Below, piece after piece: positions 1 to 51,502 of a stretch of DNA of 51,502 nucleotides (positions within the stretch are counted from its first letter, which is position 1; the number at the start of each line of letters is the position of its first letter). A program made the translations under genes and the position numbers. A model generated the notes under the pieces. That model saw nothing but the letters and a program-made list of their open reading frames with translations, had not been told where the DNA came from and did not search any database. The DNA is from an uncultured Bacilli bacterium. GTDB taxonomy: Bacteria; Bacillota_I; Bacilli_A; RF39; UBA660. The stretch covers positions 1-51,502 of the forward strand of contig CALVIP010000006.1 in assembly GCA_944331715.1 (NCBI GenBank), written 5' to 3'.

Positions 1-971
1 TCACTATTCCTAGTCTGACTGTTTTCTTCTCCTAAAACAATAGCGATAAGTCTTAAATCATCTCTTTTAGCAGTCGCAGCTAGACAATACTTGGCAGCAT
101 CTGTATGACCTGTTTTTAGTCCATCTGCACCTTCATAAAATCTAACAAGTCGATTAGTATTAACTAACCAGAACTTATTATCAGTATCTTCTCTTAAGTA
201 GTCTTCATAAACTGATGAATATTCTAATATTTTCTCGTGTTTTAAAAGTTCTCTTGCAATAATAGCCATATCATAAGCGCTTGAATAGTGTCCTTCTTCA
301 TCAAGCCCAGTACAGTTTTTAAAGTTGGTATTTTTAAGTCCTAACTCTTTAACTTTCTTATTCATCATTTCTACAAATTCTACTTCACTACCTGCAATAA
401 ACTCAGCCATAGCAACCGTAGCATCATTAGCACTGGCCATAGATATACCTTTCATCATATCTTCAACAGTCATTTCTTCTCCTGTTGTTAAATATATCTG
501 ACTACCTCCCATACCTGAAGCATTTGCACTTGCCGTTACTATATCAGTCCATTTAATCTTACCGGCTTCAATTTGTTCAAGTATTATAATCTGAGCGACC
601 ATCTTAGTCATAGAGGCAACTGCAACTTGTTCATCTTTATTTTTTTCAAAAATTATCTCTCCTGTAGTGGCATCCATTAAAATACCAGCAGTAGCATTTG
701 GAATAAGAGATGTATCAGTAGTATTATCACTGTTTGTATTTTCGTTAGTATCACTATTATTTTCAGTTGTATTTTCATCTTCATTTAAAGTATTATTCTC
801 TTCATCTTTTGTATTATCTTCTATATCAGTAGTTTCTTCATTACTATCTGTCCTATTATTTTCAGTAATACTTTCTTCTTGTGTTTCTGTATTATTATTC
901 ACTTCCTCCGCTTTAACATAACATGGTATTAAAAGAATAGATAACATAATTAATAAAAATGCCTTTTTCAT
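1..971 (-). CDS. dacA: D-alanyl-D-alanine carboxypeptidase (PBP5/DacA family), C-terminus cut by window edge
   Basis: Serine peptidase S11 that trims the terminal D-Ala from peptidoglycan stem peptides outside the membrane. Reading back from the ATG at 971, which is preceded by an AGGAG ribosome site, gives a hydrophobic signal peptide of about 21 residues ending near VKA. A 65-residue Asn/Glu/Thr-rich acidic linker follows, then the catalytic domain. The three penicillin-binding motifs are present: SMTK (Ser120 nucleophile), SAN and KTG. The frame is still open at base 1, so the end of the domain and any membrane-anchoring helix lie outside the window. The long disordered linker between signal peptide and domain is longer than is typical. 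The family call is secure; dacA is chosen over dacF and similar paralogues only by general resemblance. Confidence 0.9.
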   Translation of the reverse strand, partial: MKKAFLLIMLSILLIPCYVKAEEVNNNTETQEESITENNRTDSNEETTDIEDNTKDEENNTLNEDENTTENNSDTNENTNSDNTTDTSLIPNATAGILMDATTGEIIFEKNKDEQVAVASMTKMVAQIIILEQIEAGKIKWTDIVTASANASGMGGSQIYLTTGEEMTVEDMMKGISMASANDATVAMAEFIAGSEVEFVEMMNKKVKELGLKNTNFKNCTGLDEEGHYSSAYDMAIIARELLKHEKILEYSSVYEDYLREDTDNKFWLVNTNRLVRFYEGADGLKTGHTDAAKYCLAATAKRDDLRLIAIVLGEENSQTRNS

Positions 972-1025
972 TAAATCAACTCCTAATAAAAGCTATGCTA
1001 ACATTATTTAAATATGATTATCTAA

Positions 1026-2321
1026 TTATTCATTAATACAAAATACTGCATATAAAGGTATAGATTTTATATTATTTTCAAAGCCAAAATTCTTAGTTGA
1101 AATTCTAATACTATATTTAGGATTATATTTTTTTATATATTCATTTAAACTCTTACTATTTGTTCTTCTTCCACTTTTTACTTCTATTGGAATAATATCG
1201 CCATTTATCTTTATCAAAAAATCAATTTCATACTTACTAAATATATAATAATAAAGTTCTCTAAACTTAGTATATAATTCACATGCAACATAGTTTTCTG
1301 TTAATACCCCTTTATACATCTCATTTTTATCTAATAGTATCTCAGTATAATCTATATTAGATAGAGATCTTAGTAAACCTGTATCACTTAAATATATTTT
1401 AAATTTATCATTATTGACAAATGCTTTTAATGGAGATTCATTTTTCTCAGTTAAATCACATTTTAAAATCATATTACTTGCAAGTAACCAATCTAGACTA
1501 CTCTCATATCTTATTTTTCTAGCATCTTTATCAACTATACTATATTTAAAATTGTTCTTTTCTCTTGCTAATTCTTTAGGTATAGCATTATATATTTTAC
1601 TATTTTTTATACTCTCTGTATTATCTGTATATTTATTCATATCTGCAAGATAATTTGTAATAATATAGTCTTGCAACTCAAAATCAACATTAGAAATATT
1701 CAAATCATTTTCTATAAAATTTTCTATTACTTTAGGCATACCACCAAGTATTAAATATTTTTTATATAAATCAAGAGCTTTTTCATGAATAGAATCAAGT
1801 ACTTTTTCATTACTATTATAATGTTTTCTGATTTCTTCTATTAACATATCTTCACCAAGAGCCATTAAATATTCTTCAAAATCCATTGGAAATAAATATT
1901 TAATAACTACTTTACCTACTGGAAAAGATGATTTAAATCTATTGATTTTAACTCCAAGTAAAGAACCTGCTGTAACTATTTTATATGGCTTATCACTTTC
2001 GCAAAAGTATTTCAAAGAAGTTATCGCTCTTTCACTAGTTTGTATTTCATCGAAAAAAATAATTGTATTACTTGGATTAAAATTTACTTTTCTTAATATT
2101 TGTATTTTCTCTATAATTTTTTCTGGATTAAGTGTTGCATCAAATATTTCTCTTATATCTTCTTCTTTTTCTAAATTAATATAAATATAATTTTCAAAAT
2201 TTGTTTTACAAAATTCTTCAAGTATATATGTTTTACCTGTTTGTCTCGCTCCAATTAACATAAGTGGCATTTTAAAATTCTTTTTCCACTCTAATAAGTC
2301 TTTTTCAATTTTTCTATACAT
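1026..2321 (-). CDS. AAA ATPase with DUF4143 (PD-(D/E)XK-like) C-terminal domain
   Basis: A protein of about 431 aa of the widespread AAA_14/DUF4143 ATPase family, whose role is generally unknown. Walker A is GARQTGKT at residues 24-31 and Walker B is TIIFFDE at 86-92. The C-terminal part carries a nuclease-fold signature, DFLIKI then IPIEVKSG (an Asp followed by E-x-K). The frame runs upstream to 2393 without a stop, but I place the start at the ATG at 2321 because AAGGTGAT sits just ahead of it. The upstream stretch also holds two DNA dyads and a -10 element. It is a single gene, divergent from the vanY-like gene. Such ATPases recur in gut Firmicutes genomes and are often variable between strains. 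Confidence 0.85.
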   Translation of the reverse strand: MYRKIEKDLLEWKKNFKMPLMLIGARQTGKTYILEEFCKTNFENYIYINLEKEEDIREIFDATLNPEKIIEKIQILRKVNFNPSNTIIFFDEIQTSERAITSLKYFCESDKPYKIVTAGSLLGVKINRFKSSFPVGKVVIKYLFPMDFEEYLMALGEDMLIEEIRKHYNSNEKVLDSIHEKALDLYKKYLILGGMPKVIENFIENDLNISNVDFELQDYIITNYLADMNKYTDNTESIKNSKIYNAIPKELAREKNNFKYSIVDKDARKIRYESSLDWLLASNMILKCDLTEKNESPLKAFVNNDKFKIYLSDTGLLRSLSNIDYTEILLDKNEMYKGVLTENYVACELYTKFRELYYYIFSKYEIDFLIKINGDIIPIEVKSGRRTNSKSLNEYIKKYNPKYSIRISTKNFGFENNIKSIPLYAVFCINE

Positions 2322-2340
2322 AATATCACCTTCTGCTTTA

Positions 2341-2401
2341 ATTTTATCATTTTTTGTACAAAAAGTACATATTTTATATTGTTTTTCGTACATTTTGTAC
2401 G
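2341..2401 (-). promoter_or_regulatory. Promoter with two GTAC-N5-GTAC operator dyads ahead of the AAA ATPase gene
   Basis: On the minus strand an extended -10 (TGATAAAAT, hexamer at 2341-2346) lies about 20 nt upstream of the ATG at 2321. Two 15-bp perfect dyads precede it: TGTACAAAAAGTACA at 2355-2369, within the -10/-35 region, and CGTACATTTTGTACG at 2387-2401. Both have GTAC-N5-GTAC cores and their centres are 32 bp apart, about three helical turns. This looks like a repressor-type operator pair. The regulator is not identified. Confidence 0.55.
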
Positions 2402-2488
2402 TTTTTTAGTATATGAAAATAATTATATATATGATATTATGGTATTAATAAAGGTTAAATATAATAAAATTAAGTAAGGTGTTTATGT

Positions 2489-3361
2489 ATGAAAAAGATT
2501 ATTATTATTTTAAGTAGTATTATTGTTATTATCTTTATTATTCTTATGATTTTCTTATTTAATACTAATAGTAAAGAAAAAGATATCAAAGAAGTTAAAG
2601 AAAATGAAACTAAAGAAGAAATCACTAAGGAAGAAGATAATGAGTTTAGTAAGTTATCTTATTATAAGGAAGAGAATCTAGATAGATATAAAGCTTATCA
2701 AACTAATAATTCTAATCTTTCTATAGAAGATATTGTTACAAGAGTTAACTTAAACTTAGATAAAGAGCCTTATACTGATACTATTCCTTCTACTAATTTA
2801 AATACTAATTATTTACTTGTTAATAAGTTTAATTATTTAGATAGTAATTATATTCCTAATAATCTTGAACTACTTGATAATAGTTATTCTAAAAGTGGTA
2901 TTTACTTAGTTAAAGAAGCGAAAGATAATCTTGAAAGATTAATAAATGATGCTAAAAATGAGGGTATGAATATTAGAGTAGTCTCTGCTTATCGCTCTTA
3001 TTCTTATCAAGAAAACTTATATAATAATTATGTTAAAAACGATGGTGTAGAAAATGCTGATACCTACTCTGCAAGGCCAGGATATTCTGAGCATCAAACA
3101 GGATTAGTTGTTGACGTAACAAGAGCATTTGATAATTTTAATAATTTTGAGAATACTGATGAGTATAACTGGATGATAGAAAATGCTGCTAATTATGGTT
3201 TTATTTTAAGATATCCTAAAGATAAAGAAGATATTACTACTTATAGTTTTGAAGCTTGGCATTATAGATATGTAGGTGTTGAATTAGTACAAAAAATAAA
3301 AGCTAGCAACCTAACCTTTGATGAATATTATGTAAGATTTTTAGAAAGTAATAATAATTAG
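2489..3361 (+). CDS. VanY-type D-alanyl-D-alanine carboxypeptidase (peptidase M15B)
   Basis: Zinc peptidase expected to remove D-Ala from muropeptides outside the membrane. The 290-aa product has an N-terminal membrane anchor (residues 4-25), a charged Lys/Glu linker (27-52) and an M15B domain. SxHxxGxxxD appears as SEHQTGLVVD (His202, Asp209) and the EAWH motif supplies Glu255 and His258, so zinc ligands and catalytic base are all present. SAYRS (166-170) is the usual substrate-binding Arg region. A GTAAGGTG ribosome site precedes the ATG. The last ~50 bp of the gene recur twice downstream (near 3770-3820 and 4221-4270), marking a tandem duplication that includes the small-toxin cassettes. 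This is a chromosomal cell-wall enzyme; nothing nearby suggests vancomycin resistance. Confidence 0.9.
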   Translation: MKKIIIILSSIIVIIFIILMIFLFNTNSKEKDIKEVKENETKEEITKEEDNEFSKLSYYKEENLDRYKAYQTNNSNLSIEDIVTRVNLNLDKEPYTDTIPSTNLNTNYLLVNKFNYLDSNYIPNNLELLDNSYSKSGIYLVKEAKDNLERLINDAKNEGMNIRVVSAYRSYSYQENLYNNYVKNDGVENADTYSARPGYSEHQTGLVVDVTRAFDNFNNFENTDEYNWMIENAANYGFILRYPKDKEDITTYSFEAWHYRYVGVELVQKIKASNLTFDEYYVRFLESNNN

Positions 3362-3381
3362 TATAAAATCATCTATGATAC

Positions 3382-3540
3382 TTGCATAAAAGTTACTTAC
3401 ATGATAAGATGTATATGTAAAAGAAATTTACATAAAATATAAAAGAGGGAACACTTAATATTGCAGTGTTGAGTGTGCCTCTAATTAATTATTTTGTATT
3501 AGAACCACCTAAACATCGCTTGAGTTAGGTGGATTCTTCT
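3382..3540 (+). ncRNA. Candidate antitoxin RNA, cassette 1 (Fst/par-like antisense RNA)
   Basis: A near-consensus promoter, TTGCAT (3382-3387), 17 bp, TAAGAT (3405-3410), would start an RNA near 3417. The RNA carries a hairpin, ACACTTAA (3451-3458) with TTGAGTGT (3469-3476), clamped by GAGG/CCTC. It ends at the hairpin CCACCTAA/TTAGGTGG (3505-3532). That hairpin is shared with the convergent toxin transcript on the other strand. The same layout recurs in cassette 2. Transcription is inferred from sequence only. Confidence 0.6.
3505..3532. terminator. Shared bidirectional terminator, cassette 1
   Basis: Perfect 8-bp inverted repeat CCACCTAA/TTAGGTGG with a 12-nt loop, placed where the plus-strand RNA and the minus-strand toxin mRNA converge. 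T-rich sequence follows in the plus direction. Confidence 0.6.
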
Positions 3541-3631
3541 ATTTTAAGGTGCAAATCATAAAGAGCATTAAAATTTCCTGAAGAAATAACATAACTACTA
3601 GAGATAGAATTAGAAAATCCTTCTTGTTCAT
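3539..3631 (-). CDS. Small hydrophobic type I toxin candidate, cassette 1 (30 aa)
   Basis: A 30-codon frame beginning MNKKDFLILSL, with a charged start, one continuous hydrophobic helix and a short basic end. This is the form of Fst/TxpA-type membrane toxins. A strong AAGGAGG site lies six bases upstream of the ATG at 3631. That site is buried in a perfect hairpin, AAGCCTC (3635-3641) with GAGGCTT (3648-3654), which would block translation as in known type I toxins. Its promoter is TTGCTA-17-TACTAT at 3683-3711. A sister copy at 3987-4070 keeps the first seven residues. Assignment rests on architecture; no homologue search was possible. Confidence 0.6.
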   Translation of the reverse strand: MNKKDFLILSLVVMLFLQEILMLFMICTLK

Positions 3632-3682
3632 TATAAGCCTCCTTTCTGAGGCTTCACCCAACTATTAAATGTCCCTACAACT

Positions 3683-3711
3683 ATAGTATCATATTGATTT
3701 CTATATAGCAA
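3683..3711 (-). promoter_or_regulatory. Promoter of toxin mRNA, cassette 1
   Basis: On the minus strand: -35 TTGCTA (3706-3711), 17-bp spacer, -10 TACTAT (3683-3688) preceded by TGA (extended -10). The transcript would begin near 3676 with GGACATTTAATAGTTGGGTG, a segment that can pair with the antitoxin RNA hairpin. Confidence 0.6.
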
Positions 3712-3731
3712 GAGAAAAAAGTAATAAAAAA

Positions 3732-3749
3732 GTTACGAATTTTCGTAAC
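3732..3749 (-). terminator. Hairpin terminator upstream of toxin cassette 1
   Basis: Inverted repeat GTTACGAA/TTCGTAAC followed on the minus strand by a T-rich tract. Its duplicate lies at 4183-4200. It insulates the toxin promoter from upstream minus-strand transcription. Confidence 0.6.
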
Positions 3750-3839
3750 CATAATACTTACTAATAATTTAGTCTTTTACAAATATTACGTAAGATATCT
3801 AGAAAGCAATAATAACTAATATAAATTCATTTATGATAC

Positions 3840-3988
3840 TTGCATAAAAGTTACTTATGTGATAAGATGTATATGTAAGAAAAAAATTCATACACTATAA
3901 AAGGAACACTTAATATTCGCATGTTGAGTGTTACCATAATAAAAGTTGGTACCACCTAAATCATTGCTGAGTTAGGTGGTTTTCCTTT
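3840..3988 (+). ncRNA. Candidate antitoxin RNA, cassette 2
   Basis: Copy of the cassette 1 RNA. The promoter is TTGCAT (3840-3845), 17 bp, TAAGAT (3863-3868), with an expected start near 3875. It has a hairpin AACACTTAA (3905-3913)/TTGAGTGTT (3924-3932) and terminator ACCACCTAA/TTAGGTGGT (3951-3980) followed by TTTCCTTT. Loop and linker sequences have diverged from cassette 1 while the stems and promoter are kept, which suggests both are functional. Confidence 0.6.
3951..3980. terminator. Shared bidirectional terminator, cassette 2
   Basis: Perfect 9-bp stem ACCACCTAA/TTAGGTGGT with a 12-nt loop and a T-rich tail in the plus direction. The toxin stop codon lies within the tail on the opposite strand. 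Confidence 0.65.
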
Positions 3989-4070
3989 ATATTAGTACTA
4001 TAAATAGTAAGAATAGTAAAAGGAAGATAATCATTACTAAAGAAAAAATTAGAAAATCTTTCTTGTTCAT
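3987..4070 (-). CDS. Small hydrophobic type I toxin candidate, cassette 2 (27 aa)
   Basis: A 27-codon frame beginning MNKKDFLIFSL and continuing as an almost pure Leu/Ile/Phe/Val helix. The ribosome site GGGAGGTGAT is very strong. Directly upstream is a CTCTAT/ATAGAG hairpin (4084-4097) that could hide it or protect the 5' region. The promoter is TTGCGT-17-TACTAT (4135-4163). The paralogue in cassette 1 shares start, promoter spacing and terminator, but the hydrophobic stretch differs. A membrane-damaging type I toxin is the best reading. Confidence 0.6.
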   Translation of the reverse strand: MNKKDFLIFSLVMIIFLLLFLLFIVLI

Positions 4071-4134
4071 TGACATCACCTCCCTCTATTTATAGAGTTT
4101 GGTAACCACCCAACTATTAAATGTTCCTAAAAAT

Positions 4135-4163
4135 ATAGTATCATATTAATTTCTATAACGCAA
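4135..4163 (-). promoter_or_regulatory. Promoter of toxin mRNA, cassette 2
   Basis: Minus strand -35 TTGCGT (4158-4163), 17-bp spacer, extended -10 TGATACTAT (hexamer at 4135-4140). The mRNA 5' segment GGAACATTTAATAGTTGGGTG is complementary, with wobbles, to the antitoxin hairpin. Confidence 0.6.
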
Positions 4164-4182
4164 GAGAAAAAGTAATAAAAAA

Positions 4183-4200
4183 GTTACGAGTTTTCGTAAC
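4183..4200 (-). terminator. Terminator downstream of NUDIX gene
   Basis: Stem GTTACGA/TCGTAAC followed by T6 on the minus strand. It lies 67 bp beyond the NUDIX stop and just ahead of the toxin 2 promoter. Confidence 0.65.
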
Positions 4201-4266
4201 AATAATACTTACTAATAACTTAGCTTTTGACAAATATTATGTAAGATATTTAGAAAGTGATAATAA

Positions 4267-4779
4267 TTAAAAATCACTTTTTATTTTTTCAAATAATTTA
4301 ATTCTATTTTCTTTAAAAGATGTTTTTTCATCTTTAATCATGGTTATTATTTCATCTATATTAAACCATTTAACCTCTGATAATTCTTCTTCTTGGATGA
4401 TAAATTCATCTTCCTTTTTATTGCATATAACATAATAAAAATATGTTATATGTGAATTACTATCACTAATAGTAATTTCTCTTTCACCATAAGGAATCAA
4501 TTCTTTAGGAGTTACATCTAATCCCACTTCTTCTTTTATTTCTCTTAAAGCAGCATCTTCTAAAGTTTCATAAGCATCAACATGTCCTGCACAAAGTCCC
4601 CATTTATTAGGAGAAAATCTTTTATTAGCACTTCTTTTTTGTAATAAAACTTTACCATCATCATTAATAATAAATATTCCTACTTCATTATGTAGTAAAT
4701 TTTTATCATGAGCTTCTTCCTTATCCATAATTTGTCCTGTAAAATCTCCATTTTCATCTACTATTTCAATTAATTCCAT
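4267..4779 (-). CDS. NUDIX hydrolase
   Basis: A 170-aa protein with a complete Nudix box at residues 65-87 (G-x5-E-x7-REIKEEVGL). This is the metal-binding site that cleaves nucleoside diphosphates linked to another group. The N-terminal half (DENGDFTGQIMDKEEAH) resembles the isopentenyl-diphosphate isomerase-like/YfcD branch, but the substrate cannot be told from sequence. It is a single gene with its own promoter. Its 3' end abuts a leftover copy of the vanY gene tail (4221-4270). Confidence 0.85.
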   Translation of the reverse strand: MELIEIVDENGDFTGQIMDKEEAHDKNLLHNEVGIFIINDDGKVLLQKRSANKRFSPNKWGLCAGHVDAYETLEDAALREIKEEVGLDVTPKELIPYGEREITISDSNSHITYFYYVICNKKEDEFIIQEEELSEVKWFNIDEIITMIKDEKTSFKENRIKLFEKIKSDF

Positions 4780-4835
4780 ATTATTATTTATCTCCCAACT
4801 TTTAAAATAATTTATATATACTTCACAGTTTTTTT

Positions 4836-4864
4836 ATTATAGCAAGAGAAACAAGAAAAGACAA
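4836..4864 (-). promoter_or_regulatory. Promoter of NUDIX gene
   Basis: Minus strand -35 TTGTCT (4859-4864), 17-bp spacer, extended -10 TGCTATAAT (hexamer at 4836-4841). Confidence 0.6.
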
Positions 4865-4865
4865 C

Positions 4866-5738
4866 TTACTTTTCTTTCTTTAAAGCTTCATCTATATCAC
4901 TTTTCTTAAGTTTTAATGTCTCCTGTATTACTCCTGTAGCATTAAAACACATTCCAAGGGTGAAAATGTAAGCTAGGATGTAAACCCAGATTAATAATAC
5001 TAAAATATTAGACATCGCTCCATAAAAGACATTATAGTTAGCAAAGTAATCTACATAAAAAGCATATATCTTAGAACTTATTAACCACATAATAGTAGTA
5101 AATAAGGCTCCTGGTATTGTACTTTTACTACTTATTTTAGTATCTGGAGCGATTGTATATAGTAGTTTTAAATTATAATATATTAAGAATAATGATATTG
5201 GAAGTTCTAAAAGTCTATAAGTATTCTCAACTAAACTAGTTAGACTATCACTATGAATAGAATTAGTAATTATCTTTATTAAAACATCTCCAAAAGCTGG
5301 AACTAATATTAAGAATAGAAATAGTACTACTAATATCAATGTCATAAGTATAGCCTTACCTCTTCTTTTAAGTTCACTACTATCTTTTACTTTATATATT
5401 TCATTAGATGTATTAATTATTGAATATGTTCCATTACTTGCAAGAATAAAGGCAGCGATAAAGAATACTATCATATTAAAATTAAATAAGTCTCCCCCAT
5501 TATTAGCAGGTATTAAATAATTTATAACATCACTTGGTACAACTGACTCTAATATTTCTTTAATACTTGTAGCAGGTAGACCAAATTCACTACCTATCGC
5601 TCCTACTAGAGCGATTAATGGGATAATTGAGATAACAAGAAAAAAAGCAAGTTGACCAGGAAGAATTCTCATTTCTGGTAGTTTTATTATTGAAATAACT
5701 TTTCTTAAAAATATTCTCATTTTCTTGCTTTTCTTCAT
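4866..5738 (-). CDS. YihY/BrkB-type inner membrane protein
   Basis: A 290-aa polytopic membrane protein of the YihY/virulence factor BrkB family, whose molecular function is unsettled. About six hydrophobic segments are visible. Family landmarks include GQLAFFLVISIIPL near residue 27 and PGALFTTIMWLISSKIY near residue 205. It starts nine bases after the preceding gene's stop, with GGAG ahead of the ATG, so it is likely co-transcribed with the GGDEF-like gene. The C-terminus is charged and probably cytoplasmic. Confidence 0.8.
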   Translation of the reverse strand: MKKSKKMRIFLRKVISIIKLPEMRILPGQLAFFLVISIIPLIALVGAIGSEFGLPATSIKEILESVVPSDVINYLIPANNGGDLFNFNMIVFFIAAFILASNGTYSIINTSNEIYKVKDSSELKRRGKAILMTLILVVLFLFLILVPAFGDVLIKIITNSIHSDSLTSLVENTYRLLELPISLFLIYYNLKLLYTIAPDTKISSKSTIPGALFTTIMWLISSKIYAFYVDYFANYNVFYGAMSNILVLLIWVYILAYIFTLGMCFNATGVIQETLKLKKSDIDEALKKEK

Positions 5739-5747
5739 TTCTATCTC

Positions 5748-7802
5748 CTACTTTAATCCTTGCTTTTTCGTCATCATTTCAAGTGTCGCTTCATTAATTG
5801 CATCATCTAATGTCTTAATATCATCTTCTATCATACTGTAACCAACACTTGCTCCAAAGTCATGTGGTAAACTCTTCATTTCTTTTTCTAGTTTTTTAGC
5901 ATATGTTTCTACTTGTCTTTCACTATAACCTACTAAATATACTAAGAACTCATTACCATCTGTTCTAATTATTTCACTGTTTTCTAGTTGTGTATTAACT
6001 AGTGTTGATGCTGCAGTTACTATTAATTTATCTCCTTCTTCATGTCCATAGTTATCATTAACATATTTAACATTATTTAAATCTATTATAACTATGCCCT
6101 GAGGATATACCTTACTAGCTTCCCAATCAGGAGCTTTCTTATTTAAATAATTTCTATTCTTTAAAGATGTTAGTAAATCTGTATACTTATGTCTATCTTC
6201 CTTCTTAACTTTCTTTACTTTATGTTTATGTTTAAAGTAGAAATAAAGGAATACTAAAGCGATTAATGGAACAGAAACTATTACTAATATGATTAGGAAT
6301 AAGCCCATAAAACTACTTCTTTCAACTATTGATCTACTAATATCTGCTAGTCCATTATTACGGTAATTATAATAAGAATTAGTAGTAATTATATAGTTAA
6401 ATAAGTTATAGAAAGTATTATTATTATTCTTAACCATAAACTTATAATCATTCATCATAGTATCTTGATATAAAACATCATAACTTTCAAACGTTGTATT
6501 TTTATAAAGATTATATACTTCTTTATCTACTACAATCATTTTATCATTAGCATTCTCTACTAATTCAGTATTTGTATCATATGTCGTTATATCACTACGG
6601 CTATTATTTTCAAAATAATCATATAATGATGTATTATCTAATAGTGCAATCTTTTCATCTTTTAAGCTTTCAAAAGAATTAACAACATGATTATCACTTC
6701 TTCTACCTAATATTACATAGTCTTCTATAAAAGTAGATATTGTCTCTTTATAATCATTATTTGTAGAAGCAAGATTATAATAATCAAAATAGATATCTAC
6801 ATCTCCTTTTTCTACTGCTTTTCTTAAAGCTTCAACACTTCCATATTTCTTATAAGAAAAACTTATATCAGTAAGACGACTCATTCTTTTTAGATATTCT
6901 CCTGCTATACCAGAAACAACACCATCTACTTCTACTTCATATGGATAATTTTCTACATATCCATAGACATAATTTTTCTTAACTAAATCTGTAGAATCAG
7001 CTGAACTAACTTTATTTTCTTCTATATAATAATCAAAATAAATATTGTTATATTCATCTACATAATTATCTGTCTGCCATTTTTCAAAATATTTTCTAAT
7101 AATAGTATTAAGTCTAGCATTAGATTTATCACTACTTAGAGTTAGAACTAACTTTTTAGACATTTCTGTAAAGTAATAATTTATATAATAACTATTATTC
7201 TCAATAGTTTTATCTAGATACATTATATTAGGTATTATAATCATATCTACTTCACTATTATCTAATGCTGTAAATAACTCATCTATAGTCTCATATGATT
7301 TATAAGCAAGATTAGTACCAGTTTTTAAATAATAACTAACCTCTGCCATATCAGAATTAAAAACACCAAAAGTAATATTAGACATATCACTTACTCTATT
7401 AATTCTTCTATATTCTTTACCAATAGCGATATAACCATCTGTTGCAATTAATAAATCATTATTAGATAGTTCATCTTCATTATTTAAAACTCTAAAACTA
7501 TAACCATTATTATCTTCTAGTTCATTACTTTTAGAGTATGCTATTCTGTTAAATTCTAATCCAACATTCTTTTCAAAATCATCTAAAAAATTAAAGAATA
7601 CTCCTTCCCCATTAAGTCCATATAAAGGGTAATCATTAACAACACTTATATCGATCATAGTTGTATCATTTTCTTCAACCCATTTTTTTTCATTAACAGT
7701 TAAAGAAGTTTTAGCATCTTCTCTATTATAATAGATAAAGACACCTACAAAAACAACTGCTACAACTAAAAGAGGAAGAATAATCAGTACTTTTTTCTTC
7801 AT
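5748..7802 (-). CDS. Membrane sensor with tandem solute-binding-like domains and a degenerate GGDEF domain
   Basis: A 684-aa protein with an N-terminal membrane anchor (5-24), about 450 extracellular residues resembling two bacterial solute-binding (SBP_bac_3-like) modules, a second membrane span (~495-520) and a C-terminal GGDEF domain (~540-684). The domain keeps the DLNNVKYVNDNYGHEEGD region typical of diguanylate cyclases. The signature motif, however, reads DGNEF (615-619) rather than GGDEF, and no RxxD inhibitory site precedes it. It may be an inactive GTP-binding sensor or an enzyme of altered activity. GGAGG precedes the ATG. It follows the 151-aa membrane protein by 8 bp and is probably in one operon with it and yihY. 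Confidence 0.8.
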   Translation of the reverse strand: MKKKVLIILPLLVVAVVFVGVFIYYNREDAKTSLTVNEKKWVEENDTTMIDISVVNDYPLYGLNGEGVFFNFLDDFEKNVGLEFNRIAYSKSNELEDNNGYSFRVLNNEDELSNNDLLIATDGYIAIGKEYRRINRVSDMSNITFGVFNSDMAEVSYYLKTGTNLAYKSYETIDELFTALDNSEVDMIIIPNIMYLDKTIENNSYYINYYFTEMSKKLVLTLSSDKSNARLNTIIRKYFEKWQTDNYVDEYNNIYFDYYIEENKVSSADSTDLVKKNYVYGYVENYPYEVEVDGVVSGIAGEYLKRMSRLTDISFSYKKYGSVEALRKAVEKGDVDIYFDYYNLASTNNDYKETISTFIEDYVILGRRSDNHVVNSFESLKDEKIALLDNTSLYDYFENNSRSDITTYDTNTELVENANDKMIVVDKEVYNLYKNTTFESYDVLYQDTMMNDYKFMVKNNNNTFYNLFNYIITTNSYYNYRNNGLADISRSIVERSSFMGLFLIILVIVSVPLIALVFLYFYFKHKHKVKKVKKEDRHKYTDLLTSLKNRNYLNKKAPDWEASKVYPQGIVIIDLNNVKYVNDNYGHEEGDKLIVTAASTLVNTQLENSEIIRTDGNEFLVYLVGYSERQVETYAKKLEKEMKSLPHDFGASVGYSMIEDDIKTLDDAINEATLEMMTKKQGLK

Positions 7803-7810
7803 AATTCCTC

Positions 7811-8266
7811 CTACCTATCTTTAGTCCATGAAAATCCATCTTTATTTTGATGTTTATATCCTATAATAGGAAATCTTGTATCATCATTATCTTTACTTAT
7901 AAATACTTGAATATCATAATAAGATGTTTGATCTTCTTCAAGATTTTCAGTAATAGATGAAGTTAAAGCTTTAGCAGGATCTAGTTCTACATCATCATTA
8001 ACGGTAATAAGAACATTTAAGGTACGTCCCTTTATATCACAACTAACTTTTTTTACTTCATCCTTGTCTTCTAAAGATTTAATAATATCTTCTTGTTGTT
8101 TATCTGTTATTTCTACTTCTTCTATTCCATCAAGCCTATCTCCATAAATAGCAGTTCCTTCATTAGGGAAGAAGGTTAATTTAACTGCAAAAACTAAAAT
8201 TACAAAGATTACACAGATGATAAAGGCCACTACAGTAACCTTATTATTCTTAATAAAATTCTTCAT
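7811..8266 (-). CDS. Uncharacterised single-span membrane protein
   Basis: A protein of about 151 aa with one membrane span near the N-terminus (about residues 10-30) and a soluble alpha/beta C-terminal domain with several short strands. I do not recognise the family; the VKKVSCDIKGRTLNVLITV segment recalls Asp23-like folds but weakly. The frame extends to a GTG at 8275, but ATG 8266 has a better-placed AGGAAG site. It sits directly upstream of the sensor gene and may be part of that signalling unit. Confidence 0.6.
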   Translation of the reverse strand: MKNFIKNNKVTVVAFIICVIFVILVFAVKLTFFPNEGTAIYGDRLDGIEEVEITDKQQEDIIKSLEDKDEVKKVSCDIKGRTLNVLITVNDDVELDPAKALTSSITENLEEDQTSYYDIQVFISKDNDDTRFPIIGYKHQNKDGFSWTKDR

Positions 8267-8318
8267 ATTTATCACTTCCTAGTATAATTATTATATAATA
8301 TTATTTGAAAGTTATCAA

Positions 8319-9737
8319 TTACTTATTTAAAGCTTCAACTAACATGTCATTAGCTTTCTTAGGATTAACACTACCTTTAGTCTCTTTCATTACTTGTCCC
8401 ATTAAGTATTTTAAGGCTCTATCATGACCAGATTTATAATCGTTTACACTATCAGGATTATTATCTATTACTTTAGTAATAATATCTTTTATAAAGGTAT
8501 CATCAGTAATATTTTCAATATTAAATTCTTTCTTTAACTCATCTAATGTCTTATCTGTTTCCATTAAGGAATCTATTAGGTCTTTAACGTTTTTATTAGA
8601 TAAGTCTCCACTTTCTAAAGCTTCAATAACACTAACTAATTTTTCATATGAAAGATGTGTATCAGTTATTACTTTATTATGTTTATTTAAGTATGATGAG
8701 ATATCTGAAAGTAGTAAGTTTACTGCTGTTACATAGTTAGTCTTATAAGAAAGTAGTCCTAAGAAATAATCATTTAGTGGTCTATTATTAATTAGTTTTT
8801 CTATTTGTAAAGAAGATAGACCTACTTTACTATATTTTTCTCTTAATTCATCAGGTAATAAAGGTAATGTACTTAAAGAATCATTAATAAATTCATCAGT
8901 AAGTTCTAAGTAAGGAATATCTGGTTCAATAAAGTAACGATAGTCATTACCTGTTTCTTTAACTCTCATTAGAATAGTCTTACCTTGTTTATCATCAAAA
9001 CGTCTTGTTTCTTCTTTAATAGTCTCTCCATTATTTAACATTTCTTCTTGTCTTTTAATCTCATAGTCTATAGCAAGGCCTACATTATGAATAGAGCTTA
9101 TGTTTTTAATTTCTGTTTTAGTTCCAAAAGTATCATCTTTACTAATAGAGACATTAGAATCACATCTCATGCTTCCTTCTTCCATTTTACAGTCACTAAT
9201 ATTAGCATAGAATAATAGTTCTTTTAGTTTAGTAAGATAGGCCATTGCTTCTTTACTATTACTAATACAAGGTTTAGTTACTATTTCTATTAAAGGTACA
9301 CCTGCTCTATTAAAGTCAAGTAAACTAACACTACCACGATGGGCACTCTTACAAGTATCTTCTTCAATATGCATCTCTTCTATTTCTATTTTTTTCTTAA
9401 TGCCATCTACTTCTATTTCAACATAACCATTTCTACCTATAGGTGTTCTATTTTGAGTAATTTGATAGTTTTTAGGATTATCTGGATAAAAATAATTCTT
9501 TCTATCAAAGTGCATTTTACGAGTTATATCACAGTTTAAGACTTTACATGCTCTAACACCTTGTCTTATTACTTCTTTATTTATAGTAGGAAGAGTTCCA
9601 GGATATCCTAAATCAATAACATTAACGGCTGTATTAGTAGCCATACCATAAGTATTAGCACTTGAAGAAAAAAGTTTACTTTTACTTTTAACTTCAACAT
9701 GTACTTCTATACCAATTGTAGGAGTAAATTCACTCAT
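8319..9737 (-). CDS. gatB: Aspartyl/glutamyl-tRNA amidotransferase subunit B
   Basis: A 472-aa subunit of the GatCAB complex. It binds misacylated Glu-tRNA(Gln)/Asp-tRNA(Asn) and phosphorylates the acyl group before amidation. The N-terminus TPTIGIEVHVEV, the ATP-site cradle region and the C-terminal YqeY-like helical domain ending MGQVMKETKGSVNP are all full length. Its ATGA start overlaps the gatA stop, so the two are translationally coupled. It is the last gene of a gatC-gatA-gatB operon. Confidence 0.97.
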   Translation of the reverse strand: MSEFTPTIGIEVHVEVKSKSKLFSSSANTYGMATNTAVNVIDLGYPGTLPTINKEVIRQGVRACKVLNCDITRKMHFDRKNYFYPDNPKNYQITQNRTPIGRNGYVEIEVDGIKKKIEIEEMHIEEDTCKSAHRGSVSLLDFNRAGVPLIEIVTKPCISNSKEAMAYLTKLKELLFYANISDCKMEEGSMRCDSNVSISKDDTFGTKTEIKNISSIHNVGLAIDYEIKRQEEMLNNGETIKEETRRFDDKQGKTILMRVKETGNDYRYFIEPDIPYLELTDEFINDSLSTLPLLPDELREKYSKVGLSSLQIEKLINNRPLNDYFLGLLSYKTNYVTAVNLLLSDISSYLNKHNKVITDTHLSYEKLVSVIEALESGDLSNKNVKDLIDSLMETDKTLDELKKEFNIENITDDTFIKDIITKVIDNNPDSVNDYKSGHDRALKYLMGQVMKETKGSVNPKKANDMLVEALNK

Positions 9738-11155
9738 CTTTTCACCTCCTCTATAAAGCTTGCAAGGCGATAAATAGTCGCTTCATCAAAGGCTTTACCT
9801 ATTATATGTAGTCCAATAGGTAGTCCTTCACTATTAGTACCAACAGGAACAGATAAACCAGGAAGTCCTGCCATATTAACAGGTATTACTAAGACATCAT
9901 CCATAAAGGCTTTATGAGGATCATCTTTAGTAATTCCTAACATAGGGGCGACTCTTGTAGTAGTTGGTCCGATAATTAAATCATAGTCTTTAAAGATACG
10001 ATTAAACTCTTTAGTAATATCATCACGTACCATTAAAGCTTTATCATAATAGACTTTAGCATTCTCACCACTTAAGATATATGAACCTACCATAATTCTT
10101 CTTTTAACTTCATCACCAAAGCCTTCTCCTCTTGTTTTAGTATACATAGAATCAACATCATCTACATCATTTGCTCTAAATCCATAACGAATACCATCAA
10201 ATCTTGCTAAATTACTACTAGCTTCTGCCATAGCGATTATCTGATAAAGGTTAACTGCTGTATCTAAATATCGCATATCAACGACATCAACAACAGCTCC
10301 GCTTTTCTCTAAATAAGAAATGACTTCTTTAACTTTATTACTAATCTCTTCATCAACAATATCACTAATAAAGTATTTAGGTAAGGCTATCTTCATACCT
10401 TTAATATCTTCACCAATAAGTCTTGTAAAATCTTCTTTTTCTTTTTTTACACTAGTAAGATCTTTTTCATCTTCACCTACTAAGATATTTAAAAGCAAAG
10501 CATTTTCATAAACAGTTCTAGTCATTGGTCCTATTTGATCTAAGCTTGATGCAAAGGCAACTAATCCATAACGTGATACTCTTCCATAAGTTGGTTTCAT
10601 TCCCACTATTCCTGTATAACTTGATGGTTGTCTAATACTTCCACCTGTATCACTACCAAGGGCAAGAGGAACAAGTCCTCCTGATATGGCACTAGCACTT
10701 CCACCTGAACTTCCACCACTAACACGTTTTTTATCGTGAGGATTTAAAGGTGCCCCAAAGTAACTAGTCTCACTAGTAGAACCCATTGCAAATTCATCCA
10801 TGTTAGTCTTACCAATGATTAGCATTTTCTTATCTTTAATTTTTTCTACAACCGCTGCATCATATATAGGTATAAAATTATCTAAGATATGTGAGGCACA
10901 GGTTGTTCTTAAGTCTTTAGTTACAATATTATCTTTAATAGCGATAGGAATACCAAAGAAGATATTATCTTCTTCTACTTCACCTAAGTCTTTCGCTTCT
11001 TCTCTTACTTTATCATTTATGGTAATAAAGGCATTTAAGTCTTTAGCATCTTCTATTCTTCTTAAAGCTTCTTCTACTAAATCAAGAGGAGTTATTTTTT
11101 TCTCTACTAATAACTCATGTATTTCTTTAATACTTAAATCTAAATATTTACTCAT
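9734..11155 (-). CDS. gatA: Glutamyl-tRNA(Gln) amidotransferase subunit A
   Basis: A 473-aa amidase-signature enzyme that releases ammonia from glutamine for GatB. The Ser-cisSer-Lys triad is intact: Lys74 in AIKDN, Ser149 in GGSSGG and Ser173 in TGGSIRQP, each five residues earlier than in the Staphylococcus enzyme. It overlaps gatC by 8 bp and gatB by 4 bp. Confidence 0.97.
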   Translation of the reverse strand: MSKYLDLSIKEIHELLVEKKITPLDLVEEALRRIEDAKDLNAFITINDKVREEAKDLGEVEEDNIFFGIPIAIKDNIVTKDLRTTCASHILDNFIPIYDAAVVEKIKDKKMLIIGKTNMDEFAMGSTSETSYFGAPLNPHDKKRVSGGSSGGSASAISGGLVPLALGSDTGGSIRQPSSYTGIVGMKPTYGRVSRYGLVAFASSLDQIGPMTRTVYENALLLNILVGEDEKDLTSVKKEKEDFTRLIGEDIKGMKIALPKYFISDIVDEEISNKVKEVISYLEKSGAVVDVVDMRYLDTAVNLYQIIAMAEASSNLARFDGIRYGFRANDVDDVDSMYTKTRGEGFGDEVKRRIMVGSYILSGENAKVYYDKALMVRDDITKEFNRIFKDYDLIIGPTTTRVAPMLGITKDDPHKAFMDDVLVIPVNMAGLPGLSVPVGTNSEGLPIGLHIIGKAFDEATIYRLASFIEEVKR

Positions 11156-11441
11156 TAATCATCACCGGCACTTCTATAAAACTTCCATTCTTTTTAGGAG
11201 CATTTATTGTTGCTTCTTTTGCACTTAACATATCTCCTACAACATCTTCTCTTAATCTAGTATTATCATTAATTGGTGTATACATCATTTCATCATCAAA
11301 GTCTTTTACATCTTTTATCTTATCTATATCATCCATTAGTACTTTAAGTTCTCCTCTAAACTTCTCTATTTCTTCCTCAGTTAAAGAAATACGAGCTAGA
11401 TGGGCAACATGTAGTACTTCTTCTCTACTTAATTTATCCAT
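11148..11441 (-). CDS. gatC: Glutamyl-tRNA(Gln) amidotransferase subunit C
   Basis: A 97-aa small subunit that wraps around GatA and stabilises it. HVAHLARISLTEEEIEKF near the N-terminus is the family signature. AAAGGAGG precedes the ATG. It is first gene of the gat operon, and its stop lies within the start of gatA. Confidence 0.95.
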   Translation of the reverse strand: MDKLSREEVLHVAHLARISLTEEEIEKFRGELKVLMDDIDKIKDVKDFDDEMMYTPINDNTRLREDVVGDMLSAKEATINAPKKNGSFIEVPVMINE

Positions 11442-11463
11442 AATTCCTCCTTTTCTTACTAGC

Positions 11464-11472
11464 TTAGTATAC
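11464..11472 (-). promoter_or_regulatory. Extended -10 promoter of gatCAB
   Basis: Minus strand TGGTATACT with the hexamer TATACT at 11466-11471. The -35 is poor (T-run from the preceding terminator). It lies about 25 nt upstream of gatC. Confidence 0.45.
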
Positions 11473-11494
11473 CACAGATTAAGAATTAAAAAAA

Positions 11495-11522
11495 GTAATA
11501 GCAGTTAGATTATATCTATTAC
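11495..11522 (-). terminator. Terminator of the HTH-membrane gene
   Basis: Stem GTAATAG/CTATTAC followed by T7 on the minus strand. It starts immediately after the stop of the split gene at 11523 and separates that gene from gatC. Confidence 0.75.
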
Positions 11523-11883
11523 CTAATTAACATTTTTTAAATATTTATTCTTAAAATACTTAAATAAAGGCATTATTATACTTATCATACCAACTATTAT
11601 GAAAGCCACTGCAAATAAAAGTGGTATTAACATACTATTAGTATAATAAGTAAACATTTTAATAAAAGAAAAATATCCAGTCGCTATATATGTAATTATA
11701 TAACCAAGAAATATCATAAGAACACCTGGTATAAACCCTAAAAACAAATTAATTATAGTTTTTAATTTTCCATCTTTTATTAATTTTTTAGTTTCAATCA
11801 TAAAGGCAATAGAAGTTACAATAATACCAAATATACCTAAAAATGAAAATAAAAACTTTATTAGACCTGTTCGGCAAGCTCAA

Positions 11884-12735
11884 TTATAAATTTTGATTAT
11901 ATAAACAACAAATTATTCTTAACCTTTTTTCATATCTATTCATATGATTTCTATAAGTTTCTTTCATAATACGAAAAATTTTAATAGTTCTATTTGTATG
12001 TTCTATTTTAATACGTTCTGATGATAATACTTTGTTATGTTCTTTTTCTTCTTCAGTAAGTTCATGATACTTACTCTTTTTATATGGAATTATTGCATTA
12101 TCAAGTTCTTTTTGAATGCCTTGATAACCACTATCAAATTTACCACCAATACCTAGTTCATTTAAATCATCTATAATATCACTATCTTTAAGCATTTGAT
12201 AATCATGAACTTTTCCTCTTTCATTATGTACATTAATAATCCTTGTTGTATTTTCGTCTATTATAATTTGATTTTTAGTTGTGTGTCTTTTTTTCTTCCC
12301 AGAATAGTTTTCTTCTTGGTTAATCTGAGGTCTTTCAATACCTTGTTCTTCAACATCACCTATAATATATTTAACTTCATATCCTTCTTGTTCTAATTTG
12401 GCTATTTCACTTTTTATATCTTCTAAACAAAATAATGGATGTTCTGATAATGTATTTTCTACCCATTTAATACTATCACAAACTGTTGATGGAGAAAGAT
12501 CATAATCTAATCCCATTTGTCTCATTGCCCTGTATTCTCTCCAATAGGTTAAAGCAAGTACTAGTTTACATCCTGGACCAATTCCTTTAAAACTACCTTT
12601 TTCATGTATTTGATTGTACTTTTCTTTTAGTATTTCTAACATTTTAAAAAATACTTCTCTTTTTACACCAGTATGTAGTTTAAATTTTTTATCATCCTCA
12701 ATTTGTAACCATTTTTCTAATTTTATTTGGATTCC
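11884..12735 (-). CDS. IS5-family DDE transposase (start codon uncertain, possible -1 frameshift product)
   Basis: The DDE_Tnp_4-type catalytic residues are visible: Asp in IIGDVEEQ, Asp in GKFDSGYQG and Glu in RIKIEHTNR, with the YSGKKKRHT motif of this group. The first in-frame ATG is at 12642. The conserved N-terminal region (LEKWLQIEDDKKFKLHTGV) continues upstream to about 12735 with no ATG, GTG or TTG. Translation could start at ATA 12726, six bases after an AAGGA. Alternatively it could come from a -1 slip at A_AAA_AAG (in the A8 run at 12736-12743) from the leader frame at 12723-12920. The element otherwise appears intact and possibly active. Confidence 0.8.
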   Translation of the reverse strand, partial: GIQIKLEKWLQIEDDKKFKLHTGVKREVFFKMLEILKEKYNQIHEKGSFKGIGPGCKLVLALTYWREYRAMRQMGLDYDLSPSTVCDSIKWVENTLSEHPLFCLEDIKSEIAKLEQEGYEVKYIIGDVEEQGIERPQINQEENYSGKKKRHTTKNQIIIDENTTRIINVHNERGKVHDYQMLKDSDIIDDLNELGIGGKFDSGYQGIQKELDNAIIPYKKSKYHELTEEEKEHNKVLSSERIKIEHTNRTIKIFRIMKETYRNHMNRYEKRLRIICCLYNQNL

Positions 12736-12920
12736 TTTTTTTTAACATGTTTATCAGTTGTTGAATTATCTTTTAAACATTCTTCAATGATTTCCTTATA
12801 TTCCCTTAAATATTGTTTTTCTTTTACATTTTCATTGATTGCATTAAAAATTATAATTATAAGCATACCTACTATTACACCTATAAGTGCTATTAATATA
12901 TATATCATTATCATCACCAC
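12723..12920 (-). CDS. Small membrane leader frame inside the IS
   Basis: A 65-codon frame: a hydrophobic helix (about residues 3-26) followed by a charged tail ending HVKKKESK. It ends just after the A8 run, where a -1 shift would join it to the transposase frame. Typical IS5 first frames encode DNA-binding segments rather than a membrane helix, so it is unclear whether this is a real protein, a passenger or a chance frame. The nearby start options (GTG 12920, ATG 12917) have only a weak ribosome site. Confidence 0.35.
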   Translation of the reverse strand: MVMIMIYILIALIGVIVGMLIIIIFNAINENVKEKQYLREYKEIIEECLKDNSTTDKHVKKKESK

Positions 12921-13170
12921 TTTTATATTCTTGAATCAATGATATCATATTTTGGCTATTTTGTTCAATAACCTTGCCGAACAGGTCTATTAAATAAAAT
13001 CTATCAAATTCTTCTTTTGTAACATAGTATCTATTACAAAACTTAATAGTTTGTAATTGTCCATTCTTAATATGCTTTAAAATAGTATTATAACAAAGAC
13101 CTAATCTATCTGCTACTTCGCTTATTTTTATTAATTGATAATTTTGCATAAATAACCTCCTCCTAGTCAA

Positions 13171-13220
13171 AATAGTTAATAGTAGTTACTAGTAATTAAT
13201 AATAGTTAATGGTAGTTAAC
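13171..13220. repeat. Five tandem 10-bp repeats upstream of the HTH gene
   Basis: Five consecutive 10-bp units fit the consensus RRTAGTTAAT: aatagttaat, agtagttact, agtaattaat, aatagttaat, ggtagttaac. They lie 22 bp from the start codon of the split HTH gene, between it and its likely promoter. The 10-bp period places each unit on the same face of the helix, suggesting a cooperative binding site for the HTH protein. Confidence 0.7.
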
Positions 13221-13251
13221 ATTATTTGTATTTTTATTAAAATTTAACTAT

Positions 13252-13279
13252 TTTCTATAATAATATATAAAAAGAGTGC
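13252..13279 (-). promoter_or_regulatory. Likely promoter of the HTH-membrane gene
   Basis: Minus strand TTGCAC (-35, just inside the T-tract end of the terminator at 13286-13309), 16 bp, TATAGA (-10). Transcription would then cross the five 10-bp repeats, so a bound protein could act as a roadblock. Confidence 0.4.
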
Positions 13280-13285
13280 AAAAAA

Positions 13286-13309
13286 ACTAGAAATTTTAAA
13301 TTATTTCTA
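13286..13309 (-). terminator. Terminator after the DnaB-like fragment gene
   Basis: Stem CTAGAAAT/ATTTCTAG followed by T7 on the minus strand, 17 bp past the stop at 13326. Confidence 0.75.
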
Positions 13310-13325
13310 GGTTTGAGTTAATCTT

Positions 13326-13700
13326 CTATATTTCAATATACTTTTTTAATTCACTATCATATTTATATCTAATAGTAAATAAATCTCCACCTCTATGTTT
13401 AGCAACTATCAATTCAGTATCATTCTCATTAGTTGATTTATCACATAAAAAACCAACAATATCTGCAGCTTGTAAGAATGCTCCATATTCCATTAAATCC
13501 TGTAATATAGGATTTTTATTTTCTATATTAGGCAAATGTAACGATACAACTGTTTTTATGTTTAACTCCATAGATAATCGAGCTAACATAGATGATATAT
13601 CATTAAACATAGGCAAATTATTAGTATCTTTATTACTACTAGCTATAACAGATAAATAACACTGTGGACTATTTTCAAATAAATTCATTGTACTTTTCAT
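13326..13700 (-). CDS. Stand-alone C-terminal fragment of a DnaB-like replicative helicase
   Basis: A 124-aa product. Residues from about 34 (ISSMLARLSMELNIKTVVSL) to 113 follow the late motifs of the DnaB RecA-fold domain, including the QDLMEYGAFLQAADIVGFL and ELIVAKHRGG equivalents. Walker A and B are absent, so it cannot be a helicase. A good ribosome site (AGGAGG, 8 bp spacing) and its own terminator argue that it is expressed rather than pure debris. It could be a remnant, or a decoy or modulator of DnaB. It lies in the accessory block next to the IS-split gene. Confidence 0.6.
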   Translation of the reverse strand: MKSTMNLFENSPQCYLSVIASSNKDTNNLPMFNDISSMLARLSMELNIKTVVSLHLPNIENKNPILQDLMEYGAFLQAADIVGFLCDKSTNENDTELIVAKHRGGDLFTIRYKYDSELKKYIEI

Positions 13701-13799
13701 ACAATATACCTCCTATTGTGATTATTATATAACAAACTTTAGCATCCGTATATAAGAAAAAGACACTATCTTATCTTTTAAGTATCTTTCTCTTTACTA

Positions 13800-14792
13800 T
13801 TACCAAACATTTCCTCTTAATTCGTTAGCTATCTCATCTGTTGTCATTTCTTTAAAAGACTTTCCAATAAGTTCATCTAATTGAAATTTTTTACTACCTA
13901 ATAAACCACCAGAACTGCGTTTTTCAAATTTTGTTTCACACATATCATCAAGTAAATAAAAATTAACATTTCCTTTTAAATAAGAATCAATATCTTTAAG
14001 CTCATTAAATGCTGATTTAATTCTTTTAATACTTTCTTCATTATCTGTTGATATAGTTTTTATAATGCCATCTTCTATATTAACTGTAATTGGACTCTTT
14101 TGAAATTTTCCTATATTATTAACACTTTTATCTTTATATAATCCTATATAACCGAATTTTTTATGCTTTCTTTCTTCAGGACAATAATACAAACTGTATT
14201 TTTTACATATATCATAACTATTATTTACTGGAAATACTATTAATGTATTATCATTGAAGTATAATAAATCATTATCTATACAATATGATTCATAGTCGTG
14301 TGCTATATCTTCTAATTCTTTACCCTCAACAGTTAAATATAAAGCTTTAATTATTTCATCATAAGTTGTATCAATTAATTTCACTTCTCTTTGATTACAG
14401 ATTATTTCTACTTTATTTTTTATTTCACTTTTTAATTTACCGCTTCCAATAGTTAACAATATCTTTCTTTCGCCTTTATAGTTGTTAAAACCGTTTAAAT
14501 GATTTATTAATTGTTCCTCATAAAAATTATCATTTAATTTAAACTCCATTATAATTTTATATCCAGGTTGTATTAGTTCAGCGTCTGGTACACTGTCAGT
14601 CTCCTTTACTTGTAAATATATTTGTTTATCAAGATTATCATTAGATATTTGTAATTGATATAATAGTTTATTAAGATAGTTCCTTTCATCTAATAATTTA
14701 AATAATCTCATTGTGTTATCAGTAACTGTATTTTCTTTTGATGTATACCTTTGAAAAATTCTGTTTGGTAGCTTAATCATATCTTTGTTCAT
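13800..14792 (-). CDS. Uncharacterised protein with PD-(D/E)XK nuclease-like signature
   Basis: A 330-aa protein. The segment VPDAELIQPGYKIIMEFKL gives Asp70, Glu83 and Lys85, the spacing of a PD-(D/E)XK nuclease core, followed by a KILLTIG strand. The C-terminal third is unassigned. It could be a restriction or defence nuclease, or an Rpn-like protein, but I cannot name a family. It has its own promoter with a pair of direct repeats and a ~100-nt leader, so it is probably individually regulated. Confidence 0.55.
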   Translation of the reverse strand: MNKDMIKLPNRIFQRYTSKENTVTDNTMRLFKLLDERNYLNKLLYQLQISNDNLDKQIYLQVKETDSVPDAELIQPGYKIIMEFKLNDNFYEEQLINHLNGFNNYKGERKILLTIGSGKLKSEIKNKVEIICNQREVKLIDTTYDEIIKALYLTVEGKELEDIAHDYESYCIDNDLLYFNDNTLIVFPVNNSYDICKKYSLYYCPEERKHKKFGYIGLYKDKSVNNIGKFQKSPITVNIEDGIIKTISTDNEESIKRIKSAFNELKDIDSYLKGNVNFYLLDDMCETKFEKRSSGGLLGSKKFQLDELIGKSFKEMTTDEIANELRGNVW

Positions 14793-14821
14793 CTTTTACA
14801 AATCCTCTCTTTCATTTTATA

Positions 14822-14849
14822 AATGTTATACAAAAATCTCTATAACATT
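14822..14849 (-). repeat. Inverted repeat in the leader of the nuclease-like gene
   Basis: AATGTTATA/TATAACATT, a 9-bp perfect stem with a 10-nt loop, about 30 nt upstream of the start codon at 14792. No T-run follows, so it is more likely an RNA structure or operator than a terminator. Confidence 0.5.
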
Positions 14850-14899
14850 GTTTAAATAATTGTGTAATCAAAATACAACAAGTAATGTATAACAACACT

Positions 14900-14945
14900 A
14901 TTATAGCATACATTAAAATTTTATCACAATACATTAAAATTTTAT
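14900..14945 (-). promoter_or_regulatory. Promoter with 17-bp direct repeats, nuclease-like gene
   Basis: Extended -10 TGCTATAAT on the minus strand (hexamer 14900-14905). Two perfect 17-bp direct repeats, ATACATTAAAATTTTAT at 14908-14924 and 14929-14945, are 21 bp apart (two helical turns). They cover the -35 region, fitting a repressor or activator site. The rest of the gap 14793-15106 holds the leader hairpin and the nested repeat at 14989-15104. Confidence 0.5.
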
Positions 14946-14988
14946 ACAATAAATAGATAAACATTATTTTTCTTGCTTAATTTTAAAG

Positions 14989-15104
14989 TTAAATTTCAGT
15001 TTTGGAGTAAAGTGAAATTTAGTATTAGAAAAGCTTATTGATTTTTTATTAATACTATTTCTAAAATTAAATTGCAGTGAATAATTTATTTAACTGAAAT
15101 TTAA
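14989..15104. repeat. Nested inverted repeats (116 bp)
   Basis: Outer arms TTAAATTTCAGTT (14989-15001) and AACTGAAATTTAA (15092-15104) are perfect over 13 bp. Inner arms TAGTATTA (15020-15027) and TAATACTA (15050-15057) share nearly the same centre. Further partial copies of the outer arm occur inside (gtgaaattta, ttaaattgca). It adjoins the stop of the 15107 gene. It could be a large RNA hairpin or a miniature mobile element; there is no open frame inside. Confidence 0.5.
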
Positions 15105-15106
15105 GT

Positions 15107-15700
15107 TTAGAAATCAACTCTAAATAGATTACTAAAATCACTCTTAATTATTCGATTTAACTCTTCTTTAATCAAATCTTCTTTAGAATAAACTTCTCTA
15201 TATTCAAAATTAAAAATTTGTAAATATTCTCTTAAATACTTTTGATATTTATCTATATTATCACTATTTAAGAAACCAGAAATTTTATCAAAAGCAATAA
15301 TATTAGTAGGAAATGTTAGTCCATATAGACTTTCTTGATAAGTTATAGAATTAGTATTAATTTGGTTAAATAACTGTAAATAAGACTGGTAATTATAATC
15401 AATAGGAGTTAAATATTCTATAAATTCATCTTCTAGCATAGTATCTTTAAACATATAAAATGGTTTTTCCTTCTTTTCTTCACTTCTTGTTTTTAAATCA
15501 GAAAAAATCATTTTCAAATCATTATCTTTAAATGAAGGCAATTTACTATTAATAGAATTATAAAGTTCTTTAGAAGTCTCACATTTTAAACTATCAGAAA
15601 TATTTTTTATAACTAAATTAAAATCACTTTCTAAATAACTTATATCATATAAACTTAAAATTCCTTTATTAGGTAAATAAAATTCTTTTCTAATTTCCAT
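15107..15700 (-). CDS. Hypothetical soluble protein
   Basis: 197 aa, no signal peptide or membrane span, rich in Asn, Ser, Glu, Lys and Tyr, predicted mainly helical. I do not recognise it. It lies 43 bp downstream of a small zinc-ribbon gene on the same strand and may be co-expressed with it. Confidence 0.5.
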   Translation of the reverse strand: MEIRKEFYLPNKGILSLYDISYLESDFNLVIKNISDSLKCETSKELYNSINSKLPSFKDNDLKMIFSDLKTRSEEKKEKPFYMFKDTMLEDEFIEYLTPIDYNYQSYLQLFNQINTNSITYQESLYGLTFPTNIIAFDKISGFLNSDNIDKYQKYLREYLQIFNFEYREVYSKEDLIKEELNRIIKSDFSNLFRVDF

Positions 15701-15743
15701 GATTTTCTCCTTTTATTTATAAATATCCATTATACCGTTTCTA

Positions 15744-15989
15744 TTACTTAATAATATTTGATACTCTTTTTAAAACTTCTTTATTTTCAACGATTTCTTC
15801 TATATCTTCATACTCACTTAACTCTGTAAAATCATCTATAGAGTGAATATAACTACGTTTTAAATAGCTGTTACCACCATCTACACTACAACTACCGCAT
15901 TTACAACTAACAAAGTCGTGAGGGTGTTTTGAAACTATAATATCTTGACACAAATTACACTTTATTGAGTTTTTAGTAATTCTTTTCAT
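15744..15989 (-). CDS. Small zinc-ribbon-like protein (DUF7695-like)
   Basis: 81 aa. Cys pairs at 12/15 (KCNLCQD) and at 28/30/33 (SCKCGSC), followed by SVDGGNSYLKRSY, match a small family of phage- and accessory-associated proteins with a rubredoxin-like zinc knuckle. The function is unknown. AGGTG precedes the ATG. Confidence 0.6.
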   Translation of the reverse strand: MKRITKNSIKCNLCQDIIVSKHPHDFVSCKCGSCSVDGGNSYLKRSYIHSIDDFTELSEYEDIEEIVENKEVLKRVSNIIK

Positions 15990-16043
15990 TTCTTAACACC
16001 TCATTTAAATATTTATATTGTAAATAAAATATTTATTCTAAAA

Positions 16044-17162
16044 TTAATTATATACATATCCTTCTCCATTTATTTTAATTATTTTTCCTCTTTTCTTTAA
16101 AACCTTTGAATATATTCTAGTATGTTCTTCAATTTTTTCATGACTTAATTGTGGAAAAGAATTTGAATTAATAAAAGGAGAATTAGTATATCTATTTATA
16201 TCTACCCTATATGGATCTAATTGTTCTAACACATCCAAAGTTCTTTTTACATCTTCTATATTTTCAGTATGAAAGCCAGAGATAATATTCAAATATAATT
16301 TTTTATATTGATATTTTCTTATATTTGTTACAAACTCAATTATCTCATCACTTGTAAACCCTTTCCTAATAAGGTTTAATATTCTATCACTACCTGATTC
16401 TAGCGATCCACATAGTTCTATAACTTTTGAACTTTCTCTAATATATTTTTCAAAATCGTTTTTTATAGCATCTTTAAATGAAAAACCAGATAAACTAACA
16501 CTTTTAATATTCTTTTTGTCCTCTAAATATTTAATTAATTCTTTTAGCATATAATCATTATAAAGATTAAGACCATATTGACATATATTTGTTGCTTTTA
16601 AAATAAGTTCTGAATAATTTTGTTCGTCTATAATATCAATATATTCTTTAACTTCATTTATATCAGCACTTTTTAAAGGCATTTTTTGAAAACTTACCTT
16701 ACAAAAAGAACAATTATTTTGACATCCTGTCGCTAAATACATTACTGCTGTTTTTCCGTCTCCATAAACAAATCCAAAATCATTCTCATCTAAATCGCCA
16801 TAAAAATCTTTTGAAATTAACTTAAGTAACATATTAGGCTTAGTATTAGGAATAATATAATCTATATGTTTATTTAGCCATTTTTTATACGTATTTAATT
16901 CAGGATTATCTATAAACTCTCTAGTAAGGCATCCTGTTAAATAAACTTCTGCTTTCTCTTTTTTATCTTTTAATACAGAACTAATATAGTTAAGAGTGTA
17001 TAAAATATGAAATTTTGTACAACTACAAGTACTAGCAAAAATTATTTTATCTGCTTCTTTGACATTATCAGTAATTTGGAAATTTTCTAATAATTTATTG
17101 TATATATATGTATATTGATAATTTAAACCACAATTTATATCATTTCCAATAAAAATTTTCAT
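16044..17162 (-). CDS. MiaB/RimO-like radical SAM methylthiotransferase homologue without TRAM domain
   Basis: A 372-aa protein. The N-terminal methylthiotransferase domain keeps three cysteines (Cys11, Cys46, Cys78) for the auxiliary Fe-S cluster. The radical SAM site is GCQNNCSFC (Cys147, 151, 154). The C-terminus ends soon after the SAM barrel, so the RNA-binding TRAM domain of MiaB and RimO is missing and the substrate may differ. Its ATGA start overlaps the stop of the U32 gene, implying coupled translation and perhaps a joint RNA-modification role. Confidence 0.75.
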   Translation of the reverse strand: MKIFIGNDINCGLNYQYTYIYNKLLENFQITDNVKEADKIIFASTCSCTKFHILYTLNYISSVLKDKKEKAEVYLTGCLTREFIDNPELNTYKKWLNKHIDYIIPNTKPNMLLKLISKDFYGDLDENDFGFVYGDGKTAVMYLATGCQNNCSFCKVSFQKMPLKSADINEVKEYIDIIDEQNYSELILKATNICQYGLNLYNDYMLKELIKYLEDKKNIKSVSLSGFSFKDAIKNDFEKYIRESSKVIELCGSLESGSDRILNLIRKGFTSDEIIEFVTNIRKYQYKKLYLNIISGFHTENIEDVKRTLDVLEQLDPYRVDINRYTNSPFINSNSFPQLSHEKIEEHTRIYSKVLKKRGKIIKINGEGYVYN

Positions 17163-19147
17163 AACTTTCCCCCCATAAAATAAACATTATCAAACTCTAA
17201 CTCTTTCTCATCTAAATTAATGCTATAACTGGAATTAATATGAGTACATCTTCCATCAAAATATACTTTAAATTTATCATTTTTAACATTAACTAAAGTA
17301 TAAGAAGTATCTTTATCTATATTTAGAATATTACCTTTAATAAGCATTACTTCTACATAGCCCTTAGTTTTAATAACTATTGGTATATTGCCAAATCTTT
17401 TTCTAATAGATTCTATTAATTCTTTTAACTCTATATTATTAAGTTCTACTGATAAAGTAACTGCTTTATACCCCAACTTATAAAGATAATAAGCGGTATA
17501 TGAATTAAAGACATTTAAATGGTAGGAGCTGGTTACATCAGCAGTTGGCTTATATAGATTACTAACAATACTTTTATCTTTTAAGACATCTTTAATATAG
17601 AAAGGGTTTCTTTCTACTTCCCCGTAATTATCTAAATCTATTATCTCTTTAGTATTTATTTTATCAAAAGTTACTTCATTAATAATAGGTTCTTTATAAT
17701 CATTAAGACGTTCCCCTATTAATCTTTCTGACAAAGTTCTTCTTGCAATATTTAAATCTCCTATTCTAATAAAGATATCTTCATCCATATCTATAGATAT
17801 ATGTTTTGCAACAAATGGAGTATTACCCAGTTTTTCTAACTGATTAATTAATCTATCTTTAGATATAGGATTATTAATAGACTTTTCTACTACATTACCA
17901 GTATAAGTAACAGTATGAGATAAGTCACTAAAACTTAAAGTAAATTCTTCTCCAACCTTTGCTTTCACATCTATATTAATAGGAACTTTTCTTGTAATAG
18001 TAAAGTCAGTTATTTCAAGAGATTTATCAGTAGTCTTTCTAACTTCATCTAGACTAGTTAATTTAACTTTATTATCTACTTCAACTATTTGTTTAGGATT
18101 TCCTTTATTTATTAAATTATCTTTTAGATCATATAGATAATTAACAATCATTCCTTTATTAGATTCTTTAAATCTAATACCATCACCTTGTAGTAGAGGT
18201 CTATCTAATTCTATTCTAATTCTCTCATCATTAACATCTATAACTTTACCCAAACGACTTCCTAAATGATTAGGACTTTTCTTATTTATTAAATCTTCAT
18301 CATTAAATAAATGTCCTTTAGTAAAACCTCTATAAAACATACTCTTTAAGTCTTCTAAATCCTTAGTAGTTAATTCTTCGTCATCAAGTATTTTACGATA
18401 ATATTTTGTAATAAAACCTACATAAGATGGACTTTTCATTCTTCCTTCTATCTTAAGACTAACAACATTACTAGGTAATTGTTTAATACTTGCTGATGTA
18501 TTTAATTCTTTCATTGATAAAAGGTAGCCTTCATCTATTAGAGTTTTATCTTTATATAATTTATAAGGTAATCTACAACTACCAACACACTCTCCTCTAT
18601 TACCACTTCTACCACCTAACATAGAACTGAAGAGACAATTACCTGAATAACTTACACATAAGGCTCCATGAATAAAGACTTCTATTTCAATAGGAATATC
18701 TATTTTCTTAATCTCATTTATACTCATCTCTCTTGGAAGTACTACACGTTTTACTCCCATCTCATATAAAAGTTTAATAGTCTCATAACTACTACTATTA
18801 ACTTGAGTAGAAGCATGGATTACTAGATTAGGATACTTTTTCAAACATAAAGAAATCATACCAAAGTCTTGCATAAGAATAGCATCTACACCTAAACTAT
18901 ATAAAAATTCTACTTCTTTAAGAAAATCTTCTACTTCATTATCTTTTACTAAAGTATTCATCGTTACATAGATCTTAACACCATAGATTTTACCAAGTTT
19001 TAAAACTGTTTTTAACTCATCAATCGTAAAGTTCTTAGCATAACTCCTTGCTCCAAACATTTTACCTGATAAATAAATAGCATCTGCCCCATTATTTATG
19101 GCTGCATAAAATGAATTTATATCTCCTGCTGGTACTAATAACTCCAT
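17159..19147 (-). CDS. U32 family peptidase (TrhP/RlhA-like, probable RNA hydroxylation)
   Basis: A protein of about 662 aa. The N-terminus MELLVPAGDINSFYAAINNG and the central SYSGNCLFSSMLGGRSGNRG and CRLPY cysteine motifs define the U32 family. Members are now linked to prephenate-dependent hydroxylation of tRNA U34 or rRNA rather than proteolysis. The C-terminal half is the DUF3656-type extension of long members. I use the Met at 19147; the frame extends upstream to 19195 without a better ribosome site, and ATG 19153 is an alternative. Two genes on the same strand, this and the MTTase-like gene, form an operon. Confidence 0.85.
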   Translation of the reverse strand: MELLVPAGDINSFYAAINNGADAIYLSGKMFGARSYAKNFTIDELKTVLKLGKIYGVKIYVTMNTLVKDNEVEDFLKEVEFLYSLGVDAILMQDFGMISLCLKKYPNLVIHASTQVNSSSYETIKLLYEMGVKRVVLPREMSINEIKKIDIPIEIEVFIHGALCVSYSGNCLFSSMLGGRSGNRGECVGSCRLPYKLYKDKTLIDEGYLLSMKELNTSASIKQLPSNVVSLKIEGRMKSPSYVGFITKYYRKILDDEELTTKDLEDLKSMFYRGFTKGHLFNDEDLINKKSPNHLGSRLGKVIDVNDERIRIELDRPLLQGDGIRFKESNKGMIVNYLYDLKDNLINKGNPKQIVEVDNKVKLTSLDEVRKTTDKSLEITDFTITRKVPINIDVKAKVGEEFTLSFSDLSHTVTYTGNVVEKSINNPISKDRLINQLEKLGNTPFVAKHISIDMDEDIFIRIGDLNIARRTLSERLIGERLNDYKEPIINEVTFDKINTKEIIDLDNYGEVERNPFYIKDVLKDKSIVSNLYKPTADVTSSYHLNVFNSYTAYYLYKLGYKAVTLSVELNNIELKELIESIRKRFGNIPIVIKTKGYVEVMLIKGNILNIDKDTSYTLVNVKNDKFKVYFDGRCTHINSSYSINLDEKELEFDNVYFMGGKL

Positions 19148-19220
19148 AAACATCACTGTCTTTCTATTAATATTAAATACATTTATATCATACAAGATAT
19201 TAACATTTTAAACAAGAAAA

Positions 19221-19246
19221 AAGTACTAATAGTTACTTTAATACTT
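19221..19246 (-). terminator. Terminator overlapping the 3' end of the first paralogous membrane gene
   Basis: Stem AAGTACTA/TAATACTT (one wobble) with a T-run on the minus strand; the stop codon at 19233 lies in the loop. A homologous terminator is found at 21439-21464, supporting common ancestry of the two genes. Confidence 0.55.
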
Positions 19247-19694
19247 TACTTCTTCCCTTATTAGCATAATCCATCAAGTCCATTGCAGATGTACCATACT
19301 TTACATCCAAAATATTCATATCTGCTACTTTAGTTATATCTTCTTTATTTTCTATAAAATACTTTAATTTTCTCATCTCTTGTATATCGAGATCAGCATA
19401 AAGAAGATGCCATGCCTCTTGCAATACACCTCCTATTGTACCTAAAGTAACAGAAACAGGTAAATAAGATAGGCATTCATATAACATACTTAATATATTA
19501 CTGTCATTTAAATTAAGAGTTATTCCAAACACATTACTCGCTACAGAAACACTTACAGGAATTGCAAAAGTTACCATTCCAGAAATAGTTCCTTTTACTA
19601 ATGACTTTTTAAATGTTTCTTTTTCATATACTGTTAAATCTGTAACTCTTACTTTATCTTCTAATTCTTTTATTTTTTCTTCTTTAGTTTTCAT
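19233..19694 (-). CDS. Small membrane protein, paralogue of the protein at 21480
   Basis: 153 aa: a charged N-terminal helix (1-30), two hydrophobic Gly/Val-rich spans (about 33-55 and 75-92) and a helical tail. LTVYEKETFKKSLVKG and VASNVFG match positions in the 104-aa protein at 21480 (LEIYEKDLKKNYAIKG, VANNVFG). The function is unknown. It lies immediately downstream of the Fic gene (15 bp) and may belong to that operon. Confidence 0.6.
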   Translation of the reverse strand: MKTKEEKIKELEDKVRVTDLTVYEKETFKKSLVKGTISGMVTFAIPVSVSVASNVFGITLNLNDSNILSMLYECLSYLPVSVTLGTIGGVLQEAWHLLYADLDIQEMRKLKYFIENKEDITKVADMNILDVKYGTSAMDLMDYANKGRSKVLK

Positions 19695-19709
19695 TAGACT
19701 TCTCCTTTA

Positions 19710-20516
19710 TTAAATATATAACTTATTATTATCTAATTCATTATTTTTACCTAGTAATAAGTTTTCAAAAAACATAACTAAGTAACGTTTATCTTCTTTA
19801 ATACCTTTATTATAATTTGTATAATTCGCTCTTACTAAAGCATTTCTAAAATATAGAGAATTATCTTTAAATAATTCATTATTAACTTCAAAACCCATAC
19901 TTATTAAATATTTTTGAATAAAGATAGCAGTTGTTCTAGTATTTCCTTCACTGAATGGATGCACTTGCCAAATTCTTGATGTAAACTCTGTTATTCTATT
20001 TACTAATTCACTCTCATTCATATTAATATAATCTATATTTTTTTCTTCTTCAAAATCATATTTTAAAGACTCTTCTATCAAGTCATAAGACTGATAACTT
20101 ACTGTATCATTATCTAATATTTCTTCATCTTTAGTAATATTATAAGTTCTAAATTCTCCAGGATGATATATATCTTTATCAAGATTTTGAAATAATCTTT
20201 TATGATAGTTTTTATAAGTCAGATAATCAAATCTAAAGGCTTTATCACTTAATATCTCATAGATAGCAAGCGATACTTCATCAGCTTCTTTTTCACTATT
20301 AGATACATTGTTATCTTTAGAATAGTATGATGTTATATCATCTTTAACTTCTTTATATGTTTTTTTACCATCAATATGTTCATTAGTTAACTCTACCATA
20401 TATTTAGATGGTTTTAATCTATCAACATCTTGTAATCCAAAGGCAATATTCCAATATAATTGTTTAACTTTAGGACTTTTTTCATCAAATACTTCAATAT
20501 AAGTTTTTTCGTTCAT
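19710..20516 (-). CDS. Fic/DOC family protein with VbhA-like N-terminal segment
   Basis: A protein of about 268 aa. The Fic active site HPFSEGNTR (His186) is intact, so AMPylation or a related nucleotidyl transfer to a target protein is expected. The final Arg of HxFx[DE]GNxRxxR is Ala. Residues ~20-65 (FGLQDVDRLKPS, then TNEHIDGKKTYKEV) resemble a fused antitoxin-like helical domain. I see no clear [ST]xxxE[GN] inhibitory motif. The ATG at 20516 is chosen over the GTG at 20525 because of the GGGAGTG spacing. It lies 20 bp after the PemK gene, in the Panacea-PemK-Fic operon. Confidence 0.85.
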   Translation of the reverse strand: MNEKTYIEVFDEKSPKVKQLYWNIAFGLQDVDRLKPSKYMVELTNEHIDGKKTYKEVKDDITSYYSKDNNVSNSEKEADEVSLAIYEILSDKAFRFDYLTYKNYHKRLFQNLDKDIYHPGEFRTYNITKDEEILDNDTVSYQSYDLIEESLKYDFEEEKNIDYINMNESELVNRITEFTSRIWQVHPFSEGNTRTTAIFIQKYLISMGFEVNNELFKDNSLYFRNALVRANYTNYNKGIKEDKRYLVMFFENLLLGKNNELDNNKLYI

Positions 20517-20536
20517 AGTTATCACTCCCTCTTAAT

Positions 20537-20896
20537 CTATAAATATAATTTTGATATTAAATCATCTTGATATGCTTGATATTTCTTTACAAATTCTTCT
20601 TTTTTACTAGAAGGTAAGTCTGCTATTTTAACACCTAACTTACTTCTAGGTCCTGTATATATCTTAGTTGTTTTAATTATAGATTGTCTTGCTAATCCCA
20701 ATTCTTTTGCTAACTTCTTATCTAATAAAACATCATAGATACCACATTCTGCAGATGAAGAGATAATTACATAATGGATATCTACATACTGTAACTGATT
20801 ATTACTATCATCACCAATTACTAAAACTGGTCTTACTTTCGCTTCTTTTGTATTATTAGGTTTTGTTGCTACATAAGTCCAAATTTCTCCCTGCAT
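20537..20896 (-). CDS. PemK/MazF-type toxin
   Basis: A protein of about 119 aa beginning MQGEIWTYVATKPNNTKEAK, followed by VRPVLVIGDD, the typical MazF-fold opening. ARQSIIKTTKIY resembles the second conserved block. An endoribonuclease is likely. The ATG overlaps the upstream Panacea gene stop as TAATG, so synthesis is coupled to the putative antitoxin. Confidence 0.75.
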   Translation of the reverse strand: MQGEIWTYVATKPNNTKEAKVRPVLVIGDDSNNQLQYVDIHYVIISSSAECGIYDVLLDKKLAKELGLARQSIIKTTKIYTGPRSKLGVKIADLPSSKKEEFVKKYQAYQDDLISKLYL

Positions 20897-21360
20897 TAAT
20901 CCCACTCCTCATCATCTGGTTGTAATACATAACTAGTAAAATAGGAAGCAATATTAGATTTAGGAATTGTCTTATCACTTCTCTCATCTGGATCCAAACC
21001 TGTGCGTGATAATAACCAAGGTTCTTCTTTATGGGTTATCTCTTCTAAATACTTGCCATCATATTTTGCATAATTTCTCTTAACGTATTCTAATAAGTCT
21101 ATAACATCTTTATTAAAGTCTTTTAAGTTATAATTTAAATCAATAGGATTATACTCGTAACTTTTATATTCGTGATATATAGAAGGAATAACTGGCCCAT
21201 GAACCCAAGCTTCAAAGTCATCATTAAATAGCGCTTTATCATAAAAAGCATAAGAAAAACCTTGAGCAAAATATAATAATTTTTGTAATTTTAAAGGTTC
21301 AGGATGTAGTTCATTTATAAAGTATTTAGCAATGTCCATAGCTTTATATTCATTTTCCAT
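20896..21360 (-). CDS. Panacea (SocA-like, DUF4065) antitoxin-like protein
   Basis: 154 aa with the family core KLQKLLYFAQGFSYAFY, WVHGPVIPSIYHEYKSY and the EITHKEEPW block. Panacea domains serve as antitoxins against unrelated toxins. Here the gene is first in a coupled operon ahead of a PemK-type toxin and a Fic protein, so it probably neutralises one or both. GGAGGAG precedes the ATG. Confidence 0.85.
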   Translation of the reverse strand: MENEYKAMDIAKYFINELHPEPLKLQKLLYFAQGFSYAFYDKALFNDDFEAWVHGPVIPSIYHEYKSYEYNPIDLNYNLKDFNKDVIDLLEYVKRNYAKYDGKYLEEITHKEEPWLLSRTGLDPDERSDKTIPKSNIASYFTSYVLQPDDEEWD

Positions 21361-21438
21361 TAATTAATCTCCTCCTAACGTTTTATTAAATATAGAATAG
21401 CATAACCTAAACAAATATTCTAGTTATTTTATGAAAAA

Positions 21439-21464
21439 AAGTACTAAGAGTTATCTTAATACTT
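21439..21464 (-). terminator. Terminator downstream of the 104-aa membrane gene
   Basis: Imperfect stem AAGTACTAAGA/TCTTAATACTT with T7 on the minus strand, between the 104-aa gene and the Panacea operon. It separates the two transcription units. Confidence 0.7.
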
Positions 21465-21479
21465 TTTATCAAAAAAATA

Positions 21480-21794
21480 CTATTTCATTTTTCTTACTTT
21501 CTCTTCTGCTTTAGCTTGTGAGATTGCAACTGGAATAGATGCTAAAGCACCACTAGTTACTACTGCACCAAGCAAAGTTTCTATAGTTCCATAAAAATTA
21601 TTGACAAAATCACCAACAAAAGTAGCATCATCCATTCTAAAATTCATTCCAAAAACATTATTTGCTACAGCAATACCAATAGGTATAGCGGATATTGCTA
21701 CTCCTGCAACTGCTCCTTTAATAGCATAATTCTTCTTCAAATCTTTCTCATAGATTTCTAAATTAGAAACTTTATTTTCTTTACTATTTTTCAT
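21480..21794 (-). CDS. Small membrane protein, paralogue of the protein at 19233
   Basis: 104 aa with a basic N-terminus and two hydrophobic spans (about 27-47 and 75-93). The region LEIYEKDLKKNYAIKG then IPIGIAVANNVFG aligns with the 153-aa protein at the other end of the Panacea-PemK-Fic operon. The function is unknown. AAAGGGGG precedes the ATG. Confidence 0.6.
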   Translation of the reverse strand: MKNSKENKVSNLEIYEKDLKKNYAIKGAVAGVAISAIPIGIAVANNVFGMNFRMDDATFVGDFVNNFYGTIETLLGAVVTSGALASIPVAISQAKAEEKVRKMK

Positions 21795-21850
21795 AAATTA
21801 TTACCCCCTTTACTAAAGTAGCTATATTGTAATATTTTTTCTTATTAAAA

Positions 21851-22477
21851 TCAAATTACTTCTTGGTCATCTTTAATTATTTGCATTTCATTATTTAACT
21901 TTAACATCTTCTGGTCTAGTGTATGGATATCTTCTGCACACTTATGCATACCTTCTTTTATTTCTTCAGGTATTTCTCCTTTAAATTTATAAGTTATTTT
22001 ATGGTCTAAACTAGCCCAAAAGTCCATTGCAACAGTTCTAATTTGTATTTCTGCTTCTACCAAAGTAACTCCATCTATTAAATAAACTGGTACGTAAACT
22101 AATAAATGATAACTATAGTATCCAGTATCTTTAGGATTAGTTATATAGTCTTTCTTATCACGAATTGTAATTTGATCACTATTTTCTATTATCTTTACTA
22201 TTTCATATACATCTGATAAAAATGAACAAACTATTCTAAGTCCTACCATATCATGGACATGTTCTTCTATATTTTTAGTTGTTAATTCATAACCTCTAGA
22301 AATTAATTTCTTTGTAGCACTATCATAACTTTTAATACGAGACTTTATATGTTCTACAGGATTATAATTATTTCTATGCTCATAATCCTGTAATAAAATA
22401 CTAATTTGTGTTTCTAAAGTTTTTAGGGCTGCTGTATATTTTAAGATTAACCCTTCTAATTCTTTATCTTCTTCCAT
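21851..22477 (-). CDS. Small alarmone synthetase (RelQ/YjbM-type GTP pyrophosphokinase)
   Basis: A protein of about 208 aa consisting only of the RelA/SpoT synthetase domain, so it makes (p)ppGpp without a hydrolase or regulatory part. Family blocks: NPVEHIKSRIKSYDS, EEHVHDMVGLRIVCSF, KDYITNPKDTGYYSYHL and EIQIRTVAMDFWASLDHK. The ATG at 22477 follows AAAGGAG. It is 31 bp after divIVA and likely in one operon with sepF and divIVA. Confidence 0.92.
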   Translation of the reverse strand: MEEDKELEGLILKYTAALKTLETQISILLQDYEHRNNYNPVEHIKSRIKSYDSATKKLISRGYELTTKNIEEHVHDMVGLRIVCSFLSDVYEIVKIIENSDQITIRDKKDYITNPKDTGYYSYHLLVYVPVYLIDGVTLVEAEIQIRTVAMDFWASLDHKITYKFKGEIPEEIKEGMHKCAEDIHTLDQKMLKLNNEMQIIKDDQEVI

Positions 22478-22508
22478 AAATCTCCTTTCTATAGACATAA
22501 AACTAGAC

Positions 22509-22946
22509 TTAATTTTCTTCTAAGTCTAGTGTTTCTATTTCTTCTACTACAGCCATTTGTTGTTCTACAATAATTTTTAATTTGCGTTTAAATATCTTTA
22601 CATTTTTCTCTAATCTATCCGCTTCATCTTCTATTTTTCTAGCTTTTAATAATGACTCTCCCACTATCCTTGAAGCATTATGTTTAGCATCACTAACTAT
22701 AATATCAGCTTCTTCTCTTGCTAGTCTTTTAACATTATCAGCTGTTTTTTCAGCATTAATTAAAGATTGTTTTAAGGTATTCTCTAAATCCTCATAATGA
22801 CTTAATTTTTCTTTAAGATCTGCTATTTCTTTTTTTTGGTCTTTACACTTTTTTATTATACCTTCAGTCTCTTTAATTACATCTGTTACAAATTTATTAA
22901 CTTCTGCACGATTATAACCATTCGCTTCATAGTTAAATTTGTCCAT
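22509..22946 (-). CDS. divIVA: DivIVA-domain cell division/polarity protein
   Basis: A protein of about 145 aa. The N-terminal DivIVA lipid-binding motif (KFNYEANGYNRAEVNKFV) is followed by a long coiled coil from about residue 25 to the end. These proteins bind curved membrane at poles and septa. This is shorter than Bacillus DivIVA and lacks a distinct tail. The adjacency to sepF is the conserved Firmicutes arrangement. Confidence 0.85.
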   Translation of the reverse strand: MDKFNYEANGYNRAEVNKFVTDVIKETEGIIKKCKDQKKEIADLKEKLSHYEDLENTLKQSLINAEKTADNVKRLAREEADIIVSDAKHNASRIVGESLLKARKIEDEADRLEKNVKIFKRKLKIIVEQQMAVVEEIETLDLEEN

Positions 22947-22973
22947 TAATATCACATCCCTTAGTACGGGTTA

Positions 22974-23402
22974 TTACCAATCAAATTCGTCGTCTTCTTG
23001 TTTTTTAGATTTCCTTGTAGTCTTAGGAGCAGCATCATCACTTATTTCTCCTTCTACATTAACATTATTCGGAGTACACAAAAATATTCCTCCTCCTAAT
23101 TTTTGTAAATCTCCTCCTATAGCATATAAAGTACCACTTAAAAAGTCTACTATTCTTTTCGCTTGATCTGGTGTTACACGTTTTAAATTAACAACTACAG
23201 CATTTCTTTCTTTTAAGTAATCTGCTATTTGTTGACTTTCAGAATAAGCACGTGGTTCTAATAACATCATTTTACTGCCTGCAACACCATTTTCATCCAT
23301 ATAATCTTCTCTACTCACTTTATAATACTCCTCCTCTTTAATCTCTTCTTCATAATTACCATCATCACTACCAATTAATTTTTTTAATTTATCTAAAGCC
23401 AT
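22974..23402 (-). CDS. sepF: Cell division protein SepF
   Basis: 142 aa. An N-terminal amphipathic membrane-binding helix ([10 protein letters not shown]), an acidic linker, then the SepF domain ([53 protein letters not shown]). It bundles FtsZ filaments at the membrane. AGGAGG precedes the ATG. It is first gene of sepF-divIVA-SAS. Confidence 0.95.
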
Positions 23403-23462
23403 ATCTTATCCTCCTATTAACTATATATTATACTAACATATTTTTTAAAATTAGAAAAGTCT

Positions 23463-25232
23463 TTAATTACTTTTATACCAAATATTTTTAATATCTACGT
23501 TATTAGACAAAGGTTCAGGGTCCGCTTTTTGAAATTGCATATTAATTGGAACTTTAAAAGCACTACCAAAGGCAATAGCATTACCTGGTTTTAGGCTCTT
23601 AAGTTGGTTAGCAACTTCCAGAGTAATTGATGGTACCATATCTTTAATATAGGTTAAGTCTTTTGGATGTAGTGTTCTTAAAATAACAAAGTTTGAACAT
23701 TGGGAAATAGCAGTATCTGATAGTTCACTAGGTCTTTGGGTAATTAAACCTAAAAGAACACCATATTTACGACCTTCTTTAGTTATACGATCAAAAATAT
23801 TATAACCAAGTATTTCTGTATCTGTATCTTTTTGAACATATCTATGAGCTTCCTCAATAATTATATGATATGGAACACTACCACGATTTTCGTTAGTAAC
23901 TGCAGTATCGAATATTAATTTTGATATTATTTTTGTTATAACTTTTGCAAGACGATCTTCTATATAACTAATATTAAAGTTTATTATTTGACAACGCTTG
24001 CCTTCCATATTAGTAAATAATTTATCTAAAAATGTCTCTTTATTAATATATGTATTTGAATCAAAGAATACATGATTAGGACTATTAGCAAGAGTATGTA
24101 ATCTAACACTTAAGACGTTAGCATAATCATAAACTTTATCACTCTTTAATATTCCTTCACTTATAAGAGCGAAATCCATCGCTGTTTCTAAATCTTTTAG
24201 AGTATAGGCAATAAACTTCTGTGGTTTATCTTCTAAGTTAAAGTCATCCATTATAAATTGTTTTACAAAGTTAACAACAAGTTCCATTTCCATTAATTTA
24301 CCTGTTTTATCTATATATAAACATTGTTTAAAAGTTCTAGTATAACCAGGTTGTACTATTTTAGCATCAAGACTTAAGTCTTCTGTATTAAATTTAGTAA
24401 GTACTGCTATTACTTGGTCTCTTATCTTTGTAGATTGATGTCCACTTAATAAAATATCAAGAACTGCTCTTGCAATAATATCATTTTTATATTTAATAAC
24501 ATCAGGATCATCTCCTGTTAAGATATTAACAAGACTTAAAGCTTTTTCAATAATAGGAATTTGGTTTGGAGTTGTAACATCAAGTAGTAATGCTAAATCA
24601 TCTACTCCTAGTAACCATAAAGGTATGTTTAGTATTTCACTCATCGTATTTTCAGGATTAGTTGTATAAGTTTTATAGTGCATATTAGGATTTACTTTAT
24701 CAATATTACCTAATGCTCTTGTATACTCTCCATAAGCATCAAACATAATGACATGAGCACCAACTGGACTTTTTTTAGGATCTGCAAAAACATTTTGTAA
24801 AATACGACTAACAGAAAATGATTTACCAGCACCAGAATTACCTAGTATTGCAAAATGATTACTGAAAAAACCATTTATATCTACATTAATTTTATAATTT
24901 TGATAAATATTAGACATACCAAAAGTAACTTCTTTTTCAGTAGGTTCCATTGGTCCTAATATTAAAGATAGTTCATCCATCGTTACTATTCTAGTAGTAG
25001 ATTTAAATGACGGTTTGGCACTAATACCTGGTAAAAATCTATCACCTTTTATTTCTCCTACGATATTTATTTTTAAAGTTGTTTTAGTACTATTAACAAT
25101 TTCTCCTACTATTTTAGTTCCATTATCTTCAAAGATAACATGTAAATTCAATAAATTAGCTTGCTTAGTTATATCTATAGTTAAATCTAAAATAACATTG
25201 TTATCTACTATTTCTCTAATTGTACCTAACAC
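23463..25232 (-). CDS. HerA/DUF87-type ATPase
   Basis: 589 aa. An N-terminal beta-barrel (HAS-barrel-like, ~1-90) is followed by an ATPase with Walker A GNSGAGKS (131-138) and an IIIEEAHRY Walker B. In other organisms HerA works with the NurA nuclease in DNA-end processing or in phage-defence complexes; no partner nuclease is adjacent. The start is GTG at 25232, after AGAAGGTG. Confidence 0.8.
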   Translation of the reverse strand: MLGTIREIVDNNVILDLTIDITKQANLLNLHVIFEDNGTKIVGEIVNSTKTTLKINIVGEIKGDRFLPGISAKPSFKSTTRIVTMDELSLILGPMEPTEKEVTFGMSNIYQNYKINVDINGFFSNHFAILGNSGAGKSFSVSRILQNVFADPKKSPVGAHVIMFDAYGEYTRALGNIDKVNPNMHYKTYTTNPENTMSEILNIPLWLLGVDDLALLLDVTTPNQIPIIEKALSLVNILTGDDPDVIKYKNDIIARAVLDILLSGHQSTKIRDQVIAVLTKFNTEDLSLDAKIVQPGYTRTFKQCLYIDKTGKLMEMELVVNFVKQFIMDDFNLEDKPQKFIAYTLKDLETAMDFALISEGILKSDKVYDYANVLSVRLHTLANSPNHVFFDSNTYINKETFLDKLFTNMEGKRCQIINFNISYIEDRLAKVITKIISKLIFDTAVTNENRGSVPYHIIIEEAHRYVQKDTDTEILGYNIFDRITKEGRKYGVLLGLITQRPSELSDTAISQCSNFVILRTLHPKDLTYIKDMVPSITLEVANQLKSLKPGNAIAFGSAFKVPINMQFQKADPEPLSNNVDIKNIWYKSN

Positions 25233-25445
25233 GTTAACACCTTCTTATTCTATATTGATTATACTATATTTTTTTTTCAGTAACAAGTGCCTTTTTTTGA
25301 TATTTATTTGTTTCATTGAAAAGGCAATTATGATACTATTTATTTAGAGATATAATACTAATAACAGTTAGGTGATCTACCTCCACAGTATATTTAAATA
25401 TATAGCTAAGGAGGTGAAAGCACTACACTATATTTTTTTTGGGCG

Positions 25446-25529
25446 ATGCATTTAAAGTTGGAATACTTAGCATTTGTAGTTATTATCCTAGTACTAATAT
25501 TACTACCCGTAATAGCGGTTAAAAAATAA
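25446..25529 (+). CDS. Small hydrophobic peptide, candidate type I toxin (27 aa)
   Basis: A 27-codon frame starting MHLKLEYLAFVVII and ending with a Leu/Val helix and Lys-Lys. The size and shape match type I membrane toxins. The strong AAGGAGGTG site lies some 30 bp upstream, too far for this ATG. A GTG at 25414 with proper spacing opens a 13-codon frame that ends before the peptide. A -1 slip on the T8 run (25433-25440) would join the two. Alternatively the T8 length may be a sequencing error. Confidence 0.4.
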   Translation: MHLKLEYLAFVVIILVLILLPVIAVKK

Positions 25530-25545
25530 TAGAGGGCAAAAGAAA

Positions 25546-25577
25546 GACACCTAACTTCTTCCTAGAAGTATGGTGTC
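25546..25577 (-). terminator. Terminator-like hairpin of a possible antisense RNA
   Basis: Two-part stem GACACC/GGTGTC enclosing ACTTCT/AGAAGT with a 4-nt loop. On the minus strand it is followed by TTTCTTTT, so it would end an RNA made antisense to the 3' end of the putative toxin mRNA. A TATAAT on that strand at 25619-25624 could be its -10. Confidence 0.45.
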
Positions 25578-25667
25578 AACACACTTAGTGGAGATAACAT
25601 CTAACAGGCAAGATTAGATTATATATTAAAAGAAAAACTAGGCTACTAATTTCTATTAGTTATATGA

Positions 25668-26090
25668 CTATGCTACTACTTTTTCTTTTTTACTTTCTTT
25701 ATACTTTTTTGAAATTTTTGCTAAAGCTTCTGTATTGATTATATTATACACTTCATTGTATACTGACATTAATTCTTCTTCTGGAAGTTTAGCAATTTTT
25801 CTTTCGAATTGAGCTTTTTCTATTTTTATTGGCATTTCTATTCTAATATATGACTTTTTAGCTAAGCCTATTTTTCGCCAATCTTTTATTAGTTTTCTTT
25901 TATATCTATCATATTGTGTAGTTAATTTTAAAACATGAAAGTTTCTATTATCCTCTTCAACAATTAATCCACGTCCGTCATCTAAAATAAGACATGGTCT
26001 TCGTTGTAATTTAACATTAATATCATTATTTTTGTCAATTTCTAATATTGGAATTGTTACTAACCAAATTTCACCGATTTCTGCATTCAT
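25668..26090 (-). CDS. PemK/MazF-like toxin
   Basis: 140 aa. The opening IGEIWLVTIPILEIDKNND, then RRPCLILDDGRGLIVEED, is the MazF-type start with an insertion. AKKSYIRIEM parallels the second conserved block. A lysine-rich tail follows. A probable endoribonuclease, paired with the 68-aa gene one base upstream. It is unrelated in detail to the PemK at 20537. Confidence 0.65.
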   Translation of the reverse strand: MNAEIGEIWLVTIPILEIDKNNDINVKLQRRPCLILDDGRGLIVEEDNRNFHVLKLTTQYDRYKRKLIKDWRKIGLAKKSYIRIEMPIKIEKAQFERKIAKLPEEELMSVYNEVYNIINTEALAKISKKYKESKKEKVVA

Positions 26091-26091
26091 A

Positions 26092-26298
26092 CTACAATAC
26101 CCTCCTGCGTTTTAAATCTTTTTCTGATAGTCCTAGACTTTTTAATATTGAATTGTCATACTTTTTATTTGTCTCATTTCTTTTGTAATAATTGTTGACT
26201 TTAATATTTTTCAAGCTCTTTCTGTACTCTTTGAGAGTAAGTCCTAACATAGATGCACAATCTTTTTCTTCTTCAATAAATTGTTGTTTATCTAACAT
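26092..26298 (-). CDS. Probable antitoxin partner of the PemK-like toxin
   Basis: 68 aa, all helical, highly charged, with a short N-terminal helix around ASMLGLTLKEYRKSL and a basic end KDLKRRRVL. Position and size fit an antitoxin, though no family is recognised. AAAGGAGTGAG precedes the ATG. It begins 57 bp past the 3' end of tRNA-Arg on the same strand. Confidence 0.55.
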   Translation of the reverse strand: MLDKQQFIEEEKDCASMLGLTLKEYRKSLKNIKVNNYYKRNETNKKYDNSILKSLGLSEKDLKRRRVL

Positions 26299-26354
26299 AA
26301 AAACTCACTCCTTTCTTTATCTAAAATTATTTAAATCAATGTAATTTTATTAAA

Positions 26355-26429
26355 TGGCGTCCCCAGAGGGAATCGAACCTTCATCTAAGCCTTAGGAGGG
26401 CCTTGTTCTATCCGTTGAACTATGGGGAC
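26355..26429 (-). tRNA. tRNA-Arg (anticodon CCU)
   Basis: 75 nt including an encoded CCA. Acceptor GTCCCCA/TGGGGAC, D arm GTTC/GAAC, anticodon loop CTCCTAA (CCU, reading AGG), T loop TTCGATT. The T stem has one A·C mismatch at the 51/63 position; all other stems pair. Confidence 0.93.
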
Positions 26430-26448
26430 ATATTAAAAAGATAAATAT

Positions 26449-26477
26449 ATTTTAGCATATCTTTTTATATTTGTTAA
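26449..26477 (-). promoter_or_regulatory. Promoter of tRNA-Arg
   Basis: Minus strand -35 TTAACA (26472-26477), 17-bp spacer, -10 TAAAAT (26449-26454), giving a short leader of about 13 nt. Confidence 0.65.
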
Positions 26478-26481
26478 GTAT

Positions 26482-26970
26482 CTAAACCACAGTTGAAGTT
26501 AAATAAATATCTAAGTCACCATCAATATTTTCATTATCATTAGTCCACATAGTAATAGTATAAGTTTTAGTCTCATTATTACCTAAATTATTTTCTAAGA
26601 TATAACCATCAAGAGAAAGATTTCTAATATCTGTTTGATATCCTTCATTATCAGTAAGAATATGACTAACATAATTATTATTATCATTAGTTAAGTTATT
26701 AAATTTAATAACAAAGCTTATATCTTTATTACCATCATTTGTTACTGTTAAATATTTAGTAATTTTATTAGAAGAGATTTCTAAAGAATCAAAACCACTA
26801 TAAGTAATATCTTTATTAAATTCAATATTATTGGCCATTAATGACTCTTTTATTCTTGCTTTATGTTGATATGGGCCAAACCAAAACCAAGTAAGTAATG
26901 ATATAACTACTACTACAAAAATTATATCTATAATATATTTTCTAATCAATAAATCTCTTGTATTAGTCAT
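26482..26970 (-). CDS. Uncharacterised single-span extracellular protein
   Basis: 162 aa: a short basic N-terminus, one membrane helix (12-31), then an exported beta-rich domain with many Asn/Asp and repeated NxT-type strands (KYLTVTNDGNKDISFVIKF). It resembles surface-exposed immunoglobulin-like folds but no family is named. AAAGGGGG precedes the ATG. It is preceded closely by the helicase-loader gene. Confidence 0.55.
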   Translation of the reverse strand: MTNTRDLLIRKYIIDIIFVVVVISLLTWFWFGPYQHKARIKESLMANNIEFNKDITYSGFDSLEISSNKITKYLTVTNDGNKDISFVIKFNNLTNDNNNYVSHILTDNEGYQTDIRNLSLDGYILENNLGNNETKTYTITMWTNDNENIDGDLDIYLTSTVV

Positions 26971-27017
26971 ATTAGTACCCCCTTTAATTAAGGCATATTA
27001 TAACATATTTTCTCTAA

Positions 27018-28328
27018 TTAGACAAGACTATCTATAAGTTTATCTAACTCTTCTCTTTCTTCTTCATTAGTATTATCAGTATCTAATTCTTTACCAAACC
27101 AGTCTGGTAATATTTCTTCTTTCGCTATTTTTTTAGATACAGTTTTATTTTTAGTGGTATTAGTAGCAAGTTTTTTCATTTTCTTATATTCTTTTTCTGT
27201 TAACTTCATCGCTTCTTCTACTGTTTCAATATTAAGTCGTTTCCACTGTCCTGCAATTGTTTCTAAGTAATTACGGTTTAACTTCTGATTATTTATCTTC
27301 AAAGCATAAGAAATTAAAACATTAACTACCCCTGCACTTAGTTTTTGATCTAGCATCAAGTCTTCTATTAGATTTAAGTCTCTTTTAGTAGGTTCTGCTC
27401 CTTTCATTTTACTTTTTAGATAATCATATGGACTAGTATTTTCAAAAGTATAAGCCATTTTAGCCCATTTAGAAGTATCACCTGCTGGTTTCTTTAGATA
27501 ATCTGGTTGGGTTTGATAAACAAGAGTTGGAAGACTTCCTACATTTTCAAAAGAATAGTAGTTACGACAATTCTTTCTTAAGAGAGTTTTATCAATTAAA
27601 CCTTTCTCATTTAAAGAAGTCCTAACAAGTCCACTCATTCTTTCTGTATCAATGTTATAGACTAGAGCAAGGTTATTAATTAGTTTTTTAGTCTCTTTAT
27701 CAAAACATCTATTACTAACAAGACCACTAGGAATAGAAGATATTAAAAGATTAAAGTCTATCATATCATTTAGAATTATAGAAGAAGTTTCTTTCTTTTC
27801 TACATCTTCTATTACTTCAAATGGTTTTAAGTTACTACTTTTAAATACCTCATTAAATTTATGAGAGATATCTTCATAATCAGTTAATCTAACTCTTGGT
27901 ACTTTAAACATTTCTAAACGTTTATCATATTCTTTTTTACCAATATTATTGTATAGGACGATATTTAATATTGGATGATTAAAAAACTCATTAGCACTGA
28001 TAGGAGAATATAAAAGATAAACATAGTTATTAACACTTCCTTTTTTCAAATAGGTTTTTAAAAGTCCTACTGCTTCTAATTTCTCTCTTGCTATCATAAT
28101 ATCTTCAAGTCTAAGTTGCATTATACTCATTAAATGATGATGATTTAAATCATCACTAAGACGATTAAACTCATCTAAATCATCTATTAAAGTAAAGTAA
28201 AGACTAACAGCAGTATAACCTATTATAGGTTGATAAAGCATAGTTAAAAGACGTCTATCTTCTTCATGAAGGACTGTTTTATTAACTACTATATAGGTAT
28301 CTGCTGGTAATAAGGTAATATTCTTCAT
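27018..28328 (-). CDS. dnaB: DnaB-type replication initiation/membrane attachment protein (helicase loader)
   Basis: A protein of about 436 aa of the Firmicutes DnaB/DnaD superfamily, which loads the replicative helicase (DnaC in Bacillus) at oriC and restart sites. N-terminal winged-helix region (LPADTYIVVNKTVLHEEDRR). C-terminal DnaB_2 domain with YDYLKSKMKGAEPTKRDL and VVNVLISYALKINNQKLNRN. The ATG at 28328 is preferred over the GTG at 28337 because AGGGG lies eight bases ahead. DnaI is not next to it, unlike in Bacillus. Confidence 0.85.
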   Translation of the reverse strand: MKNITLLPADTYIVVNKTVLHEEDRRLLTMLYQPIIGYTAVSLYFTLIDDLDEFNRLSDDLNHHHLMSIMQLRLEDIMIAREKLEAVGLLKTYLKKGSVNNYVYLLYSPISANEFFNHPILNIVLYNNIGKKEYDKRLEMFKVPRVRLTDYEDISHKFNEVFKSSNLKPFEVIEDVEKKETSSIILNDMIDFNLLISSIPSGLVSNRCFDKETKKLINNLALVYNIDTERMSGLVRTSLNEKGLIDKTLLRKNCRNYYSFENVGSLPTLVYQTQPDYLKKPAGDTSKWAKMAYTFENTSPYDYLKSKMKGAEPTKRDLNLIEDLMLDQKLSAGVVNVLISYALKINNQKLNRNYLETIAGQWKRLNIETVEEAMKLTEKEYKKMKKLATNTTKNKTVSKKIAKEEILPDWFGKELDTDNTNEEEREELDKLIDSLV

Positions 28329-28385
28329 AGTCTTCACCCCTAGAAATAGTATAGAGGAAAATAAAAAAAAAGACTAGAACTTTTT

Positions 28386-28643
28386 CTAATCTTTTTTATT
28401 TTTCTTTTTCTTATCAATTGGTACTATCTTAACAGTATAACCAATTGGTTCTAATATTTTCATTAGGGTATTAACTTGTGGAGATGTTATTAAATTTTCA
28501 ATTCTTGTAATAGTTAATCTAATAACTCCAGATTGATTAGCCATTGCTTCTTGAGTTAGGTGATTATCCTTTCTTAATTTAATAAAATCTTGTACAAAAT
28601 CATACTCTAATTCTTTTAACTTATCTTCTTTATTTTTATCCAT
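28386..28643 (-). CDS. XRE-family transcriptional regulator
   Basis: 85 aa. A Cro/cI helix-turn-helix in LRKDNHLTQEAMANQSGVIR followed by TRIENL. The basic tail IDKKKKNKKD resembles HigA-type antitoxins. The ATG at 28643 follows AGGAGGG. No toxin gene adjoins, so it may be an orphan antitoxin or a simple regulator. Confidence 0.75.
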   Translation of the reverse strand: MDKNKEDKLKELEYDFVQDFIKLRKDNHLTQEAMANQSGVIRLTITRIENLITSPQVNTLMKILEPIGYTVKIVPIDKKKKNKKD

Positions 28644-28662
28644 GAGTATCCCTCCTGCTAAT

Positions 28663-28691
28663 AATGTAACATAGCATATACGGTTAATCAA
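28663..28691 (-). promoter_or_regulatory. Promoter of the XRE gene
   Basis: Minus strand -35 TTGATT (28686-28691), 17 bp, -10 TACATT (28663-28668). The leader is only about 13 nt. Confidence 0.55.
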
Positions 28692-28708
28692 TAGTTTTTT
28701 GAAAAAAA

Positions 28709-28724
28709 TTACGAAATTTCGTAA
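28709..28724 (-). terminator. Palindrome/terminator upstream of the XRE gene
   Basis: A perfect 16-bp palindrome TTACGAAATTTCGTAA followed by T7 on the minus strand. The same core is used in the terminators at 3732 and 4183. An operator role for the XRE protein is the alternative, as it lies about 60 bp upstream of the expected transcription start. Confidence 0.5.
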
Positions 28725-28770
28725 ATTTTGTTGATTTACTTAGGTATAAAGTACAATAATCAATCAAAAA

Positions 28771-28796
28771 AGCTTAATAAAATCAATTATTAAGCT
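28771..28796 (-). terminator. Terminator of the acidic membrane-protein gene
   Basis: Stem AGCTTAATA/TATTAAGCT with T6 on the minus strand, overlapping the gene's stop codon at 28795. Confidence 0.8.
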
Positions 28797-29922
28797 AATC
28801 TAACTTCTGTTGTAACTCTTTTAACTTAGATAAAAACTCATTAGTTTTTCTAATCTCTTCATCAAACTTATCATAATTAGCAGTATTTTCGAGTTCTAAA
28901 GTTGTATTTTTCTTAACTGGTTCTTCTTCAATACCATATATAGGACTAATAATAGGACTTGGATGATAAGTACTCTTCTTTTCACTATAAGCTTCTTTAA
29001 GTGGTGTAACTTTTTCTTTAGCACTTAAGAAGTCATCAATAGAAAGTTTAGGCTTTTCTTCTTTAGGTTCTTCCTCTACTTCTAGTACTTCAACTTGTTC
29101 TTTTTCTTTTCTATATCTTTCTTCTAATTCTTGAATACTTATAGGTTCATTACCATCATCTTGATATTGTGTTACTTCGTTTTGTTCTGTAATTGTTTTA
29201 CCTTTAGCGATTAATTCATCTAAACTAATAATAGCATTTTCTTCTTGTTCTGTTTCAAACTTAGTAAGTTCTATATTTTCTTCTTTCTCTTCAGATTCTA
29301 GTTTCTTTAACTCTTCTGTAATTCTTTCAAGTTCAGCTTTCGCTTCACTTTCAGTATAAACTTCATCTTTATATTTAATTACTTCTTCTTCATTTTTAGG
29401 ACTTTCAACAGGTGTAATAACAGTAGGTTCTACTACCTCTACCTTTTCTTCAAACTGGTTATTTAACATAATACTATCATTTATATTAACAGGATTTTCT
29501 TTAACACTAACAACTACTGGTTCTACTTCAATAGGACTAGAGGCAACACTTTCAATAACAACTTCAGGAGTTGGCTTGGCTTCTACTACTTCAATTTTTT
29601 CTTCAGGGACAATGACTGGATTAACTACAGTTGCGTTGCTAACTAGAGGAACTTCTATTTTTTCTTCTTTTATTTCTTCCATTTTAGGTTCTTCTTTTAT
29701 AATAGGAGTAGTTTTCCTAGCATTTTCTTCCTTATTCACTCTTGCAACTTCTTCTACTAATTTATTTAGTTGCATAGTATTATTTTGTAACTTTTTCTTC
29801 TCTTCATGTTTTTTCATAAATTCATGGAACCAAAGAATAAAATACACAAATAAAATTAGTCCAATAATTGCTAGAACTATTAAAACCTCCTTAGTTGCTA
29901 AAAAATCTATTATATTTTCCAT
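28795..29922 (-). CDS. Membrane-anchored acidic coiled-coil protein
   Basis: 375 aa: an N-terminal membrane helix (13-33), then a mostly disordered Glu/Lys/Val/Pro-rich region with short coiled coils (190-220, 260-285, 355-375). A short block PSPIISPIYG near residue 325 stands out; I recall similar blocks in related Firmicutes envelope proteins. The architecture suggests a cell-division or envelope scaffold, but no function can be assigned. GAGGTG precedes the ATG. Confidence 0.6.
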   Translation of the reverse strand: MENIIDFLATKEVLIVLAIIGLILFVYFILWFHEFMKKHEEKKKLQNNTMQLNKLVEEVARVNKEENARKTTPIIKEEPKMEEIKEEKIEVPLVSNATVVNPVIVPEEKIEVVEAKPTPEVVIESVASSPIEVEPVVVSVKENPVNINDSIMLNNQFEEKVEVVEPTVITPVESPKNEEEVIKYKDEVYTESEAKAELERITEELKKLESEEKEENIELTKFETEQEENAIISLDELIAKGKTITEQNEVTQYQDDGNEPISIQELEERYRKEKEQVEVLEVEEEPKEEKPKLSIDDFLSAKEKVTPLKEAYSEKKSTYHPSPIISPIYGIEEEPVKKNTTLELENTANYDKFDEEIRKTNEFLSKLKELQQKLD

Positions 29923-30109
29923 TAATCGACACCTCTTTACTACACTGATAAATTCAGTTTAGCATAGTCTTAAATATTAAAAAAGTAGTTACATAAAATT
30001 TTACAGAAAAAATACACTGACTTTACAAAAGACATTTACATTTCTTTACGAACATATTTTTACATATTTTTTAAGTTTTACAGTCATATATATAATTAGA
30101 GGTGGGTCT

Positions 30110-31405
30110 ATGAGAAAAGAGACTTTTATAAAATCAACGATTATTCTAATTATTGGAGGCTTTTTAACTAAAGTATTAGGAATGATTATAAAGATAGTTA
30201 TGAGTAGACTAATGGGTAGTGAAGGAATTGGATTATATATGTTAGTCTTACCTACTTTCTCTTTATTAATTGGTCTATGTCAATTTGGTATTCCCACTGC
30301 TTTATCAAAGTTAATTGCAGAAGACTCTAAAAATAATAAAAGGCTTCTCTTTTCTCTGTTACCTATTTCTTTAATAATTAATATTATAATAATTTCTTTT
30401 GTTATTGTTATTGCCCCTACTCTTGCCTTTAACTTTTTACATGAAGAACGTGCCCTGCTTCCTATTCTTGCAATATGTGTAGTTTTACCTTTAACTAGTA
30501 CTTCTAGTATCTTAAGAAGTTATTTCTTTGGTAAACAACAGATGCTTCCTCATGTTACTTCTAATGTTTTAGAAGATATTATAAGACTTATTTTAATTAT
30601 TATAGGTGTTCCTATTTTTATAAATAAAGGCTTAGAAGTTGCCGTTACTTTTGTAATATTAACTAATATTATTAGTGAACTCTCATCTATTTTAATATTA
30701 TTTTTCTTCTTACCAAAGAATTTAACTATAAAGAAAAAAGATCTTGCTTTTTCTAAGGGATATGCAAAAGAAGCGATGAATATAAGTATTCCATCAACTG
30801 CAAGTAGACTTATTGGTTCTTTTGGATACTTTTTAGAGCCGATAATACTAACAAACGCTCTAACTTATGTAGGATATAGTTCTAAATTTATTGTAACAGA
30901 ATATGGTGTTATCAGTGGTTTTGTTATGCCCCTACTTCTATTGCCATCTTTCTTTACAATGGCGATAAGTCAAGCCTTACTACCAGTTATATCAAAAGCG
31001 ACAAGTAATAAGCATTATGACTATGCTAAAAAGAAATTAAAACAAGCGATTGGAATATCTCTTTTAATAGGAGTTCCTGCTTCTCTTCTTCTTGCTATAT
31101 TCCCAGAGTTCTTCTTAGGTTTAATTTATAATACTCATGAAGGAGTCGCTTATATGAGATTTCTTGCCCCTATTTGTATTTTACAGTATATACAAGCACC
31201 ACTCTCTGCTTGTTTAGATGCTATGGGCTTAACTAAGTTAGGACTTAAGGCAACTATTATAGGTACTTTAATTAGAACCATCTTCCTACTTATTTTCTCT
31301 TTATTAAAAATTGGAATGTGGGGACTTATCTTTTCAACAAGTTTAAATGTAATATTTACAACCTTCTATAACTTATATCAAGTTAAAACTAGTCTTAAAA
31401 AATAA
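30110..31405 (+). CDS. MOP-superfamily flippase (SpoVB/MurJ-like)
   Basis: A 431-aa polytopic protein of about 12 membrane helices from the polysaccharide transporter family (SpoVB, YtgP, MurJ-like), which moves lipid-linked wall precursors across the membrane. ILIIGGFLTKVLGM followed by MSRLMGSEGIGLY is the family opening. No sporulation genes are nearby, so lipid II or polysaccharide export is more likely than a spore role. AGAGGTGGG precedes the ATG; a TATAAT lies about 15 bp ahead of it. Confidence 0.85.
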   Translation: MRKETFIKSTIILIIGGFLTKVLGMIIKIVMSRLMGSEGIGLYMLVLPTFSLLIGLCQFGIPTALSKLIAEDSKNNKRLLFSLLPISLIINIIIISFVIVIAPTLAFNFLHEERALLPILAICVVLPLTSTSSILRSYFFGKQQMLPHVTSNVLEDIIRLILIIIGVPIFINKGLEVAVTFVILTNIISELSSILILFFFLPKNLTIKKKDLAFSKGYAKEAMNISIPSTASRLIGSFGYFLEPIILTNALTYVGYSSKFIVTEYGVISGFVMPLLLLPSFFTMAISQALLPVISKATSNKHYDYAKKKLKQAIGISLLIGVPASLLLAIFPEFFLGLIYNTHEGVAYMRFLAPICILQYIQAPLSACLDAMGLTKLGLKATIIGTLIRTIFLLIFSLLKIGMWGLIFSTSLNVIFTTFYNLYQVKTSLKK

Positions 31406-31455
31406 AGCCACTTCGCAAAAACGAAAAAATTTGCTTTTTGCGAAGTGAAAGGCTT
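31405..31455. terminator. Long hairpin between convergent genes
   Basis: A 13-bp perfect stem CACTTCGCAAAAA/TTTTTGCGAAGTG (31409-31421/31435-31447) with outer AAGCC/GGCTT arms. It lies between the flippase gene (plus) and the small membrane gene (minus) and can act as a two-way terminator, though neither side has a long T-run after the outer arms. Confidence 0.6.
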
Positions 31456-31476
31456 ATGTAGGAAGAATGGAGTTTT

Positions 31477-31713
31477 TTATTTTATTCTTTTTTCTAACTT
31501 TTTCCCCTCTTTATAATTAGCATAAATGAACCTTGCCATTAAGACTCCATAAACTAAACTTGTCGCATAAAATTCATTCTTATTATTAAGAGAAATATTA
31601 TTCTCTACTATACTTACATTATATAACGTATTAACTGTATAGGCTCCACTTATTAGTCCTAAAACTGTACTATTAAACTTTATATTCTTTACTATGCTTT
31701 TAATTTTTTTCAT
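31477..31713 (-). CDS. Small membrane protein of unknown function
   Basis: A protein of about 78 aa: basic N-terminus (MKKIKSIVKNIKF), two weakly hydrophobic helices and a charged C-terminus. I place the start at ATG 31713, after AAAGGTGAAG, rather than the longer frame beginning at 31767, which would overlap the divergent regulator gene. No family recognised. Confidence 0.55.
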   Translation of the reverse strand: MKKIKSIVKNIKFNSTVLGLISGAYTVNTLYNVSIVENNISLNNKNEFYATSLVYGVLMARFIYANYKEGKKLEKRIK

Positions 31714-31761
31714 TTCTTCACCTTTTACTATGTTATAATATATGCCAAAGAGGTGGTAGTT

Positions 31762-32433
31762 TTGCAAAAAGTAAAGATTCTAATCGTAGATGATGAGAAG
31801 AATATTAGAGAAGTTATTAAAGAATACTCTATTTTAGAAGGTTATGAAATTATGGAAGCAGATTCTGGTGTTAAAGCTTTAGAACTATTAAATAGTGAAA
31901 AGTTTGATTTAATGATTTTAGATATTATGATGCCTATTATGGATGGATTTACTCTTCTTAATAGTATTCCTAAAGAAAAAAGAATACCTACTATAATATT
32001 ATCGGCAAGAGATGATGAAATCGATAAATTAGAAGGCTTTGATAGAGGTATTGATGATTATTTATGTAAACCTTTCTCTCCTCGTGAATTAATGGCTAGA
32101 GTAAAAGCTATATTAAAGAGGACTAAAGGAGATGTTGATAGTTATTCTTATGATAATTTAGTTGTTAATTTCTTAGAGCATACTTTAAAAATAGATGATA
32201 AAGAGATTAATGTTACTCCTAAAGAGTTTCTTATATTAAAGTACTTTATTCATAATAAAAGAATAGCTATTTCAAGAGAACAGCTTTTAAATAAAATATG
32301 GGGTTATGACTTTTATGGAGATGATAGAACTGTTGATACTCATATAAAGATGCTTAGAAATAATTTAGGTAGATATAGAGATTTAATTGTTACAGTTAGA
32401 GGTATAGGATATAAATTTGATGATGAAAAATAA
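31762..32433 (+). CDS. OmpR/PhoB-family response regulator
   Basis: A protein of about 223 aa. Receiver domain with Asp10/11, phospho-acceptor Asp54 (LMILDIMMP), switch Ser81 and Lys103. C-terminal winged helix with EINVTPKEFLILKYF and TVRGIGYKF. The start is probably TTG at 31762, five bases after AGAGGTGG; the GTG at 31753 falls inside that site. It overlaps the kinase gene by 14 bp. An extended -10 (TGTTATAAT) near 31731-31736 likely drives the pair. Confidence 0.92.
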   Translation: MQKVKILIVDDEKNIREVIKEYSILEGYEIMEADSGVKALELLNSEKFDLMILDIMMPIMDGFTLLNSIPKEKRIPTIILSARDDEIDKLEGFDRGIDDYLCKPFSPRELMARVKAILKRTKGDVDSYSYDNLVVNFLEHTLKIDDKEINVTPKEFLILKYFIHNKRIAISREQLLNKIWGYDFYGDDRTVDTHIKMLRNNLGRYRDLIVTVRGIGYKFDDEK

Positions 32434-33799
32434 ACTTGCTACTAAAATATTTATGTACTTGGCTATATTTTCTCTATTTATTTTAATATTTCTTTTCTTT
32501 TTCCAAGTTATATTTATAGATACTTTCTATGAATGGACTAAGACTAGAACTATTAAAAATCTATCTAAAGATATTTTAGTTACTGAAAACGATACTTCTT
32601 TATATGATAAACTTGATAAAGTATCTTATAAAGAGAATGTTTGTATTGAACTAACTAATAGTAATGGAGATAATCTATATTCTAGTTATGGGAATAATTG
32701 TAGACTTAGAAGTAGAACTATTAAAAGAAACTTTATCAATAGTAATAAAGAATCTAAAACATATAATTTAGTTAATAATTTTACTAAAGAAAAAAGTATA
32801 ATGAGTGCTACTAAATTAAGTAATAATCTCTATATATTTATATCTACTTCTCTTATACCACTAGATTCCACTATAAATATTATTGAACAACAGCTAATTG
32901 TTGTTAGTATTGTTGTCTTACTTCTTAGTATAGTAGTTGCTTATTTCATCTCTAAAAGATTATCTCTTCCAATAACAAAAATATCTAAAGCTGCTAAATT
33001 AATCTCTAAAGGTAAACTTAAAACGAAATTTGAAACAACAAGTGATATTAAAGAACTTGTAGATTTAACTAATGCTTTAAATGATATGAAAGATGAACTT
33101 TCTAAGACTGAAGAATTACAAAAAGATTTAATGGCTAATGTCTCTCATGATTTAAAGACACCTCTTACAATGATTAAAGCTTATGCTGAGTTAATTTTAG
33201 ATATTAATATTAATGATAAAGAAAAGTGTAAAAATAATTTAAATACTATTATTGAAGAAGTTAATCGTCTTAATACTTTAGTTAATGATATACTTGCTTT
33301 AACTAAAGTAGAGAACGATTTAGATAAACTTGATATTAGTAGTTTTGATTTAATTAAACTAATAGAAAAAATTGTAAAACAGCATAATATTTATGTTATT
33401 AAAGATGGGTTTAGTATAGAGTTTATTCATAATAACATAAAAGAATTAGTGATAGATGCAGATAAAAAGAAGATAGAACAAGTAATATATAATCTACTTA
33501 ATAATGCTTTAAACTATACTGGTGAAGATAAGAAAGTTATTATTAAAGTAGTTGAAGATGATAAAGACTATACTATTATGGTAATAGATAGTGGTAAAGG
33601 TATTGATAAGAAAGAGCTAGACCATATCTTTGATAGATATTATCGTAGTAAGAAAAATCATAAAAGATATGTTTATGGTACTGGTTTAGGTCTATCTATT
33701 GTTAAAAATATTCTTTTATTACATAATTATGAGTATGGGGTTACTTCTAAGAAAAATAAAGGCACAACATTTTATTTCAAAATAAAAAAAGATTCTTAG
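32420..33799 (+). CDS. Sensor histidine kinase
   Basis: A protein of about 459 aa. Two membrane spans (about 12-34 and 159-178) flank an extracellular sensor of 120 residues with two cysteines. HAMP linker, then H-box NVSHDLKTP (His243), N-box YNLLNNALNYT, G1 VIDSGKGID and G2 YGTGLGLSIVKN. It autophosphorylates and passes phosphate to the regulator just upstream. The layout fits a cell-envelope-sensing pair; the regulon is unknown. Confidence 0.93.
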   Translation: MMKNKLATKIFMYLAIFSLFILIFLFFFQVIFIDTFYEWTKTRTIKNLSKDILVTENDTSLYDKLDKVSYKENVCIELTNSNGDNLYSSYGNNCRLRSRTIKRNFINSNKESKTYNLVNNFTKEKSIMSATKLSNNLYIFISTSLIPLDSTINIIEQQLIVVSIVVLLLSIVVAYFISKRLSLPITKISKAAKLISKGKLKTKFETTSDIKELVDLTNALNDMKDELSKTEELQKDLMANVSHDLKTPLTMIKAYAELILDININDKEKCKNNLNTIIEEVNRLNTLVNDILALTKVENDLDKLDISSFDLIKLIEKIVKQHNIYVIKDGFSIEFIHNNIKELVIDADKKKIEQVIYNLLNNALNYTGEDKKVIIKVVEDDKDYTIMVIDSGKGIDKKELDHIFDRYYRSKKNHKRYVYGTGLGLSIVKNILLLHNYEYGVTSKKNKGTTFYFKIKKDS

Positions 33800-34335
33800 T
33801 CTTTCTTTTTTAGTATTCTAATATATTTATCTCCATATTTTTTAGTCTTAACTTCTTCATAATAATCACTAAAGTCTAACTTATCTAAATCATCACTTTC
33901 TAAGACTACTATTCCCTTTAATAGATTTAACTCACTTATTTTCTTTAAAGATTTACTTAAATAATCAGTCTTATATGGAGGATCTAAGAAAATAATATCA
34001 AACTTTTTAGGATAAAGTTTATCTAATGCTTTTAAATAGTCCATATTTAGTACTGTTGCATTAATATTAGAATCTAGCATATTTAAATTACTTTTAATAG
34101 TTTTACAAGCCATATATTCTTTATCTACAAAGATTACTTCACGGGACCCCATACTTAAAGCTTCTATTCCAAGATTACCACTTCCTGCGAAAAGGTCTAG
34201 ACAAACACTATTATCAAGTTTTTCATTAATAGTTGCAAATAAAGATTCTTTAACTCTATCCATAGTAGGTCTTGTTCCTTTTAAAGTATACCCTTTTAAA
34301 ACTCTACCTTTATACTTACCACTAATTATTCTCAT
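33796..34335 (-). CDS. rsmD: 16S rRNA (guanine966-N2)-methyltransferase RsmD
   Basis: A protein of about 179 aa. RIISGKYKGRVLKGY at the N-terminus, CLDLFAGSGNLGIEALS for SAM binding, and the catalytic FDIIFLDPPY. It is the equivalent of Bacillus YlbH and lies beside ylbF as in that genus. Its stop overlaps the kinase stop by convergence. Start chosen at ATG 34335 (Met before RIISG) instead of GTG 34344. Confidence 0.92.
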   Translation of the reverse strand: MRIISGKYKGRVLKGYTLKGTRPTMDRVKESLFATINEKLDNSVCLDLFAGSGNLGIEALSMGSREVIFVDKEYMACKTIKSNLNMLDSNINATVLNMDYLKALDKLYPKKFDIIFLDPPYKTDYLSKSLKKISELNLLKGIVVLESDDLDKLDFSDYYEEVKTKKYGDKYIRILKKKD

Positions 34336-34600
34336 ATATATCACTACTTTCTTTAAATATCTTATTTAATTTCATTATTAAGAGATTAGTCTCATTCTCT
34401 AATCTTTTATATCTCATAAATTTCTCATTATTATAGATTTCTTTTTTTATAGTTTCATCCCTTGTTTCTTTATATTTATTAATTAACTTAATCAATTCTT
34501 TATCATTATGTATATCATTTAAAGATTCTTTTATATTAAAACTTAACTTAGAGTTCTTTATATCAGAAAGTAGTTCTTGATAAATAATATTATAATTCAT
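34322..34600 (-). CDS. ylbF: YlbF/YmcA-family protein
   Basis: 92 aa, entirely helical, matching the YlbF/YmcA small-protein family. In Bacillus these proteins form a complex with YaaT that adjusts RNase Y-dependent mRNA processing. The recognition is moderate by sequence but strongly supported by the neighbouring rsmD (ylbH), ylbE and ylbD. It overlaps rsmD by 14 bp. Confidence 0.7.
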   Translation of the reverse strand: MNYNIIYQELLSDIKNSKLSFNIKESLNDIHNDKELIKLINKYKETRDETIKKEIYNNEKFMRYKRLENETNLLIMKLNKIFKESSDIYENN

Positions 34601-34639
34601 CTTCTTCCCTCTTTTCCTTATTAATATATCACATTTTAC

Positions 34640-34668
34640 TTGGCATTTGCTACAATAAAATATATAAT
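34640..34668 (+). promoter_or_regulatory. Promoter of the unknown 34692 gene
   Basis: TTGGCA (34640-34645), 17 bp, TATAAT (34663-34668), close to consensus and ending 23 bp from the ATG. Confidence 0.7.
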
Positions 34669-34691
34669 AAAAGTACTTGGGGGAATTATGT

Positions 34692-35645
34692 ATGAATGGT
34701 TTAGGAGATAAAAATAATCATAACATATTGATAAATAAAAGTTCATATACTAGAGGTTTTACTAAAGATGAACTTAATTTATTAAATGACTTATTGACAT
34801 TCAATTATAAATATGAAGAAGCTTTTTTTAATAATAAAATAGATGAAGATATTTTAGAGATGATTGATAGTATTATAGAAGAGAAATTAAAAAGTATTAG
34901 TCCAGATTTAGCTTTTAGATTTCTTAGGAGAATTTGGACATTATATAGTGAAGGAAAAACTACTCTTGATGCAAAGATAATAAATGGTGTTGACTTTGAT
35001 TTGACAGTTAATAGATTATCTATCTTACTTCTTGATAGAGCGACTGATGATGGAAAAGCCTTTTTTAATAATTATAAAACTAGAAATGGTGGATTAAGAG
35101 ATTACTTAAATTTTAATTTTTATAATAGAATTTATAATATAGGTAGTAAAGCTAATAAAATGTTAATACTTGACCATGTAGAAATATTTCTAGCTTTATT
35201 AAATGAATCTACAGAAATAGAACAAGATTTAATAGACGAGATAACTAGTATATATTTATTCTTATATAAAGATATTTATCATGAAATTTTAAAAAACAAT
35301 TTAGTTAAAAATAGTGCTGTTATTTTATCGCAAAGATTTAATGGTTATGAAAGACGTATAATGAATTGTCATACTGATATTAGAGAAGAAAATTTTTCTA
35401 TTCAATTTGCTTTTGAAGCTATGTCTATGTTAAGTTACAAAGATAAAGATTTAACAGAAGAAGATATAGAGTATTTAAAAATAGGCAAAATATATTTAGA
35501 TAGTCTTCTTGTGCTATTGAAAGATTTTGAAAAAGATAAAGTATTAAGTTATTATCAAGAAAATGAAAAAACTATAGATACAAGAGAATGTACTAAAGCT
35601 CTATCTTATGTAAAGAAAAGTATTAATGAAAAAAAGAGCAATTAA
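34692..35645 (+). CDS. Hypothetical protein inserted in the ylb cluster
   Basis: A protein of about 317 aa, soluble, nearly all helical, no recognisable motif. The start ATG at 34692 follows GGGGGA. It is plus-stranded between minus-strand ylbF and ylbE, so it interrupts a cluster that is otherwise conserved. The strong promoter implies good expression. Confidence 0.55.
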   Translation: MNGLGDKNNHNILINKSSYTRGFTKDELNLLNDLLTFNYKYEEAFFNNKIDEDILEMIDSIIEEKLKSISPDLAFRFLRRIWTLYSEGKTTLDAKIINGVDFDLTVNRLSILLLDRATDDGKAFFNNYKTRNGGLRDYLNFNFYNRIYNIGSKANKMLILDHVEIFLALLNESTEIEQDLIDEITSIYLFLYKDIYHEILKNNLVKNSAVILSQRFNGYERRIMNCHTDIREENFSIQFAFEAMSMLSYKDKDLTEEDIEYLKIGKIYLDSLLVLLKDFEKDKVLSYYQENEKTIDTRECTKALSYVKKSINEKKSN

Positions 35646-35661
35646 AAAGAAATAGTTAAAA

Positions 35662-35883
35662 CTATCTCATGACTTCTAGAAAAGATTTTATTAAATTTAA
35701 ACTATTAGAAATATTTTCTATTTTATCGCTTGGTCTTAAGCGATATTTTTCTTTCATTTCTTCTTCTAGTCTTCTTAGGAATATTGGACTTCTATTAAGA
35801 TATTTATACCAATATGAATTTTCTCTTAAATATCTATATAGATTAGGATCACTTTTAATCTTTAATCTTGTTTCTACTTGCAT
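35662..35883 (-). CDS. ylbE: YlbE-like protein
   Basis: 73 aa with the YlbE block NSYWYKYLNRSP followed by a KIENISNSL helix. The function is unknown. The ATG overlaps the ylbD stop as TAATG, as expected for a ylbD-ylbE pair. Confidence 0.75.
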   Translation of the reverse strand: MQVETRLKIKSDPNLYRYLRENSYWYKYLNRSPIFLRRLEEEMKEKYRLRPSDKIENISNSLNLIKSFLEVMR

Positions 35884-36236
35884 TAGTCCTCATAATATTT
35901 ATTAATAGGTCGCTCTTCATAATCAGGTATATATTCATCGTTATTTTTAGGGACTATTTCACTAATAAGACTAACTGCTTTCTGTAATCCATTTACACTT
36001 CTTTGAACAGTATCTAAGTCAATATTTCTAAATAAATTAGTTATCTCTTTAAATGAGGAAGAAGCTGTTTCTTTTACCTCATTTTTTTGTGTTAAAACTT
36101 CATCAAAGACACTACTATCTTCTCCATACATATCATAGGCTTCATATAATTTTTGAAAAGTGGTCTTATTATTAAAGACAGCCTGGGCAAGCTCTGGTCT
36201 TTTTTTAATAAACTCTTTAAAACTTTCTTTAGACAT
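35883..36236 (-). CDS. ylbD: YlbD-like protein
   Basis: A protein of about 117 aa. SFKEFIKKRPELAQ then WQELYE-like FQKLYEAYDMYGED, and a C-terminal LDTVQRSVNGLQKAVSLISEIV helix match YlbD, annotated as coat-like in Bacillus. No sporulation genes are seen here, so that role is doubtful. AGGTG precedes ATG 36236. Confidence 0.7.
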   Translation of the reverse strand: MSKESFKEFIKKRPELAQAVFNNKTTFQKLYEAYDMYGEDSSVFDEVLTQKNEVKETASSSFKEITNLFRNIDLDTVQRSVNGLQKAVSLISEIVPKNNDEYIPDYEERPINKYYED

Positions 36237-36283
36237 AAACATCACCTATTAAATAATATGTAGAAAAAAAGAAAAAAGACGAC

Positions 36284-38779
36284 TTATTTCAAAAAGTCAT
36301 CTATAGTCATTAATCTTTTATCTATATCTTCAAGAGATACTTGGTCTTTCTTAGGAGTAGTATCTTCTTTAATAGTTTCTAATGTTTTATAAAGGAAAGC
36401 ATTAGTTAGTCCTTTTTTATTAATGGTACTACCTGTAGAATATCTATCAGTAATAGGTAGTTCTGTTGGTTTAATTAAGGTAATTTCACCATTTTTAATA
36501 CCTATATGGTCTTTATTAGTAGGTATTAATGCTTTAATAACGTGGTATGGATTAGTTTTAACATCTCTTATAGTCATTAATCCCCTTCTTGCTCTACTAC
36601 TCTTTTCAAAATCTTTTAACTTAACTCTTTTACCTGTACCTTTATCAGTAAGTATTGCAAGATAATCACTAACTTCTTCATTAAAGTTTATAGTACTAAC
36701 AATAGTATCATCTTTTAAGTTAATCGCTTTAACTCCACTAGCTTTTATACCAACAATAGGTACTTCATCTTTAGAAAACCAAAGTCCATAACCTAAAGAT
36801 GTTGCGATAAAGATATCAGGATTAGTATCTAGCATTACATCAACAACAGTATCGTCATCTTTTAGTTTAATACAACTACTAGGTTTAGAGGTTCTAGTTA
36901 TCTTAAAGTCAGATAGACTTGTTCTTTTAATCATACCATTTGCTGTAGATACAATTACATTAACATCTTTCTTAAAGTCTTTAACAAGTAAACTAGATAC
37001 TACTTCTTCTCCTTCTCCTAAAGGTACTAAATTACTGACATGTTTACCAAGTTCTTTCCATTTTAAATCATAGATAGTATGAACTGGTATAGATAAGAAG
37101 TTACCTTGATTAGTGAAGACTAGTAGTGTATCTAAAGTAGAAGCTTCATATAGTCCTATTAAGTAATCATTTTCTTTTAAAGTAGTTTCTTCATCTTTAC
37201 TTGCACTATAACTCTTTAGACTAGTTCTTTTAATATAACCATCTTTACTTAATGTAACAATAACATCTTCTTTAGGTATCATTACAGTTGTATCTATTTT
37301 TATTTCTGTTATCTCATCTTTTATTTCTGTAAGTCTAGGTAGGGCATATTCATTTCTTACTTTACGTAGTTCATCTTTCATAACTTTCTTTAACACTTCT
37401 TCATTACCAAGGATTGCTGTCAAACCTTCTATTATTTTCTTTAAGGTAGTGCTTCTCTCTTCAAGTTCTACAACATCAGTATTAGTTAGGCGATATAGTT
37501 GTAATGTTACGATTGCTTCTGCTTGAGCCATACTAAAGTCAAACTCTTTAACTAAGTTCTCTTTAGCATTAGCTTTATTTTTAGATGCTCTAATAACACG
37601 AATAACTTCATCTAGTATTGATAAACATTTAATAAGTCCTTCAACGATATGTAATTCGCTTCTAGCATGATCTAAATCGAACTGACTACGACGAGTAATC
37701 ACTTCTTTTTGATGGTCGATAAAAGCATCAAGGGCCTGTTTTAGTCCTAAAAGACGTGGTCTTTTCTTAACAATGGCAATCATATTAAAGTTATAACTAA
37801 TTTGTAAATCAGTATTTTTTAATAAGTAATTTACAATTAATTCTTTATTAGCTGTTTTCTTTAAATCAACAACAATTCTAACATCTTCAGCTGACTCATC
37901 TCTAACTTCAACAATACCATCTATTTTTTTATCAAGACGAATATCATCTATTTTCTTAACAAGTAGGGATTTATTAACTTCAAAAGGTATCTCTGTTATA
38001 ACTAAAGAGTTTCCTTCAAAACTATATTTACTCCTAATAATAACTCTACCCTTACCTGTTTCATAGGCATCTCTTATTCCTTTAATACCTTCAACAATAC
38101 CACCAGTTGGAAAGTCTGGTCCTTTAACATATTTCATTAAAGTATCTAAACCACAATTAGGATTATCAATTCTATGAATGGTAGCATCTATTACTTCTCC
38201 TAAGTTATGAGGAGGAATATTAGTAGCATATCCTGCAGAGATACCCATGGCACCGTATACTAGTAAAGCAGGAAATCTTGCAGGTAGTACAGTAGGTTCA
38301 AGTGTTGTATCGTCAAAGTTAGGAGCCATTTCTACAGTATCTTTATTAATATCACGTAACATTTCATTACTAATCTTAGAAAGTCTTGCTTCTGTATAAC
38401 GGTAAGCGGCAGGAGAATCACCATCGATAGACCCATTATTACCATGCATATCAATATAAGGAAGTCTAGTTTTCCAAGATTGACTCATACGAACCATGGC
38501 ATCATAAATAGATGTATCACCATGAGGATGGTAATTACCTATAACGTCTCCAACAGTCTTTGCACTTTTACGATATCCTTTATCATAAGTATTTTTCTCT
38601 TTATACATAGAATAAAGTATTCTTCTTTGTACTGGTTTTAATCCATCTCTTGCATCAGGGATAGCACGTTCTTGAATAATATATTTAGAATAACTTCCAA
38701 AACGCTCACCCATTATATCTTCTAGAGTATAATCCCAAATACGTTCTAATACTTCTTTAGTTTCAGATTTTTTAGCCAT
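36284..38779 (-). CDS. parC: DNA topoisomerase IV subunit A
   Basis: 831 aa. The catalytic Arg127-Tyr128 in AAYRYTEA cuts DNA for decatenation. The quinolone-site region HPHGDTSIYDA has Thr89 and Asp93 at the positions of Ser80/Glu84 in Staphylococcus ParC. The C-terminal beta-propeller is full length. GGAAGTG precedes the ATG. It is 12 bp from the upstream repeat-protein gene and in the same operon as parE. Confidence 0.95.
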   Translation of the reverse strand: MAKKSETKEVLERIWDYTLEDIMGERFGSYSKYIIQERAIPDARDGLKPVQRRILYSMYKEKNTYDKGYRKSAKTVGDVIGNYHPHGDTSIYDAMVRMSQSWKTRLPYIDMHGNNGSIDGDSPAAYRYTEARLSKISNEMLRDINKDTVEMAPNFDDTTLEPTVLPARFPALLVYGAMGISAGYATNIPPHNLGEVIDATIHRIDNPNCGLDTLMKYVKGPDFPTGGIVEGIKGIRDAYETGKGRVIIRSKYSFEGNSLVITEIPFEVNKSLLVKKIDDIRLDKKIDGIVEVRDESAEDVRIVVDLKKTANKELIVNYLLKNTDLQISYNFNMIAIVKKRPRLLGLKQALDAFIDHQKEVITRRSQFDLDHARSELHIVEGLIKCLSILDEVIRVIRASKNKANAKENLVKEFDFSMAQAEAIVTLQLYRLTNTDVVELEERSTTLKKIIEGLTAILGNEEVLKKVMKDELRKVRNEYALPRLTEIKDEITEIKIDTTVMIPKEDVIVTLSKDGYIKRTSLKSYSASKDEETTLKENDYLIGLYEASTLDTLLVFTNQGNFLSIPVHTIYDLKWKELGKHVSNLVPLGEGEEVVSSLLVKDFKKDVNVIVSTANGMIKRTSLSDFKITRTSKPSSCIKLKDDDTVVDVMLDTNPDIFIATSLGYGLWFSKDEVPIVGIKASGVKAINLKDDTIVSTINFNEEVSDYLAILTDKGTGKRVKLKDFEKSSRARRGLMTIRDVKTNPYHVIKALIPTNKDHIGIKNGEITLIKPTELPITDRYSTGSTINKKGLTNAFLYKTLETIKEDTTPKKDQVSLEDIDKRLMTIDDFLK

Positions 38780-38791
38780 TTTATCACTTCC

Positions 38792-40609
38792 TTATATTGT
38801 TTTACTTCCTCTACTATTAATTTCTTCTTTAAACTTTGTTGCATCCTCACCATTTACTGTTTCTAAACTATCAAAGCCTTCGGCACTAGTTAATTCATAA
38901 AACCAAGCATCTCTACCTATACTTTGTAAATTTTCTAAGCCCTCTGCACTGCTTAAGTTAATAAAACTAGCATAACCACCTATACTTTGTAATTTCTTTA
39001 AGCCCTCTGCATTAGTCAACTTATCAAAAAAAACATCTCCACCTATACTTTGTAAATTTTCTAAACCTCTGGCATTGCTTAATCTATTAAAATAAGCATC
39101 TCTACCTATACTTTGTAAATTTTCTAAACCTCCGGCATTGCTTAATCTATTAAAATGAGCATATCTACCTATAGTTTGCAAATTTTCTAAGCCCTCTGCA
39201 TTAGTTAAATTATCAAAACGAGCATCTCCACCTATATTTTGTAATTTTTCCAAACCTCTAGCACTGATTAAGTTATTAAAATAAGCATCTCCTATTATAT
39301 ATTGTAAATTTCTAAAATTATCTGTTAAATTTGCACCAGTAAATTTTAAATCGCCATAAAAATGTATAATATCATTACTTTCAAAATCAGAAAGTTTTGT
39401 TCCAATATTTTCTTCTTTACAGCCAAACACAAAGGCCAAATCTTTCTTATTATTTCTTTTATCTCTTATTTCTTTAATTCTAGGGTCTTTCCAGTAACCA
39501 AATCCTTCTATTTTTGAATCTATCTCATACAAAAATCTTAAGTCTTCTTTATTTAATTCTATATTTTTATTAACTTTATTATCTATTTCTGTTAATAGTT
39601 TCATATCATTAACTTTCTTTAAGTACTTATCTTTATCTGGAAATTCATTTAGTTTTTCTTCGGCAATAGTAGTCATACATCCTTCTAAATTCTGTCGTTC
39701 ACCAACGCCTCTTACTTCTCCTATATTACTTTTACCATCCATTCTAATGGCAATTCTAGGTTCCTTATATTCTCCCTCATTATCTTTTGTATAATATACA
39801 TAAAAATCTCCATTAGAAAGTTGTGTTTTAGCTGTCTCTTCTCCAGCAGTACACCATCCTGTATTCTTTCCTTGAAGTGACTCCCATAATGGCTTATAAT
39901 CACTTCCTTGGTCATATTTTACCCATAGACCATCTGTATCATTGCCTCTATTTACATAGCCTGTATCAGTTAAATAATATTCATATAATTTCTTAAAACT
40001 TTCCCCATTTTCTAAAGCTTTACTTGCTTCTTCACTTATCTCTTCATTAGTTCCTATTCCTTTAACCAAAGTATCATATACTCTTGCTAGTACTTCTCTA
40101 TTTAATTCTACATAAGGTTCTGTTGTTGTTTTACTTCTTCTTCCAAACTCTCCTTTTTCTTTATCAATCTTATTTAGTTTTAGCATTCCTCTAAAAGCAT
40201 AATGTTTAAACCACATTGGATACATTGCATCATCACTTGTTAAATAGTCTATCCACATATCAAGAGACTTTTCTTGTTCTTTCTGTACATTTGAAAGCAT
40301 TTCTTCTTTCATTTCGTCTGTTACAGTAACATCCCCATAACCTCTTTCTCTTGCAATTTTTTTCTGTAAATTAATATAACTTTCTGGTAATTCTTTTATT
40401 ACATATTTATCATAATAAAACTTCTTTAATACTTCCATTTTATGAGGATTATCTTTTGCTATATCATGAGTTCTTTCTAGTCTTTCTAAGTATTTTCCTA
40501 TCTTTTCAGTAGGACTATCACTTTTCTCTGCCGTATGCATGATAGCTTCTTCCATATGCATATTATTATATAAACTATTCAAAAACTCTTCTCCATTTTT
40601 ATATTTCAT
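38792..40609 (-). CDS. Repeat protein with a GWCTAG domain, lodged between parE and parC
   Basis: A protein of about 605 aa. The N-terminal half is helical. A central domain has the striking motif NTGWCTAGEETAKTQL, then GDFYVYYTKD and RIAIRM (~250-290), which I cannot assign; I recall related sequences in uncultured bacteria. The C-terminal third holds seven 21-residue repeats of the form LQSIGxDAxFxxLxxAEGLEN, resembling leucine-rich or parallel-beta solenoids. Start at ATG 40609 after AGGAG. It begins 13 bp after parE and ends 12 bp before parC, so it is within that operon. Confidence 0.65.
   Translation of the reverse strand: MKYKNGEEFLNSLYNNMHMEEAIMHTAEKSDSPTEKIGKYLERLERTHDIAKDNPHKMEVLKKFYYDKYVIKELPESYINLQKKIARERGYGDVTVTDEMKEEMLSNVQKEQEKSLDMWIDYLTSDDAMYPMWFKHYAFRGMLKLNKIDKEKGEFGRRSKTTTEPYVELNREVLARVYDTLVKGIGTNEEISEEASKALENGESFKKLYEYYLTDTGYVNRGNDTDGLWVKYDQGSDYKPLWESLQGKNTGWCTAGEETAKTQLSNGDFYVYYTKDNEGEYKEPRIAIRMDGKSNIGEVRGVGERQNLEGCMTTIAEEKLNEFPDKDKYLKKVNDMKLLTEIDNKVNKNIELNKEDLRFLYEIDSKIEGFGYWKDPRIKEIRDKRNNKKDLAFVFGCKEENIGTKLSDFESNDIIHFYGDLKFTGANLTDNFRNLQYIIGDAYFNNLISARGLEKLQNIGGDARFDNLTNAEGLENLQTIGRYAHFNRLSNAGGLENLQSIGRDAYFNRLSNARGLENLQSIGGDVFFDKLTNAEGLKKLQSIGGYASFINLSSAEGLENLQSIGRDAWFYELTSAEGFDSLETVNGEDATKFKEEINSRGSKTI
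38867..39307 (-). repeat. Seven tandem 63-bp coding repeats
   Basis: Seven head-to-tail 63-bp units encode the 21-residue repeats of the protein above. Units differ mainly at the variable x positions, and short stretches (for example ctatactttgtaaattttct) are identical between several units. Recent expansion or contraction is therefore likely. Confidence 0.85.
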
Positions 40610-40621
40610 AAGCAATTTCTC

Positions 40622-42523
40622 CTAAATCTTATAATCATCTTCTAGAGTAAACTCAACATTTTCATCTATCCACTCTTTACGAGGTGCAACTTCATCTCCC
40701 ATAAGAACAGAGACACGTTTTTCTGCTAGTTGAGCATCTTCTATTTTAACTCTAATTAAAGTTCTTGAACCAGGCTTCATAGTAGTTTCACATAACTGAT
40801 CGGCATTCATTTCACCAAGACCTTTATATCTTTGAATTTCACACTTCTTACCTTTAGATTTTTCTTTCATTTCTTCTACGGTATAAGCATAATCTATATT
40901 TTTACCAGATTGAATTTTGAAAAGTGGTGGTAATGCTACATAAAGTCTTCCATCTTCTATTAATGGTTTCATATAACGATAGAAGAATGTTAATAATAAA
41001 CACTGTATATGTCCTCCATCTTCATCAGCATCGCTCATGATGATTACTTTGTTATACTCACAATCATTTATATCAAAGTTAGCCCCATATCCTGCTCCTA
41101 TGGTATAAATCATGGTATTAATCTCTTCATTTTTTAAGATATCTTCTACTTTAGCTTTCTCTGTATTTAAAACTTTACCACGTAAAGGAAGTATCGCTTG
41201 ATATTTTCTATCTCTTCCCTGCTTTGCAGAACCACCTGCAGAATCACCCTCTACTAAGAATAGTTCTTTTTTGGATTTATCTTTAGACTGTGCAGGTGTT
41301 AGTTTACCAGATAAGGCTCTTTCTTTTGGATTTTTACTCTTACCTTTTCTTGCTTCTTCTCTTGCCTTCCTTGCTGCTTCTCTTGCAACTTTACTTTTTA
41401 ATGATTTAGTAATTATCTCTGTTGCAATCGCTTTATTTTCTTCTAAATAAAACTGTAATTTCTCAGTAACAATAGAATCTACTATTGTTCTAGCTTGAGG
41501 TGTTCCGAGTTTTCCTTTAGTTTGGCCTTCAAACTGTAACATATCTTCTGGTATTTTTAAAGAGATAACAGCAGTTAGACCTTCTCTAACGTCACTACCT
41601 TCAAGTGCTTTCTCTTTACCTTTAATAAAGCCATTATTTTTGGCATAATCATTAAAAACACGAGTTAAAGCCGTTTTAAATCCTACTTCATGGGTACCAC
41701 CATCACTAGTCTTAACATTATTAACGAATGATACAATATTTTCCTGATATGTATCAGTATATTGCATAGCGATTTCTACATCTATTTTATTTTTAACTCC
41801 TTCAAAGTCTAAAACATTATGTAAAGTAGTTTTATCTTCATTAAGGTACTCTACAAAAGCGACTAAACCGGTTTCATAACAAAACTTAGCATGTCTATCA
41901 TCTTCTTCATCATGTACTTCTATTGTTAATCCTTTTAAAAGAAAAGCAGACTCTTGCATTCTTTCACAGATAGTTGTATATGAAAAGTTTGTTGTTGAAA
42001 ATATTTCTGGATCTGGTAGGAATCTAACAGTTGTCCCTGTTTTATTAGTAGTACCTATTTTCTTTAATGGTTTATCTACTTTTCCCCCATCTTTAAAGCG
42101 AATAAAGTACTCTCCTTTATCTCTTTTTATAGTTACTTCCATCCATTTAGACAAAGCATTAACAACACTACCACCAACACCATGAAGTCCTCCAGATACT
42201 TTATAACCAGACTCTTCAAATTTACCACCAGCATGAAGTACAGTATAGATAACTTCAGGAGTTGGTTTACCTGATGCATGCATTCCAACAGGAACACCAC
42301 GTCCTTCATCACTTACACTGACACTTTTATCAGAATGTATTGTTATAACGATATGTTTTCCATAACCATTTATCGCTTCATCTATGGCATTATCTACAAT
42401 TTCCCATACTAAATGGTGAAGACCTCTTTTATCAGTAGAACCAATATACATACCAGGTCTCTTTCTAACTGCTTCTAATCCTTCTAATATTTTTATTGAA
42501 CTATCATCATATTTTACTGCCAT
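40622..42523 (-). CDS. parE: DNA topoisomerase IV subunit B
   Basis: 633 aa. GHKL ATPase motifs EIVDNAIDEA and GGLHGVGGSVVNALS. Toprim motifs ELFLVEGDSAGGSAKQGRDR and MSDADEDGGHIQ, where DED replaces the more usual DTD without losing the metal Asp residues. It is called ParE rather than GyrB because of AILPLRGKVLNTEKA and the downstream parC. AAGGATGTG precedes the ATG. Confidence 0.93.
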   Translation of the reverse strand: MAVKYDDSSIKILEGLEAVRKRPGMYIGSTDKRGLHHLVWEIVDNAIDEAINGYGKHIVITIHSDKSVSVSDEGRGVPVGMHASGKPTPEVIYTVLHAGGKFEESGYKVSGGLHGVGGSVVNALSKWMEVTIKRDKGEYFIRFKDGGKVDKPLKKIGTTNKTGTTVRFLPDPEIFSTTNFSYTTICERMQESAFLLKGLTIEVHDEEDDRHAKFCYETGLVAFVEYLNEDKTTLHNVLDFEGVKNKIDVEIAMQYTDTYQENIVSFVNNVKTSDGGTHEVGFKTALTRVFNDYAKNNGFIKGKEKALEGSDVREGLTAVISLKIPEDMLQFEGQTKGKLGTPQARTIVDSIVTEKLQFYLEENKAIATEIITKSLKSKVAREAARKAREEARKGKSKNPKERALSGKLTPAQSKDKSKKELFLVEGDSAGGSAKQGRDRKYQAILPLRGKVLNTEKAKVEDILKNEEINTMIYTIGAGYGANFDINDCEYNKVIIMSDADEDGGHIQCLLLTFFYRYMKPLIEDGRLYVALPPLFKIQSGKNIDYAYTVEEMKEKSKGKKCEIQRYKGLGEMNADQLCETTMKPGSRTLIRVKIEDAQLAEKRVSVLMGDEVAPRKEWIDENVEFTLEDDYKI

Positions 42524-42550
42524 TATTTCACATCCTTCAAGATTTCAAAA

Positions 42551-42575
42551 AAAAGATACAAAAGCTTTATCTTTT
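42551..42575 (-). terminator. Terminator-like hairpin in the parE leader
   Basis: Stem AAAAGATA (42551-42558)/TATCTTTT (42568-42575) with an A8 run giving a T-tract on the minus strand. It lies between the likely parE promoter (42602-42630) and parE, and also downstream of the 42667 gene. It may be a plain terminator for that gene or an attenuator. Confidence 0.55.
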
Positions 42576-42601
42576 GCCCTTATCTATTCTTTTCAACGTT
42601 T

Positions 42602-42630
42602 ATTTTATCAAAAAAAAGAAGTAAATTCAA
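42602..42630 (-). promoter_or_regulatory. Likely parE operon promoter
   Basis: Minus strand -35 TTGAAT (42625-42630), 17 bp, -10 TAAAAT (42602-42607). Confidence 0.5.
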
Positions 42631-42666
42631 GAAATTTACATTCTTTATGTCAAATTTATTTTATTA

Positions 42667-43431
42667 CTATCTTTCATTTCTCTCACATGTATAACCACTA
42701 TTCTCTAATTCTTGTTCAATAGTAGTAACACTCTCATCCAATTCATATTCTGGATAAAAACCTTCAAACTCTGTAATGTTATCAGTAATAAAGTCCATAT
42801 CAAGCTTTTCATAATCTATATTTTGAGTAGTAACTTGTACTGCAGCACTTACACTACAATCAGCAGTCATACCTATATTATTTTCCTCTAGCACGGTTTG
42901 AAGAAACTCACAAGAATTTTCCCTTTCTGTTAATACACTATCATCAGTCGCTGTATCTGAAAGCCTATTAGTCGTAGTCATTCTACTACTCTTTAATCTG
43001 TTTTTCTCATATTTAAAACTTAAATCATAGGTATAATCTAAATTATCAGTAGAATTTCTAAAAGTACAAGACATAGTACCACTCTTTAACTCATTCGCTC
43101 CAGTTTTATTATTCATATAGTCTGTTATAAAATTTGTAATATCTGGTAAAAAGAAAACAAAACCAAAGAGAAATAACATTAATAATACTAGAAATACAGG
43201 ATGCCCTTTTTTCTTTTTACCAGTAGTATTTTCTTCTATTTGTACAGAAGTTGGAACTTTATTATCAGTATTATTTTGACTAGTATTAGTCTCTACTGTC
43301 TTTTGATTTACTTCATTAGTATTAGTAACTTCTACAATTTGAGGTTTATTATTTTCAACATTATCTGTTCCTGGTGTTATTACTTTAGGAGTTTCTTCGT
43401 TAATATTTTCATTATTATTTTTGTCATTCAT
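42667..43431 (-). CDS. Uncharacterised single-span membrane protein
   Basis: 254 aa: an Asn/Thr/Glu-rich disordered cytoplasmic N-terminus (1-73), a Lys4 stop-transfer cluster, a membrane helix (about 78-97), then an extracellular domain with five cysteines (MSCTF, NSCEF, ADCSV, YTCER among them) that could form disulphides. The family is unknown. It follows the rpe gene on the same strand after 39 bp and may be the operon end. Confidence 0.55.
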   Translation of the reverse strand: MNDKNNNENINEETPKVITPGTDNVENNKPQIVEVTNTNEVNQKTVETNTSQNNTDNKVPTSVQIEENTTGKKKKGHPVFLVLLMLFLFGFVFFLPDITNFITDYMNNKTGANELKSGTMSCTFRNSTDNLDYTYDLSFKYEKNRLKSSRMTTTNRLSDTATDDSVLTERENSCEFLQTVLEENNIGMTADCSVSAAVQVTTQNIDYEKLDMDFITDNITEFEGFYPEYELDESVTTIEQELENSGYTCERNER

Positions 43432-43470
43432 AGAGTCTTCCTCCTCTTTATTCTAAATAAATTATAACAT

Positions 43471-44109
43471 TTAACTATTAAAACGTAAACTATTTATTTG
43501 TTTTTGAAAGTCTGTACTACTAGTTATATAATTGCCACTTACTATTATATCTGTTAAATTATATATTTTCTTTGCAACTATATTATTAATCCCACCATCA
43601 ACACTTATTTTAAATTTAAAATCTTTATACTCTTTCTTTAGGACTTTTAATTCTTTTAATTTATCTATAGTCTTATCGATAAACTTTTGTCCCCCTTTAC
43701 CTGGTATTACTCCCATTACTAATATTAAATCTATATATGGTAAGTATGGTATTAAAGATTCTACTTTATCAGTTGGATTAAGGGCAATACCTGTTTTTAT
43801 TCCATAACTTTTTATTAATTTTAAATTACTTAGAGTATCTTCTAGAGTATCTGAATGTATTGTAATATACTCTGTATTTAGACTAGCATAATCACCAATG
43901 TATTTACTTGGAGACTCTACCATTAAATGAACATCTAATCTTTTATCTGTAAACTTATAGATATGTCTCATCTCTTTAAATGGTAATGATTTATTTTCTA
44001 CATATTTACCATCCATAACATCTACATGGATAAAATCAACATCTGTGTCATTTAATTCTGTTAAAGTTTTTGGGATATCTTTACTAGTTAAAAAAGATGC
44101 ACTTATCAT
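43471..44109 (-). CDS. rpe: Ribulose-phosphate 3-epimerase
   Basis: 212-aa TIM barrel interconverting ribulose-5-phosphate and xylulose-5-phosphate. Metal-site residues are in FIHVDVMDGKY and DVHLMVESP, phosphate-binding in GVIPGKGGQKF, and KISVDGGIN completes the site. The ATGA start overlaps the rsgA stop. It forms part of the conserved rlmN-prpC-prkC-rsgA-rpe operon. Confidence 0.95.
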   Translation of the reverse strand: MISASFLTSKDIPKTLTELNDTDVDFIHVDVMDGKYVENKSLPFKEMRHIYKFTDKRLDVHLMVESPSKYIGDYASLNTEYITIHSDTLEDTLSNLKLIKSYGIKTGIALNPTDKVESLIPYLPYIDLILVMGVIPGKGGQKFIDKTIDKLKELKVLKKEYKDFKFKISVDGGINNIVAKKIYNLTDIIVSGNYITSSTDFQKQINSLRFNS

Positions 44110-44939
44110 TTAATCGCCTCCTCGTAAAATTTTAAATAACTATCATATCTACTCTTAAGGATTTTACCATCATCTACTGCTTTCTTAATACTACATTCAG
44201 CCTCTTTTGTATGAGAACAATCTCTAAAAGGACAAGTGTAATTAGAAAATTCTCTAAAAGCATATTTTATATCTTCTTTTTTATAAATAGATAAGTCTAA
44301 GGCAGAAAAACCTGGGGTATCTAAGACTTTACCATCTAAAAAGTCATATAGTTCTACATTTCTAGTAGTATGTCTACCTCTTCCTAGGGCAAGAGATACT
44401 TCTCCTGTCTTTAAATTCCAATTAGGATTTAATCTATTTAAAAGAGTACTCTTACCAGCACCTGTTTGTCCTATAAAAACAACAGTGTTGTCTTTAATAA
44501 GTTCTTTTATTTTATCTATATCATTGTTAGTAAGAACTCTATATCCTATATTAGTATAATATACCATTATCTCTTTTATTTTTTCATAAGTTTCTTTATC
44601 AACTAAATCTATTTTAGTTAGACAAATAACAACATCCACATTATTAAGTTCCATATGAGTAATAAATTTATCTAATAAACCTAAAGAAAAGTCAGGATTA
44701 ACAAGACTTGTAATGATAAAGGCTCTATCTATGTTACTTACCATAGGTCTATTAAAAGTATTTTTCCTAGGTAATATTTCTTCTATTACTAAAGTTTTAT
44801 CATTAAATCTAACATAATCTCCGACTTTAGGTATTATTTTTTCTTTTCTAAATTTTCCTCTTGGAATAGTATTATAAGTTTTATTATTACATTTAACTAT
44901 ATGTCTATTACTGCTTATTTTAATAATTTGTCCTTGCAT
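44106..44939 (-). CDS. rsgA: Ribosome small-subunit GTPase RsgA
   Basis: 277 aa, circularly permuted GTPase of 30S maturation: an OB fold at the N-terminus, G4 TKID (108-111) before G1 GQTGAGKST (157-165) and G3 DTPG (207-210). Zinc finger Cys236, Cys241, His243, Cys249. Its ribosome site overlaps the 3' end of prkC. Confidence 0.96.
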   Translation of the reverse strand: MQGQIIKISSNRHIVKCNNKTYNTIPRGKFRKEKIIPKVGDYVRFNDKTLVIEEILPRKNTFNRPMVSNIDRAFIITSLVNPDFSLGLLDKFITHMELNNVDVVICLTKIDLVDKETYEKIKEIMVYYTNIGYRVLTNNDIDKIKELIKDNTVVFIGQTGAGKSTLLNRLNPNWNLKTGEVSLALGRGRHTTRNVELYDFLDGKVLDTPGFSALDLSIYKKEDIKYAFREFSNYTCPFRDCSHTKEAECSIKKAVDDGKILKSRYDSYLKFYEEAIK

Positions 44940-44941
44940 AT

Positions 44942-46717
44942 TTATTCACCTTGAATATCTTGATTATTATTGTTTGGATTGTTTTCATTATCGTTATTAT
45001 TATTATTTTTTTCATCATCATCTGTTGTAGGTTCATTTTCAGTTTCTACTAATCTACCTATAGTAATAGTTACACTATCATTATTTCTAACAGTAGAACC
45101 ATTTGGACGAGATTGAGTAATAATTTTACCATTCATACTTTCATCTGTTACATCTTGATATTCTGTTGTTACAGTTACACAAGCATTATTAGCCCAACTA
45201 GTTACAGCATCTGGTGTTTGTAAATACCAGTCTGGGAAAGTAATAGCTTTTAATATTGTTAAAGTTATCTCATCACCACTTGTAACTTCACTTCCTTCAT
45301 CAAGTGATTGTGAAATAACAAGATTTTGTCCAATAACACTACAAGTTGTAGCATCTGGCTCTATCTCATTTGTTTTAACTTCTAAGCCCATATCTTCAAG
45401 TAATTCTCTTGCTTCATTAACATCCATATTAACATAATTTTCAAGAGTATATGTCTTTACACCTGTTGATTTATATAAGGTTACACGAGTTCCTTCTTTT
45501 ACTGTACTACCACTTCTTGGATCTGTTCTAATAATTCTATTTTTCTTAACATCTTCACTACTTACTTCTTCTATTTTACTATTAACAGTAAGTCCTGCAT
45601 CTTCTAGAGTAGACTCTGCTTTACTTACAGTCATACCACTAACATCTGGAACTTTAACATCTTTTTCTGCTGTAACAGCAGGAATAATAAAGAATACTGC
45701 TAGTAATGCTATTACAATTACTCCTGCAATAATTGATAAAGCGATTATTAATTTATTAGATTTTTTTGTCTTTTCATCAGTAATAGGAGTAGCAATACCT
45801 TCATTACTATCACTTATTGGTTCCATTATTTTAGTAGTCTCATCTACTTCATTTTCAGGATATGGATAAACATATGGTTCTTCATTTATTCTATCATCGT
45901 TTAATGCTGTTAATAAGTCATTATGCATACTCTTAGCATCATCATATCTATTTTTAGGATTTTTAGCAGTTGATTTTAAGATGATATTTTCTATACTTTG
46001 AGGTATATCATTATTTAGTTTATGAACATCAGGTAATGGTTCTTTCATTTGTTTTAAAGCTATTTCAACAGCACTATCACCTTTAAATGGAAGTTCTCCT
46101 GTTAATAGTTCATAGAAGATAATTCCCATTGAATAGATATCACTTTTTATAGTTGTCCCTTTACCAGCTGCTTGTTCTGGTGGTAAATAGTGAACTGAAC
46201 CCATAACAGAATTAGTTTGTGTTAACTGAGTTGAATTAAGAGCCATAGCAATACCAAAGTCTGTTATTTTTATCTGTCCATCATCTTGGATCATAATATT
46301 TTGTGGTTTTAAATCTCTATGAACGATATAAGAGTCATGTGCATGAGCCATACCATCTGTTAGTTGTAACATAATATCAATCGCTTCTGATAAAGTTAGA
46401 CTACCACGTTTTTTTAGTAATTGTTTTAGAGTCTTTCCTTCAACATATTCCATGACAATATAGTATAGTCCATCATCTTCTCCTACATCATACATGGCAA
46501 CGATATTAGGATGAGAAAGACTAGAAGCTGATAAAGCTTCACGTTGAAAACGTCTTACAAATTTTTCATCATTTGCAAGGTCTCCCCTTAATACTTTTAT
46601 CGCTACATTTCTATCAAGTATAGTATCATATGCAAGATAGACATTAGCCATACCACCTTCGCCTATTGATTTAATTATCTCATAACGATCATTAATTTTT
46701 TGCCCCTTTGTAACCAT
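44942..46717 (-). CDS. prkC: Serine/threonine protein kinase with PASTA domains (PrkC/Stk1)
   Basis: 591 aa. Cytoplasmic Hanks-type kinase with Lys41, catalytic HRDLKPQN (Asp135) and DFG (Asp153). A membrane helix at about 323-346. Three extracellular PASTA repeats bind muropeptide or lipid II, the first starting VKVPDVSGMTVSKAE, and an Asn/Asp-rich tail follows. Its ATG overlaps the prpC stop (TAATG), so kinase and phosphatase are co-translated. Confidence 0.96.
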   Translation of the reverse strand: MVTKGQKINDRYEIIKSIGEGGMANVYLAYDTILDRNVAIKVLRGDLANDEKFVRRFQREALSASSLSHPNIVAMYDVGEDDGLYYIVMEYVEGKTLKQLLKKRGSLTLSEAIDIMLQLTDGMAHAHDSYIVHRDLKPQNIMIQDDGQIKITDFGIAMALNSTQLTQTNSVMGSVHYLPPEQAAGKGTTIKSDIYSMGIIFYELLTGELPFKGDSAVEIALKQMKEPLPDVHKLNNDIPQSIENIILKSTAKNPKNRYDDAKSMHNDLLTALNDDRINEEPYVYPYPENEVDETTKIMEPISDSNEGIATPITDEKTKKSNKLIIALSIIAGVIVIALLAVFFIIPAVTAEKDVKVPDVSGMTVSKAESTLEDAGLTVNSKIEEVSSEDVKKNRIIRTDPRSGSTVKEGTRVTLYKSTGVKTYTLENYVNMDVNEARELLEDMGLEVKTNEIEPDATTCSVIGQNLVISQSLDEGSEVTSGDEITLTILKAITFPDWYLQTPDAVTSWANNACVTVTTEYQDVTDESMNGKIITQSRPNGSTVRNNDSVTITIGRLVETENEPTTDDDEKNNNNNDNENNPNNNNQDIQGE

Positions 46718-47457
46718 TATTCTTCACCTTCTCCTAAAATTAAGTATGCTACTGATATATTATCAGTTCCCCCTCTATTGTTAGCTTTCCTAATTAGTTT
46801 AATAACTTTATCTTCTATATCTCCTTCTCCAATTAAGACTCTTTCTATTGCTTCTTCATCTAACATATTAGTAAGTCCATCACTAGATAAAAGAATTGCA
46901 TCTATTTCCATATCACAATCAAAGATATCTATATCGATAGGATCATTAGCTCCAAGTGCTTTCATCAAAACATTTTTCTTAGGATGATCCTTCGCTTCTT
47001 CTTCTGTTAATTCACCAGCTGACACAAGTAAGTTAACTAGTGTATGGTCATATGTTACTTTATGTAGTTTCTCATCTTTCATAACAAAACCTGATGAGTC
47101 TCCAATATTTCCAAATAATATATAATCTTTTGTAATGATAGCAGTGACAAGGGTTGTTCCCATTCCTTTACTTTCAGGATGAGTCTTTTCATGTCTAAAG
47201 ATACTATCATTTATTTCATTAACACTATCTCTTAAAAAATTAACAGCATCCATCTTACTCATATTATGGAAGTTTTCATTAAAGTCTTTTGCAAGATGGG
47301 TTATAGCGATAGATGATGCTACTTCTCCAGCAGAATGTCCCCCCATACCATCAGCGATAGCCATAAGTGTATCGTTATCACTATTATGTACTATTAAGAC
47401 ACTATCTTCATTATGGTCTCTAACCTTTCCTGCATCAGTTAAATAAAACGATTTCAT
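46717..47457 (-). CDS. prpC: PP2C-family protein phosphatase (PrpC/Stp)
   Basis: 246 aa with the PP2C metal-binding motifs DHNEDS, AIADGMGGHSAGE, FGNIGDSSG, SSDGL and GGTDNISV. It reverses PrkC phosphorylation. The ATGA start overlaps the rlmN stop. Confidence 0.96.
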   Translation of the reverse strand: MKSFYLTDAGKVRDHNEDSVLIVHNSDNDTLMAIADGMGGHSAGEVASSIAITHLAKDFNENFHNMSKMDAVNFLRDSVNEINDSIFRHEKTHPESKGMGTTLVTAIITKDYILFGNIGDSSGFVMKDEKLHKVTYDHTLVNLLVSAGELTEEEAKDHPKKNVLMKALGANDPIDIDIFDCDMEIDAILLSSDGLTNMLDEEAIERVLIGEGDIEDKVIKLIRKANNRGGTDNISVAYLILGEGEE

Positions 47458-48473
47458 ATATCCTCCTTCTTACTTCTAAGCTGTCCACAAGCAGCACTAA
47501 TAGTACCACCAAACTCTCGCCTAATTGTAACTGTAATATTGTTTTTCTTTAGTATATCATAAAACTTAGCAATTGTTAAAGGTTTACTTCGTTTATACTG
47601 TAAAGCATCTGTTTCATTATATGGTATTAAATTAACATATGAGTTTATTCCTTTTAATAAATTTACTAATTCTAAAGCATGTTCTTCTTTATCATTAACA
47701 CCATCTAACATAATATATTCAAAGGTTACTCTTCTATTTGTTTTTTCTAAGTATACTTTAATGGCATTTATTAAATCTTTTAGAGGATATACTTTAGCGA
47801 TAGGCATTATCTCTTTTCTTAATTTATCATTTGGAGCATGCAAGCTAATAGCAAGATTTACCTGATATGGGAAATTAGCAAATTCTAATATTTTAGGAAC
47901 AAGACCACAAGTTGATACTGTTATATGTCTTGCTCCTATATTAAGTCCTTTAGGATGATTTGTTATTCTAATAAAGTTACAGATATTATCATAATTATCA
48001 AAAGGTTCTCCTATTCCCATAATAACTACATGACTAATTCTAAGGTTAGATTCATCTTCTACTTTAAGTATCTGCTCTACCATTTCTCCTGTAGTTAAAT
48101 TACGTACTTTCTTACGTCTACCTGATTCACAAAACTTACACCCCATATTACATCCTACTTGGCTAGAAATACAAAGACTATTACCATAATCATGATTCAT
48201 AAGTACCGCTTCAACATGCTCTTTATCATTTAGTTTAAATAAATACTTTCTAACATCTTTAGCTTTTTCTACTGTAACGATCTCTATATTAGAAATAGTA
48301 AAGTCTTTACTTAATTTCTCTCTTACCTCTTTCTTTATATTAGTCGCTTCATCAAAAGAAGTGATTCTCTTATTATAAAGCCAAGAGAAAAGTTCTGTTG
48401 CATAATATTTTTTTTCATCTATTTTTAGAAAATATTCTGTTAATTCATCTATAGTTAAATCATATATACTCAT
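47454..48473 (-). CDS. rlmN: Dual-specificity rRNA/tRNA m2A methyltransferase RlmN
   Basis: 339-aa radical SAM enzyme with CNMGCKFC (Cys108, 112, 115) for the Fe-S cluster and the methyl-carrier Cys329 in AACGQL near the C-terminus. It methylates A2503 of 23S rRNA and A37 of some tRNAs. It is first gene of the operon; a TATAAT lies at 48497-48502 and GAGGTGAG precedes the ATG. Confidence 0.95.
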   Translation of the reverse strand: MSIYDLTIDELTEYFLKIDEKKYYATELFSWLYNKRITSFDEATNIKKEVREKLSKDFTISNIEIVTVEKAKDVRKYLFKLNDKEHVEAVLMNHDYGNSLCISSQVGCNMGCKFCESGRRKKVRNLTTGEMVEQILKVEDESNLRISHVVIMGIGEPFDNYDNICNFIRITNHPKGLNIGARHITVSTCGLVPKILEFANFPYQVNLAISLHAPNDKLRKEIMPIAKVYPLKDLINAIKVYLEKTNRRVTFEYIMLDGVNDKEEHALELVNLLKGINSYVNLIPYNETDALQYKRSKPLTIAKFYDILKKNNITVTIRREFGGTISAACGQLRSKKEDI

Positions 48474-48528
48474 AACTCACCTCTACAACTACATTTATTA
48501 TACATTAAAACTTGAGGAAAAACATCAA

Positions 48529-48557
48529 AAAACTGATAAAATGTATCTATCAGTTTT
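48529..48557 (-). terminator. Terminator of the Rpn-type nuclease gene
   Basis: Stem AAAACTGATA/TATCAGTTTT followed by T6 on the minus strand, 8 bp beyond the stop at 48565. Confidence 0.8.
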
Positions 48558-48564
48558 GTAATAT

Positions 48565-49416
48565 TTAGTCAGTTAAGTTCTCTAACTCTTCTTTACTTAA
48601 ACCAGTATTTCTAGATACTACCTCTATAGGTATACCATCTTTAAGAAAGTTTTTTGCAATAGCAATTTTCTCTTCTTCTTTTCCTTTAATAATTCCATTC
48701 TCATAACCATCATCATAGCCATCAAGTCTTGCTGAATTTATCTCTTTTCTTCTAACTAACTCTACATTATAATCTGTTCTAAACTTATCATCTTCATTTA
48801 GTCTTTCTAACTTATCCACGATATATAACGCCTCCTCATTACCATTTGCAATCTCTCTCATCTCTTCATATGAACTTGCTATCATCATCGCTGCAAATGT
48901 TTCTTCTTCGTTACTTCCATTATATCTTACATTTTTTAGACTTTCAAGATAAATATTGTGTATTTTAATATCATCTATTACATCATTATATTTTTCATTT
49001 CTTAAAGTATAATCAACATTAATTGCATCAGGTTTTATCTTATAAAGACTATTATTAAAGTTAATTAATGCAGTTTTCATCTTAACAAAATCTTCTCCTT
49101 TTTCTAAGCCACCGCCGGCAATAAGGAAAAGATACATCCTATTTTTGATTAAGACTCTTTCTGATACATCTTTATTCATTTCTACTATAATGAAAGCTCT
49201 ATCTTTCTTTAATAAAACATCAAGTCTATAATCTCTTGCAACATTTCCACTATTTATTTCATTATCATATAATTGATACCCCTCTAAATCCAATTTAGAA
49301 TAATATTTAATTACTTTTTCAAAAAAGAATCTACTATCTTCATCTTTAAACATCCTTTTAAATGTTGTGTCAGATAAAAGTGTAAAGAATTCTTTTTTAG
49401 TTTCTTCTTTTTGCAT
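48565..49416 (-). CDS. Rpn/PD-(D/E)XK-family nuclease (putative transposase-like)
   Basis: 283 aa of the PDDEXK_2/Rpn group, recombination-promoting nucleases often annotated as transposases. Core residues are Asp66 in RLDVLLK and Glu79-x-Asn81 in IIVEMN. The C-terminus has the usual YENGIIKGKEEEKIAIAKN and IEVVSRNTGLSKEEL helical tail. It lies between rlmN and the group II intron, in a likely mobile-element-rich spot. TTGGAGG precedes the ATG. Confidence 0.8.
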   Translation of the reverse strand: MQKEETKKEFFTLLSDTTFKRMFKDEDSRFFFEKVIKYYSKLDLEGYQLYDNEINSGNVARDYRLDVLLKKDRAFIIVEMNKDVSERVLIKNRMYLFLIAGGGLEKGEDFVKMKTALINFNNSLYKIKPDAINVDYTLRNEKYNDVIDDIKIHNIYLESLKNVRYNGSNEEETFAAMMIASSYEEMREIANGNEEALYIVDKLERLNEDDKFRTDYNVELVRRKEINSARLDGYDDGYENGIIKGKEEEKIAIAKNFLKDGIPIEVVSRNTGLSKEELENLTD

Positions 49417-49505
49417 AAAATTTTACCTCCAATAATTTAATTTCTTTCTAGAAAGTGATTTAACTCTATCATGGAAGGAAAATTAATGCAAAAAGAGAAT
49501 TTTGT

Positions 49506-49533
49506 AAATTCAGTTAAAAACAGGACTGAATTT
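49506..49533. repeat. Inverted repeat downstream of the group II intron
   Basis: AAATTCAGT/ACTGAATTT arms with a 10-nt loop, overlapping a 15-bp palindrome GAATTTATTAAATTC (49528-49542). Located in the 3' exon side of the intron; no gene is seen in 49417-49558. Confidence 0.5.
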
Positions 49534-49558
49534 ATTAAATTCGTCTAGAGAAAATCGA

Positions 49559-51422
49559 GTAGAGGAAATTAAATAATAATAGTTATTTAATTTGCCCCTC
49601 TCACACCACCGTACGTACGGTTCTCGTATACGGCGGTTTAATTTGTATTAAATATGTACTTTTGAATAATATTCTAGTGGAAACACTAGACCTTTTTGTT
49701 TTAACCTATTGTTTGATATAGCCATGTGTAAGACTACAGTCGATGCCACAAAGTAGTAACCTCTTCTAGTATTCGCTACCATATATGCGGTTTCTTCTTT
49801 AATACCCAATTTCCTGAGTGCCTTATATTTAGCCCTAGGTATTTTCCAGTATTTCCAAATACACATCCTTAACCTATGTCTTAGATGTTCACCAACTTCT
49901 TTCATAGTGTTTTTCATATCTGCTATCTTAAAATAGTTAATCCATCCTCGAGTTACTTGGTTAAGTCTTTCTATTTTGTAGTCTATTGACTTGCCATCAC
50001 TTCTATCAGTTATTTCTTTTAGTTTGTTTACAAACTTTTTAACTGATTTAATATGTGGCTTAGGTCTCCATATTCCCTTATTATTCTTGTAAAATCCAAA
50101 ACCTAAGTATTTTATTTGTCTAGGTCTTGCTACTTTACTTTTCTCTACATTTACTTTTAATCCTAATTTCTTAGTAATAAATGTAGTTATACTTTCCATA
50201 ACTCTATTAGCAGCTTTTTCACTCTTTACCATTATAAGACAGTCATCGGCATATCTAACAAAGTTTAAGCCTCTTTTCTCTAGTTCTTTATCAAGTTCAT
50301 TTAGCATTATATTTGATAATAGTGGACTTAAGTTTCCTCCTTGCGGAGTGCCCTTGTTAGTTTCTACAACTACTCCTTTTTCCATTACTCCACTTTGTAG
50401 AAATTTTCTAATTAGTGAAATAACATCATTATCTTTTATAGTTCTGTGAACTATTGCCATTAATTTGTCTTGATTAACTTCGTCAAAGAATGATTCCAAG
50501 TCTATATCTACTATATAGTCATAGCCGTCATTGAAACACTCTAGTGCCTTTATTACTGCCATTTCACAACTCCTTTTTGGTCTAAAACCATATGAACTAT
50601 TAGAAAACTGTTCTTCATAGATAGGAGTTAGGACTTGTACTATCGCTTGTTGTAATACTCTATCTATTACACTAGGTATTCCTAGCTTCCTCATTTTTCC
50701 ATTTTCCTTTGGTATTTCTACCCTCCTCACAGGTTGTGGCTTATATTTCCTATTTCTTATCTGCCATAGTATTTCTTCTTTATGTTCTTTTATATAAGGA
50801 GATAATTCTTCAACAGTAACACCATCAACACCACTGGCTCCCTTATTTCTATAGACTTGCTTATAAGCCTTATTTAAGTTATCTCTTGAAAGTATTTTCT
50901 CTAAAAGTTCCATATCTGTTCTTCCTTTCTATTATCGTACTTAGGTTATCATCTTTTATAGGATTATTATTTGAATACGTCAATTTTCCCTACTTATTTA
51001 TTCTGATTTAACCTATTCCAGTATTAGTAGTTAGAACTACAAATTATTCAGTCCTTCCTAATATTTATATTAGTACTATGACCTCGGCTGACTTCTTGCA
51101 ATAAACCTTTTTCGACCAGTTTTCTTTATAGGGTCCTCCTTAACTGTTTGCAAGACCTCCCGTGGTAAGACATATCACTTTCCTCGTTTAGCCACTTAAA
51201 TTACTTATGCAGAGTTACGGGTATCTTTTGGACTTCAGTTTGTCATGCAACCTTATCCGTCTACATAGCCTTTTAAGTTCCTGTTCGTTGGCCCACGATT
51301 TTGTTTCACACTTCCTTTAGCCCCAACCTCACGGTTGATGCGTTGTGCTTCCCTAACACTTCGTCGATACCTACGCGTGTAGTGGACTTGCACCACCTAG
51401 CGATATGCCATGCACGGCACAC
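49559..51422 (-). mobile_element. Group II intron, class C-like (1,864 nt)
   Basis: The 5' end GTGTG (51418-51422) opens an ~500-nt ribozyme region. It is followed by the reverse transcriptase gene, then domain V (approximately 49603-49637, ACCGCCGTATACG/CGTACGTACGGTGG) and domain VI (49559-49600, paired around AAATTAAATAA) ending CTAC. It sits just downstream of a terminator hairpin, the insertion habit of group IIC introns. Exact ends are inferred from the conserved termini. The gap 50914-51417 is domains I-III, not protein-coding. Confidence 0.8.
49648..50913 (-). CDS. ltrA: Group II intron reverse transcriptase/maturase (LtrA-like)
   Basis: 421 aa. Reverse transcriptase blocks include GVDG, IPKENGKMRKLGIPSV, SSYGFRPKRSC and the active site YADD (221-224), with Asp137 in IVDIDLESFFD. 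The C-terminal maturase (GIIM) region WINYFKIADMKNTMKEV is present. There is no HNH endonuclease domain, as in class C introns. The product should splice and mobilise the intron. The frame is intact with no stop, suggesting a working element. Confidence 0.95.
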   Translation of the reverse strand: MELLEKILSRDNLNKAYKQVYRNKGASGVDGVTVEELSPYIKEHKEEILWQIRNRKYKPQPVRRVEIPKENGKMRKLGIPSVIDRVLQQAIVQVLTPIYEEQFSNSSYGFRPKRSCEMAVIKALECFNDGYDYIVDIDLESFFDEVNQDKLMAIVHRTIKDNDVISLIRKFLQSGVMEKGVVVETNKGTPQGGNLSPLLSNIMLNELDKELEKRGLNFVRYADDCLIMVKSEKAANRVMESITTFITKKLGLKVNVEKSKVARPRQIKYLGFGFYKNNKGIWRPKPHIKSVKKFVNKLKEITDRSDGKSIDYKIERLNQVTRGWINYFKIADMKNTMKEVGEHLRHRLRMCIWKYWKIPRAKYKALRKLGIKEETAYMVANTRRGYYFVASTVVLHMAISNNRLKQKGLVFPLEYYSKVHI

Positions 51423-51426
51423 ATGA

Positions 51427-51457
51427 AAAATTGATACCTAAAAATAGGACCAATTTT
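51427..51457 (-). terminator. Terminator used as intron insertion site
   Basis: On the minus strand, arms AAAATTGGTCCTA and TAGGTATCAATTTT (with an internal mismatch), followed by a short T-run, then the intron begins after CAT. It serves the gene whose last codons lie at 51474-51500. Confidence 0.6.
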
Positions 51458-51473
51458 AAAAATTCATACTTTT

Positions 51474-51500
51474 TTAAGAAATTTTATCTAACTCTTCTAA
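51474..51500 (-). CDS. Last codons of a gene extending beyond the window
   Basis: The only frame ending near the terminator reads LEELDKIS and a TAA at 51474-51476. Too little is present to name the gene. The call rests on position just ahead of a terminator. Confidence 0.3.
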   Translation of the reverse strand, partial: LEELDKIS

Positions 51501-51502
51501 AA

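Follow-up and report, generated by a model that had tools for sequence, protein, structure and literature searches.

A Panacea-PemK-Fic gene run in an uncultured Bacilli bacterium: one system or two?

Introduction

Does a single Panacea protein hold two different toxins in check where its gene is followed by both a PemK-type RNase gene and a Fic gene? Such a run occurs in the gut-type genome of an uncultured Bacilli bacterium, which makes it a clear natural test case: do three such genes in a row constitute a single system or two? According to the sections of Kurata et al., 2022 on which we draw, the antitoxin domain Panacea is hyperpromiscuous, and the toxins with which it separately pairs include PemK-like and Fic/Doc proteins; third genes occur at Panacea loci sporadically, and a general role for them in neutralisation was considered unlikely (PMC8832971). 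Among the published PanAT systems in those sections we noticed no triplet that combines PemK with Fic (Kurata et al., 2022, PMC8832971). A preliminary description of the locus proposed that its Panacea protein could restrain one or both of the two effectors. Here we consider this proposal with regard to the distribution, sequence and surroundings of the three genes in related genomes.

Layout of the locus

The window, by which we mean the whole stretch of DNA analysed (51,502 nucleotides of contig CALVIP010000006.1), carries the following features at the locus.

21480..21794, minus strand: 104-aa paralogue of the 153-aa protein, upstream of Panacea (local alignment, 53 columns)
21435..21462, minus strand: terminator-like hairpin ending the upstream unit (28-nt pattern)
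21361..21434, minus strand: leader common to Panacea and solo fic, presumed to be promoter and 5' region (alignment of the sequences that precede the two genes)
20896..21360, minus strand: Panacea (SocA/DUF4065) protein, 154 aa, predicted antitoxin (PanA) of PemK (Pfam SocA_Panacea, 2.4e-23)
20537..20896, minus strand: PemK/MazF-fold predicted endoribonuclease toxin, 119 aa (Pfam PemK_toxin, 3.7e-10)
19710..20516, minus strand: Fic-domain protein of Fic2/PDC-S72 type, 268 aa (Pfam Fic, 9.5e-11; PADLOC PDC-S72, 1.7e-83)
19233..19694, minus strand: genus-specific protein of 153 aa, encoded by the run's fourth gene, 15 bp 3' of Fic
19217..19244, minus strand: second copy of the terminator-like hairpin, downstream of the block (28-nt pattern)

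The coordinates and order first reported for Panacea, PemK and Fic are correct; the genes form a tight run on the minus strand. The TAATG coupling is also as described, with the stop of Panacea and the start of PemK overlapping by 1 bp, and 20 bp lie between the PemK stop and the Fic ATG. All three products score above their Pfam cut-offs (Panacea 83.6 bits against 25.7 for SocA_Panacea, PemK 40.4 against 23.1 for PemK_toxin, Fic 42.8 against 24 for Fic). The exact triplet recurs at 99.3–100% nucleotide identity in 7 of 35 genomes of the genus (draft assemblies; our own genome and 34 others), and hence its arrangement is not due to chance.

The two paralogous genes that frame this slot belong to a family with matches in 25 genomes of the genus and none outside it. 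Their products match none of the families in Pfam, NCBIfam or PADLOC with a meaningful score and, read by eye, are probably membrane proteins. Most relatives have the 104-aa paralogue at the corresponding place. The 153-aa gene lies 15 bp 3' of Fic in three triplet strains and several strains with a solo Fic, and it is degenerate in four of the seven triplet strains (G006, G015, G019, G032). Within the window the 28-nt hairpin pattern is found only at 21462-21435 and 19244-19217, with none expected by chance, and the segment around the first hairpin (21470-21410) folds at -15.2 kcal/mol (z -4.65). Each hairpin sits near the 3' end of a unit of the 153/104-aa family. Mobile DNA can also be read from the translations of the window, namely a transposase-like gene (11884-12642) and a group II intron-type reverse transcriptase (49648-50913).

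A predicted Panacea-PemK toxin-antitoxin pair

PemK is directly preceded by Panacea in all nine genus genomes that have it, two divergent ones (84–96% protein identity) included. Both genes are under purifying selection, with dN/dS of 0.05–0.09 for Panacea and 0.08–0.09 for PemK. Assignment to the PemK/MazF endoribonucleases is based on the PemK_toxin profile and the catalytic Arg region, both of which are present; the protein weakly matches MazF6 (5hk3), with KVRPVLVI aligned to KRRPVLVI in the conserved Arg region. Because the linkage is obligate, and because Panacea-PemK loci are among those published (in the part of PMC8832971 used here), the prediction that Panacea is the antitoxin of PemK is well supported. 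Judged from sequence, the pair is a predicted PanAT-type toxin-antitoxin pair that adds to the published kind, and the locus thereby supplies a well-sampled example. The proposal that Panacea could restrain one or both effectors is thus well supported for PemK, but its extension to Fic is unsupported.

No relatives turned up when viral contigs were scanned for Panacea and PemK, when plasmids were searched with PemK, or when Panacea was compared with PDB sequences. Outside the genus PemK has few relatives; these are ~40% identical, and those whose loci were examined have no adjoining Panacea. In 63 further Panacea loci (genus, class and phylum; 1.5 kb flanks) no Fic motif was found nearby and a related PemK was found only in G021 and G022, with the proviso that the local Panacea and PemK profiles were built from few sequences and very divergent partners could escape them. 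The Panacea homologues of G333, G274, G536 and G507 are often multi-copy and carry in-frame TGA, as expected where the organism reads TGA as Trp. A second, divergent PemK-like gene lies elsewhere in the window (25668-26090, minus strand; 23.2 bits against the Pfam cut-off of 23.1) with no evident adjoining antitoxin; G032 has it at the corresponding place (96%), and it was not listed in several other relatives.

Fic without Panacea

Is Fic also under the control of Panacea, as a tripartite system in which one PanA neutralises both PemK and Fic would have it? Several features of the locus would suit such a system: the three genes are tightly packed under one leader, the Fic protein lacks the classical inhibitory motif, the triplet is passed on as one block in seven species, and elsewhere, in the C. 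doosanense pair, Panacea does neutralise a Fic/Doc toxin (PMC8832971, part consulted). The distribution of the genes argues the other way. Intact Fic, 94–96% identical, is present without Panacea-PemK in five genomes of the genus (G034, G030, G025, G027, G009), and three genomes of other genera carry a Fic at 75–78% identity without Panacea, so that relatives carrying the Fic gene elsewhere, which the preliminary description had named as grounds for giving up the triplet, do exist. A Pfam-level search (PF13274) found no Panacea anywhere in the genomes of G025, G024, G049, G066 and G046; four of the eight genomes with an intact solo Fic (G025, G049, G066, G046) therefore have none at all, although in draft assemblies (our own genome is 87.6% complete) such an absence may sometimes reflect missing data. 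Between triplet and solo strains of the genus, Fic has a dN/dS of 0.08–0.12, i.e. it is under purifying selection, also where PanA is lacking. In a tree of fic the triplet copies group tightly, their split from the solo copies being modestly supported (67–69%).

Panacea-PemK is likewise found without Fic. In G021 and G022 the pair fills the slot and Fic is absent from the locus; a query with the window Fic found no match anywhere in the G021 genome. A wider scan of the genome collection found at least 569 Fic relatives; among the best 80 loci, the local Panacea profile places Panacea beside Fic in only two, both of them same-genus triplets, and not in the other 78, so the suggested neighbourhood survey did not reveal a conserved triplet. 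No tight upstream or downstream partner family was common to more than three of these 80 loci, and outside the genus the Panacea-PemK-Fic triplet was not found in either the best 80 Fic loci or the 63 Panacea loci. On this evidence a dual antitoxin is very unlikely. Presence and absence in relatives, together with purifying selection, indicate instead that the unit consists of Panacea and PemK, with Fic next to it and separable from it. As a block the triplet is genuine and of recent spread, but it does not amount to a conserved tripartite system.

A cassette behind a shared leader

The solo Fic genes also bear on how the run arose. In G034, G027 and G030 the solo Fic occupies the same slot, with a RelSpo-like gene on one side and a U32 peptidase gene on the other; G025 and G009 share the U32 flank but differ at the opposite one. 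In the alignment, the ~75–100 bases upstream of Panacea are the leader that is found directly upstream of fic in Fic-only strains. G030, for example, matches the window along the leader as far as 21382 and again from the fic ribosome-binding site (20547) onwards, without any intervening sequence. Panacea-PemK is hence a cassette that lies between leader and fic. The leader is 98–100% identical among triplet strains; a scan for consensus sigma-70 promoters gave no excess over shuffles, and it is on conservation that we base its designation. Presence and absence in close relatives and the shared leader together mark Panacea-PemK and Fic as separable cargo.

The block from leader to Fic is 98–100% identical across seven species, while in the triplet genomes its upstream flanks are 80–99% and U32 91–96% identical; given this difference from the flanks, recent recombination between species has moved the block as a whole. 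Cargo is exchanged in the slot, probably by homologous recombination, for which the paralogous flanking genes, the repeated terminator-like hairpin and the shared leader would be plausible anchors. Relatives have other cargo in this slot, including what reads as an ABC transporter set (L081 6444-8885) and a protein of 144–146 aa with a weak DUF2383 match (L080 1250-1684; L091 7499-7939).

Taken together, we consider it probable that the run consists of two independent modules stacked behind one leader, a PanAT-type pair and a Fic protein independent of PanA. In the first module the MazF-fold RNase PemK would be bound and held by PanA, and once PanA was lost PemK would be free to cleave RNA. 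The second would consist of an orphan Fic2/PDC-S72-type enzyme that has no need of PanA and is a candidate for abortive infection or growth arrest. The leader would drive fic alone in Fic-only strains, the PanA-PemK cassette lies between this leader and the fic ribosome-binding site, and in triplet strains Panacea, PemK and Fic are probably carried on one mRNA.

Some observations weigh against two modules. It is the whole triplet that spreads among the seven species, and the three genes could work together. Two fic copies without Panacea-PemK are broken (G023, G024), as might be expected if Fic carries a cost when it has no partner. Dual restraint by Panacea in the triplet strains is possible, and the evidence does not require it. 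That PanA has been recruited in the triplet lineages as a shared antitoxin, holding the MazF-type RNase as well as the Fic2-type protein modifier, seems to us highly improbable; if true, a single trigger would set free two toxins of different chemistry.

The two modules might also be joined in purpose. Fic and PanA-PemK might both be effectors of a single response to phage, or PanA-PemK might act as an addiction lock by which the block with fic is retained in the genome. The spread of the block as a unit would fit such a linked defence unit, as would the match to PDC-S72, a PADLOC phage defence candidate, in all 66 Fic family members scanned. Some Fic relatives (75–78% identical) are directly followed by a gene which by eye is HsdM-like (L086 8470-10050) or Cas9-like (L088 8983-12219), which would agree with the PDC-S72 family serving in defence. 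Set against this, the modules separate freely in relatives and PDC-S72 is itself only a candidate model, for which no paper describing it or showing its function was found in the literature. We regard a linked defence unit as distinctly unlikely.

The Fic protein and its restraint

If Fic is independent of PanA, as we favour, it would be kept in check by its own N-terminal helix or by an unlinked partner. The Fic motif of the window protein (HPFSEGNTRTTA) departs from the canonical AMP-transferase motif HxFx(D/E)GNGRxxR, which it does not match, by Gly to Thr and by second Arg to Ala; the Ala (A197) is invariant in the 66-sequence family alignment. The classical inhibitory motif is missing, as the preliminary description had suspected, with no match to (S/T)xxxE(G/N) anywhere in the protein. 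The N-terminal segment had been called VbhA-like, which is apt for the position of the helix but not for its sequence, as there is no Antitoxin_VbhA match at E<=0.1. A VbhT/VbhA-like system was rejected, since no such domain or gene was found at that threshold among the five genes scanned.

Where the inhibitory motif would be expected there is a helix with GLQxVD, invariant in both family alignments; in A2 this conservation partly follows from the search patterns of the scan, but A1, built before the scan, has GLQxVD too. Some relatives left out of A2 have GLNKVD or GLQDID instead. The AlphaFold2 model of the window Fic (pLDDT 92.8) aligns to the class II-type Fics 3cuc, 4x2d and 3eqx over 244–268 columns (TM 0.56–0.57), and because this confident model aligns over most of its length, self-restraint by the GLQxVD helix is plausible. 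The window Fic lacks a C-terminal extension that is present in many relatives (L020, L022, L025 and numerous members of A2); the extension of L020 matches the winged helix-turn-helix HTH_24.

Restraint could alternatively act in trans. Campylobacter fetus Fic2, the best characterised relative, is toxic to E. coli and interferes with ribosomes; the class II protein Fic1, which overlaps it, acts as its antitoxin (PMC5651007). By analogy, a solo Fic need not be self-restrained, and this too weighs against two modules. Here an unlinked Fic or the downstream 153-aa protein might play the part of Fic1, an arrangement that concerns the control of Fic alone and is compatible with two modules. Our genome encodes four further Fic-domain proteins, one of which (C25) has SARLEG, a class II-type inhibitory motif, and the closeness of the 153-aa gene to Fic in several strains could point the same way. 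The adjacent Fic1 partner of C. fetus is, however, missing here. Fic stays intact in the four triplet strains with a degenerate 153-aa gene, and for this reason the 153-aa protein was judged unlikely to be the antitoxin of Fic. Overall, restraint in trans seems possible, if rather less likely than not to apply.

Comparison with known systems

The window Fic belongs by sequence to the widespread, mostly orphan Fic2/PDC-S72 family, in which the second motif Arg is lost and a GLQxVD helix stands at the position of the inhibitory motif. A Fic2-type protein of a C. fetus plasmid aligns with it over nearly its full length (E 4e-48, 44% identity), and both have a degenerate FIC motif (HPFxEGNTRTxA), HPFREGNTRTIA in C. 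fetus Fic2; with degenerate motif and full-length similarity, the window protein falls within the C. fetus Fic2 group. The surroundings differ. In C. fetus Fic2 overlaps its antitoxin Fic1, and the Fic1-type neighbour of the plasmid protein carries the classical STAIEG motif, whereas here PanA-PemK takes the upstream position and no class II Fic is adjacent. The full-length PADLOC match places the protein with PDC-S72, subject to the candidate status of that model.

The window PemK shares the profile and the conserved Arg region with MazF/PemK endoribonucleases, but is paired with Panacea instead of MazE/PemI. A close likeness is to PanAT, in which, as far as the consulted part of the source goes, a stand-alone Panacea gene likewise comes first, an overlapping toxin gene follows, and PemK-like and Fic/Doc toxins count as published partners (PMC8832971). 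What distinguishes the present locus from PanAT is that a Fic gene of another lineage comes third.
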